From Nemania diffusa (lineage: Eukaryota; Ascomycota; Sordariomycetes; Xylariales; Xylariaceae), in the NCBI GenBank assembly GCA_038501195.1, contig JBBPUQ010000007.1, forward strand, positions 62,001-126,000: a stretch of DNA of 64,000 bases, in the 5' to 3' direction. Below, in pieces: positions 1-64,000 of the stretch (position 1 is its first letter; each line of letters opens with the position of its first letter). A model generated the notes under the pieces. That model saw only the letters and a program-made list of their open reading frames with translations, was not told the origin of the DNA and did not search any database. Both the position numbers and the translations under genes were made by a program.

Positions 1-969
1 TTACGAAGCAAATTAGAAAGCAGTGAATACTTACCATCTGGTATAAGACTCGAACAATAGCGAGCTCTCAGATAAGTGTGAATTAAAAGCAAACAACTGA
101 GCTATAGGTATTTAATACCATGTTTCTGATAAAACCCCTCATAAATAAATGAAGGTACTATCAGATATAGGGTATCCTGTTTCACACAAACAATAAGCCT
201 CGCCTTTTCTATTCACTTAGATTATTAAATTATAAGTACAGACAACTCTCTTAGCAACTAATCAGCTTTTACATGCAAATACATTCTAAATAAGGGTATA
301 GAATGAATACTTGATATGCATGTGATATTAAATATTGGTTGCCTTTTGTGAAAAAGAAAAAGGAAAGATTAAGAATGAGATATTCTACCTATTGTAATGT
401 ACAATAATCGAGAGTAAGATCAAACAAAGAAAAAGTAAGAGAAAAGAAGTGTCAGCACCAGTGAGATTTATTTTAGACATTATACAAGGCCTTTTTTCCG
501 CAACGGAAAAACCGCGCCATTGTAAATCCCCTTTTTCGGCTGTCTTCCGTAATATGATGAACTGGGGCATCGAAGTGGCAGGGATAAACTCTTGTGTAGT
601 GGCCATTATCCCGTGTTCTTAACTGTATATTCAAAGAGAAAGTTTGACAGTAATATAAACAGAGATAAACAGTGTTGCAGACCTCTTGCTACTAGATTCA
701 TACAGTTGGGGTTATTAATAAAGCTATTCGGTAGTAAACCCGCTTCATTTAATCTAATTAGCATTATTATTAAATACTTTACATACTAACAAATTTGTGC
801 ATGTAAATAAAAGAGTAGACTGCCAGACTATTGCTAAACAAGTTTTATTCAATCCCTTTCCCTTCCGGGTTTTTCGAGAATTCCTCGCTAATTACATCTT
901 AACCTACCTAGACTTCGCTGGCTCTTTCGGCCCGTCTCTCATTCCACCTCGTGCCAAAGGGTAAGCTCT
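1..969. other. AT-leaning intergenic stretch, no gene seen
   Basis: No reading frame here resembles a known family; the short open frames lack coding character and splice structure. Base composition is AT-leaning but not RIP-exhausted. It ends where remnants of an NLR N-terminal region become readable. Confidence 0.6.
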
Positions 970-1481
970 GCATCGATATTTATCCACTTGCCGCCTTGGG
1001 CACTGCAGTTGCTATCGCCCAGTTTGTAGAATTGAGTGTCGAGCTTGTTATGAATACTTATGACACCTACACGTGCATCTCGAGCCTTCCCGCCGAGGAC
1101 TAACAATTTGACTTTATTATGAGCGAGCTTTCTAGGATGTCAGACGCAATGATTTCGACGAGACTCGTGTCGGAGCAGTGATTTTGAGAAGATAATCGCT
1201 AAAGTCGCCACCAGGTGTCGCTCTCTCGCGGACCAACTGCTCGCTATCCTAAGGCGTATCGAGGCGAAATAACCGCACTCACTGCGGACAGGTACTGCTG
1301 TAGCACTCCAGAGCTGGTAGAGCACCAAAGAAAAAAAAAGCTGCTAAAAATGTAGGTAGACGAGTGTCGCAAATTGCTCCAGATGTAGCTAACCATCGTA
1401 ATGGCCTCTAACACAATTGAGGCCCTCGAAACACTCGTCGAAACAGGAGCATGTTGGGGCACTGTGGGAGGGAGTTACGCT

Positions 1482-2063
1482 CAGCGCTACCCACAGGTAA
1501 AGTCAGTCAAATAATAGCCTCTTGACTTGTTTTACCTGAATTGATCGCAAAAAACGCTTGTTTGACTGACTTGCCTGAATCTATTGACTTGATTGATCAA
1601 GTTAATTGACCAAGTAACTCAAGCAATGTACAGAAAGCAAGGTAGGTAGGTAGGTGTAGGTAGGTGTAGGTAGGTAGGTAGGGTGGTTGGTAGGGTGGTT
1701 GGTAGGGTGGTTGGTAGGTAAGGTGGTAGAATGTAGGCTAGGTGGATGTAAGTGGCTAAGTCAGTGGCTGGGTAAGTGGCTAGGTAAGTGGCTAGTTATG
1801 TGGCTGTGTATGTGGCTGGATAAGTGGGGTTAAAAACAGGGTGCCACCTAGCCTACCTAGAAAAAGAAGCTTTTTTTTTACCAAAAAAACAACAAAAAAT
1901 ATTTTAAAAAATAGGAAAATTAATTGAAAGTAATTGACAAGTAACAAGTCAGGTAAAGAATTATTACTTTACTTGCAATCAATTTCAAAACGATTATTTG
2001 GACTGGATTGGGTCAATTAATTGACAATCAGTCAAAGTATTACTTTACCTGTGGGTAGCGCTG
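1482..2063. mobile_element. Non-autonomous hAT-type MITE, 582 bp, inside the NLR pseudogene
   Basis: Both ends carry a perfect 22-bp terminal inverted repeat, cagcgctacccacaggtaaagt at 1482-1503 and its reverse complement at 2042-2063. The element is flanked by an exact 8-bp direct repeat gttacgct (1474-1481 and 2064-2071). Eight-bp duplications and termini beginning CAG are hAT superfamily hallmarks. There is no transposase frame, so it depends on an autonomous relative. Subterminal regions contain repeated ttgac/gtcaa words, as expected for hAT transposase binding sites. The middle is filled by G-rich simple repeats. Removing the element and one target copy restores a continuous stretch of the NLR remnant. 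Confidence 0.93.
1640..1830 (+). repeat. G-rich short tandem repeats in the MITE core
   Basis: Runs of gtaggtagg, then gggtggttggta in three near-perfect copies, then degenerate aagtggctagg units. The + strand carries regularly spaced GG/GGG runs, so a G-quadruplex is conceivable. This looks like slippage-expanded filler and not a functional module. Confidence 0.75.
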
Positions 2064-2599
2064 GTTACGCTCAACCGCCTAGGGGCAGAGATTAAGACTG
2101 AACTGGCGAGACTATTCAAACCCCCAATGGTGCAATAGAATCTATCACTAGCCATTGTATTTTGAATAGCCTCTCTTTCTCGGAGATGAATCGGAGATAT
2201 GGTCTGGTAGGAGGTGCATTGTCCTAGATGTTTGAGTGGATATTCGAGGAAAAGCTGCACAAGGAAGATGGAATTTTAAGAGGCAGGATACTATTCAGGG
2301 AGTGGCTGGGGTTCGAGAGTGGGATTTTCCATATCGCCGGTAATCGTGGATCGGGAAAGTCAACACTGATGGATTTATTGTACAAGCACTAGTAGACAAA
2401 GCAGCTTTTAGTGTTATAGAGAGCGAGGAGAACACTAGTTGTTGCTAAGGTCTTCTCCTGGAGGCCTGGATTGGAGATGGAGAACTCCATCCCTGCCATG
2501 CTCTGGACGCTTCTTTTCGAGTTACTGAGGCGATGCCCCGAGTTGGTGCGATCATTCTCCCCCCAACGGTGGTCGTTAGCTGAGATTTTACCCTGGTAG

Positions 2600-2920
2600 T
2601 GAGACGGTGTGGATAGCACTGTTGCAGGGGGGGTCGAGTTGATTAGGTCAGCGAGACCCTAGATTTTTCATTTTTCTATTTATTAGTTAGTAGGAGAGTA
2701 GTTCTCTACTAGGGGACACAAGGAGACTATGGAGGTCGATGCCTTCGGCATCGACTGACTAGGTCGTCGCGCAGTATTTACAGTAGTTTTGCTACTCCAA
2801 TATTATTTCGATTGCTTTACTAGACTACTGTCATTACTGCCTCAAATCTCTAGAAGTGATTTTCATGGCTGTGGCCAGTCCTCTAGAGTGCGTTGTGTGT
2901 GTATTGCACGCTTCGTTTCA
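2600..2920 (+). mobile_element. Solo LTR (321 bp) inserted in the NLR pseudogene
   Basis: Begins TGAGACGGTGTGG and ends GCTTCGTTTCA, the TG...CA termini of an LTR. It is flanked by gtag (2596-2599 and 2921-2924). A second, diverged copy with the same termini lies at 17753-18100 in the same orientation. NLR sequence is readable directly before (W-S-L-A-E-I-L-P-W) and shortly after (Walker B), so this is a solo LTR left by LTR-LTR recombination and not the left end of a longer element. Confidence 0.8.
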
Positions 2921-3388
2921 GTAGTCAACGGTGTAGTTAAGAATTGACGGTGATGAGATTCGTAATGGCCGACCCCCGAAGCATTGCGCACCATGTGGGA
3001 AACGCTGCTTCTGTTTCTTCAACGACGGACTTGACGAATTTCAAGAAGGACGCGATAAGGGTTATAAAGCCCTATATTTATAGACAGCTTCTCCAGGCCC
3101 CGAACCCTCAAACTACAAGACGTAATCCGTGGCGATATTTCTTTCCTGTGGGCGCAACAAATTGAGACGTAACCAAATTATCTCCGCCTTAAAAATCCGA
3201 GTGGTTCAGAGGATACGCTGATTTCTTAAGTTGCCGAGCGTGCTAGTACTGTCGAATTTTTGACGTGTTTGAAGTGATTCCAAACGGTTAAAGACTTTGT
3301 CGACTTAGGCTTCTACGGAGAGTTGGTAGAAATTATGATGATTGGTAGCGAGGAACCAGACACGGAAAAGCTTATATCGGGGCCGTGG

Positions 3389-3714
3389 TGTCACACGGCC
3401 AAGACTGCCTAAGACCTACAGGAAGCTATTGACTGGTTATATGCGTACGCGCCCAACAGTCTCAGACCTACCTACTTATATAAAGGCTATTAGAGAAGAA
3501 AAGTTATTTAGACCTGCAACTATATATAAGAACAACTAATAGTTTTAAAAAGTATTAAAATATATAAATTATAACTTAAAACTTTTAAATATTTAAAAAA
3601 TTAATTTTTTTTAACTAAAAAAAAAAAAAAAATTATAAACTTTATAAAATTAAAATAATTTATTAATTAAATATAAACTTTATTTTAAACTTTATAAATT
3701 TAACTTTTATTATA
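3389..3714. repeat. Left LTR of the outer retrotransposon
   Basis: 326 bp. Positions 3389 to about 3540 keep normal composition, and the rest is converted to near-pure A/T. The matching part of the right LTR (16239-16415) is converted throughout, so the state of the two copies is complementary. Confidence 0.9.
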
Positions 3715-6699
3715 AATAAATTATTTTTTATTTAAAAATTTTTTTATATATTTAATTATTATATAAATATTATTATTTTTTTTAAACTTTATTTAATTTT
3801 TTTTTTTTATAAAATTTTATATTTTTTAAATTTATAATATTTATATTTATTACTAATAATTTTATTAATAACTAATTTTTTATAATAATATTTATTATTA
3901 ATAATAATATTACTTTATATTTATATATTAATTCAATAACTAAATTTGTTATAAATATTTTAGCTTTAATTTTATAAAATTTTAAAAATAATAAATTTAA
4001 AAAAAAAAACTTTAGCAAATTAAAAAAAAAAATATTTTTTTTTTTACTTTTTATTAAATTAGAAAATTTAAAAAATTCTAACAAATTAAAAAATAAAAAA
4101 GCTAAACAATTTAATTTAAAAAAAAAAAATTTCATTTTTAAAAAAGCTGCTTTTAAACTATTATATAATTTGTTTTTAATATTGCTTTAAAAATTACTTG
4201 TTTTTTTATATATAAATTTTATATAAATATATATTTTTTTATTTATATATTTATTTTTTTTTTAAATATTAATATATAAACTTAAAGCAACTTTTTTTGC
4301 TGTTATTTATATTAAAATATTATAAATTGCTTTTAATATTTTTAGCATTTTTTTAATATTTATTTTATTTTTTATTAAAGTAGTTTTATTTTTTATTAAT
4401 TATTTTTATAGTTTATAAATAGTTTAATTTTTATTAATAATTTTTTAAAACTGTTTATATTTTTAATAAATTTTTTTATATAATTAATTTTTTATTAAAT
4501 TAATTATAGCAACTTTAAAACTAATTATTAAAACAATTTTTTAATTTAATAATATTTTAATATTATATTAATTTTTTAACTTTTAATATATTATATTTTA
4601 TAAAAATAAAAACATTTAAATAATAAATATTATAGTTTAAAACTTTTTTATATAAATAATTAAACTATATTAATAAATATAAAATATATATAAGTTGATT
4701 TAAATTTTAGTTTATAATATAATTAAAATATAAATTAATTAAAACTAATTTATTTAAAAATTTTATATTATTATATATTATATATATAATATTATAACAA
4801 TAATATATAAAACTAATATAAAAGTTAAAAAAATATAAATTTTATAACTTTAAATTTAAATATAAAATGCAAATTTAATGTTTATATAAAAAACTTAAAT
4901 AGTTATTATATAATTAATAAATAATTTATTAATATATAACAAAGTTATTAAAAAACTTTAAAATATAATAAAAGTTTATTATAAAATTTTTTATATATTT
5001 TATTTTAAAATATAAAAATAAAAACAAATTTATATTAAATTAATTACAAATTTTAATATATAAATTTATATTATAAAAAAACAACTATAAAACTTTTATA
5101 ATAAAATTATTAACTTTATATAAATTATTAATTTTTGATTATATATAAAAACAATTATTAAAAAAATATAAAAGTAGTTATAAAATAACTAAAAAATAAA
5201 TATAAACTTTATTATTAATAATTTTTAAAAAAAAAATATAATAGCTAAATTTATAATATAATTTTTAGTTTTTATTAGCTAATTTTTTATAAATAAAATT
5301 TTATTTAAATTTATTATAAAATATTTTAATAATAAAACTTATTTATAAAAATAATTAATTAAAAAATATTTTTAAATAATTTAAATATATAATATTTTAA
5401 AAATAGCAGCTATTTAATATTAAACTATTTAAATTTAATTAATTATATTAATTAATACTAACAAACTAAAAAACTTTAATTTTAATAAATTTAATAATAA
5501 ATATAAATTTTTAATATTATTATAAAGCTTTTTATAAAAACTACTGCAAAAATTTATAAAAAATAATAAAAATAGCAATAATAATTTGCTTTTATTTTTA
5601 AGTAGCAAAAATAAATTAATATATATAATAAAATATTTAATTTATTTTTTAATAACTATAATAATTAACTTTATATAATTAAATAAATTTATTAATTATA
5701 ATAATAAAGATTCTTTTAAATTTTAACTATAATAAAATTAAATATAAATATATATATAAATTTATATTAAAACTTTTTTAAATAATTATATATAAATTAA
5801 TTAAATTAGCTTTTTATTAATTAATAAAATTTAAATATAATATTAACAGAAAATTATTTAATTATATCGATTAAGTTTTAAAAACTAATAATTAGTTTAT
5901 AAAGTTATTTTAAAAAATTATTTTTAAAATTTTTTTAAAAAGTATTAAAATTTTAAAAAAATATATAAATTAAAATATTAAAATAATATAATATAATATT
6001 TTATAAAACTATTAAATTTTAATAAAATTATTAAATAGTTTAAAATAATATTTTAAACTTATATAATTAAAACTTTTTTTAATAAAATTATTAAACTAAT
6101 TTATAATAAAAAAAACAGCTTTTTTAAAAATAACAATAATTTTTTTAAAACTATTTAAAAAGTTAACTAAATTTATAAAAATATATTAATTAATTTTAAT
6201 ATTTTATTAAAAAAAAAGCTTATTTTAATATAAAAATATTTAAAGTTAAATTAAATTAATAATAAATATAAAAATTATTTTAATTTTAATAACTAAAATT
6301 AATTTTTAAAAAAAAATATTAATAAAAAACTTACTATTAAAAACTTTAAAAAAATAATTAAAACTAATTTAAAGTTTAAATATTAAATATTTAATAAAAA
6401 TATTTTAATTAATATAATATAAACTACTATAAATTAATTTAAAAAAAACAGCAAAATATATTAATATTATAAATATAATAATTATTAAACTTTAGTTTAT
6501 TTTATTTAAAAAAATATAAATAAATAAACTATTTTTTTAGTACTAAAAAAAATCTCTGCTATTAAACAAAAAAGCAACAAAAAATTATTATTTATTATTT
6601 TAAAAAAAACAAAAATAAATACTATTATTTTAAATTAAATATTATTTAATTTTATAAAAATAAAAAAGAATTTTAATTTAAATTTTTAAACAGCTTTTA

Positions 6700-7009
6700 T
6701 ATTAAACTAATAACTTAACAAAACTTATATATATATACTTAAGTATATATAACTAAAATCTAAACCAAAACCTTTATTAAATAACCAAATAAATAAAAAA
6801 TACAAGAACTTACTAAAATTTACAAAACTTACAAGTCCTACATATACATATATATAAATAACTTATGTACAATTTTTTTAGTTATATTTTTTTTTGTAAA
6901 ATATATATACAAATCAATATAAAACTTTAAAACTTAAAAACAAACTTTAAAACTTTACAAATTATTCCGAATTTTTTTATATATATATATATAAAAAGTT
7001 TTATTAATA
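6700..7009. repeat. Left LTR of the inner retrotransposon
   Basis: 310 bp. It keeps noticeably more C residues (for example aaccaaaacc and tacaagtccta) than its partner at 12304-12613, so the two LTRs were mutated independently. Confidence 0.88.
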
Positions 7010-10000
7010 CTAATTAATAATTGCAAAACACAATTATAAATTAACAAAATAAAAAAGCAGAAACTAGCTACTGTTAAAAATAGCTTTTATGTTTTATTTT
7101 TTTTTTTTTATATAAAAAATAAACTATTATTTGTATTAATTAATTAAAAATGTATTAAATTAACTATTAAACAAAAAAAACTTAAATATTGCAAGATTAA
7201 AATTAGTTTTATATAATAACTTAGTTATTTTTATATAAAAATTAACAAAACTATAAACAATTTTATATATTTAACTTTTTAACTATTTTATTTATTTTAT
7301 TTTTTTTATTTTATTACTTTTTATAACTATATTAATATTTGCAACAAAAGTAACTATAGTAGTTATAGCTATAGCAACTAAATAAGTTTAAAATAACAAA
7401 TTAATAGCTTTATATAATAAAAATAAATTTATATACAAAAATATAGCTAAAAGCAGTAATATTTAAATAAAAATTTAAAAAAAACAAACTAATTTTAAAT
7501 ATTAAAATATAACTATTAACTTTAACTAATTTACTAAATTTTTATAATTAACAATATATTTTGCAAAATGTTTGTAAAACTATATATAATTAAAAATTAA
7601 AAGCAAACAGTTTGTATAAATATTTGTAATAAATTTTAATAATTAAATAAAACTGATATTAATAAATATTAGTTGTACATTTTAAAAAAAATTTATTGTT
7701 ATTACTAAAAGTAACAAAAATATTAAAGTATATAAAAAATTGCTTAAAAACAAACTTTTATACATTATTAAAAAATATATAAACAAAAACAATAAAAATT
7801 TAAATAATAATATATTTATATAAACAGCTTTAATATTTATATTAGCAAATATATTAAAACTTTTAGTTATATAAACAAATTATTTAATATTATAACTAAT
7901 TATATTAAAGCTAATAATATTAGTATATATTTTAATATTTAATATAAATAATTAAATATTTATTTTTTTTATATAAACAAAAATTTAAAAACTTATATTT
8001 ATTTTTAAAATTTTTATTATATATTTTATACTTTTGCTTATATATAAAAATTAATTATATAAACTTTTTTTTATTTAAATTATTTATAATAATTTAATTA
8101 AAACAGTTTAATTTACTATGTTTATTAAAGTATAGCAATTTAATTAAAACTATAGCAGTAAGTTATATAATATATTATATAATAAAGCTTAAATTTTTAT
8201 TTCGACATATTGTCGATTTAAAATTATTTAAAAACAATATTATGCAGTATTTTTTTTTATATTAAAAAAAAAAGCTAAACAATATTATTTTAATTATATT
8301 AATTTAATATATAAATAAAACAAAATTTATATAATATTTAACAATTATTTTAATATAATAGTTAATTATAATTAATATTAAACTAATTAAATTACTATTA
8401 CTTTTATATAAATAAAATAAAATAATTTAATAAAAATAATACTTAAAATATTAAAAACTATAATTAATAAATTTTAATTTATATAATATATTTTAAAACT
8501 TAATTACTATAAAAAAATATTACTTTATATAATAATTATATAAATATGTTTTAATATATTTAAATTTAAATTTGCTTTAATTAGTTAAAAATTTATATAT
8601 AAAGCTTTGTTTTTTAATTTATAAATAATACTACAAGTTTTTTTTAATCGAAAAATAAACTATTATTATATAATAAATGTTTATTTTATTAACAAACAAT
8701 ATAATATTAAATATTTAAAACAATTATATAATTATAGCTTTAAAAAAAACTTTCGCTAAAAACTATAGCAATTGTATAATAAAAATAATAAAAATAACAA
8801 AAAATATTTTATTTACAAAAAACTTAATTGTTAGTTTATTAACTATAACTAATAAAAAAAATCAAAAGTAAAAAAGCAATATTTTGCTATATATAATATT
8901 TTAAAACAAAAAGTTTTATTATATAAAAAATATAATATATTTATATTAAATTATAAAAGTAATAAAAATTTTTTATATAATAATAAATTTAATAACAATT
9001 TAAATTTTAAAACTAAAAATAAAACAGTTTAATTTTTAATAAATTTAGTATATTTTTATTATATACTAAAAAAAAACATATATATTTAAAACTAAACATT
9101 AACATTAAACAATTTTTACTTAAATAATTAATATAATATAAAGTATTAAAATATTTTATAAAATATTAATATAGTTAAAGTTTTAATTACTAAAAAAACT
9201 TAAGCTAAAACTTTTATATAAAAAAACTTTTTTATATAAATAAATTAAATTTTAAATAATATAACAATTTAATTTAGTAATATTAAAAGCTTTAAAGTTA
9301 TAAATATTATAACAATTTTAATATTAATTAAACTAATTAAATTTTATATTTTAAATATATTAATTTTATTTTTACTATTGCTACAAAATATAAACTAACT
9401 ATATATTTATTTTAATAATATATAAAACATAATTATATAATAAAATAATATAATAATATTAATTATATAAAAATAAAAATATTTGTTTTTTAATATTAAC
9501 TAATTAAAAGCTGTAAGTTATTTTATAAAATAAAAACTTTAAAAATTATATTATTAATTTAAATACTTTTATACAAAAAAACTTATAAAGTTATTATAAA
9601 AAGTTAAATATAATAATATTAATGTTTTAATATTTTAAAAAATTAAAAAGTTTTGTTATTATTGTTAATTATATAATTAAACTTTAAAAAAATTTAAGTT
9701 TTTATTAAAAAATAAATGTAATTTTAATTATAAAATTGTTATTAATATTATATAAATTAACAAATAATTAATTTTATATATAATTAATACAAATATTTTA
9801 TTTTAAATAGTTAAATTTTTAAAGTTTTTAAATATATACAATATTTAAAATATATTATGTTAATATTAAATTTTAATATATTAAAAACTATTTAATTATA
9901 TTATATACAATTTTAGTATAAATTTTTTGTTTAAAAATTTTTATAATAATATATAATTAATTAAAGCTTTATATAAAAAAATATTTATTAAAACATATTA

Positions 10001-12303
10001 AACTGTTAAAAAAGTTAAACAAATATATATATTATTTTGTTATATATTTAATATTTTATACAAAAAAATTAATTACTATATAAATAAAAAAATAGTATTA
10101 TAAATAGTTATAAAAACTTTAAATAATATAATTAAATTAAATAGTTTTATATTTATTTTGTTAATTTTTAAAGCTTATTTTAAAATTAATAGCAATTTAT
10201 TTTTTTTGTTAAAAATTACTTAAAAAGCAAAAGCTATATAAAAAGCTATAAAAATATTAAAAAATATTTATATAAAAGTTAATATTAACTAAGCTATATA
10301 AATTAAAAACAAACTAGTATTATTATATAAAATATTTTTTTTATTTTTTTAAAACAAAATTATAATATAAAAAAAACAAAAAAGCTAAATAAAACTATAT
10401 AAAATTTTTACAATTAAAAATTATAATATTACAATTAATATAACAAATAAATTAACTAAGTTTTATTATATATAAGTTAAATTATACTACTAATAAAAAG
10501 TTATATTTAATTTATTATATAAAAAAAATAACTTTTTATATAATTTTTTTTAAACTGTTAAATAGTTACAACTTAAATATAAAAACAAATTAAAAAAGTT
10601 ATTTATATTTATTAACAATTAATACTTTATATTAAAAAAAATTAAAAACTATATTTTAGCTATATAATTAAAACAAAATAATATAATTATTATATTTAAT
10701 ATACTTTTTAAACAATTAAATATAGCTAAAATAAACGCGTTAACAATTTAAAATATATTTTAGTTTATATAATATAATTTAAACTAATATAATTAAATAA
10801 AAATTTTTTAAATTAAATTTATATAAAAAGTTAAAAATAAAATAACTAAACTATATAAAAAATTTAAATTAGTTATATAAAGTTATAAAAATAACAATAA
10901 AGTTTAAATTTTTATATAAATATTAACAATTTAATATATAAGTTAACAATTTATTATAGCTTTAAAACTATTGTTAATTTAAAACTATAATATATATATA
11001 AAATTGTAAAATATTTTTTAAATATATATATAATTATACAACAAATTAAACTAAAAAATTTATATATATTTATTAAAAAAACTAAAAAACAAATATTTAA
11101 TAAATATTATATTTTAAATTATATAACTATTATATAAATTAGCTAAATTAAAATTATACTAGTATAAAACTTATTATAAATATTATTATTAAAAATTAAA
11201 CATAAAAATATTTATATATAATTTATATTTATTATATATTAAAAAAAAACTTAATAAATTTATAATTATAAAACTTTAAACAAATAATATTTTTAATATT
11301 ATATTTGAAAAATTTTCGTATAAAAAAAAAACCAAACTATTATTTTATATAAAATTAAAAGTAAAATTAATGTTTAAATATTTTGTTAAATTTAATAAAA
11401 GCAAAATTTAAATAAATAAACAAGATTTTTTTTTTATTTAATAAAAACAAGTTAAATAACTATATATTATTAACTTTTATATAAAAAATTATTTTTAGCA
11501 ATATATTGTTTAATAAGTTTAAAAAATATATATTACATTAATATATTAATTAAAAATATTGTATAATTTATTAATTGCTATATAAATTTAAAAACTATTA
11601 AAAAACAACGTTAAAGCATTAAATATACAAATATAATAGCAAATTAATAATATATAGCAAAAATTATATTATATACTTTTAAACTTTAGTTATATAAAAA
11701 TTTTTATTTTTATTAATAAAGCGTTTATAAATAATAAAAATTTAAGTTTTTAAATTAAATTTATAATTATATTAGCTAATAAAAGCTGTATAAAAAACAC
11801 TTTTATAATTAAAAGCAATATTGTTTATTAAAATTTAATCAAATATAAATAAATTATATATAATGTACTAATAAATAAATTATATAATATAATTAATAAA
11901 TTTAACTATATTATTATATTTAGTATAACTTTTTAAAAAATTATTTATATAATAAAATTATTAACTATATTATTAGTTATATATATTAATTTTAAGTTTT
12001 TATATAAATATTTAATTAAATTAAAAATTATATAAAAAAAACAACTTATAATTAATATTATGTTATTTTAAAAAACATATAAAAATTGCAAAATTATAAA
12101 AATATATTAAATTAATAGCAAAAACAACTTAATAAATATTTATATAAAAAAAGCATTTAATTAAGTATTAAAAAAATTAATTAGTATAAATAAACTAGTT
12201 ATATAAATAAAAGTATATATAAATTAGTTAAACAATAAAAAAAATAACAAAAAATTAGTTAATATTAAAACTAAAATTACTGCATAAAAAAAAAAAGCTT
12301 TAA

Positions 12304-12613
12304 TATTAAATTAATAATTTAACAAAATTTATATATATATACTTAAATATATACAACTAAAACTTAAATTAAAACTTTTATTAAATAATTAAATAAATAA
12401 AAAATACAAAAACTTATTAAAATTTATAAAACTTATAAATTTTATATATATATATATATAAATAACTTATATACAACTTTTTTAGTTATACTTTTTTTTA
12501 TAAAATATATATATAAATTAATACAAAACTTTAAAACTTAAAAACAGACTTTAAAACTTTATAGATTATTTTAAATCTTTTTATATATATATATACAAAA
12601 AGTTCTACTAACA
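12304..12613. repeat. Right LTR of the inner retrotransposon
   Basis: 310 bp, colinear with 6700-7009. It is more heavily converted in its first two thirds, yet retains the unmutated terminal TAACA. Confidence 0.88.
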
Positions 12614-15600
12614 TTTTATATTATATTTTATAAAAATTTATAACTAAATTAAAATAAAACAATTGTAATTGCTACTTTTAAAAAAAATCGCAATATTAAT
12701 ATAAATAATAATAAATAAATTAATAAATAATTTAAAACTAATTATTAATTTATTATATTTATAATTTTTATATATAATAAAAAAAAATATATAGTATAAG
12801 TTTTATTAAATATTAATAATTTAATTTTAGTATTTTTTTTTATTTAAGCTTAAAAATAAAAACTTTTAATAATTAAATATAAAATTTTAAAATTAATAAT
12901 TATTTTTAATATTATTATTATAAAAAAAAACAAAAAATATTATATAAACGATTTAATATTACAACATTAAAATAACTATTTTATATAGTTTAATTTTAAA
13001 CTTTTAATATTAAATATTTAATATAATATTATTTTTTTGTAATAATAAATAAAACAATATTTTCTAGTTTATTTTTTATTATTATTAAAAAAACTATATT
13101 AGTTTAGCAATACTAAGCTAATTAAAAAAAAAGCTAGATATTATATCAATATAAACTGCTATTTAAACTGTTTTAAAAAATATATTAGCAAAATTTTATA
13201 AATATTTATTAATTATAAATAAAAAAACAGCAACAAAACTTTTAAACTATTAACTATAATATTATAAAATAAACTTTTATAAAAAAAAATTGTTTTTATA
13301 AAAACTTTTATATATTATAAATATAAAAAAACTTAATACTTTTAAATTATAGCTTAACGAAATATTAAATAGTAATTAAATTTACAAATTTATTTTATTT
13401 TGTAAAGCTTTTTTTATATTTATAAAAAAAAAAAATCTAAATAATTTTTTATATTTTATAATTAATTATAAAAAATTTAATAAAATAATAATATTAATAA
13501 AATATTTTATTTTTTTAATTAATAAATTATAAATTTAATTTTAAATAGTTAAATAATTTATTAAAATTAATTTAAAATTTAAATTTTATTTAATATATAT
13601 TAAAAAAGAATATAAATAAAAAACTACTTTTTATTATAAATATAAACTTTTTAAATATATTATTATATTAATAAAGTTTATTAATATATTTACTATTTTT
13701 TAATTAATAATAAATAATATTTTTTAAGATTTTATTAATATTAAGTTGTTAATATATTTTAACGATTTTTTAATTTATATAAATATTTTTAAAAAATATA
13801 ATTATATTATAAAAAAAATATTTTAATAATTAATTAAATATAATTTTGTTGTTATATTTTAAAAATATAAATAAACAATATAAAAAATAAAATTTTTTAG
13901 TTATATTATTAATATAAAAAATATTATTATAGCTAAAAATAAAATCAACTATATTATAAATTAAAAAGTTTTAAAAATATTAAAAAAATATTAGTAATTT
14001 ATAAATTTTACTAACTTTTATTAATGCTTTATTAAAAATTTTTAAAAAATTATAAAATTTTTAATTAATATTAACAAAAAAAATAAAAAAAATAAAAAAT
14101 AAATTAAAAAAATAAAAAAAGTGTTTTAATTTTTTAAATATTATTTTACTACTATTTCAATATTTATATATTTTAATTTAAAATATATAATATATATTAA
14201 AATAAATATATTAAATTTTGTTTTAAATATAATTATATTTTAAAAAAATAAAAATAAAAAGCTACAACTTATAGCTTTTTATTTAAAAAAACTTATATTA
14301 GCTAAAATAAACTACAAAATTTATAACAAAAAGTTATTTGTAATAATAAATTTATTTAATTATTAAAAGCAATATTTAAAAAAAAACTAAATATTATATT
14401 AAAATATATTTAAATTATTAAAATTTAATATATTTTATTACTATTAAAATCTTTAATAAATAATAAATATAATAAATTTAATAACGATTAATATATTAAT
14501 TTATTATTAATTATAGATTTAATAAATAAAACAAAAAAGCTAATATTTTATTTAAATTAAACTAATATTAGCTTAAAAAAAAAAAAAAAAAAAACTAGCT
14601 TATAAAATTAGTTTTATAAAATAAACATTTTTTATATTTTAATAGCTTTTTAAAACTAATATTTATATTTTTTATAGCAGTTATATTAACTTTTTAACAA
14701 TTTTATAGTTTATTAATATTTAAATAAACAATAAATTTTATAAACTATATAAAAAAAATAAAACTAAAAAACTTTAAATATATTTTAAAAATATAAACTT
14801 TATATAAAAATATAACAGTTGAAAAAAACAGCTTACTATATAAAAAAAAACGCTTATAAATATTTTAAACTTTATAGCAAAAAATAATAAAATTAAAATA
14901 TAACATTTTAATTATTAATTATATAAATATAAATAAAACTTTTAAATTAATTATTTGCAATTTTTAATAGTTTAATATTAAAAAAATTATAAAAAATTTT
15001 ATAAATAATTATTTAAAATATTAATATAACAAAATATTTAAATATATATTTTTTAATTATTTATAGCTTATAAAATTTTATTATAAATTATAAAATATAA
15101 TAATAATAGATTTTATTATTAATTTATTTTTTTTTAATAAATATAATTTTATTTAAGTAATAATCGACTTTTTTATAAAAATAAAAAAAAAAAAACAAAA
15201 AACTTTATTAAAATTTTTATAAAAACTTATTAAAAATATTATAATATTTTTTTTAATATAATATTTAATAAAAACTTTAAATTTATAATATATTTATAAA
15301 AAAACTTTTTTAAACTAATAAATATTAAATTTTATATAAATATAACATTTTATTTTTAAATTAATAATTAAATTAAATAATTAAATTAATTTTTTAAAAC
15401 TTATTTATATATTTTTATAAATTATAAAATATTAAACTAAAAAAACTTTTTATTAATTATAAAGTTTATATATAATAATATAACTTTATTATTTATATAT
15501 ATAACTTTTTTTTATATTAACTATAGTTTTTATTTTATAATTTATAATTTATTTTTTAATATTTTTTATAATTTAAATAGTTAACTATATATTTATTAAA

Positions 15601-16238
15601 TAATTTAAATTTATAAAAAAACTAAAGCTTATTTTAAAATAAATTATAAAAAAATAAAAAAATAAACTAATAAATATAAAAAAAAAACTTTTATATATAA
15701 AAAAAACTAATTAATTATATTAAATATATAATATATTAAAATCAAATAATTTATTAAAAAGTTTAATAATAAAATATTAAAACTTTTTAAAATTTAAAAA
15801 ATAATTTTTTTTACTATTATTAAATTTATTTTATTTAAAAAGTAAAAAATTTACAATTTGTTTTATATTTTATTTATAAAATTATATTATATTAATAATT
15901 AAATATTATTTAATTTTAATTAAATTTTATATAAAATTAAATTTATAAAAGTTATTAATAAATATTATATTAACAAAATAATAAACTTTATAAAAACTTA
16001 AAAATATATAAAATATTTTATTAAATAAAAAAATTAACTTATTAAATAATATTAAACTTAAAAATTTTATAAATATTTATATAATTTTAAAATTAAACAA
16101 ATAATTAAAAAATTTTATATATAACATTTAAAAAAATTTAAAAATATTTATATTAATAATAATAGTTATATTAGCTTTTTAATTAATTAAAATTAATTAT
16201 TATATTTAAAAGTAAATATAAAAAAAAAAAAAATATAA

Positions 16239-16564
16239 TATTATATAGTTAAAACTATTTAAAACTTACAAAAAGCTATTAATTAATTATATATATATAT
16301 ATTTAACAATTTTAAATTTATTTATTTATATAAAAACTATTAAAAAAAAAAAGTTACTTAAATTTATAACTATATATAAAAATAACTAATAGTTTTAAAA
16401 AATATTAAAATATATAGACTGTAGCTTAAAACTTTTAAATATTTAAAGGACTGATTTTTTTTAACTGAAAGAAAGAAAGGAATTATAGATCTTATAAAAC
16501 CAAAGTGATTTATTAGTTAAATATAGACCTTGTTCCAAGCCCTATAAATCTAGCCCTTGTCACA
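16239..16564. repeat. Right LTR of the outer retrotransposon
   Basis: 326 bp. It is converted to A/T up to about 16415 and of normal composition from 16416 to its end, the mirror image of the left LTR. Confidence 0.9.
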
Positions 16565-16569
16565 CGTGG

Positions 16570-17752
16570 AACCTCGAGAGGATATGCAAATGCCATTCTT
16601 TATCTCGAAATGATGATTTACTTACCTTCCGACACGGCCACCTAGCAGGTTCATTTAATATGGGCGACATCTTCTCAGTCTCACATTTAGCGTTGTATGT
16701 TGCCTTCTACCAATATTTTACGAGTAGCATGACCGTGGGGGCTTTATATTAGCTACTATTTCTAGGTTGATCAAGTCTTATGGTGGCGACGATAATAAGT
16801 TTAGACTGAGTAAAACTCTGAGATGGGTTTTCCAACAGAGCTGCTGTTCTAACCAGACAGTCGTGATGCAAGCAAATTCAAGTCTCTGGACAAGTCTCTG
16901 GACAAGTCTCTGGACAAGTCTCTTTAGATACATGTCAAAGGGTTTCTCTAAAACTAATCCACCTAGTGATAGCTGAGACCATATAAATATTCCTCGACTT
17001 TAGCGTATATCGAGATGTCTGACTATCACGTTACCAAGCAGATGGTATGTTTTTGTTAACGTCCGTAATCGGCAGGGACGGCAAAGATACCTAGGTAGGT
17101 ATGTACCAATTTCCTCCGTAGGGGCCTAGCAGTACCTACGTGCATCAAGTCAGCTGCTGAACTGGCTTGGGGCCTAATTTCCCCGAGAGATTTCATAAGC
17201 ACTTCTACGCAGTAGGGGCTTACCTAGTAAAAGGGACCCCCTCAGGTACTACGCATATTTGCCACGCTGAAGCTGGTGAGCTTTGGCCAACCGCCTAAAA
17301 GGTATGTCTTCGCCAATTACTTGCACGGAAAACCACCCGGTACAACGCCTCCCGAGAGGCTTACAGAGGCTTGCCTAGCTCGTATACTTCAACTTGAACC
17401 TTTTACATGGGGGTAGGATTGTAGTTACCGAACACAAACCCCCTTTACCCAGCAGACAGAAACAGTTCCCACCGTGGATCCGGCAGTGTTAGCAGATATT
17501 AAAGAGGAGAGTTCGGTTATGTTAAAAGATGTGTCCTCAGGCATGGAGGGAAGGACGACGGAGTAGGTAGCTTTCTGGATACGGTCGGCATTGGGGAACC
17601 CATTATTCACTTTCGCTCTCGGTAAGACCCTCGCTATTGACTAGCGGCTATCGGATTAACTGACTGGCTCTTTTACTATCCTCTTGGCGTATCTAATCAT
17701 AACTCTTCAAAATTGATTTCAGGTACCTCTGCTCCCATACCAAACAGAATAC
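16570..17752. other. Stretch between retrotransposon and second LTR copy; possible NLR tail
   Basis: Composition returns to normal directly after the target duplication. Joining across the transposon, the frame that held the NLR remnant stays open from 16565 to about 16748 (contains LERICKCHSLSRNDDLLTF), so this may be further NLR coding remnant, but I do not recognise a domain. A 12-bp tandem repeat sits at 16879-16925. The rest has no credible gene. Confidence 0.4.
16879..16925 (+). repeat. 12-bp tandem repeat, nearly four copies
   Basis: The unit caagtctctgga is repeated three times plus a partial copy. One frame reads it as a repeated S-L-W-T, but there is no convincing gene around it. 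Confidence 0.85.
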
Positions 17753-18100
17753 TGAGACGGTGTGGGTGACCTGACCGTATGGGGATTAGATTGATTAGGT
17801 CATCGAGTCCTAGTTCTTTTTTTCTTTATTTAAGATAGTTAGCCGAAGCTAGCACTTTTTACAGATAGTTACGCCTCTCGGCGGCCCCTTCGGGGGTCCG
17901 CTACTCCTCAATATACGTTTGCATTATGAGACGGAGAAAAACGATGCCGTTAATACAACTCCAGTATTAACGGTATATATTGTACGCGACACATTACCTA
18001 TTTACTGTTTTCTTAAGCCTCAAATATCTAGAAGTGATCGATATAACAGTGGTCAGTCCTCTAGAGTGCGTAGTGTGTGTGTGTTACATGCTTCGTTTCA
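17753..18100 (+). mobile_element. Second, diverged solo LTR of the 2600-2920 family
   Basis: Begins TGAGACGGTGTGGGTGACC and ends GCTTCGTTTCA. It shares with the first copy the inner motifs gattaggtca.cgag, ctctagagtgcg (preceded by gtcagtc) and gtgtgtgt. At 348 bp it is slightly longer. I see no matching target duplication (aatac before, atatt after), so it is old or rearranged. Confidence 0.75.
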
Positions 18101-20786
18101 ATATTTGATTAAGCTAATTAGAGCTAGACTATAGGCACGTTGTGCTCGGGCATTTACTAGATAGCGACGTAATTTAGAATTATGTCATCGTGCACCTATA
18201 TTGGCCTGAATGGTTGATTTCTGGCAACACTGAGTATTCATTTTAAACCTTCTCTCAACAATTCCTAGTATCTATCCTAATGCAAAGGCATGGCCATTTA
18301 TATTTCATTTAAAATTGATGTTGCAACGAGAAAATAAGGTTTTAGCAAACCTTTATAGCTTGGGTTGGCGGATTAAATCATTGAAAATGAGTACTATTTC
18401 CTATACTTAATTAACCCTTTTTTTTTGCTTTGTAGTCTGGGAGAATGTGATTCATCGACTGACTTAATTGCTACCTTGTATTTTTTCTCTCTAAGACGAC
18501 GTGTGCGGGTTGTTGTATTTTATCATCTTCATCATCAAATAAGGGGTTGCATAGTACATTCATCTATGAGATCTTGTCAGTGTGTAATGCGATTATAGGC
18601 AAGTTTTTATATGTCGTGGGAAGGGGTGCACGGTTATGCTCTGTGCTCGGCCTGAGTTTCTGAGAAGGCCTATAGGAGCTGAGTGGGCATTTCCAAACTA
18701 AACGCAGCTGTCGACGATGCCTTTGAATGCAATATTAAGGGGTTTTTGTGCGTTGGTTGTTGCCTACGTATGAACGAAAGGATCCTTGAGTGTCAATTTA
18801 TAGCTTTATTAGCCTAGTTGGGGGTTGGGAAGAAGAGCTTTGCACAACTGATTGAGTGGGAGAACGCCTGAGCATACACAAACGAGCGAGGTCCACGTTC
18901 CAAACTATACCTTCAAGCGGACTTAACAGATAATGAAGCTTGGTCTTACTATCAGACAGGTCTACATAGGAGTAGATTGGGCCTAGCTCTATTTAGATTC
19001 TTTTAGGGCTTTGGCCTCGAAGGGTAGGGCTATTTGGGTTGGATGTTTTTGACTAGAAAATAATAAGCAAGCAGTGTGTGCTTAAAACGATAGGAATAGC
19101 CCAGCGCTCCTCACAAGCAAAACAAATCAAAACAACGGCTGACTTGTTTTGCCTTGATTGTGGTCGCAGTCGCGTTACAGCAACAGTGGCGTCGGGCTAT
19201 ATAACACGACCGACAGCAAACCCAGATTATAATTCTAGCAGTACAACAGTTATATAAGTATTACTTTTAAATTTACGATAATAACTTATTATTCGATATA
19301 TATTACTATAGTATTTTACTGGGTTTATACTTTTTACTATTTTTTCCAAGTAAATAATACAGTTGTATTATTCTAGGACCTATTGATTCAGCAGTATTAT
19401 TACCTAGCTATATAAATAACATTGGTTGTTTTTAGGTGGTTCTACAGGGTTTAGGGACCTACTGCACAACTTTTTTTCTATAATACTACATTATTAGGCA
19501 CACTCGGTTTAAAAACGTTGCAAATTTGTCCTGTTTACTTCTTTATTTATCACTATTTGCGTTGTTTTTTTTGTTTAGTTTTGTTTTCTTTGTTTGTTTG
19601 ATTTATATAGCTAGCTAATAGGGCACTTATAGGCTTGCTTTCGAGGCTATATTACTGCAAATTCGATGCTTGCAGTGTATTCTCTTTCGGCTCTGGATTA
19701 ACTATAATCCAGCGGCTACAGGCTAGCATCGGCCTCGCTTCGAAAGCGAGCCTATTTAGGCTCACGCTTCCCCCAATACCAGTACTACCAACTATACTGC
19801 AACCGGTGTGCCCTGTGATGTGCTGTAGAACTACCTCTAGGCACTAACTTTAGTTGGTGAGTCCTGACGAAACCCAAGTCAAGTGGGGCTGGGCACGAGT
19901 GGCTAATCCTGGTAGTAGTGCCATAGAACAATATGAATTGTACCGTTTGGAACCGACGAAAATTGAAGAAACAAGAAACATTATTTCCGGGATAAGAAGA
20001 GTACAGCTATTGGTATTTTCCACCAAAAAGGCAGGTTACCCACGCAGTAGATACGCATGGACTGTGAGCGACCGTAGTCTAGTGCAAGTCCTAGTAGGTA
20101 CGCATGTATAATGCATATCGACAGAATTATTTTACTATACATGTGGATAATTAGATGTAATTTATATGGCGCCGCGGGTTTGGTATAAATATCGTAGAGA
20201 CTGTCGCCGACAGTCTGTCGGTACGTAGATAGGCCCTTGTCTGACAGCGCCTGACGTCTGTTTACTGGAACTCGCTTCAGAAAAAAGCTGCCTAAGGACG
20301 CTAAAACGAACGCAATTGTAGCTAGGAGCACAGCTGAGCGAGTTCACGCGGACGAGTAGCCGTAGTTGAACATACAAGGACCAGGGGGGTAGGTGCGAAG
20401 GGTACAGTTTTCGCTAGCTTCTGTACGGCCACAGTCCTCCATTCCCAATACAACATCATCTTTTCTTGTCGAGTCCTTTTTGTACCTACTTTGTAGACAG
20501 TACATTTATAAGCTACCTAGGCAGTGAGCCTACATAGGTACCTACTATAGGTTGCGTTTTGCGCTGTGTCATGTGGCGGATCCTACTACGCCACTGGCTC
20601 ACCTCCTGGCCCCTTGTAGCATTGTTCCGAGCCACTGCCTGCGACAACAGCCTGCCGCAACTACGCTTTAAATGCGGTAAGGTCCCCCACACGCAGCTAA
20701 AGGCCAGAATCAGCACAACTTTCAATAGATTCCGTACTTCTGTAAATGTGATTTAAGATCCCAAACTTCATAAGACGAAACACAAC
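18101..20786. other. Intergenic, no gene seen
   Basis: No open frame looks coding or can be extended by plausible introns. There are T-rich runs at 19540-19610 and a short palindrome (cgcttcgaaagcg) near 19737. A CAGCGCT word at about 19102 resembles the end of the hAT element, but I find no partner end. Confidence 0.5.
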
Positions 20787-21412
20787 ATGAACACCTCCAA
20801 GAGCTGGTTCCAAAAGGCAAGGGCTCAGACCAACAAGAATAAACACGAGCGAGAAAATAGGCCCGGCAGTGATACGGGCAATACGACAAGCAACACGAGT
20901 TCGATTAACCAGAATGGCCAGGCTAGCCAAAAAGCGGCCCCAACCGTGGAAAAGTCCCTGGCTGAGTTCCTCTACAAGCCAGCAACAGGAAGGGGACCTG
21001 CCATGACCCCAGACGTCGTGAACGCCTACAATATAGACTGGTGGGAGCTGGAGCCTTTTTTGAAACGAACTTACCCTGGTATTCCCTTCAAAGAGAATGT
21101 GAGTGTGCAGGCTAAGAACGATAGGATTGTGCAGGATGCTAACAAGTGGTGCTATTCCAGCTGGCTGTGGAAGATCACTATTTGATTTACGTCCCGCGTC
21201 CGCTAACTGGCGTAAGTCACTGTCTAAATACGAAAACTAATATTTCTAGCAAGCTTCTTCCCCTTCATTTACTAATATTAATATATTGCTAGGAGGAACG
21301 AGAGAAAATCAATGAGCTTCGGAAGCAGCATAGGGTTCGGGAAAGCGAGAGTCGAACCCGGTTGGAGCATAGTCCAGATGGTCCTCGGCGGCCAATCGTC
21401 GACGATGACTGA
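20787..21412 (+). CDS. Hypothetical 160-aa protein, three exons
   Basis: I do not recognise the family. Exons 20787-21098, 21161-21211 and 21293-21412 join in frame. Intron 1 starts GTGAGT, carries GCTAAC and ends CCAG. Intron 2 starts GTAAGT and ends CTAG. The first 55 residues are Asn/Ser/Thr/Gln-rich and probably disordered. A more conserved-looking core follows with an aromatic stretch (YNIDWWELEPFLKRTYPG) and HYLIYVPRPLTG across the first junction; the tail is charged and ends in acidic residues. No signal peptide or membrane segment is seen. It is the first of three accessory genes on the same strand next to the transposon block. Reading through intron 1 would give a 132-aa product with an early stop, which looks less likely. 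Confidence 0.65.
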
Positions 21413-21806
21413 TGCCTGAACATGAATCATTTCCGGTATTATTAGCTGGGGGCCAACGCTAGATAAGGTGGTACAAGGAAAAACGTGTTGGCATCTTTAC
21501 TAGGGCGGCGAACAGTACAAACGAGGCTCTACACTTACGACTATTTACCTGCCTCTTCAAAGCAATATTAGCACTTTCCGGTGTGATGGTGTGATGGTGG
21601 CTGAATTGTTGCATGTCATGTGGAAGGTTGTGATTAATGGTAAATTAGTAGGCATGATGAGATAATTTAGTTAAGATTCCTTATCACAGGGGCGCCTCTT
21701 TTTCGCATCCAAAACACCTTGCCCAGTCTTGCCAGCCATCGTAAAAGGTCTTCGCGTGTAAAACTTATTTGCCTTTCGCTATCCACTCCTCAATCCAACT
21801 AAAATT
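21413..21806. other. Intergenic gap between two + strand genes
   Basis: Terminator and promoter space. No repeat or RNA gene is recognised. Confidence 0.5.
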
Positions 21807-23557
21807 ATGACGATGGCAATTAAGCTACCGGCAGATTTCTCCCAATCTTACCTGGGATTTAAGGAGTATCCTCTGTCCATAGTGTCTAGTGCTGCTTACG
21901 GCCCGGCTTTACAGGGCCTGCGGGACAGGCTCGATCGTAAAGAGAAAATACTCTTCTCTGGAAATCCTAACAACGTTGTGATTCCCATCCGGGAAATTCG
22001 GAAAAATGTTCAGAGGCGTTTTGAGACCTCTAAGCTCAACCTCCTCAGTGAACAGAAGCTAAGGGAATGGCTGGGCGACACCTACGAATCCGATACTAAC
22101 GATCCCGCCAAATTTGTTGGTGCATTAGCAACTAGGCCAGATCCTCCATGTCGGTTTATGTAAGTTTCAAACAATCACCCTGCCGCTCGCCTAGTTCCGT
22201 GAGAGATGTAGGTTAGACATATGACATAAGTTCCCGTACACTGACTGGGTTTTGTCTTAGCTTTTTGATAACTAGCAGCGCTATGGCCCCGCTCGAGATG
22301 ACCCGTGAATGTCTTCTCCGAATACTATCGCATCACCAAGTCATGCCCACTTATATCGATTTCTTATTGGTGTACGGTGCTCAAGAAGAGGACAGGGAGC
22401 TCCGATATAATGCTTTCCGAACTCGAACGACGTTTATCAACCCCGAGCCTGGGAGCATCATTCCAGACTTAAATAGGTCGGGTAGGCAGCACGAAATCTG
22501 CTACAATCTCAAAGCTGTGGCACCGAGGGATCCCACCAGGAGCCAACCCACCAAGAATCGCTGGCGAATACGACAATCTGCCGTCTATCACCGGCTTGAT
22601 CTTGGTACTGGGTCGGCCTTGTGGATTATAGCAGATCCTCGAGAATCTGTCAAAAAGGTCGTCGGCGAGATCCTACCCGAGGGACTTACACCTAGGGGCT
22701 TCAGGTTTGATAGTTTCCCCGAGTCCTTCAATTCTAGCCTTGGCACCCACCTTGCTCTAGCACAATGGGCGTCGGACGAGTGGCGATGGCATTTACGGTT
22801 TCTCGAAGAGACAATTGACAATTTGACGCGTCCGGCCCTTATTCCCGACGGCGCAAGCAAGCTGACGCGTCCGGTCCTTGTTATGGGCGGTTCAAACAAG
22901 CTGGAGCCCAGAATCCAGGAATATGAAGACAGGGTCAACGAAGCCGTATTGGTGATGAACTCTAATATCAAAACCATGGAATCTATCTTATCCTCGTATA
23001 AGACGCTCGTCGAAGACCCAGATTTCCCCTCCGCAGGGGTAGGCGCATGCGTCAAGGCGCTGAAGAGGTGGTCGACTCGCATGGCCGAATTTATCTACGA
23101 CCTTCAAACGCAGGTTAACCGCGGTAATGTTCTCTCTAAGATGGCTAGGGATCGTAAGAATATCATTCTCCAACAGTCCCAGATGCACACTGCTGCAAGA
23201 CAAGAGAAGCTCGCAGACAGCATGTGGCAATTTGCCGAAAGGGGTCGGAAAGAAGCCATCGCGATGCGTACAGTAACCATAACTACGCTAATTTACTTAC
23301 CCCCAACGTTTGTTTCAACCTTCTTCAGCACAGATGTCATAAGGTACCAGGATAACGGCGAAGATCGAGTCTACTTCTCCCTAAATGCCCTGAGCAGCTT
23401 CCTTTATGTTACAATCCCACTCTGGGCAATTACTATTCTGATAGTTGTTTTATACTACAAATGGGAGTCATGGAGAACAGAGCAACGGGCGCAGGGGTTG
23501 CTATCTAAAGACCCTGAAGTTGTCGAATTCTGGAAGAGGTTTCTGGCAGCACAGTAG
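21807..23557 (+). CDS. CorA-like transporter-domain membrane protein
   Basis: Exons 21807-22159 and 22261-23557 join in frame across a 101-nt intron (GTAAGT...TTAG), giving 549 residues. The junction restores CRFIFLITSSAMAPLEMTRE, followed by HHQVMPTYIDFLLVYGAQEEDRELRY, which is typical of the large fungal CorA-like group. The middle is long and helical, ending in a probable coiled coil (about residues 340-450). Two C-terminal membrane segments follow, at about 455-475 (ITTLIYLPPTFVSTFF) and 495-519. The GMN signature of true CorA Mg2+ channels is not visible after the first helix, so magnesium transport should not be assumed; many such fungal proteins are of unknown role. A 39-bp in-frame tandem duplication lies at 22826-22903. 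The start is the first ATG; another in-frame ATG follows two codons later. Confidence 0.82.
22826..22903 (+). repeat. 39-bp in-frame tandem duplication in the CorA-like gene
   Basis: Two 39-bp copies, 22826-22864 and 22865-22903, each begin acgcgtccgg and end aagctg. They add a second 13-residue unit (TRPALIPDGASKL and TRPVLVMGGSNKL) and have diverged in the middle. Confidence 0.8.
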
Positions 23558-25159
23558 ATACCGATAATTACGCTACACCACGCTCCTTCGCCCAGCACAT
23601 ACTTGGCAAGGGACCCAAGTCAGGTCCATAAGCTAGGCTAGTCTACTACAAATAGAGTTCGGAGTTTGGATGATTAGATTTTGCCTCTCGCTGTAAGTAG
23701 GTATGTACGCGGTGACTGCTAGGCCACCCGCCTTCTATAATTACTCTGTGTATTAGGATAAGTTCATTGTATGATTAGATATGTCGGAACCTAATTAGAA
23801 GGAGGGGTATGGAGGGGGCCAAATGGGCACTCAATTAGGCAGGCTGGAAATCAGGCCCCAAGATAGGTGGTTGGTTGGTACGGTTTATTAACGTCGCAGT
23901 GGACCACTGCGAACAGCTACCTACTTTCTGTAATACACCTCTCGAGATGTCTTAAACCTGATAAGCTCTTATATATACGGTATGATACTAGATCATACCT
24001 TTGTTGGTTTAACACTTTATTGCTCGTAGTTACTACGACCTGATCCGCCAACCTTGTTTCGAGCTACCTTTGTCTAAGGTATACCTTTTTCCGTCGCTTC
24101 GGCATCTCTCGTGCTTACGCGGGGAAAACCCAAGAACCCTGTAGAAAAAAACTTGTCGGTAACTTGAACGAGTACTAGTGCTGCCTTATGCCACGTTCCG
24201 CAGTCCGCGTTATATCCCAGTGGTTGTTTTGTCTCGTAGCTCCGTGCCTGTTATATGGAGGTTCCGATTCCTATCTCGTCGTACTAGGTTACGTCAGTAT
24301 AACGGGCGTCGAGCTTGTCATCTGTCCCTTCGTCGACTGTGCCAAAAACCGGAACTCCGCGTTTTCCTCCTTCTAGTTGCCTGTTAATGTAGCAGCAAAA
24401 TGCCGCATAGAAAACGTATAGGTGACCCACTTTTACACTAACAGTACCTAGTTGCCAGGCCTGGTAGTTGAAGGAGGGAGTTGCCCCCAGGATAGGTGTT
24501 CTTCGTGGATACTATTGACGCCATGGCTTTCCAGGATCAGTACTATCCTGTAGAAATTTATTCAGCATAAGTAGGCTTAGATTCCTTTCTGTGTTTTTTT
24601 TTCCCCTCTTCCGCCAACGGACGCACTTACAGTGGTCGACAAGTCACGCAATACTCCCAGGTTGGGCTGTGTCAGCATCGCCCCAAGTTGTCAGGCATCT
24701 CCTGCAAGTGTCCCCCCCCGCCTGAAACCCAGAATTGGGTAAGATGAACTCTTAGCCAAGAGCCAGTGTAGCCAGTCAGTCGGCCTGTTAGAATTATATC
24801 GATAGGCTTAACGTACATAGTCTTCCGCGTGATCCACCCCTCAGCTTCATTCGCATGGGGCAATGGATGCTCTAAGAGAGAAGTCTTAGTAAATAAAGTC
24901 CATGTACTACTGTGGCCTCACCGAGATTTGTTCCCTCTTGTCCATCCAATTTTGCGCGGGTCCTTTCCCAATTCGACATGCACTTTTCTTTTTGGGTTTC
25001 TCATATGTCGCATTATTGCTACTCAGATACTATCGCTAATGATTTCGGCATGATGCCGCATCGCATGTTACTAGCTTGGCTTTCTTCCAGAAGACCACTA
25101 ATTCATCCATTACTCCATTCTGGTACCCGACATCCCCTCGCCTTTGTTCTCGCCCCGCA
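23558..25159. other. Intergenic, no gene seen
   Basis: No frame in this 1.6-kb gap has recognisable coding content. It holds T-rich and C-rich runs upstream of the kinase gene but no repeat I can define. Confidence 0.5.
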
Positions 25160-28100
25160 ATGGATCCCCTTCTTTCTCGCCCTATAACCTCGCCGACGAC
25201 CGAATATCAATCGGCAATCCAGTTCTTTTATACCGTACGAGACGCCAATATCCTCAGGGAAGATGAGGAGATAGGCGGTCGCCCCTTCATCCTCGTCAAT
25301 AATGTGACGGCCGTGCTCAAGGAACATCAGGGTGATAGTCAGTGGGAGGACGGCCAGATTTCACGATTGCTCGAGGCCGCTTACAGACGCTTTCACTTCC
25401 AACCACCGCTACAGAGATCGTACCAGATCCTTGATCGCCTACCAATATTCTATACGCTACTAGACTTGGATCTTGGACATAAGATACATAAGTTTGTCGA
25501 AGAGGAGATTACGAAGCTGCCTATCGAGCTTCCCAAGTTGAGGGAGCTGCTTTCCACGCGAGGGCAAGAAGATAACGCAGAGAAATTCTATAAGCAGCAA
25601 TGGCGGTGGTGTGCCATGAACTTCGAGTGGGGGATGAGCCGAAAGGCTCACTCCCATGACCATATCGTGCCTATAACTGCGAGGACCCAGATCGAGCCAA
25701 CCAGGGATGGGCTTCCTAAGACTGACAGAAGAGCCTCGTTGTGGGTTGTCGAAGTCCCAACAAGCTTTGTCGACAAGGAAATTCAAGACAAGCTTAGATC
25801 GCCCGACGAGGAGGAACCTCCTCCAGCTTGCGAAATAGACTCGGTATGTTGCATCGTCTGGCCACTGGTTGATAGCGTGCTAAGTTAATGGGTGCAGCGA
25901 TACCGATTCGTCGTAAAGCGTTATAGCGAGAAGAGAAAAGAAGAGTTCGAAGATGAGAAGAACATCTACATTACCATCGGCGAGAACGACGGCATTGTCC
26001 AATACATTGGATGGTATATGCACCGTGAAAAAGACTCTAGTTCTAACACTGAGACCACTTATTACAACCTTGTTCTCGAACTGGGCGACCAAGACCTCTA
26101 CAGCGCATTTCAGATTGAAAACCCGCCCGTTACATTTTCCGAGATCCAAATATTCTGGAAGTCCATGTTCAACGTAGCGGACGCCCTAGCATCGATCCAG
26201 ATTCTCCATGGTAGATATACGACTTACTTGTACTGGTCCCCAGCCCTGCCTAGCAAGCCAACACATGCGACTAACTATCTATGCGCGTAGGTGGCACGGC
26301 GATATCAAGCCGGAGAATATCCTGGACGTCAAAGGTCGTTTTAAGCTAGCAGATCCTGGTGAGGCTCGAGTAAAGGTGTTTGCGCTGCCTCCCGCAGAAG
26401 CACCTAAGATACAGGTTCCCGGGGGTACCCGAAGCTTTGGTAAGCGTTCCTATCCGTCCCTCTACACTGTAGGACCGAATAAACTCTGATTGGCTTTCGG
26501 CGACAGCGGCTCCGGAAAAGTTCACATACCGCCCCGAGCGGCTCGTAGAACCCGAAGTGACCCAAGGCAGCGACATCTGGTCTCTTGGATGCGTCTTCTC
26601 CGTTGCAGCGACATACGTAGTGCTGGGGAAAGAGGGAGTAAAGCAGTACCGACTCCTGCGCCAAGGAGCCATTGCAAAGCTCGGCATTGGCATTGGTGAC
26701 CCCTTTCATGATAAGGAGCAAGTTCTGTCAGTCGTCACGGATTGGCACAAGTATCTTAGGAACATTGTTAGAAAAGACGACTGCTACACGGCGAAGATAC
26801 TAGACCTTGTCGATAGTCGAATTTTGATAATACCTGGAGAAGACAGGATCAGCGGTGCCGACCTCAGCCGAGCACTCAAGGCCATTGATGAAGAAGCAAC
26901 CCAGTCAGCTAATGGATTCCCAGATTATATTGCCGAGTTCATCGACACTGTCACGAAAATTGGTCAAAGCGGCATCTCCGAGCTGGAGGATGACCCTCCG
27001 GCGATATCTAAAAGCGGAGCGGAGCTTTTCTCGGAGGAGCTTCTCTATCCCTCTCGGCGCTCAGAGGGGCGCCCTATCGCTCGCCTCGTGCAACCTGACC
27101 GAGAAGACCATCTTCGGGGCATTGAAGGAGGGGTTGACCTCAATCCAATACTGTCGATTCCTGAACGAGTCGCTGAATTCTTCACTAAAGAACAGCGCGC
27201 AATGACATCGCTAGGTCGCGATCCTCAAGAGGTTCCGCTGAAGCCGCCAGACCCCCCTACTACGTTCTGGGAAGTAGAGGCCGACATGTTGGAGTTTAAA
27301 GCAAACCATAAGGAATACTTTAATTTGGGGAATTACTTGAAAGGGCACTTATCCGTGTACGGGAAGTCGTTAGGTGGCAAGGAGGATCTATTACAGCAAC
27401 ATTTCCGCAACCGAACCCTGGTACGAAGCTTCAGTTCACTGCACTAGAAAATTTTAGCCTACCAACTGCTGCTAACGGATTATCAGGTGTATCTTGTTGA
27501 TAACGCATCATCGATGAAAAGCTTCTGGGGGCACGCCACATACCTCCTCAAAGTGCTCGTGATGCGGTCAATAGGCTATGACGATAATGGGATAGAGCTT
27601 CGCTTCACAAATGATACAGACGAGAAGTGGAAGCTCAGCCCGAAGAAGCATCAAAACAAGGAAATGTTCTTGAAGAGAATGGCTGATGCAAATCCCAACA
27701 AACAGAAAAGAATTTCAAAAACTGATATGAGTGCAAGTCTGAGCCTGATCCTTGAAGACCACTTGAACAAAAATAGCGATGGCACGAAACTGAAGAGACA
27801 CCTCACTATCCTGGTACTTACCGATGGTCTATGGGAGCGGAACGAAGAGGACGCCGTCGACAACTACCTCGTTACCTTCATTAGGAGGATCCCAGAGGAG
27901 AAATGGGAGCCAGAGACATCTCCTAAACCCCCATTCACGGGTAACAAACCAGCATCGCGTCCACGGCCCATCTCCATTCAATTCATACGGTTTGGTCATC
28001 ACCCGAAGGCCATCGAACGTCTCGACCGACTAGACAATCAGCTTAAGGACAGACCAGAGCTCCTGGGAACCTCTATTCCGTATGTACTCTCGCGTCTCAG

Positions 28101-28664
28101 AAACCATGTCTGATTTACTAACACAATAGTAGCGACGTAATCGATACCGAGGATGCAAACATGGACGTGTACAAAATGTTCCTCGGCAGTATCCTCGAGG
28201 AATTCGACAACAAGGCGATCCAGGGCGCCCCCGGCGTCAGCAGCACGAGCGGCCAGAGCGTCACCTCGCGCACGAATAGCCTAGAGACCAGCGGCATGTC
28301 TCTAAGCGACTACGAGCCGACGAAATTGCTCGTCTACGCCCCCAAGGCCCCCACAAGCGCTGGGACGTTCCTGTCGGACCAGCGGCATCTCTCGGTGTCG
28401 AGACAGACGCACTTCCCGTGGTCCAGCCCGCCGCAGATGCTTCTGTCTCCGGTGACCCGGGCGGCAATCATGAACATTCCGGATTCGGCGGTCCCGGTAG
28501 TTGGACATCTTCGCCACGAGTCCGGCGAACAATCAACTAGTTCTAGGGGGAGCGGTGCGTACGGCCTGCATTCGCGACCACGTGGGCAGTCGCAGGGGCA
28601 ACGCAGCAAGACCTCCTCTCCCCTTAATCAACATTCTTCATTTGAATTCCTAGACTCGGATTAA
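25160..28664 (+). CDS. Protein kinase-like / von Willebrand factor A fusion protein
   Basis: Six exons join in frame to 1068 residues: 25160-25843, 25898-26229, 26291-26439, 26507-27420, 27487-28079, 28130-28664. The exon 2 donor (GTACTG at 26230) is the least certain. Residues 1-228 form a fungal-specific N-terminal region. The kinase-like domain runs from about 228 to 480: beta strand RYRFVVKRY with the likely ATP-contact Lys, catalytic loop WHGDIKPENIL (about 340), metal loop ADPGEA, then AAPEKFTYRPER and SDIWSLGCVF. HRD has become HGD and DFG has become DPG, while both Asp residues remain. After a linker, a vWA fold starts at about 694 (VYLVDNASSM) with a MIDAS-like D-x-A-x-S and LTILVLTDGLW. 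The last 150 residues are Ser/Pro/Gly-rich. Fungal kinase-vWA fusions are an expanded accessory family of unknown substrate. Activity cannot be judged from sequence alone. Confidence 0.85.
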
Positions 28665-30567
28665 GATGCCACCCTTCACGCTGTGAAAATTTAACACCCC
28701 CCTGTAAACCAACTCCATGATTCCGGCGCAGGAATACGATATAAAAGCGTGCAGTACATCCGCTGTGGTCCGTGATGGAGGCTTGGAAATACTTTCTTAT
28801 TTACAAAAATCTTGTTCGAGATTCAATGCTCCGAGGGGGACTTCTTTTAGCCGCTATAGTCCAAAAAGGTAGTCCACAGCTTATTCATAGCCTGACTTCC
28901 CTGGGGCTGGTTTCTCGCCTCCATTTGCCCTCGGATAGTCTATCTATCTCGATTCTAGACGAAAGAGAGCCGAATAGTCTTAAGATGAAGCCGAAGGTCC
29001 TCGTGTGACCCTATCTCAAGAGTACCTTTCTCTACGCTCCCTACGCACACAGGTCATCAATGCATGAGGTTGAGACCCGGGGCTATAGATGAACGCCTCG
29101 CCCTTGCCTTGCCTGTCTCAGCGACCTTAATCATAGGGGCTGACTCTCTGCAGCAAGGGCCAAGCTATCGCTCTACAGCATTGCGACTCCCCCATTTTTT
29201 AATCTGGGATGAGGACCAAACCTTGAGCTCCAAAAACAGAAGAATGCAACGTCTTAGAGGCTCTGGAGAGCAGCAATGCTAAGAAATACGAACCTAGTCG
29301 AGGGCGTCGTTAAGAACCCTGTTGCCGTCATCAAAGCAACTTTCTCGACTAGCGCGTTCAGCCAACGAGGAGGCAAGGGATCGCAGCACAACCAGACATA
29401 CGTATATAGGGCCCCCAAAATCTGCCTCGCCAACCACGAAGCAGACAGACATAGCTACAAAGTTAAGCAGCAGTGGTATCACGCACTTACACGAAACCTA
29501 AAAGGGCACTAGTAGCTATTTGCCTCGTCTCCGTGCATATATATACATAGGTGCTGAAAATATCTCAGTCCAGAAGACGGGAACTCAACGAATATATACT
29601 TCAAGTTCTCTACCCTACGGACTGTCTCGCTTTCTATTGACCGCTTACGTGAGGCCAGTCATCGACTCGGATAAGAGCTGCCGATTCCCACCGAACCGCA
29701 CCGAGCCGGCCGCGACGCCGCTAGCGCGGGGAGAACCGAAGCAAATTAGGGCGGATTGGGTGAGGCGCGTCGTCGGTATTAGACTAGCTTACGAGCAGAT
29801 CATTCTGTGTGCAGACAGCCAGCAGCAGGGAGCAAGCTCACATACGTAGTGCGGTGCCATCTGCTATTTACCTACCTCCTTACCACCCCCAGCGTTCTTT
29901 CGTCTATGCGTATAGTCGCTGTCGCATAGCGAAGCGAGGCGACGATCGTGGACCAAGGTAAAACAAGATAAAACACAAACCAATCAAACTAAACCCAACC
30001 AAACCCTCGGGAGAGAGAAAAAAGAAAAAAAAAAAAACCTGCCGTCTAATAATAGCCCGTCTGACGCTGCCTTTGTGATAAGCCACCCCCGAATGTGATT
30101 CAGGTATCTAGTGGTTATTTCCCATCTCTGCGTGCACGCGTATATCTCTCAATCTACTCAGAAAAAAACCAATCAGTCTAGCTGACTAGCCCAGTCCATC
30201 GCTCGATGGCGCCGTCTCGCGTCGCCGCTCACCACCCACGCTGAAGGGATTCGGACCTAAGTGGATCCCGACACGCGGCATTGCGTGTCTCTCACTCTAT
30301 CGGTCTATCTCATCCATTGCCATCGTCAGGAGATGCCCTCATGTATACGTTTGGGTCATGTAAAACGATAGCTAGTTACTGTCTAGCCCTAATTCTTAAT
30401 CTCATATCGCTCCTACGTAGCTGGTAGTACCGGGGGGTTGGCTGGGTAATATTCTATATGAGTCCTGCTGCGTGTAGTTCGCCATCTTCTTCTTTCTAGA
30501 TATTAATTAGAGGTCGATGAATCCTGACATGCCATGATCGCGATAGCGGCACCATCGTAGCGACACC
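28665..30567. other. Intergenic, no gene seen
   Basis: 1.9 kb without a convincing gene; the few short open frames match nothing I know. It holds a poly-A-rich patch near 30020 and marks the boundary between accessory genes and the conserved block. Confidence 0.5.
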
Positions 30568-32721
30568 ATGCACGCTTTTACTTTAATACCAAGCGCATTT
30601 GCAGCCTTATGCTCCTCCACATTCTCTCTCTTTCCCCTGCTAGCCGTCCTCCCCGCCGTCTTTGCCGACGTCCCGCCCAACAGAGACCTGACCTCCTACC
30701 AAGCCGGGCATCTTGGCGATATCCCCAGCCAAACCTTCGTGTCCTCGCCCTTGAAAGCCCCCCTATACCAGATCAACAAGCTCGATGTGGCCAAGGTCGA
30801 CACCTCGCGCTTCATCTTCATAACCGGCGGGTACGATGGCTATGGGCCGAGCATCGTCTCCTCCACGGACCTCAGCCTGATATGGGCCGATCAAGACTAC
30901 GTCATAGCGCAGGCTACGCGCCCCGGCATACTACACGGCGAGCCGGTCCTCACCGTGTTCGCGAACGACGCCGTCCGCATCTTTAACCAAAGTTATGATC
31001 TCTTGTATGCCATCACGCCGCAGGGGAGTCTCAAAGGCGAGCGGCCGGATAGTCACGAGGCGCTCCTCACCGAGGATGGGACAGTGGTCATGGTCATTTC
31101 GCGCCGTGAGGAGGCAGATTTAACGACGATGGGAAGAGATGGCGTAGACTGGGTGACGAACAACCATATCCAAGAAGTCGACCCGACAAATAATGCTGTC
31201 CTCTTCCAGTTTGATCTGCGGAGTTATTTTCACGTCGAGGACTCATTCTGGCCGTGGCAGGGCGAGGGCCCATACGCGTTTTCTTGGGCACATGATCTGT
31301 GGCATGTGAATTCCGTCGAGAAGACGAAAGAGGGCGACTTTCTAGTCAGCAGTCGACATTTACATAGCATTTTCTTAATTGATGGCGCCTCGGGCAAGGT
31401 GAAGTGGGTGATAGGGGGGAAGAGGGGTCAGTTCAAGGATGTCACTGTCAATGGATCCGCCGTGTTCCACTGGCAGCACAATGCGCGGTTTACGGCGGCG
31501 AATCGCATCACGCTGTTCGATAACCACAAGATATTTAATGGGTTTTGCAAACAGGGGGAGGAGATCTGCTCTCGTGGGCTCGAGATTGAGTTCGACATTG
31601 CATCTTCGACGTATTGGGTCGTAAATGAATGGTTTCATCCGCAGGGGATTATTAGTGCCTCCCGCGGCGGCGTGAATCGGACGCCGAAGGGGAATACGTT
31701 GGTTGCGTGGGGCCAGAATCCCATGTATACCGAGTACGGTCCTGATGGCGAGCTCGTCATGGATGTGCAGCGTGGACAGGTCCTGGCTTTAGATCACGGG
31801 ATTGGACCAGTTATTGCCTATCGCGCTTGGAAGGGAGATTGGGTTGGAATGCCCAGTTGGCCGCCTTCCATTGCTGCTGCAGTCACAGAGGATGGAATCG
31901 GGATTTACGTTTCTTGGAATGGAGCTACAGAGGTGGAAAGTTATGTGCTCGTAAGTCGATTCTCTAGCTTTTCATCTCTAATTTCAAGGTTTGCGTCGTA
32001 CACTAAGACATTTGCTGACACGGCCCTATAGTTCACGTCGGATGATATCAGTGCGCTTAATGGCAATGGCTCCATCACGTATGTGTCGAGTCGAACTGGT
32101 TTTGAAACATCGTTTCATCTCAGGGAAGAAAGGAGATTCGCTCGTATCGCTGCGCTTGATCGCAATGGCGCGATCCTAGGTTATACGATGGTCGTAGATA
32201 CAGCGACAAACATTACCCTTGATCCTGGGTATCCTATCGCCACTTTTACTACTTCTGAGGAGGAAGCAGACGAAGACGAGGAAGAGGACAAGGTAAATCG
32301 ATTTGTGATGGCCGGCCCCCCCACCATAATGTTTGCGGTCGTATTGGTTGTTGTTGGAATTACTGCGTAAGTTGTCTTCTTTCCTTATCCTAGAATCTTA
32401 GGCGCCTCTGCTCTCATTCATCGCTCTATAGAGTGAAGGGACGTTGCTTCAAGGCTTGCCGTGAAGCCTAGATCTATTCAGTTGTGGCGAACTAACTTAG
32501 TTCTTAGATTTCTGACATTTATGATAACATGCAGTTCCCGTACCGGTGTTCGATGGGGACACGGTACCATGCGCAAGTGCAAGAAAAGTGCTATAAATCT
32601 TGCTACTTATCTATCCCGTACAGATAAAGGTACCAATGGTCTGGCTGATGTCGCATGCGCGTACCATGATGAAAGAGACGAAGAGGAGTTTCTCATTGGC
32701 GACCAGGGGAAGCGGGAATAG
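30568..32721 (+). CDS. Arylsulfotransferase-like (ASST family) secreted or membrane protein
   Basis: Exon 1, 30568-31950, joins exon 2 from 32032 (GTAAGT...TATAG). The N-terminus has a hydrophobic signal sequence (residues about 10-33, ending VFA). The body has features of the fungal arylsulfotransferase (ASST) beta-propeller family: FIFITGGYDGYGPS, DSHEALLTEDGTVVMV, IQEVDPTNNAVLFQFD, FSWAHDLWHVNSVE, FLVSSRHLHSIFLID, VIGGKRGQF, FHWQHNARF and LFDNHK. A single membrane helix (MFAVVLVVVGITA) is reached at about residue 570. Two ends are possible after a GTAAGT donor at 32367: acceptor at 32431 gives a short basic tail and stop at 32471 (585 aa); acceptor at 32534 gives a tail ending in acidic DERDEEEFLIGD and stop at 32721 (634 aa). 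I prefer the second because of its acidic C-tail. The natural acceptor or donor of sulfate in fungi is unknown. Confidence 0.82.
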
Positions 32722-32875
32722 GGTATTTAATTATAAACATATGAGCGCGAGTAGGAGCATAAGTGTATACATGCTACCGCGACGACCCCCTATCTTATAA
32801 AACAAATTTGTCGTAGATTCAACAGTTCAGGCCCATAATAGTGTTCTGGTAGAAGTGAGAATAGAATAAATTCAT

Positions 32876-34120
32876 TCACCACCTTTGGGGCGCTGCTACA
32901 CTCCCCGACGTGAATGTGCGCGTTGTTATGGCGGCTTTCGCCCTTTCTTTCTCTAGCTTGGCCAGCCCCGTTCTGTCCGTTATAGGGGTAGCGTCGATGA
33001 TGTTGTCAAAGGCATCGTCGGCATCCGCATCCGAGTCCCCGTTATCAGAATCCGGCTCCATGTCTAGATCGACTTCGTACTTCTGTGGTTGTGGGGCTGG
33101 GATGGCTTGCAGTTTCGGTTTCTTATCCGTCCCTTCGGGGTCGGCAAAGGGCTTGGATGCCAGTATCTTACGTCGAATCTCCTCCATTTCGGCCTCGCCA
33201 TCTTCATCGTCCTCGTCGTCCGTTATGTCGAAAGGCCCCTTCTTCTTTTGTGTTTGTTTTAGGCCCTGGACGTTTTCGCCGGGTTTAGGCCACTGAACAG
33301 GTTTCTTGCCAAGGTATATTCCATCGATGCTCTCGTTGTCATCCTCGTCGCGGCCAACCTCTTTACCCTCACCCTCTTGCTCCTCTTCTTCATCCTCGCC
33401 ATTCTCAGTGTCGGAGTCGACTATTTCCCTACGGTTGACGTTTCCTCCTTTCCATAAATCATCGTCGTCCCCATTGTCCCTGCTCTCGGCGTGTTCTCGC
33501 TCGAGGCGTTCTAGCCATTCTTTCTCGGTCCTCTTCACGGCATCCTCATCTTCACAGACAGCATATTTCTTGAGCAGCTTCGAGTTGATAGCGAGAAAGG
33601 ACTCGCCGTAGTTGAAAGGGCGCAGAACCTGTTCGGCCCAGTCGGGGTGGCCACATATGTAGAAGCTCGCTGCCAAGGCCTCGACGCAGTTCAAGCGATA
33701 GGGTTTCCCGTAATTGACCGTGTTCGCCGCGACGAGGTAGGGCAATAAGCGCTCGCACTTGCCACCGACCTTGTTCCACTGAACTTCCTGTGTCCGGGCC
33801 CAGGAGCACTCGACGACGGCAGCACCATATTGGTCCATGAGCTCGCTATCGGCTGGTGACAAGGTGTGCTTGCCGTTGGGGGTGATGATGACGCCGTTGT
33901 GGCGCTGGCCGAGATGCAGGTCGCGCATGAGGCCGAGGCGTATGAGCTTCTTGCCGGAGCATCGCTTAGGATCGCAATGGTTCAAATCCCAGCAGGCGGC
34001 TTTGAAAGGAGGTTTCGCGTCATCGGTCTGGTCAATATCGTCGGCGTTCCGGGCGGGTCGCGGTCGTGAGCGCGGGGCATTTTTGCCTCCACGAAGGTGG
34101 TCTTTCTTGTGGCGTACCAT
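32876..34120 (-). CDS. TSR3: 18S rRNA aminocarboxypropyltransferase Tsr3
   Basis: An uninterrupted 414-codon gene. Residues about 35-210 match the Tsr3 family: AACWDLNHCDPKRCSGKKL, LHLGQRHNGVIITPNGK, DQYGAAVVECSWARTQEVQW, RLLPYLVAANTVNYGKPYRL, NCVEALAASFYICGH and FNYGESFLAINSKLLKKYA. Tsr3 transfers the 3-amino-3-carboxypropyl group of S-adenosylmethionine to a hypermodified uridine of 18S rRNA, a late cytoplasmic step of 40S maturation. The N-terminus is basic (MVRHKKDHLRGGKNAPRSR). The C-terminal half is a long acidic, disordered extension (ENGEDEEEEQEGEG, DDEDDEDGE), longer than the catalytic core requires but common in fungal orthologues. Stop at 32876; the start is the only ATG upstream of the domain. 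Confidence 0.93.
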   Translation of the reverse strand: MVRHKKDHLRGGKNAPRSRPRPARNADDIDQTDDAKPPFKAACWDLNHCDPKRCSGKKLIRLGLMRDLHLGQRHNGVIITPNGKHTLSPADSELMDQYGAAVVECSWARTQEVQWNKVGGKCERLLPYLVAANTVNYGKPYRLNCVEALAASFYICGHPDWAEQVLRPFNYGESFLAINSKLLKKYAVCEDEDAVKRTEKEWLERLEREHAESRDNGDDDDLWKGGNVNRREIVDSDTENGEDEEEEQEGEGKEVGRDEDDNESIDGIYLGKKPVQWPKPGENVQGLKQTQKKKGPFDITDDEDDEDGEAEMEEIRRKILASKPFADPEGTDKKPKLQAIPAPQPQKYEVDLDMEPDSDNGDSDADADDAFDNIIDATPITDRTGLAKLEKERAKAAITTRTFTSGSVAAPQRW

Positions 34121-35176
34121 GATTTGGATACTTGCTTATTTGTCTGGTTGTTGGGTGGTTGATTGGTTTGCTGGTATTATTCGTTGGGTGTGGATGTGGA
34201 TGTGGAGGAGTGGTATGGATCTTGAACAGGCGAAATGTTGAAAATTGAAAATGACGAAAGCAAGCACAAGCACTGCATGTTTTGTTTTAGGAGGGGCAAC
34301 GCTTTATGACCTTACCGGGGTCGTCGATCGTTGCGGGGTTACGCTCACTGATACAATTGATCTGTATGCATTTACCCAGTATAGGCACTTTTCGAAGCCT
34401 ACGTCGAGCAGTGAGACATCTCCCTATATAATCACTACCTAGGAGGTAGGTATATCATGTAAGTACCTAAAATATTCCGTATTCTGTATTATTAGGTTGT
34501 ATGGTTAAAGCAGGATAGATTGAAGCTGCCTATTTACTCTCACCAATGCGGACCTATCGGCAGCCTAAGCTATGCTATATACGACGCAGGTACCTAATCT
34601 GCACACATATACGCTACATCACAGCTAGTCTAGGATCATTGTCGTCGTCGTCATCATAATCATTCTTCCCACCCAAAAAAAAAACACATACAATCTCGTT
34701 CGTTGAGGTTACTTTGCACCACCTTAGATTGATTGTTACTTGTTGATTGTGGACTGTTATACATAGGTGTCGTCGTCTGCAAGCCTCGTCATTAATTCTC
34801 TATAGATCAATAGGGTACCTACATAAGGTATGACTTATCTATCTTAGCGCCTTTCTTTGCAAGCAAGCACGCATTAGTTTAGGTAGTCTCAGCCCCCATC
34901 TCACATTAGTTTAGGGACCTACAGTGGAATACCTACCTAGGTAGTTCCAGTCCTATTCTAGGTATCGTATGTAGTTATATGTACTTACCTACCTAATCCA
35001 CTTACATACATAGGTGCATTCTTACCTCGATTCGCTCCTTTCGTATACCTCTTACATCCATTAATAATTTCCTAGGTAGGTTACCTACCTACCTGCCTAC
35101 CTACGTATCGACAAACCACACATCGACAAGGACGACGAGGAACAAGACAAACCAAGTCCAAAAAAAACCCCCAAAA
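34121..35176. other. Divergent promoter region between TSR3 and GGA
   Basis: Holds many tacctaggta / ggtacctac words, densest at 34900-35105 just upstream of the GGA start. The leader ends in an A/C-rich stretch before the ATG. No gene is seen. Confidence 0.55.
34900..35105. repeat. Cluster of dispersed tacctaggta-type words
   Basis: Repeats of tacc/ggta and cctagg in both orientations. The same word recurs in intergenic DNA at about 17090, 34440, 44700, 62165 and 62335. It looks like genome-wide simple-sequence accumulation and not a defined binding site. Confidence 0.55.
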
Positions 35177-37435
35177 ATGGAGGCAGCCTCGGCTCGTGCA
35201 GCGGCCAGAGACCGCTGGGGCGACATGGGCTACCCTCGACCGTCACAGCTGCAGCGCTTCATCTCCAGCGCCTGTAGTTCCGATAACTTCGAGCCCAATC
35301 TCGCCCTCAACCTCGAGATCGCCGACCTCATCAACAGCAAGAAGGGCACCGCGCCGCGCGAGGCCGCCGTCGCCATCGTCAACTATGTCAATTCCCGCAA
35401 TCCCAACGTCGGCCTGCTCGCCCTCAACCTGCTCGACATCTGCGTCAAGAACTGCGGCTACCCCTTCCACCTGCAGATCGCCGCCAAGGAGTTCCTCAAC
35501 GAGCTCGTGCGGCGCTTCCCCGAGCGCCCGCCCTTCCGCTACACCCGTGTCCAGTCTAAGATACTCGAGGCCATCGAGGAGTGGCGCAGCACCATATGCG
35601 AGACCAGCCGCTACAAGGAGGATCTGGGCTTCATCCGCGACATGCACCGCCTGCTGAGCTACAAGGGCTACAATTTCCCCGAGGTCAGGCGGGATGATGT
35701 CGCCGTCCTGAACCCGAGCGACGTAAGTCCAGTCCCATGTCTAGTCGCTTGACTATTATTTTGGTTATTATGATGATCGCAATTACTATAACCATTATGA
35801 TTAGTGTTGCGACAGCGCCATGAGCAGCGACTAAAAGCACACCCAAAACCAGCTAACGCCCCCTCTAGAGTCTGAAGTCGGCCGAGGAAATGGAGGAGGA
35901 GGAACGCGAGGCGCAATCCGCCAAGCTCCAAGAACTGATTCGACGAGGTGCGCCCGAGGATCTGCAGGAGGCCAATCGCCTCATGAAGATCATGGCCGGC
36001 TACGACACGAGATCCAAGACGGACTACCGCGCCAAGGCTGCCGAGGACGTGGGAAAGATTCAGGCCAAAGCCCGTTTGTTGGAAGAGAGACTGGCCGCTT
36101 TCCGGCCCGGGGATACCATGGCCGATGGCGACGTGTTCGAGGACCTCGCTGCTTCGCTTCAGAGCGCACAGCCCAAGATCCAAAAAATGTGTGAAGAGGA
36201 ATCAGATGACCATGAAGCCGTCGCTAAGCTGCTCGAGATCAACGACAGCATACACCGAACCGTCGAGAGGTGGAAGCTGTTAAGGAAAGGCGATATCGAG
36301 GGGGCGGACAGACTGGCCCAAGGCGCACCCATACCGACACCCTCAACCGCCTCGGGGAAAGCCAAATCTTCTGCAGCAAATGAATTGTCTCTGATTGATT
36401 TCGATGCCGATATTGTCGGTACGAATGGAGCCGGTGGTGGGGCGGCATCGTCTTCTCAGGCAGCGGGTGTAGAGAATGACCTACTAGGCCTGTCGCTCGG
36501 AGACAGTAGCAGTAGTTTTGGGCAAGGTGGTGGTATATCTCTCGGTTTTGGTGCAAATCAGAGTTCGTCAAACCCCGGCCATGACTATGGTCAACCTTGG
36601 ATACAAGCGAGCATGCGGCTAACTTCGTCGCAGGCATACCAGGTCCTGCGCTTCTATCATCACTAACACAGAACAGTACAGCGAAAGGACCAACACCAAC
36701 TCCTACGCCGCCTCCATTCTCCCCCTATTCCGGATTTACCTCGAAGCCATCAGCATCCCAGTCCACAACACCACAGCCTCCTTTAGGTCAATACTCGGCA
36801 TTCTCACAACCCCCGCAGAAGACGAGCGACCCATTTGCGGCTCTCAGCGCAGCACAATTCGCATCGAAGCCCTCTACACCTCAGCCACCAGCCGCACCTG
36901 CCACATCAAATGACGATGACGAATGGTCCTTCTCTTCTGCTCTACCACCAGAGGCGTCTTCTCCACGTGATCATCAGGTCACCGTGAGCAATACTCTTCT
37001 CCGCGTCAACATGAAGGCAGTCAGGGCACCACAGGCACCTAATGCACTCTCATTGTTGTTTTCCTTTTCCAATACGTCGCCGCAGCAAATAGACGATTTA
37101 CACTTTCAATTAGCCGTAACAAAGGTAAAATTCCACCTTTTGTACACCCACTCTCTCCCTATCTCCAATGCATATGCGCGCATATACAACCCAGATCTCC
37201 TCGCCTCTTTTAACTAATCAAAATACAGGGTTACGAACTCAAACTCCAACCACAAACGGGTCGCATATTACAGCCCCACCAAGAAAACGGCGTGACGCAG
37301 GTAATCCAGGTGTGGCACGCAGGCGACGCGGCGAGGAAAGTCGACAGCGCAAGATTACGGTGGCGGGTTAGTTATAAATGGGGGGTTGAGACGAAAGCCG
37401 AGACGGGTGAGATCCCGGAGTTTAGCATTGCGTAG
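35177..37435 (+). CDS. GGA: GGA-type clathrin adaptor (VHS-GAT-GAE)
   Basis: Four exons, 35177-35722, 35869-36550, 36634-37124 and 37229-37435, give 641 residues in frame. The third donor (GTGCAA at 36551) is unusual, so that junction is less sure. The VHS domain spans about 10-165 (FEPNLALNLEIADLINSKKG, NPNVGLLALNLLDICVKNCG). The GAT domain spans about 190-330 (ELIRRGAPEDLQEANRLMKIMAG and the helices after it). A Gly/Ser/Pro hinge follows with acidic-leucine elements such as DLLGLSLGD that could bind clathrin. The gamma-adaptin ear lies at about 525-641 (VTVSNTLLRVNMKAVRAP, LSLLFSFSNTSPQQIDDLHFQLAVTKGYELKLQPQ). GGAs are Arf-GTP-recruited monomeric adaptors moving cargo from trans-Golgi to endosomes; length and order match yeast Gga1/Gga2. 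Confidence 0.92.
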
Positions 37436-38499
37436 AAGCATTTTATGGTTATGCGGAAGATAGGAATGAGAGGACGAATGAGAGAATTGAGACGTTTTTG
37501 ACATATTATTTGCCTGTTCGTGATTAGTAGTGGATGCGAATTCAATTTGATGGAACGCAGCTGAACTGGGCAAGGGGGAGGAAGAAAGGTGGAGATGAGT
37601 GAGGGTGAGCATAAGTATGAGAGTGAGAGTGAGACTGCGGATGAGCCTGAGACTGAGACTGAGACTGAGACTAAGGAGAAGAAATATTTCAGTGTCAGTT
37701 GCCCATCAGGAAATCCACCAGGAAACAGTTACGAGAAAAAAATAAACCGTATTCAATCACTCTATTTAGGTATTTTACATGTAGCTATTTTAAACCAAAT
37801 CAGTCCCATTTATACCTGTATAAACAGATCAACTACTTGTATAACCTCCGACGCCTTGTCCCAACTATTTAAACTAGCTGAAACTCAATGGACTAGACCT
37901 ATCCAGCGACCGGCTTGGTTTTCAGTTTAAACTCAATCTTGACAAGAGATTCCCGGAAAACTGGCATTTTATTTAGAGAAAGTAGTGGATGGAGGCGACA
38001 GAGAAGCTCACTCGCTTACCATGAGACAGGTTATAAATATCACACGCGCAATGGCCCTCCCTTTACCTTTCCCGCCCTTTACACTGCGCCTAGTTCACTA
38101 GATACTATCTACATATGCACTCTAGAGATTTGGAAGAGATACTAGTTAAGATATGTGCGAAGCAGGGTGTATATGTATAAAAGCAAGTACCATGTATGCA
38201 TATATACATTATTGAATCTTCACCAAACCCATGTGTCCCACGTACCTACCCCAATGCTATTTTCTACTCTAAGTATGAGTATGCAGTAGATACAGTACAC
38301 GCCATGTCTTAAAATCGTACACGTCTATCGTATCGCACATTTTACCTTCGTACACGTTTACCAGACCTTCGCTATGTCCTGTACCTATGTAAGTAGGCGG
38401 GTATTTAGACGGCAATTCTAGTACCGAGTCAAGAGAACCCCAGCCATCTATAAGTCTAGCCATCCAGGCAAGCCAAACCCAGAGCCGCCATAGTCCAGC
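37436..38499. other. Intergenic space between convergent GGA and IF-2 genes
   Basis: 3' flanks of two convergent genes. A gactga microsatellite lies at about 37645-37673. An open frame at 37589-37930 exists only because of that repeat and is not called as a gene. Confidence 0.55.
37645..37673 (+). repeat. gagact hexamer microsatellite
   Basis: About five copies of gagact/gactga in tandem, downstream of GGA. Confidence 0.85.
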
Positions 38500-41400
38500 C
38501 TATAAAGTTAAAGTCCGCTCGGTGCGCACCTCCTCGTAGGCTTGTATCTGATCGCCGACCTCGAGGTCCTGGAAATCCGCGAAGCCCATGCCACACTCGG
38601 TGCCTTTGCGCATTTCCATAACATCTTTCTTAACGTGCTTGAGGGTTTCGAGTTTACCTAGTTGAGAAAAAAAGAGGGCGAGTTAGCTTGGTATTGACAT
38701 ACGGGTGGAGAGACATAGACAGAGAGAAACAGAAGGCTAGCGTAGGCGAATGCGAGGCAAGTTGAAGGGATTGAGGGGCGGACGGTGTTTTGAGAAACGG
38801 GACGCAGAATGAGAACAGAAGGGATAGAAAATAGGAGGTACACGATATGAAATATAAACCTACCATCATAAGCCACTTCACCATTCCTCATCACGCGATA
38901 GAGGCTGTTCTTCGCAACAACGCCGTTCCGCACACGACAGCCAGCGATGTTCTTGTACACGCGCCCGCGCAGGTTGATGGGGAAGATCTTGAGGACCTCG
39001 GCTTCGCCGAGGACGCGCGTGCTGATCTCGGGCGCGAGGTACGAGCTCAGGTTCGCGTTGACCTCGTCGACGAGATGGTAGATGATGGTGTGGTCGAGGA
39101 TGCGGACGCCCTGAGTCTCCGCCATCCGCCGGACGTAGCCCGGTGTCGTCGTGGCGAAGTTCACGATGACCGACTTGGAGGCGGCGGCGTGCTCGACGTC
39201 GGACTCGCTGATGGCACCCGTCGCCGAACGCAGGATCCGCGGCCGCACCTCGTGACTGCCGAGCTCTTGGATCGCAGCGCAGACGGCTTCGACCGACCCG
39301 TGCACGTCGCCTTTGACGACGAAGTTGACTATTTTCGTCCCGTTCTCCTCGTCTGGAAGAAGTTCTTGCACACCTGTAGCCTTCTCTGGACGTGTGCCTC
39401 TACCCATGCCTCTACCCGTGCCATCTGTGTTGCCTTCGTTGGCTTCCTTCTCACGCGCACGCTTCTCTTGCAGGACCCTGCGCGCCTCGGTGATGGTTTC
39501 GTATTCGGCGGCATCTTTTTCCCGTTCACGCAGCCCTTCGCGGTAGGATACGGCCGTCTTGGCTTTATCCTCGTCGGGTGATTGGATAACTTGGTCACCT
39601 GCCGCGGGAAGATCTTTCCAGCCGAGAATCTCCACCGGGGTTCCCGGTGGCGCCTCGGCAATCTCCACGCCAGCCTCGTTGCGGAGTTGTCGGATCTTGG
39701 CCCAAGTAAGACCAGCGGCGATGTAATCGCCAGGCCGGAGAGTGCCGCGCTTGACGAGCACCGTAGCCACCTTGCCCGTAGGCTTCAGACTGCTCTCAAG
39801 AACCCATCCCTCGGCGGGACCGTCAAATTCGGCCCGGTGGTCCAGAATCTCGGAGAGGGTCAGGATATTCTCCTCTAGGTCATCCATTCCCTGACCCGTT
39901 TTGCCACTGACACAGACGACTTGGACATCGCCCCCGAAGTCTTCAATCTCCACGCCAGACTGAGCAAGGTCGTGTTTGACGGCATCGACACGAGCACCAT
40001 CCTTGTCGATTTTATTAATGGCTACAATAATGGGTACCTTGGCAGCGCGAGCATGCCTCAAAGCCTCGAGAGTCTGGGGCATGACACTATCGTCTGCTGC
40101 GACGACTAGAACAACAATATCAGTGACGTTGGCTCCACGCTGTCGCATGCTTAGGAAAGCCGCGTGACCAGGCGTATCCAGGAAGGTGATCGGCTTGCCC
40201 GATGACAGGCGGACAGAGAAAGCACCGATATGCTGCGTGATGCCACCATGCTCTTGCGCTGCCACGGAGGAGCTGCGTAAGTAATCGAGGATGGTCGTCT
40301 TTCCATGGTCGACATGGCCCATAATGGTCACGACGGGTGGCCGCGATGGAAGTACTGAAGGATCTTCGGGCGGGGGCCGCACTTTCAGGTCTTGGCTATC
40401 ACCAGCGTCAACGGTTGGTTCGTATCCATACTCCTGCGCCACGAGAGCGGCTGTCTCGCCAGCCATGAGACTATCTAACGTTACACCCTCGAATCCAAGC
40501 TCACCAAGCTGAACCAGGAATTCCTCGGGATTAATCTTGAGAGCATTAGCAAACGCCGTGATACTAATGAGCTCCGGCAGGATAATAGGGATGGGACCAG
40601 TCCGTTCGGCTTCGCGCTGCGCCTTGCGCAACTCTTTCTGCCGGCGCTTCTCCAGATACTGTTCATAAGCATATCCTCCTCTTTCATCATCATCCTCCTC
40701 CTCATACCGAGAGGCACGCCTTGAGCGTTTCCCGCCGCCCCGTTGCCTGTCAGGTGGCTCCCCTCGTTCGAAGAGCTCCCATCGTTTATTTCTCTCGCGA
40801 TCGGAGCCATCGTCCCTCCCTCGTGAGGTTGGTGGAGATGTGCTCTCATCTCGAGCTCCAGCTTCAACCGCAGTCGGCGTCAGAGCCGGAGCTGGAGCCG
40901 GGGTCGAGCTAATCGAATTATCGAAAGCAGGACTAGTTTTGGTACTTGCCGAGAGATCTGGTCGATCAGCACGTCCCGGCTGGGACTTGGCCACATTGCT
41001 TTGAATAGAACTCCAGAAATCCTGCTCCAGGTTCGGCCTGCTGGTAGGTTTCCGAGCTAGCTGACCCCATTCCCCAGGCTTGCCGAAATCTCCCAAACCC
41101 ATCTTTACGGCAGACTTGATCTTCGCATCGCGGTGCCCAGCCTCTTCTAGCGCGTTAAACCCCGACAAAGACGCGACACGAGTTACTTCCGGGGCCGGGG
41201 ACGCAGTAGATGGGAGCGGAGTTGTGGCCTCTACAGGCTGTGTAATTGGCTCTGGTGGAGGATCCTTGGGGGCTTTCTCGGCTTCTGGGTGCCAGAAGGT
41301 GTCCTTCGCGGTTAAGCTCGACAGAGTGGAATCGACAGGCTCATTCGAGACACGACTGAAGCCCAGACGGAGCTGTTGTGAGAGTGGTGTTGACGGCGGC

Positions 41401-42364
41401 GGCGGCGGCGACGGCGGTTCTTCGCGAGTGGGCACCGGGCTTGCGGGCACTTTGCGAATAGGAGGGTTGGGACGCAGCGCCACTCGCCTGAAGATACTGG
41501 ATGGGCTCTCGAGGGGGGCCCGGTCGGCTAAAGACTTAGTGTCAAATTCGGTCCGGACGGAAAAGGTAGACCCGATATCATGTCCGGCGACGGAGAGAGC
41601 AGGCTTACCGCGAGGGACGCGCCGAAGCTGGCTCATATCCCCAACCCGGCCCTCGATGGATGCCATCAAGTGCCTGTGGGTAGCATTCTTATGCTCCAGG
41701 TCCCTGTCCTGATGCTGGTCCCATCTCTTCGACAGATCCAGGTGTCGTTGAGGTTGCAGGAGGTTGGGTGTTGGGGGTGGCTTAGGTTGCAGGATAACTG
41801 GTATTGGGGTGATCTTGCGAATAGGTTGCAGGAGGCTCCGAGCTTGTTGTTGCGCGTTCGCTTGGGCACGGAGCCTCTCTTGCGCTCTCGCTACGCTAGG
41901 ATCCATAATGTCGTCTAAAGGTCGCCTTCTGACGGGGAACTGAGCCAAGCCTGGGGCAACCGGCCGGTCAGAGCCGACAGGTAAGCTTTGGAAAGAGGTG
42001 GACGTGGACGCGCTCGAAGGGCTGCTACCAACGCCGGCGCTGGCTGAGGGAAACGGCCGGAGTGGCCAAAGGGGGTTTGGGCCATGATCGCTGGCGCATT
42101 GCGTAGTGGCTGAGAAGAGGCGGCGTTGCGTGTGCGTTTGCGTCGGCGGCGCGAGTCGTCGTCGGAGCGAGAGGCGATATTGACAGAATGCACAGATGGA
42201 GCTAGAACTGGAGCTGTAGCTGTCCCGCTGTTGGCCAGAAGCGTCAGCAGAGTAGGTAAGGGATGTGGTACGGTAGACATAGACATAGACATGGACATGG
42301 ACATGGATTGTGAAGGAATTGATCTCTCTCTCTCTCTCACCTTCGCAAGTCTGCCTCTCAGCAT
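38500..42364 (-). CDS. IFM1: Mitochondrial translation initiation factor IF-2
   Basis: Three exons on the minus strand: 42364-42341, 42227-38864 and 38657-38500, 1181 residues. The main frame has no ATG before the conserved part. Its only good start is ATG 42364 (MLRGRLAK) spliced by GTGAGA...CAACAG, giving a Ser/Arg-rich mitochondrial presequence containing [15 protein letters not shown]. The G domain starts at about residue 644 with GHVDHGKT, then DTPGHAAF and NKID. It is followed by domain II ([20 protein letters not shown]), domain III and domain IV ([20 protein letters not shown]...[13 protein letters not shown]). The last exon supplies the end, [21 protein letters not shown]-2 brings initiator tRNA to the mitoribosome. 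The 500-residue N-terminal extension is low-complexity with an IF2_N-like segment ([23 protein letters not shown]) at about 555-590. Confidence 0.9.
42275..42338 (+). repeat. Hexamer and TC repeats in the first intron of IF-2
   Basis: agacat/ggacat in five tandem copies (42275-42306), then a TC run (42324-42338). On the minus strand these lie just after the proposed donor. Without the intron they would be translated as a run of H/V/Y residues, which supports splicing. Confidence 0.75.
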
Positions 42365-43442
42365 GCTGAAGTAATGATGACCCCAAAGCAGCGCTGAGAC
42401 ATTTGGTGATTTGCAATACCGCAGCAATGACTTCTCAGTGGGGATATACAGAGCAGTAGCAGTGCTTATTGATGCGACGGCTATGCGAGTTCGTCGTCGA
42501 GGCAAGAATACACGTTTAGGTTCTGGGGTGAGGTGGTGTAGGTAGCCAGTGCAATCTGCCCTCCCATCGAGTGAGAGTAGAAGTGTAAGGTATACGCATA
42601 AACCATACCGAGAGTATGCGACCCAGAAAAAAATAATTAAACGGAGCTTTAGTGTAAGTCCATGCCGAGCCGTCACCGGACGGGCGCATCCACATCAGCC
42701 CCTCCACCCCGGCACCCATGTTAGATTGCCTACCTGCATCAATATCGCTATATGAGATGTATGCTGTAATGGCATATGGCATCAACAGGTAGCCCCAAGC
42801 CTCAACCCGTCTTAAATGAACAAGCATCTTATTAGTTCATTCGAGTTAGAATTAGGTCCTCTGAGTTGTATATTATGTATTTATTTACCAATTATTAAAT
42901 CAGTGTCAATACCACAGCATGACCTCGTCTCATGAAAATTGATGACTAGGAATGTCAAGGCTACTACCTACATATGTAGGCTTGGAGACAATCGGTCATG
43001 GAATCACGCCAGCTACTAACAATGAGGTCACTAACAATAGGATGAGAGAAGAGGCTTCAAAGAGCGCCGTGAGAAACCCGGATTTCAAATCTATAATTTA
43101 TTAAAAGACCCCCCCATATAATACACAAGTAGGTTGATGCCTACTTCGCTTTTGGCAATATTGTTCATCATCTGTTGTATGTCCACCATGTACGCATCCA
43201 TGAGCTAGATGCCGGGACCAACCAATCTCTAATGGCCTCGCCACTTGTGACGACGATAATCACCGAGCTACCGTGTCCGGGCTTCAACTTCGTAGGCGGA
43301 AACATGACACGGCTTGCTCGCTCCTAACTAGACATGAACGATCAGGTATGCCTCATCATGCACTACAGATCCCTTGAAGCTACCTCTATGCATTTTTCCA
43401 AAGCCGTATCCCTTCCAATCGTACCGAGCACGTGCATTATCC
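42365..43442. other. Intergenic, no gene seen
   Basis: 5' flank of IF-2 and 3' flank of the next minus-strand gene. Short open frames overlap but none is supported by motif or codon pattern. Confidence 0.5.
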
Positions 43443-44498
43443 TTACTGGAGCCCCAGCGCCGAATCCGTGCCAACGCTATCCTTCCAGAACTGATCAAAA
43501 TCGACGCCCTCCTTGAGGAACAGGTCGCGGATCTGCTGGGCGGCGAGCTCCTGCTTCTCAGGCCCGAACCCGCCGGGCTGCGACGCCTCGTACTGCACGA
43601 TCTCGATCCAGCGGTAGAACAGGTCCTCCTTGCCGATGCTCGCGAGCGCGTCACGGAACGCGAAGATCTGCCGCCGGCGCCCGTCCTCCTCCTCCTCGGC
43701 CTGCCCCTTGAGGTCGACGCAGATCCACCCCCACTCCTCCTGGTACAGCAGGATGACGAGCGAGAAGGCCTCGAGCGCGGCCATCTTGCGGTCGACCATG
43801 GTCGTCGCGTCCATCATGGCGCCCCAGTCGAGGTCCCAGTCGCCGTCCATGAGCACGTACCCCGTCTTCTCGCCTAGCACCATCGGCGCCGTCGCCGCGT
43901 TGACGCGCGCCAGGAAGTAGCTGCGCGCCGCGTTGGTGCCGTCCTCGCCGTCGCTCACGACGTCGCCCATGGCCGCGCTCCACTTGCGGCTGCGGCGCAC
44001 CACCACCTCGCGGTCGCGGAACCCCACCGCCCACCGCCACGCCGCCGGGTTGCCGTGGCGCTGCCCGAAGCAGAACTCGACCGGCCACGGCCACAGGAAC
44101 ACGGCGAGCGCCGTGTCGAGCAGGAACGTCAGCGCCCGCCGCCCCACCTCCGGCACGATCTCCTCCCACGACATCTCCTCCACGAACATGGTCGTCTCGT
44201 TCCAGTACCCCATCGCCGACGTCACCAGCCGCAGGTAGTGCGGCCCGATGTACCACACGCGCCACGCGAAGAGCAGGACGATGGCCACGTTCATGAGCAC
44301 GGGTACCATGAAGATCTTGCGCTTGAAGTCTCGCGGCTTGCTGTCGATGTGCATGATGTACACGTGCTTCTCGTCGAACGTCTCGATGATGGGCTGAAGT
44401 ACCTCTGGCGGCCGCTTATAGGGGCTTGGCAGCGCTCCATCTTTGCGTATGACGGGTTTGGCAGGTACTGATTTAGCACCTTTCCGTTGTCGTGCCAT
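43443..44498 (-). CDS. Conserved fungal transmembrane protein, function unknown
   Basis: A single exon of 351 residues starting MARQRKGAKSVPAK at 44498, the only ATG in frame before the hydrophobic part. The N-terminus is basic and cytosolic-looking (PVIRKDGALPSPYKRPPEVLQPII). Two membrane segments are seen: about 83-105 (IFMVPVLMNVAIVLLFAWRV) and about 145-165 (ALTFLLDTALAVFLWPWPVE). The rest is soluble, with many Trp/Asp motifs (MDGDWDLDWGAMMDATT, YQEEWGWICVDLKG) and an acidic loop. It ends in a helical Glu/Phe-rich tail. I recognise the pattern as a conserved ascomycete membrane protein but cannot assign a reaction; an ER or mitochondrial membrane location is possible. High G+C in the coding part agrees with a core gene. 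Confidence 0.75.
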   Translation of the reverse strand: MARQRKGAKSVPAKPVIRKDGALPSPYKRPPEVLQPIIETFDEKHVYIMHIDSKPRDFKRKIFMVPVLMNVAIVLLFAWRVWYIGPHYLRLVTSAMGYWNETTMFVEEMSWEEIVPEVGRRALTFLLDTALAVFLWPWPVEFCFGQRHGNPAAWRWAVGFRDREVVVRRSRKWSAAMGDVVSDGEDGTNAARSYFLARVNAATAPMVLGEKTGYVLMDGDWDLDWGAMMDATTMVDRKMAALEAFSLVILLYQEEWGWICVDLKGQAEEEEDGRRRQIFAFRDALASIGKEDLFYRWIEIVQYEASQPGGFGPEKQELAAQQIRDLFLKEGVDFDQFWKDSVGTDSALGLQ

Positions 44499-45699
44499 GG
44501 CCAATGGCTGATGCAATGTGATGGACGTTATTCCTAGGCAAAAATGAGGAGCTGATGAGGAGCTGATGAGCTCCGTCCCGGCCTCGTCGGAAATTTGGGT
44601 TGTACCTTGTAAGTGTGAGTGAGGCAAGGTCCCTGTAATATTTGTAACGTAGAGGGATACCTTGTACCTAACCCACCCCGAGCTTTACCCGATTCAGCAC
44701 TACCCAGGTACCTAGGTACTTACCATAGTGTTGGATTTGGGCCACTAGATATGAGCCTATGGGCTGTGTCTGTGGGGCGTGTGTAGTCTGTATATATATT
44801 ATATAATCTTTATAAATTAACATTAGTTATTAATATAATAGTTACATATATTTATCAAATTTAATAATTAAAATTTTTATTAATTTTAATATGTAGCGAA
44901 ATGGCCAACACCGGCGCAAGCGTCTCTGCTGACTAAATCCCCGGTTTGGCGGCGCCACACGGGTGGGTCTTGGCTGTTCTACTCCGTTTTGGCGGCGGCG
45001 GCGCTCCAGCCCTAGAGAGCCGTTTTGGGAGAAGGCGGAGCGGTCGACCGAAGAGCTTCGGCTCCGAGTGATGCCGCGCTACTTTGTGTACACCCTACCC
45101 CTTGGTGTCGGCCCCGCTGTGGCTTGAAGCGCTTGGTCAGTAAAGGATCTGACCAACAGAGAAAAGCACATCGCATTCTTACTGTGTAAAGGATTGTACA
45201 CTATTTATCTCAGGCACGCTGCTCTAGTCTATAATACTCGTTCTTATCCCATATCACTTAGCAAAGCCTGTTCATTTTGTAGGTAGCCTTGTTTTAACTA
45301 AAACTATTTATTTAGTTTTAGGCGATTTGGAACAAAAAGGTTATAAAGCTTAGATAAGTATAAAAAAGTTGTAACCCAATTTTTCCACCGAGTCTAGTTG
45401 TTATTGGTTAAAAGATATATAAACTTAGATAAAGTTATGAGCAAGCTTGATCTTATATTGTTTAACAGCAAGTGATTGTACAGTGTACTAAGTCTTAAAA
45501 GAATCCTTCGATTCTGGTTCTAGAACATAAGCACCCCTGTAAGCAGCGAGAATGTATTTCAAGCGGACCAACAAGGAAATATTGGGACTAAACGTGACAG
45601 GAGACGCGCACTACAGAGTGGCGGTGGGAACTAAACCATGGCGAAGAAAGCTTGGAAAATTCTCTAGCTAATAGTCCCAACTCTTCAATGCACACTCAC
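44499..45699. other. Intergenic with an AT-rich patch; possible degraded element
   Basis: 44790-44893 is strongly A/T. The stretch from tgttggattt (44729) to ctagaaca (45527) has LTR-like ends but no matching target duplication. No gene is seen. Confidence 0.35.
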
Positions 45700-46837
45700 T
45701 CACACCCCAACGCAAACATAGTAGCCGAGGAAGAGGTTAGTGCAATCCGCATTGATCATCGTGTTCCACGTGCGGAAAGTGGCTAGCGAGAGTCCGTACT
45801 GTGCGTCGATCGTCCCGCACGTGTCGCCCGACTTGACGAGGTAGAATGTCTTGCAGGTGGAGATGGTCCCGGGCATGAGGGGCGATGGCACGGTCACGGC
45901 GCCGGGGACGCCAACGCAGACCCAGTAGTCGACCAGGAGGTTATCGCAGGCTGGAGAGAGGGCGATGGTATGTCAGAAAAGCGATGACCACGCAGCAGTA
46001 CTGGGATAGGATTGGCTTTTTCTTACCTGAATCGATCGATGGGTTCCAGGTTCGGCTGTAATTAGCGAGAAGAGCCAAATTAGTCATCGATACGCAGGAG
46101 AGAGGATGCTTTAAGTCGGATAATAGTGTCTACTCACAACTGATCTAGCGAGATGGAATATTGCGATGTTATCTTGTTGCAGGTGTCCCCACCCACGACC
46201 TTGTAAAACTTGTTGCCTATGAAGTTGAGCAGTCAGTCAATCATCGTCATATCAACTTGTGAGCCTGGGATCAGGGCTTGCTCACAATTCTTGGCAAGGC
46301 CCGACTGTGATGGTGAGTGAGGATCAGCTGTGGTGGTGGTGGTGGTGGTAGTTTTCGTGGTGGAGGTAGGGGCCTTAGTTGTCGAAGCGGTAGTCGTGGT
46401 TGTCGTGGTGGTAGCCTTGGTTGTCGTAGTGGTAGTCTTAGTTGTCGAAGTAGTAGCCTTAGTTGTCGATGACGTGGTGGACGTCGTTGTGGCCGTGCTG
46501 ACTGATCCCAGACTGGTAGGCCGGCTCTTGAGTTAGCAACAGCTTGATTTTAAGGTAGGTATGTGAAGAATCGCGGGCTAAGTCGTAATACTCACACGCA
46601 GTATAGTTGTCCAACCACGAGGTTAGGGCAGGTGACACCGGGGTTTAAGGCGATAAAGTCGGCCTCACTGATTCCCCAGGAGCCGGCTACAGAGTCACAT
46701 GTAGCACCAGTTCCTGCGGCTACACTGTAAGTGCAATCTACGCTCTGCCGACGAGTCAACTTGGCCTGTCCAGCCTGGGGTACGGCCAGAACGGAGGCAG
46801 CTTGGACGAGTAATGTGAAGCGAAGAAAGTTGGTCAT
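45700..46837 (-). CDS. Secreted protein with three LysM domains (LysM effector type)
   Basis: Five exons on the minus strand join in frame to 275 residues: 46837-46596, 46512-46286, 46216-46138, 46055-46027, 45950-45700. A signal peptide (MTNFLRFTLLVQAASVLAV) precedes LysM1 (CTYSVAAGTGATCDSVAGSWGIS, then NPGVTC and GQLYCV). A Thr/Lys-rich linker of about 65 residues (STTKATTSTTKTTTTTTK type) follows; such linkers are usually O-glycosylated. LysM2 (FYKVVGGDTCNKITSQYSIS, then FRTWNPSID) and LysM3 (FYLVKSGDTCGTIDAQYGLS, then FRTWNTMINADC) have paired Cys. There is no catalytic or membrane segment. LysM modules bind chitin oligomers; in plant- and insect-associated fungi such proteins hide or protect hyphal chitin. 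It lies 2.5 kb from a LysM-containing chitinase, an arrangement described for subgroup-C chitinases in other fungi. Confidence 0.88.
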
Positions 46838-47530
46838 GATGGCGAGATAGAATGATACGGCTCTGATCAAATAGACAGGTAGGATGAAGTGCTGGCCATT
46901 AACGAAACGGAAGGTGATTTTTCCATGGCTGTCTTCGGCTATTATATAGAAAAATTAGATATGTGGTATATGATAAGGCTCTCTACTTCTCAGATATTTA
47001 GTCGAACAGCACGCAGTTTTTCTTCTACAACGCGATGCATCTACAGCCTAGAAAGCTAAGAAGTGTTTTCTAGAACACGGCGTATACGGATAGTAAGCAT
47101 GCACTGTACAACATTGTGGGGGATTGGTGGCATGGACTTTGGTGTAAGTCAGCCCTCACGTAACCTTTTTGGTAATTGGATCGGTCTGGCTGCTTTGGCA
47201 AACAGTTGTTGGTTCTGTGCCACGAAGCTCCGCTCTGACTAGACGGAATGGGAAATATTGACTTCGATATCGATCAGGGGTCTCTATGGTGTTGGTGAGC
47301 CGCATGCATGCCAAGGCTGCCGATGCGCCGTTAAGTCAACACAGCCATAATATCTGTCACATCACATGGACAGCACCTCACTCGCAGTCCGTCGCCTTTC
47401 TGTCATTCGTTTTCATTTTCCATCTTTCACAACCTTCTCTCTTGATCATGGCCCCAGAAACATAAGCATTGTCCCAAGCATTGTGTTCGCATTTCTGACA
47501 CTTACGGCCGAGAGCCAACACTGAGGCACC
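46838..47530. promoter_or_regulatory. Divergent promoter between LysM gene and GPI-type gene
   Basis: A 693-bp gap between divergent starts. It may serve both genes. No specific operator is recognised. Confidence 0.45.
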
Positions 47531-48397
47531 ATGCTAGCCTCTATCCCGCGACTCTCTTTGTTTTGGGCCGCGCTCTTCAGTTTGCTATCGGCTGTCACAG
47601 CACATGGCCCCCCCCAATATCCCACAACACTGGAGGTGGACGTCGTCTTCCCACGCAACGACACATATGCCCCGGTCGACGCATTCCCTCTTGTCGTAGC
47701 TATCCAGAACAACTTTCTATCCCAGTACTTGGAATTCGACATGGCCGTGCTATGGGCGATATTCCCTGCCGACAACCAGTCTTTATCGATAGATTCCGGG
47801 TCTTTCTCGACAAGCCCGCCTACTTATGACGACCAGCGCTATCTCGTGTCAGCTACGACCAAGCTCAACAGCACCGAGGGCCGATTCGCGCTCTATTGGG
47901 CCGTGGGCCTGAACAATTGTAGCATCGCTACTAACAACACCGCCATCGAAAATCACTTCACCGGGTATGCTAATGAAACATATTTCACACTCCAGAACGC
48001 CGCGCAGCCGCCCGACCTCGTCGCCGCCACGAGCCCCGACACTTGCGCATCTATGGCGGCCCTAGTTCTAGACATCACGGGGACCACGCCCGTTCCCGGT
48101 GTATCACCTATTCCGGGTTTATTGCCTAACGGACAGCGACAGTGCCCGATGGTCAGGAATGCAACCGTGTCTCCAGCTCCTTGCTCGGTGCGGTTGAATC
48201 AGACCCAGGCGGCAAGCCTCTCGGCCAGTGCAACTGTCACAGCTTGTGACAAGTGGCCTACTGATTCCCCAGACTACAAGGCAGCATGTGAAAGCAACCA
48301 GCCTAAAAGCGAAGCCTCTCTACTCAACACAGCAACGGTGCAAGCTAGTGTATGGGTGGCTCTCAGCATGTCCTTTGTTTTTACATATGTATTCTAG
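47531..48397 (+). CDS. Secreted, probably GPI-anchored protein (DUF7136-like)
   Basis: A single exon of 288 residues. The signal peptide covers about 1-24 (LFWAALFSLLSAVTA). The mature part begins HGPPQYPTTLEVDVVFPRNDTYAPVDAFPLVVAIQN; from memory it resembles the fungal DUF7136 group. Several N-glycosylation sequons (NDT, NQS, NST, NCS, NNT, NET, NAT) and paired Cys are present. The C-terminus is a hydrophobic segment (ASVWVALSMSFVFTYVF) after a Ser-rich stretch, which fits GPI anchoring to membrane or cell wall. It sits between the LysM gene and the chitinase, so a wall-surface role is plausible, but no function is known. Start: first ATG (MLASIPRLSLFW), followed directly by the signal core. 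Confidence 0.75.
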   Translation: MLASIPRLSLFWAALFSLLSAVTAHGPPQYPTTLEVDVVFPRNDTYAPVDAFPLVVAIQNNFLSQYLEFDMAVLWAIFPADNQSLSIDSGSFSTSPPTYDDQRYLVSATTKLNSTEGRFALYWAVGLNNCSIATNNTAIENHFTGYANETYFTLQNAAQPPDLVAATSPDTCASMAALVLDITGTTPVPGVSPIPGLLPNGQRQCPMVRNATVSPAPCSVRLNQTQAASLSASATVTACDKWPTDSPDYKAACESNQPKSEASLLNTATVQASVWVALSMSFVFTYVF

Positions 48398-49305
48398 CTT
48401 CTATCACGGAATTGTTGTGAGGATCTCGGCATGCTTTCCAAACAGACTGTGTTAAGAGTGATGCGGTGAAAAGCTATCTGAACGCTTATAGGATTAATAA
48501 TAGAATCGCAGTTGGTTAATCTAATTCATCTCTTTGCAGCGTATTTGGTTTCCCTATTAATATCGGTACAGACCACTTCTGGCATAGTGAGAAGTAAATT
48601 TCCTAATGCTTATGCCCTACGGCGTGGAATGATCATCTGCCCTTGAAAGCTTTTTCAGTATCTCACTGCCAAGAGTTACCATGAGACGACGAGCGGCGTC
48701 TCGGCTAGACTCACAGTCTACTAATTTCTCAAATATGCATCGATATCTACAAAAGAACCAACAGCCTACTCAGCTCTCAATCTTGGCATCGATATCTCCA
48801 CAAGAACTAGCAGATTTCAAGCGAGAAAGAACCGACACGTGTAGTATGAACGTGTTCAAGGGGTAAGAAGTCCGGTCATAAGACTTTGTGATTAGGCGGA
48901 ACGACACCTCGCATAGGAAGACAACTAGTTAGATTGCCTTGTTATATGACTTCCTCGACTCACACCAGCTTCGCCGCAGGGGCTTGTCAAATCAACCATA
49001 ACAGCGCAGTCTAGAACACAACTCGCCGTCACTACCCCGTGGCGACCTCCGCCGTCCCCAGCAGTTTGTCTCCATGTAGCGAAAATGGGACCCGGAATAA
49101 CACGCATGGGCAAGGCTGTAATCTCATACAGTGTTCATATGACTTTTTGTCTCTTCTCGATGAATTCCGTGGTAGTGGTTCGATCTCTATGACAGGTTAG
49201 ATGTACAGATATCGTACCTCGATTTGAGTATATATAGTTTTCAGTCGCCACTATGATAAACCTGCTTTCATCTCGATCCGTACCCCTCTCCTTTATCCGG
49301 CTCCT
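48398..49305. other. Intergenic, no gene seen
   Basis: Upstream region of the chitinase. A 61-codon frame at 48681-48866 has no recognisable feature. Confidence 0.5.
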
Positions 49306-52300
49306 ATGATGTGGTTTCGAGCTCTTTCTTTGGCTTTTGTGGGAAGTCTAGCAGGACTTCCTAATTATACCCTCGTGTCTGCTTCATCTACAGACCGTGG
49401 CGGAAGAGCTCCTAGTTTCAGAGGAATTGACGACTGCCCTTCCTCTTGTGTCCAAGCAGGACCCTCGCCGGGAAACTGGTCACTCTATCACAATCTCGAC
49501 CAGCTCAGCAACTGCCCAGAGACACTTTTCTTTGATGTTTCTCTTTCTGATCCCGTCGATGACCCGGCAAACCTTCACCGATTTTACACCTGCAGTGTCG
49601 GGGGCGGCGACTGGACCCATCAACCAAACCTAAGGCCCGCTGTCCCCGCTGTTCAGACAAAGGAGACATACGAGCTGGGATGGTGGACGTCTGACCTAAG
49701 TTTGATTTCGTCTGTCAGGGGCCAGGCCAACGTTGCCGGCATTGTGGCACTCTCGCGCGAGATACGAGGATATCTCACCAATGGACATGCCGTAGTTGAC
49801 GGACCAGAGACCGTGTTCGCAAGAATAGGAAAGGTCGTCATGGGGCTCTACATTGGTAAAGCGCTGCAAAACCAGGGCACAGGAACAGCCGCTCTTGGGG
49901 CTTTAGAGCGCAGCCTATCGTCAAAATTCGGCAACCCAACCGCCATGGCGGGCGCCTCCAGTGCTGATGGCATAGTCATGCAGATGTGCAGTCCAGACAG
50001 CGATGCCGATCACATCTTTGGCATCGTGGCAACTACTAACGGCACCTTCGCGACTATTCAAAACTCACTCTCGTCTTTATCAAAGGCCGGCTGCCTCTCT
50101 CAATTTGGAGGGTCTGTGAACATTAGTGCTTCTGCGTATATTATTACGCCCCAGGTTCCATCAAACTCCAATTCCACGGCAGAAAACAATGCTACAAACA
50201 ACGCTACAAACAATGCTACAAACAATGCTACAAACATAGCCCGGGGAACCTCAGATCATCCATTGCTTCCTCGGGCCGACTGCAAGACCATACAGGTTGT
50301 CTCAGGGGACAGCTGTGGGTCATTGGCTACAAAGTGTGGAATTTCGGGCAGTGACTTCACGAAGTATAACCCAGCAGCGAACCTCTGCTCTACCCTCGTG
50401 CCGTACCAGCATGTCTGCTGCTCGGCAGGTACTTTACCCGACTTTTCTCCAAAGCCGAATTCTGACGGGTCGTGTGCCAGTTACACGGTCGTTACCGATG
50501 ACACGTGTTCCGACATTGCAGCCGCAAATAGCTTGACGGTAACCCAACTCCAGTCTTTCAACAAGAACACATGGGCCTTCAACGGGTGCAGTAACCTCTG
50601 GGTTGGCACAGTCATCTGCTTGAGCACGGGTGACCCCCCCATGCCTGCTCCTGTCGCCAACGCAGTCTGTGGGCCTCAAGTACCCGGGACTCCGAAGCCT
50701 CCAAAGGGGACAGATATCAGCAAGCTCAATCCCTGCCCGCTCAATGCTTGTTGTGACGTCTGGGGCCAGTGCGGTACTACGACAGAATTCTGTACCAACA
50801 CCAGCACGGGGGCGCCGGGAACCGCCCAGCCGGGCACCAACGGATGCATCTCTAACTGCGGCACTGATATCGTGTTTAGTAGCGCGCCCGCGGTTTTCCG
50901 TCGCATTGCCTACTTCCAGGGATATAATCTGGACCGCCCGTGCCTCTATATGGACTCTAGCCAGATCGACACCTCCAAGTATACGCATCTGCACTATGCG
51001 TTCGCCACTTTGTCTTCCGCATACGATGTGGTCATAGGCAACCAGCTGAGTTCCTATGAGTTTCTGAAGTTCTTAAACATTAAAGGTCCCAAGCGCATCT
51101 TGACTTTCGGCGGATGGGACTTCTCCACCAACCCACAGACATACCAGATTTTCCGCAATGCCGTAACCGCAGCAAATCGGCTGACCGTGGCACAGAAAAT
51201 TGCCGACTTCATCAATAGGAATGACCTCGATGGCGTAGATATTGGTAAGCAGCATCACAGCTAATCTGCCACACATCCCCCTTTGTTTCTTTTCGTTTGG
51301 CAGTCACTAATTATTATTCTGGGCTAGATTGGGAGTATCCAGGGGTAAGAGCCTAATCGGAAAGCATGTCTCACTTATAATGTTACTGATGGTCTTTTCT
51401 CTTAGGCGCCTGATATTCCAGGCATTCCACCTGGAACTAAAGACGATGGCACCAACTATCTGGCCTTCTTGGTTATACTCAGAAATCTCTTGGGTCCAAA
51501 CAAATCCCTTTCGATCGCAGCAGCATCATCTTACTGGTATCTGCGGGGATTTCCTATCGATCAGATAGCCGACGTGGTCGACTACGTGGTCTTCTTGACG
51601 TACGATCTTCACGGTCAGGTAAGTTTAGACTCCAGAGCTTTCTTCGGAATGGCAGGCGTAGCTTACTGATACATTATCACAGTGGGACGCCGGCAACGCT
51701 TATACTAATCCGGGATGTCCTACAGGCAACTGCCTACGAAGTGGTGTTAATCGAACAGAAACTATCAACTCTTTGGTAAGCCCCCTCATCCGCCCCCCGC
51801 CCCGTCAGCTACTTCGGAAAGTTACTTACACTTGTCTAAATAACATAGTCTTTGATCACGAAAGCAGGGGTGCCTTCTAATAAAGTTGTTGTGGGTGTTA
51901 CCAGCTATGGGCGTTCATTCCAGATGAGCACACCAGGCTGTACCACTGAGCTTTGCACCTTTACCGGAACGGCTGCCCACTCGAATGCCGCGCCGGGCGT
52001 CTGTACGGGCACGGCAGGGTTCATCGGAGATGCAGAGATCGACGCCATCCTTCAAGATGCATCTCGCGTCACCAATCACTACGTTGACGCGGCGAGTGAC
52101 ACGGATGTTCTCGTCTATGACAATATCCAATGGGTTGGATACATGAGCGAGAGCAGGAAGGCGACACGCGGGGCGCTGTACCAGTCCCTCAAGATGGGCG
52201 GCACGGCAGACTGGGCCATCGACTTACAGACCTACAACGACGTGCCCAAGGGCGACAAGGGATGGAGCAATTGGATCCTTACCATCAGGGCGGGCTTGGA

Positions 52301-54550
52301 TCCGAGCTACGAAGGCGACCGCGGAGGCAACTGGACTGATCTAGTCTGCACTAACCCGGCCGTAACAATGTCTCTGAGGTACACCCCTCTAGAACAATGG
52401 CAGATGCTTGATTGCGAAGATGCCTGGCACGACGCCACTCAGACGTGGAAAGACTTGTACAGAAGTGGAGGCGGCGCCAAGTTCTCCAATGTCATTTCCG
52501 AAATCTTCCGCTATCCAATCGCAGACTGCGGCAGCCATGATGACGGTGGCTGCAACTCGCTCCAGGAGTGTAAGATGGACGCTGGCACGGGCCCAGCGGG
52601 ATCTCTGGTTTGGAACTCTCTCGTAACGACCCATCTGGTAGGCCAACCCGTTCTTTTCATTCAGTCGAGCTGTCATTTGGGGGCCTATGCTAATGCTAGC
52701 TTCCTACGGGTTCATAGGTATACGCACATTTCTACGATATCCTGGATGAACTGGCTGGTCAAGTCAGCTTTCGGTTAGTTTCAATTTTCCCCGCAAGATA
52801 GTTGATAGTTTTTGGACACATGCTAACCTATACCGCTAATGCAGTGAGTGAAAGTCGAGCATATATCATATCATTTGGAGTGTTTATCTTTACTGACCAA
52901 AGCTATCCCTGACTGGCAGAATACGATTCGTACAAAGACCATTTCACACCAGTACCAAAAGATGATGATAAGCCGCTGCAAATCTTGTTAGACTTCATCG
53001 GAATTTTTGGCACCATCGCCGGGGCATCTTTTTTCAACAACTGTGAGAGCTTTCCATGCTGTCCTGGTCTCATGCACGCAAGAGAGAGTCTTTGTTCATC
53101 TACTAATTCCCAAAATCAGACCTTAAGGGATTGCCTTCGGCATTTGTCTCAAGCGGCGATGCTAAGGATGGTACTCTGGCATTGATTGCCGGCGGCGTGA
53201 GTATCGCGAAGGATCTAGTCTCTGGGGACTCGGAGTAAGTTTGCTTCACAGATCCCATGATACGATATACTAATTCGTATTGAAAAGCGCCTGGACTGTT
53301 GAAAAACAGGACGATCTCGAGGCATACCTGGGCCAGGTCATTTTCGCCTGGAAAAACGTGACAGATACAACCCTTGGGCAGCTCTTTAACGGAGAGGACG
53401 ACAATATTGACCTCTTGGGTCGTATTATCGCCGGCGGCCGCCTAATTCCAGGGGACTACAGTGGCCACGCCAACCAGGCAGGCCCCCTGACGCCTCCTAA
53501 CGCTACCTACCCGGAACTTACTCTCTTTGTTGAGAAGGCTTTCTGGGGCTTCACAATCCCACTCGGATGGCAGCTCTCCGGGACGCACGGGTTTGTCATA
53601 GATTCCGGTTTCGACTGCGGTACATCTGGCAACCCACTTCCCAATTACATGACGGACAATGTGGCAAAGGCAACAATGTATTGCTATGGCCCGACGAACC
53701 AGTTATACTACGTAGTTGGTGCCATAGGAGATGGACAATTTTGCACCGGCGATGGTGGTTGCGCCGAAATCCTTTTCCAGTTGCCACCTGGGTTGGACCA
53801 ACTAAATGGTGCCAACTATGGAGGGCTCACATTGGGCGAACTAGTAGAAGGGTATGCCTAGATCCTTCTTGTTAAATTGTCCTCCACCCCAGAACTCCAA
53901 CATAGGAGCGAATGAGCAACCAATATCTTGAACAGAGAAGCTTTTCGTGCAGTTGCTAACCTAATTCTCTGCGCAGATCCGTCAACACATATCGAGCAAA
54001 CAACAACAAGAACGGCGGCACCCCACCGGACATCGGCAACACAGGTTCGATAAACGACCTTGTCGACGGCCAAATCACCACCCCGGGCTACGTCCGGTTG
54101 CCGGTGTGCTCGGCCAAGCTGGCCCATCACAACTGGAACCTCGCGACCGCAGACGACTCGATCCTGAAAGATCCCACGTACCCTTGCATGCCGCCAAAGA
54201 CTGAGGAATTCTGCGGCGACTCGACGTTCGTGGACCAGACGAGCGACGCATCACCCCTAGTGGCCGACTGCCTTCAGATCACCAGGAATATCGCGATCGA
54301 CGGCGACTGGCTAACTATGACGACCCAAGGACAGAGGGAAATAGCAAGTTCTGGCACCTGCAAGTTTGGCGTCGAGCGGTCGGGGTCGCTTAATGGTAAT
54401 ATCAATTACCTCGTTGGGAACCAGGACGTCATCGATATCATCATCAGCTCAATCAACATGTTTGGGGGCAGCGGGCGTGTCGGTGCCAAGGGTATTATGA
54501 ATTGCCAGGGCAATATCAAAGGACAGAGTGTCTTATGGGGATTGTATTAA
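49306..54550 (+). CDS. Subgroup-C (killer-toxin-like) chitinase: LysM-LysM-CBM18-GH18...Hce2
   Basis: Ten exons by eye: 49306-51244, 51328-51344, 51406-51618, 51683-51775, 51849-52637, 52718-52757, 52920-53042, 53120-53234, 53288-53851, 53977-54550, about 1488 residues. The exon 6 donor is weak and uncertain. Order: signal peptide (1-26); unassigned Cys-containing region; NNAT repeats; LysM at about 326-372 and 389-437; chitin-binding CBM18-like CPLNACCDVWGQCGTTTEFC (about 480); GH18 from about 531 (RIAYFQGYNLDRPC) with catalytic DGVDIDWEYPG intact (DxxDxDxE) and LTYDLHGQWD. After a long middle region the C-terminus (about 1376-1478) is an Hce2-type domain (CGDSTFVDQTSDAS...). Such proteins are related to the alpha/beta subunit of yeast zymocin and hydrolyse or bind chitin; Hce2 fused to GH18 is a known fungal arrangement. 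Role in antagonism or self-recognition is inference. Confidence 0.85.
50190..50240 (+). repeat. 12-bp repeats encoding NNAT sequons in the chitinase
   Basis: Four tandem copies of acaaacaa(t/c)gct encode Asn-Asn-Ala-Thr. Each unit holds an N-glycosylation sequon. It lies just before the first LysM module, so it probably forms a glycosylated spacer. Confidence 0.8.
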
Positions 54551-54971
54551 TAGGTGACCTTCTACTGGCTCCCGGAACTCGAAAGTGCTTCTTTTTGGAA
54601 ATGTACTTTGTCGGTTCCTACATATAGATAGTGCTGTCGCAAACGAAGCTATTTTGTCATTGAATAATCTGGATATATAAAGAGGAAGGGAGGATAGGGT
54701 TCAATTCCACATGTCTTGGCTTTTCCGTCGCATATTCTCTCTTATGCCAACTATTGGCTGGCTTCGGAGTGAAACCTGCTGTGCGAATCTCTGCTCCAAG
54801 ACATCTCCTTGAGGCCATCAAGCGTCTATACGATGCTAAAAACATGCGCACGAGTTAGTTTATCCCTTTAACACCCAGTAAAATAGTGTATTAGTTGCAA
54901 AATAAGAGCTGAAAAGGTAGTTGTAATTGCGTTTTTTAAGAATCTACATCCATTGCCTCTATGTTAACCGC
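54551..54971. other. Intergenic gap between convergent chitinase and HET gene
   Basis: 3' flanks only; no gene or repeat recognised. Confidence 0.5.
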
Positions 54972-57156
54972 TTAAATAATAGCTACTATAGTAGCCCGTT
55001 CACTTTCCGTCAAGTTAATCTCATAGGCCTCCTCAAACCCAAGAGGTAGTCTTAAGATTCCGATTCTTTGAAAGACCGATGCTCCTTGTCTTCTTAACCC
55101 CGAGTTATTTCGTAGCTGCAAAGGCGTCTTCAATAAAACAAGGCCAACATTCTTGCTGAGTGCGAAAAGAAAGACAACGGATGTCAAGACATTGTGAGGA
55201 CCCTCTTCGCTAAGCACATAGTCCGCGTGAAATGGCATTATTAGCGACGTGGCCAAGCCGCGGCGGGGATTTAAGTTAGGGACCTCGATTTCAAATCTTG
55301 GGACCGGGTCGTTTGGGAAAAACAGACGATCGTCCGACAGCCGGCATTCACGCAGGACTCCAGACATCACTAAAATAGCTGATGAGACCTGCCCGTATTT
55401 GTTGTTCTCCTCGGTATTGACTTTGTACTCTATAACTGAAGCAGCATGCGTGGCCTTTCTGGGATTCCCTTCCATGATTCGACGATTGGCTTGATCCTGG
55501 AAATATCGATACGCTTGATCACCTCGGTAGTCTCGAGAAGGTCGGCTGTTCCTGCTATTTAGACGCCTTTCTTCAAGTCGACCGAAACCTTCAACCTTAG
55601 TGTTATACACTACTCTCGCCTTCACGGACACCCAGGACCAGGTAGGGCCCCTGTATTTCACCGGCCTCGATGTTTCGGGCTGGAGCTTCTCAACCCGCCA
55701 GGTTAGATCAGACAAGAGCCACTTGGAATCCCACAAGCCAGCAATGTATGTACCGAGATAGAGCCCCATTCGCTCGGCCAGACCGGACAGCGCTGGGAAG
55801 CAATCCTTCTCATTACTCAGTTGTAAGCCTGAGAATTCTTCAACAATGCCGTGCCATTGCACGATCGCATCTATCTTTTTGATCTGACGGTAGTGTGGTA
55901 TCGATAGAATTCTTGGAGAGCGAACATTTGGACCTAAATTATCGCGATTCTCTCCCGCTTCTAATTTGGCTGCCAGAGCAAATTGCCTCTTTAAATTTCG
56001 GGTCTGTGGGAGACTGCCGCACTCACATCGGGCTCCCTCCCCACACTCCCAAACTAGTTCTTGTTTGCAAAAGTGTAAAACTCTTGGAGCTAGTATTCGT
56101 TCTTGGAATGCCCATCCCCTTAAGAGAAGGGGGTAGCTTCCCCTCGAAAGAGCAGTTTTGGGGACTTCCCAATGTTGTAGCACATGGCGAACCCGTAATT
56201 GGTAGGTTTCATCATTCGCACCCAACGCATCCCACGACGTATCAAATGCTGTCACTGGCTCTGTGGGTAAAAACCCGGAGCTGTCACTATTTGATGAGGT
56301 TGCAGCCAGTGTAAGGTAAGAGTTCTGATATATGTCGGCCATCCTTGACGACTCAATCTGCCAGTCACGTTCATCATCTTGAATGATGCAGAGTGCATCA
56401 ATCCATAGATGGTAGATGTTAAGTCGAAGGCAGAAGATAATAGCGTCTCGGAAAGTTGCCGGAAGTTCTATCCATGATATTCCACATTTCCTTTCTTGAA
56501 GATTCTTTCTAGTCGTGATACACGATAACTGTTGGCCCCAGCAGTGACTCAAAGCGGCATATGTCCCATATTCGTTAGACTTTTCAGTAACCTTCACTTG
56601 AACTTCTCCTGTTTCAATCCGTCTAAGGGTGAGTACCCTTGATGGAAATGGAGTTCTAACTATATCGGGGCACGTATGCTTCGCAACGCAAAGTGCCAAC
56701 ATGTCAGTGACCCAGCATAAGGATTGTTGTGACAGTGGGTCGCAGCTTATACGGGTTCTTGGCCTTATGCAATCCCACGGTAGAGGAGGCGACTCGGAAG
56801 ATTCTAGATTGGCTTCTTATTAGCTGGATTTCTCACACGACTCGAGGGGGGTCACCTTCATTTGCTAGACGGAAAATCTCAAACACCAGTCTCGGCCGTC
56901 CGTCAATAAAATAGGTTTCCAAAGTGAGGGTGTCCGTGTGAGCAGTAAGACCATAGCCGTTTACCCTGGAGACGTCTCTGTGAAATGACCAGCTAGTATC
57001 TTGCATAAGTTCGATAGCTTTCAAGAGAATGGTACATGACGGACAGCGATCTTCACGGGCCGATCGCTCAAGCTCCACTGGTATGAAGTCGAGGTGAAGT
57101 CTTTGATCGCTGCTAGAGATTTTGGCAAGATTATGGCAAAGCTCGCAGGGCTGCAT
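54972..57156 (-). CDS. HET-domain protein (heterokaryon incompatibility family)
   Basis: Exons 57156-56856 and 56803-54972 join in frame across a short intron (GTGACC, GCTAAT, TCTAG), giving 710 residues. The start MQPCELCHNL at 57156 is the only upstream ATG and has the Cys pair usual for these proteins. The pre-HET region continues FEIFRLANE, then RPRTRISCDPLSQQSLCWV and HTCPDIVRTPFPSRVL. The HET domain runs from about 182 to 335: YAALSHCWG, LPATFRDAIIFC, YHLWIDALCIIQDDERDW, SSRMADIYQNSYLTLAAT. The C-terminal half contains RGWAFQERILAPRVLHF, typical of the family, and no extra recognised domain. HET domains are cell-death effectors in fungal allorecognition; most paralogues have no known trigger. 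It lies directly downstream of the NLR and on the same strand. Confidence 0.9.
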
Positions 57157-57974
57157 TGTAAACTCCGGAACACTTGAATGAATTAAGGAAGAAGCTATTT
57201 TAAAGGGGATCAAAGGAGTCTTGGTAAGGGAGAAATTACTACACGATTTCCATACTTAGGCAAGCATATCGGTGGTTTGTGAAGGCTTTTAGGGCATCGC
57301 CTACTTGCGCACGAGGAAATGCGTATATGGAGCGTCTAACAGACTTTCGGTATAAATATAAACAACGTAGGTTCTTCCTCCATGAAGCAGATATTGTTAT
57401 TCGCCAGTTGATGATGAGGCTGAGCCCACCCCCAATCCTACCCCTCATTTCAACCAGTGTATTATACTTCTCCAAATGCTTACTAACGACCCCTCACAAT
57501 ACCTCCTTCCGACAATTCTCTTCAATTGTTCATCTAATTCATCAAGTTCCCCTAGTAGCTCATCTGACTCGCCGTGAATAAAGCCCAGTGTGTGTAATCT
57601 ATTCAGTACGCGCCAACAATTCTCCAGATTGTCGACCTTCGCTGTGTCTTATCCGGAGAAGCCAATGGTGCGTAAGCTTTGGCCTGTGCTATAATACCTT
57701 TTCGGAAAGCAGCTAATATAAGAAGGCCAGATCAGGAAACTATATCGGAAAAACTTGTCATCAACGCTGAGATCGCTGATAATCTACTAATATACCAAGT
57801 TGATTATGGACTAGGAACTTTATAGTAAAAATACCTAAAGTTTAGAAGCATGTTATTTTGTGATGACTGTCATTGGGCCAATCACCTCGATACTTCTATA
57901 CCAGGGTAGCGAATCCAGATTACAGAACCCAAATTGAAAATGAGCATCTTTCTAAAGATGCATGTTCCACCATA
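57157..57974. other. Intergenic between HET gene and NLR gene
   Basis: AT-leaning spacer, no gene seen. Short frames on the + strand at 57279-57581 have no family resemblance. Confidence 0.5.
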
Positions 57975-60690
57975 TTAATCAACATTACGCATCGTAGCGC
58001 TTCGAGATTTCGCGCGAATGGAGATCATCGTGCTCCGTATTATGATTTGGCATGCCCTATAAACCAGGAGCATTGTGCCCGTAATCATAAGCCTCCGACG
58101 TCTCCAATGTTCTCGAGTCCGCGGCGTCGGGAGTCCCGTCCTCCATTTCTGTATTGTTGATTGCGCGAATCGAGTATCCGGATGCTCAGGCCCAAGGAAT
58201 TGGGCACGCGCTTCAGCACACCGCTCCATCCAGCGAAATGCGTCATCACTGCGGCCGCCGGTGTCCCAGTACGTGAACGCCAAATTAGCCATGCTAGTTA
58301 GGGTGTCGGGATGGTCTGGTCCGAGTACTCTTTCCCTTCTCTCTATCACCCGCATTTCTAATGACTCAGCCTCCTTCCAATTTCGTTGCTCTCTATACGT
58401 AGACGCTAAGATACTCATGATAGTCAGCGTAGCAGGGTGGTCTGGTCCTCGCATCGCTTCTAACGTTTCCAACGCTAAGCGTGGTGCTGTCGGGGTTGTT
58501 TCCCACGATCCTTGGTTCCAGATCATGCACGCATAGGCAGCCCAATTAACCATCATATCGGGATCGTCGAGTCCTAGGATTGCGTTGCTAGCTTCTGTAA
58601 CCTTCGCCTCGAGTGACCTTGCCTCGTCCAACAGCCCTTGGTTCTTATATATCAAGACTTGGTCTCTCATACGTGCTAGGGCGTTCAGGCTCTCAGGTGT
58701 GACCATTGTTCGAAGAATATCCATACCTTGCATTGCTAGTGCTATGGCATCCTGCCATCGCCTTTGTCCCCAGTACGCTAACCCTTGGAAAGCCATCTGA
58801 TTAAAATCGTGAGCATGATTATCCGATGCCATTTTGATTGCCTCGAGCACTTCAACTCCTAGAGACTGAGACTCCTGCGATTTCCCTTGGGCGAAATACG
58901 TGAATCCGAGGTTCGACAGGCTTTTGATCGTATCGGGATGGGTTGGCCCTAGCACCGTCTTTCTTATTGCCACTACCTGCACCTCTAGCAACTCGGCCTC
59001 GTTTAACAGCCCTTGATTCTTATACGCCAGCGCTAAGCTGCTCATGCTAGTTAGCGTCAAGGGGTGGTTAGATCCCAGTCGCATTCGGCACATCTCTTGC
59101 GCTTGTTTGGACATTGTTTCCGCCAAGGTATGTTTACCTTGCTCTCGGCAATATGAGCTACTATTGTATAAAAGCAGAGCCCATAGTTCAAGAGGTTCAT
59201 CGTTAGCGGGACAGTAATGTATACCCTTTTCAGCGTGTGGTAAAAGCTGTCGACAAGTTTCCCAGTTCTGATAGTCTCCTGAGGGAAAAGCCTTAGCTAA
59301 TCGACTAATAAATTGCACCTTGAACTTTTCGGTTTCGTTATGCCTGTCTAACCACTCTCTAGTTGACAGTTGGACCAGTCTATGCATTTCGAAGGTATTG
59401 CCTGCCTCATTGATGCCAATTAAGCAGAAGTTTCTAAGCGTTTCGATGTCTTCTTCAAATGTGTTTGTCAAAGTCCCTCTGGAAACTGTGCTTTCATTCT
59501 GATGAATGGGTTGAACTAGGTATTCAGAAATAGCCTGTCGGTCGAAGAAAGCTAGAAGCGATAACAAATCCGTTGCGGATGGCTGTTTTGAACGAATATA
59601 ATCAAACGAGAGTTGCCACGTGGTTATAATTGAGTTAGATGCGTCTCTGTCTCGCCGAAGATCACTACTATTGTAGCGTAATAAGAGCGATTCTTTATTT
59701 GCGCGCAATTCTTCTAGGTATGTTTTAACTGAGATCCGAGGTGCTTTTCGTTGAATGTAAGCTGCAGCTTGGCTAATAGCCAGAGGCAAGTATTCAAGCG
59801 CGTGTACAAGTTCTACTCCGTCGTCTTTATCATACTGCGACCCTGACTTTATCGAGAGGAGTTCTAGTGCATGATTCTGGTCCATTGGCTCAACTTCAAT
59901 AATGCTTTTGCAACCGCCGGTAAGTCTAAGGGCTAGTTCCTTATTTCTTGTTGTAATAAGGATTGACCCGTTTGAACTCTGTGGGAAATATGTCCATAGC
60001 GCTCTCTTGTCTCCTTCAACGGTTGCCGTTTGGTTGGCGTTCTCGTCGGCAATATCGTAAAATACGTCAACATAGTCGGCGTTATCTAAAACCATGAACC
60101 ACTTCCCATTCCGCTCATCCTGTAGCCATTGGTAGACAAGCTGGAGGACGTCGGCCTTTGGATGGTTCCGGCCAGGAATCTTGACAGCATCCGCAATAGC
60201 TTTGAAGCCTTCGTCAACGCGTGCTCGTGTGCCAGCATACACCCAGAACGCCCACAGCTCTGTCTCTTGTTTCTTGATGGACGCGTCCCGCACCCTGTGC
60301 GCGTATTCGATGGCAAGCTGGGACTTGCCTACTCCTCCCAATCCCACAAGAGCTACGCGCGATGCTCGTGCTGAGCATGCTTGGTGGATTTGACCGAGTA
60401 TCTTTTTACGTTCGACAAAATCGTTATCACGGCGGAAGGGAATAGTAGATGACGGCGTTGGTGGCGTCTCTAGTCGCTCTACTCTGTATTAGTGACTAAC
60501 GCATCCAAGTCTGCCCAAGCAAGGCGCTAGCAATATATGCATGTATCCAACAGAGTTTATGGACATATACAGCAGCGTTTATGAACATACCCGGAAGCAA
60601 GTGAAACTCGGCAGTAATCGATCCACTATTTTGTCCCACTTGAAACCCTCGATTGCTATCCCCAAAAGAAAGCGCTGTCTGTTCGGCCAT
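57975..60690 (-). CDS. NB-ARC-TPR NLR with N-terminal sigma-type amyloid motif
   Basis: Exons 60690-60591 and 60481-57975 join in frame to 868 residues (GTATGT...CAGAG). The start MAEQTALSFGDSNRG at 60690 opens directly with the motif FGDSNRGFQVGQNSGSI (about 9-25), followed by a Pro-rich linker ERLETPPTPSSTIPFRRD. The NB-ARC ATPase has P-loop GLGGVGKS (80-87), Walker B WFMVLDNAD (about 161-169), sensor SILITTRN and YLPLAISQAAAYI. TPR-type repeats of about 42 residues (GSNHPLTLTSMSSLALAY, GPTHPDTIKSLSNLGFTY, GPDHPDTLTSMANLAFTY, GPEHPDTRFAQ) fill about 430-830, with two degenerate units in the middle. The Arg-rich C-tail after about 820 is unusual. NLRs of this build sense ligands through the repeats, oligomerise through NB-ARC and template amyloid folding of a partner carrying the same motif. 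The partner candidate is the divergent gene at 60909. Confidence 0.9.
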
Positions 60691-60908
60691 CCCATCGACA
60701 ATGAACTCGGGTTGATTGAACAGATCAAGCCTTAGAATTTGGTGAATTGACGATGGCCACAACCTGTCCGAGGTTTTCGAGGGGCTGAGGGAAGAAGCGC
60801 ACGTGACGCTGCCCCCGCCCCTCCACCCCGTTGCTACGTGTTCATGTTTATAAGGAGCTGTCTATTCTTTTGCCATTCTTGCTGCTATGTAGCTTACCCA
60901 TCGTTGCC
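60691..60908. promoter_or_regulatory. 218-bp shared divergent promoter of NLR and effector genes
   Basis: Start codons face away from each other across 218 bp. It contains an E-box-like CACGTG (60800-60805) and a C-rich tract with CCCCT-like elements (60810-60830). Co-expression of the two genes is likely; the factors are not known. Confidence 0.6.
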
Positions 60909-61794
60909 ATGGCTGATCCTTTCAGTATTGCTGCTGGCGTCATAGGCACTCTCGCCCCAGCGGTCCATTGGATACGGCTTTTGTTGGCTGACGTCGAGCG
61001 TCTAGCCGACGCGCCGCAGGCTATCGAGAACCTCAAAGGAGAAATCCGCCTCGTTGACACGACTCTTAAGTCGCTCTCGGAGATTACTAAGCCCCAATGG
61101 GAAGTCCTGGGTACGAGTGTGCTTGAACAGTCAAAGCTAACTTTGACCGCTTGCTCTAAGTCGTGCGAGACGTTCCGAGCCGATATTCTAAGCTGGACGA
61201 AGCACTCTAGCGATGGAAAACTCTCGTGGCGCGATCGAGCGAACTTGAGACTTTTTAAGGAGCACCAAATCAAGTCCATATCGGAGCAGCTAAAGAAGTA
61301 CCGAGCCTCTCTTACTCTTTTGGCGAGCACAGCTACATTGTACGCATTCTTCCAAATGCATAAGCGACAGCTCTGACCCCGGACCCAGGCATGTCTCTAT
61401 CCGCCATGCTCAGATGACTAGAGATATCGAAACAGCGGTTTCAAGCCAAACAGCAGATATTGCTAGTTCAATTACCGTGGTAGATCAAGAGCTCGCAACA
61501 GTCAACGCTAAGCTAGACAAGCTGAACGTTAGCGGGAACAACTCCAATACTGGGTATCATACATATCATACGGACACACATCAAAGCGAGATTCGAGAGC
61601 GACGTGTCGCGCTGCAAATGTGCCTCAAGCTACTCGAAGTACTGAAGTCCAAGAATGAAGAAGAGAGAGAGCGCATTGCCACGAAGGAACGTGATCAGCC
61701 GACAACAGTTACGTTTGGAAATAACAACTCTGGTTTCCAGCTAGGGACTAACACTGGGTCTATTTCCGGGTTCTCCTTTGGTAGCCGGAGTTGA
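60909..61794 (+). CDS. Candidate amyloid-controlled effector: helical N-terminal domain with C-terminal sigma-type motif
   Basis: Exons 60909-61339 and 61389-61794 join in frame (GTACGC...CCCAG) to 278 residues; the junction restores ATLHVSIRHAQMTRDIETA. The start MADPFSIAAGVIG is typical for the fungal STAND N-terminal or PigL_N-like helical domain. The helical part covers about 1-150 (ADAPQAIENLKGEIRLVDTTL, WRDRANLRLFKEHQIKSISEQL), then a probable coiled coil and a charged helix (RERRVALQMCLKLLEVLKSKNEEERERI). The last 25 residues carry FGNNNSGFQLGTNTGSI followed by SGFSFGSRS-stop. This matches the N-terminus of the divergent NLR at 12 of 17 positions. No signal peptide is seen. By analogy with HET-S, HELLP and SesB-type pairs, the NLR motif would seed the fold of this tail and activate the helical domain. 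The toxicity of the domain is inference. Confidence 0.85.
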
Positions 61795-62676
61795 CCGAGT
61801 GGTTGAGTTTGGCGACCTAAGATGTTTGGTTCTGGGGTTATAAGAATCGAGCTCTTAAGCCTCTCATAGCGACCCGTCTAGACAGACCAAAAAGGGGAGA
61901 CCTGATAGTTAGGTATATACTAAGGTTGCCTAAGTTATCAGTAGGGCTAATGCCGGGTTCGACAGCAAGGTGCTTGATATACTACTGGCTCAAGCTATCA
62001 AGATCAGTAAGACATGTATAGAGTTAGATGTCCCCGGCATCTTGCCGCGAGTCTCTTTCATCCTCATACGGTAGTAAGAGATGCCGGTAGAGTGAAGTAC
62101 TAGGTAGATATGATAGACCTGTTATTAGCTTCAATTTTACACTGTTCGTGCGCCGATCAGCTTGTACCTAGGTACCTAGTTAAACCCAGCCATTCTAAAA
62201 ATGAATATCATCGATAATCAAATATATCACATGCATGCCTGTTTGCAAAAGGTACATAAACTACATAAGCCATCAAGTTTCCCAATATCGAATTATTTCA
62301 TCTTATCTTATCTATACAGCATTAGGTAAAGTACCTATACCTAGCCAAGGAGCTTGGTGGACAATCAAATCACCAAAAACTTGGTCTTGGCGCTATTAGT
62401 AGTATCACATTACCAAATCGCATCGATATGTGCACATAGGCACAAGTATAGCGATTAGGTCATATCAATAGTTAGACCTTCAAATGAAACCAGGCCATAA
62501 AACACAACATAGCATGTAGCGGTACCGTAAACAAGGCGATGCGCTATGACGAGTCAGAAGAACAACAATGCACCTAATGAAGAGTATCACATGGCTAGCT
62601 AGCCATACCAGCTGCTTTCCAACGCCTTCCCTGAAATACTGCCCGACATCCTTGACCACTACGAGCTAGCGGTATT
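61795..62676. other. Intergenic, no gene seen
   Basis: 3' flanks of convergent genes. Contains tacctaggta-type words (62165, 62335). No RNA gene or repeat is defined. Confidence 0.5.
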
Positions 62677-63677
62677 TCATTTCTTGCCCTTCTTAGTGGT
62701 TTTCCCGAGCGCAGCCTCCCGTCTCTTCGCCTCCTTGGCCTCCCGCTCCGTCTGTCGCTCCTTTTCTAGGGCTTCTTTCTCTTCTTTCTCGGCCTAGATA
62801 TCACGGTTAGATCACTATTAAGTACGTAATGAATTGCCCTAAGATATGGATGGGTATGCGTATATCCCTACGTAGAATGACGCAGGCGTAAGCAGAAATA
62901 CGTACTAGCTTTCGAGCCGCGTCGGCTTCTCGCTTCTCGCGAATCAGTTGTAGACGAGCCATGTCGGCCTTGGCCTCGTCCGTCTTGCCCTCAGCGTGCA
63001 GTTTGCGGTAGCGCTCTGCAGCTTGCTTCTTCTCGAGAGCCTCGCGCTCCCTTCGGCTCAGGTTTGTGCTGTTGACCGAGAGCTTGCTGACGGCCTCGGC
63101 GGCGGCGTCAACACCCTCTTGCGGCGGTGGAGCTCTCGTCTGTTGGCGCGAGGCCTTGGAGTGGTTGGGGTTGGCGGGCATGTCATCGTCTTCCTCCGAC
63201 TCGTCATCGCTAGGGAGATCGCCGACCTGGACCTGCCCCTTCTGTCTCCGCGCCACGGCGGCGTCCTTCTGGGCTTTCTTGGCGGCCTTGCGCTCCTCGC
63301 GGGTCAGTTCTTGTTGGGCTTGAGAGGGTCCCGCGTCTGAGTCGTCATCCGAGTCCTCCTCGGAATCTTCCTCGGAATCTTCCTCGCTGTCGTCGTCTTC
63401 ATCGTCGTCTTCGCCCTTGCCACCCCTTTTCTTCTGAGCACCTTCGCTCCACATGCTGATCTCGTTTCCATCGGCATCGAGCGGTCGGAGATCTCGCGAG
63501 AAATGCTTTCCACCTGTGTGTGTGTTCTAGTTAGCCGAGATTTATTGTTCGCAATAGCGACGGAAGCGCGCGATAGTTTTGTGTCTAAATATACGAACCT
63601 CCTCTAGTGAACTTCTTAAATTTTCCACCGCGACCGCGGGAGTTGGCGCCAGGTGCTGCTGCTCCTCGTGGCGGCAT
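62677..63677 (-). CDS. PDAP1/PP28-like acid-stable phosphoprotein
   Basis: Exons 63677-63599, 63513-62906 and 62793-62677 join in frame to 267 residues. The start [27 protein letters not shown] is an RGG-like basic N-terminus. A long acidic tract ([20 protein letters not shown]) follows. The PP28 core lies in the second half (SNPNHSK-like [11 protein letters not shown], then [52 protein letters not shown]). The last exon gives a Lys/Glu-rich helix ending KKGKK. The family (mammalian PDAP1, 28-kDa heat- and acid-stable phosphoprotein) is conserved in eukaryotes, is associated with ribosomes or translation, and is a casein-kinase substrate; the exact role is open. Introns are GTTCGT...ACAG (non-consensus donor) and GTACGT...CTAG. 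Confidence 0.88.
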
Positions 63678-64000
63678 CGTGAAATGATTTGGAAGGATGA
63701 TTGTTAAGAGTTGGTAGGTATTGCAGAGAGCTGGTGCAAAATTTTGGTACCAGCGGCGGAATCAGCAAGTTATAGGTAGCGCACGTGGCGGCGAAAGTGT
63801 GGTTGAGAATGGATGCGATTGATGGTGGGGTGTAAAAAAGATGGTGTTTGGGTCACGGTCGGAGGTGCCCTTTTGTTTATGTTTACCTGTGTTTTATATT
63901 TTAGGTATTTTGTCCAGAGAAAAACCCAAATTAAAGTTTTGGGATGAGTTGGGGGCTCAGTGAGTTACAACAGGGGATAATGATGCCCAAAGGAGAGTTT
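63678..64000. other. Upstream flank of the PDAP1-like gene
   Basis: Promoter region running to the window edge; nothing further is recognised. Confidence 0.5.

Follow-up and report, generated by a model that had tools for sequence, protein, structure and literature searches.

The divergent genes encoding an NB-ARC-TPR protein and a helical protein in Nemania diffusa raise the question of whether they form an amyloid cell-death signalling pair and, if so, of which class. They lie in a window (the whole stretch of 64,000 nucleotides that was analysed) taken from contig C7 in a genome of 55.6 Mb and 16 contigs, and a first-pass annotation of this window had proposed a signalosome sharing a sigma-type motif. 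Our results point instead to a PNT1/HELLP pair, an amyloid signalosome of a known kind based on the PP motif, whose mechanism would be that of its orthologues; we place the probability of this reading at roughly nine in ten.

Gene anatomy and class of the shared motif

The anatomy initially described was confirmed, with the NB-ARC-TPR receptor gene and the helical effector gene diverging from start codons 218 bp apart (Table 1). Comparison with the Ses_B, PigL_N and HeLo profiles, proposed earlier as a check, identified Ses_B in both proteins, PigL_N in the effector and no HeLo (PF14479). The Pfam matches of the receptor were Ses_B, NB-ARC, DUF7779 and six TPR_10 stretches, PF11558 and PF14479 being absent among them; its Ses_B score of 23.2 bits was exactly at the Pfam cut-off of 23.2. 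In the effector, PF17111 covered residues 2-190 (2e-22; 80.1 bits against a cut-off of 27.2) and Ses_B scored 25.0 bits against its cut-off of 23.2, while the Pfam search gave no PF14479 HeLo domain, no PF11558 HET-s motif and no lipase match. The presence of Ses_B in both proteins supports, at the level of sequence, a receptor/effector pair of the amyloid-signalling type.

Table 1. Features of the receptor/effector locus, in positions of the window.
Feature	Position	Strand	Description
Receptor gene, PNT1-like	57975..60690	-	867 aa after splicing, one intron; PP motif, NB-ARC, DUF7779, TPR repeats
Receptor intron, predicted from sequence	60479..60590	-	112 bp; splits motif exon from NB-ARC exon; after 100 coding nt, phase 1
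Receptor PP motif FGDSNRGFQVGQNSGSI	60616..60666	-	residues 9-25, on separate 5' exon
Intergenic region	60691..60908	.	218 bp between start codons (60690, 60909); presumably a shared divergent promoter
Effector gene, HELLP-like	60909..61794	+	278 aa after splicing, one intron; PF17111 (PigL_N/HeLo-like), PP motif near C-terminus
Effector intron, predicted from sequence	61340..61388	+	49 bp (GTACGC...CCCAG); after 431 coding nt, phase 2
Effector PP motif FGNNNSGFQLGTNTGSI	61714..61764	+	residues 253-269; Ses_B match spans 253-271

The PF17111 match bears out the PigL_N-type helical executor that had been predicted. The accompanying statement that this executor is neither HeLo nor a lipase held with respect to PF14479 and lipase families; the contrast drawn between PigL_N and HeLo did not, since PF17111 (PigL_N) is the domain named Helo_like_N or HeLo-like in the literature, and the domain type of HELLP (PMC9815663, as far as its accessible text goes). 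The term PigL_N itself was absent among the matches listed in a literature search for it together with amyloid or NLR.

Both motif strings reported in the first-pass annotation were present, although in the receptor the motif does not start at the first residue, and the two are identical at 11 of 17 residues and not at 12. This similarity is not explained by chance, because 11 identities were never reached in any set of shuffles: the best ungapped 17-mer had at most nine in 3000 composition-preserving shuffles of both termini and in 500 made against the full-length effector, and nine was likewise the ceiling when the letters of one motif were permuted 100,000 times. The PP motif has been given the consensus FxGx(x)NxGLQLxGxNxGxL, and the sigma motif is composed of the submotifs GxGxQFNxx and GGTQNINT (PMC3321046, in part); a PP core NxGxQxGxN is given in the available text of PMC9815663, and Ses_B and NACHT_sigma serve as the profiles for the PP and sigma motifs, respectively, in that of PMC8086366. 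A core of the form NxGxQxGxNxGx[ILV] was found once in each protein (first 50 residues of the receptor, whole effector), and a pattern search of these same regions gave no GxGxQFN and no GGTQN. NACHT_sigma matched neither protein at E values up to 10. On these sequence grounds, namely the PP profile, the fit to the PP core, the absence of sigma submotifs and the failure of NACHT_sigma on both proteins, the shared motif is of the pseudopalindromic PP class and not of the sigma class.

That the pair belongs nevertheless to the sigma type, as represented by the ses locus of Nectria haematococca, is extremely improbable. The Ses_B profile takes its name from SesB, the pair is clustered as the ses loci are, and the logic of a receptor clustered with its effectors is the same, but the motif and the effectors described for that locus in the part of PMC3321046 available to us differ from those of the window. 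Moreover, NACHT_sigma performed as expected in the same genome, where it found three sigma motifs at C1:352654-355343 (best score 39.5 bits): two in SesA proteins, one of them at 25.0 bits, below the cut-off of 27.6, and one on a frame next to NACHT/WD40 exons. The genome's own sigma effectors are SesA proteins, unlike the effector of the pair. Profile and pattern tests led us to reject sigma membership on the sequence level.

Relation to hellp-pnt1 and the proposed mechanism

In Podospora anserina, hellp and pnt1 are adjacent genes for a 271-aa HeLo-like PP effector and a 971-aa NB-ARC-TPR PP receptor, and their motif regions form prions, convert each other and cause death via the full-length effector (PMC7885112, in its accessible part). 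The window pair, from a different fungus, has the same two-gene layout, the HeLo-like effector bearing its PP motif at the C-terminus and the NB-ARC-TPR receptor at the N-terminus, and these proteins are of 278 and 867 aa, respectively. According to the same source, hellp has a single 47-bp intron (nt 429-475) and pnt1 a single 54-bp intron (nt 95-148). The window introns, which are predicted, lie after 431 coding nt in the effector as compared with 428 in hellp (both phase 2), and after 100 nt in the receptor as compared with 94 in pnt1 (both phase 1), the receptor intron being longer (112 vs 54 bp). As for the predicted junctions, the effector aligned with its relatives over the intron position free of gaps, and five full-length relatives of the receptor run from the motif straight into the P-E/D-R-P-E segment. 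One predicted intron per gene, in the same phase and at nearly the same position as in the published gene structure, is what we take as strong evidence that the window pair is orthologous to hellp/pnt1. This extends an experimentally proven PP signalosome to N. diffusa, with a gene structure conserved down to intron phase.

The same combination of a PP-bearing NB-ARC-TPR receptor and a HeLo-like effector occurs in the hellp-sbp-pnt1 cluster of Chaetomium globosum, which differs in having a third PP gene, encoding the lipase SBP (PMC7885112 and PMC5485727, in part). Since a single PNT1 controls both HELLP and SBP there (PMC7885112, in part), sharing of the tag could be wider also in N. diffusa, the effector answering another receptor or the receptor driving other effectors. 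We regard this as rather unlikely: a six-frame scan of the genome with Ses_B (best candidates), from which exon-split or very divergent motifs could escape, gave matches in two places only, both in this pair, at 27.8 bits each. The scan revealed no third PP gene of the lipase SBP type, and beyond the window end (C7:125001-134000) the four ORFs scanned of 13 listed gave no Pfam match to a lipase. The PP system of the window has a two-gene layout, with no lipase partner found. The het-S/nwd2 and HRAM systems likewise share an amyloid motif between the receptor N-terminus and the C-terminus of an adjacent effector (PMC5485727 and PMC9815663, in part), but that motif is unlike the one in the window, and the HET-S effector carries a HeLo domain (PF14479).

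By analogy with the Podospora and Chaetomium orthologues, from which we infer amyloid templating, membrane targeting and killing, the PNT1-like receptor would bind a ligand at its TPR repeats and oligomerise. The clustered N-terminal PP motifs would then form an amyloid nucleus able to template the PP motif at the C-terminus of the neighbouring effector, and conversion of the latter would free the helical HeLo-like domain to reach the plasma membrane, causing membrane damage and cell death.

In the predicted structure of the effector, whose overall confidence is modest, helices were placed at residues 7-30, 37-57, 61-67, 69-96, 107-116, 118-195 and 202-245. The motif-bearing tail was modelled with low confidence; it is presumably disordered, which is what such a mechanism needs. 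Look-ups of solved structures returned no match for the effector, none for the motif, and six weak or irrelevant ones for the effector alignment, and no PDB entry matched the model in a Foldseek search at E <= 0.001. The matches listed by VIA-align included the executioner domains of MLKL and the CC domains of plant Rx and NRG1; as other helical bundles scored as high or higher, the listing was not counted as evidence, and the absence of HET-S from the 50 matches shown proves nothing. On whether the HeLo-like domain adopts a four-helix bundle like that of MLKL, the fold matches of this model are non-discriminating.

Conservation of the pair

A total of 22 homologues of the effector were found, the nearest being that of Hypoxylon argillaceum (88% identity in the local alignment, 93% in the multiple alignment). 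A PP-like tail was recognisable in 18 of them, nine of which have the strict core; the remaining four, at 152-189 aa, are models too short to reach the tail. The tail of one homologue, P0005 (FGQNNYGLQQAVNHGSF), was read from the multiple alignment, the relaxed pattern having matched elsewhere. At E <= 0.01, Ses_B matched 13 of the 23 members of the effector alignment, including that of the window. For the receptor, 120 of the 1087 homologues found were listed, and the PP core was sought in their first 120 residues: it was present in strict form in 47, in strict or relaxed form in 68, and in neither form in 52.

For eight of the 22 effector homologues, one of those 120 of 1087 receptor homologues seems to lie on the same contig, a linkage deduced from the same organism and equal-sized contigs, some of them megabases long. 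Adjacency is demonstrated by consecutive locus tags in one case only, that of Xylaria grammica (g10098/g10099). We compared the motifs within and between loci using the window and seven of these eight pairs; the Xylaria venustula pair was excluded, the model of its receptor being truncated within the motif. Identity averaged 10.6 of 17 within loci as compared with 9.4 between them, and 4 of 40,320 permutations of the partners were as good, a figure obtained with eight loci and without control for kinship; in two of the eight the within-locus identities were only 8 and 9. The first-pass annotation had named loss of the pair and motif decay in all close relatives as evidence against its reading; no such general loss was seen, since homologues with motifs were found and some of them appear to retain the pair.

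The alternative that the pair is decayed, its frames still open after signalling was lost, is also improbable, though less so than sigma membership. It draws on the TPR repeats of the receptor, which are mutually divergent, unlike the near-identical repeats of the homologue P0038 (positions 57900-62000 contain two short tandem arrays only, neither within the TPR part), and on the last residues of the receptor, for which the alignment with six relatives is poor. Nonetheless, both spliced genes are free of internal stops and have simple GT-AG introns, nothing disrupts the P-loop GLGGVGKS or either motif, and H. argillaceum keeps a highly similar effector with its motif.

Some relatives depart from the PP core. 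Its central glutamine is replaced by glutamate in six of the 120 listed receptors (P0033, P0035, P0063, P0098, P0099 and P0131). For two such receptors the presumed partner effectors (P0005 and P0006) keep the glutamine, and the next glycine of the core is replaced by alanine (GLQQAVN).

Receptor chassis and amyloid tags elsewhere in the genome

A second locus of related architecture was observed at C3:5731000-5738000, where the genes for a HeLo protein with a HET-s-like tail and for an NB-ARC receptor whose N-terminus is HRAM-like are divergently oriented. The HeLo domain (PF14479) scored 179.6 bits; the tail gave the only PF11558 match of the genome, at 24.2 bits in one scan and 27.4 in another, each time below the cut-off of 32.2, and the HRAM nature of the short receptor N-terminus was judged by eye.

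The NB-ARC region of this HET-S-type receptor is 61% identical to that of the window receptor over 406 residues, and the match begins at residue 33 of the window receptor, the final one that the motif exon encodes completely. In the C3 receptor, an intron of 72 nt is predicted at the equivalent position, with identical phase; it has no stop and is a multiple of three, and an alternative intron of 87 nt is likewise in frame. The start of the 61% match at the intron that follows the PP exon suggests an exchange of amyloid tags at an exon boundary, so that one receptor chassis may have carried different address tags, a proposal that we consider tentative and somewhat below even odds. If true, the replacement of a single 5' exon would be enough to switch a receptor to a different death effector. 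The shared chassis with two tags offers a natural experiment in partner switching by such receptors.

A quick tree was built from 117 NB-ARC segments of 122 rows (P0041, P0063, P0067, P0096 and P0133 were dropped, their NB-ARC segment being unrecognisable or too short), comprising 74 labelled PP, 20 HRAM, 14 with a long N-terminus, 8 with no tag and 1 sigma. Labels were assigned by regular expressions, with the exception of P0114, P0089 and P0139, labelled by hand, and of the C3 receptor, set to HRAM by eye; the HRAM rows P0066 and P0073 entered after a post hoc widening of the pattern. In this tree the HRAM tag was nested among PP receptors and required three changes, at least two of them forced by starred branches, as compared with a mean of 18.9 with shuffled labels. 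Forced changes refer to HRAM versus any other label and can be either gains or losses, and the starred branches call for caution because the tree is a quick one without bootstraps. Judged from these sequences, the HRAM label appears clustered, yet not of one piece.

Replacement of the N-terminal domain on near-identical NOD domains has already been published (PMC4986451, in part), so that the only new element may be an exon-bounded swap between amyloid tags. Such an exchange is not described in the accessible parts of PMC12258605, PMC7885112 and PMC4986451, most subscription journals being outside the coverage.

A receptor of Pseudoneurospora (P0139) on the same chassis has an N-terminus that looks sigma-like by eye, so that this NB-ARC lineage would carry three kinds of tag. 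In N. diffusa itself, the NACHT and WD40 exons of the sigma locus at C1:350001-359000 share a strand with the frame that bears a sigma motif, and the opposite strand encodes the two SesA proteins, whose sigma motifs are C-terminal. As its genome combines PP, HET-S-type and sigma loci, this fungus would be useful for testing whether tags insulate parallel death pathways.

A further death-associated domain is encoded beside the pair. Downstream of the receptor gene, a frame on the reverse strand (54972-56702) has a HET domain (PF06985, by Pfam), and a possible first exon of it, itself without a Pfam match, lies at 56833-57156 on the same strand. An Hce2 domain (PF14856, putative necrosis-inducing factor) is encoded on the forward strand at 54188-54550.
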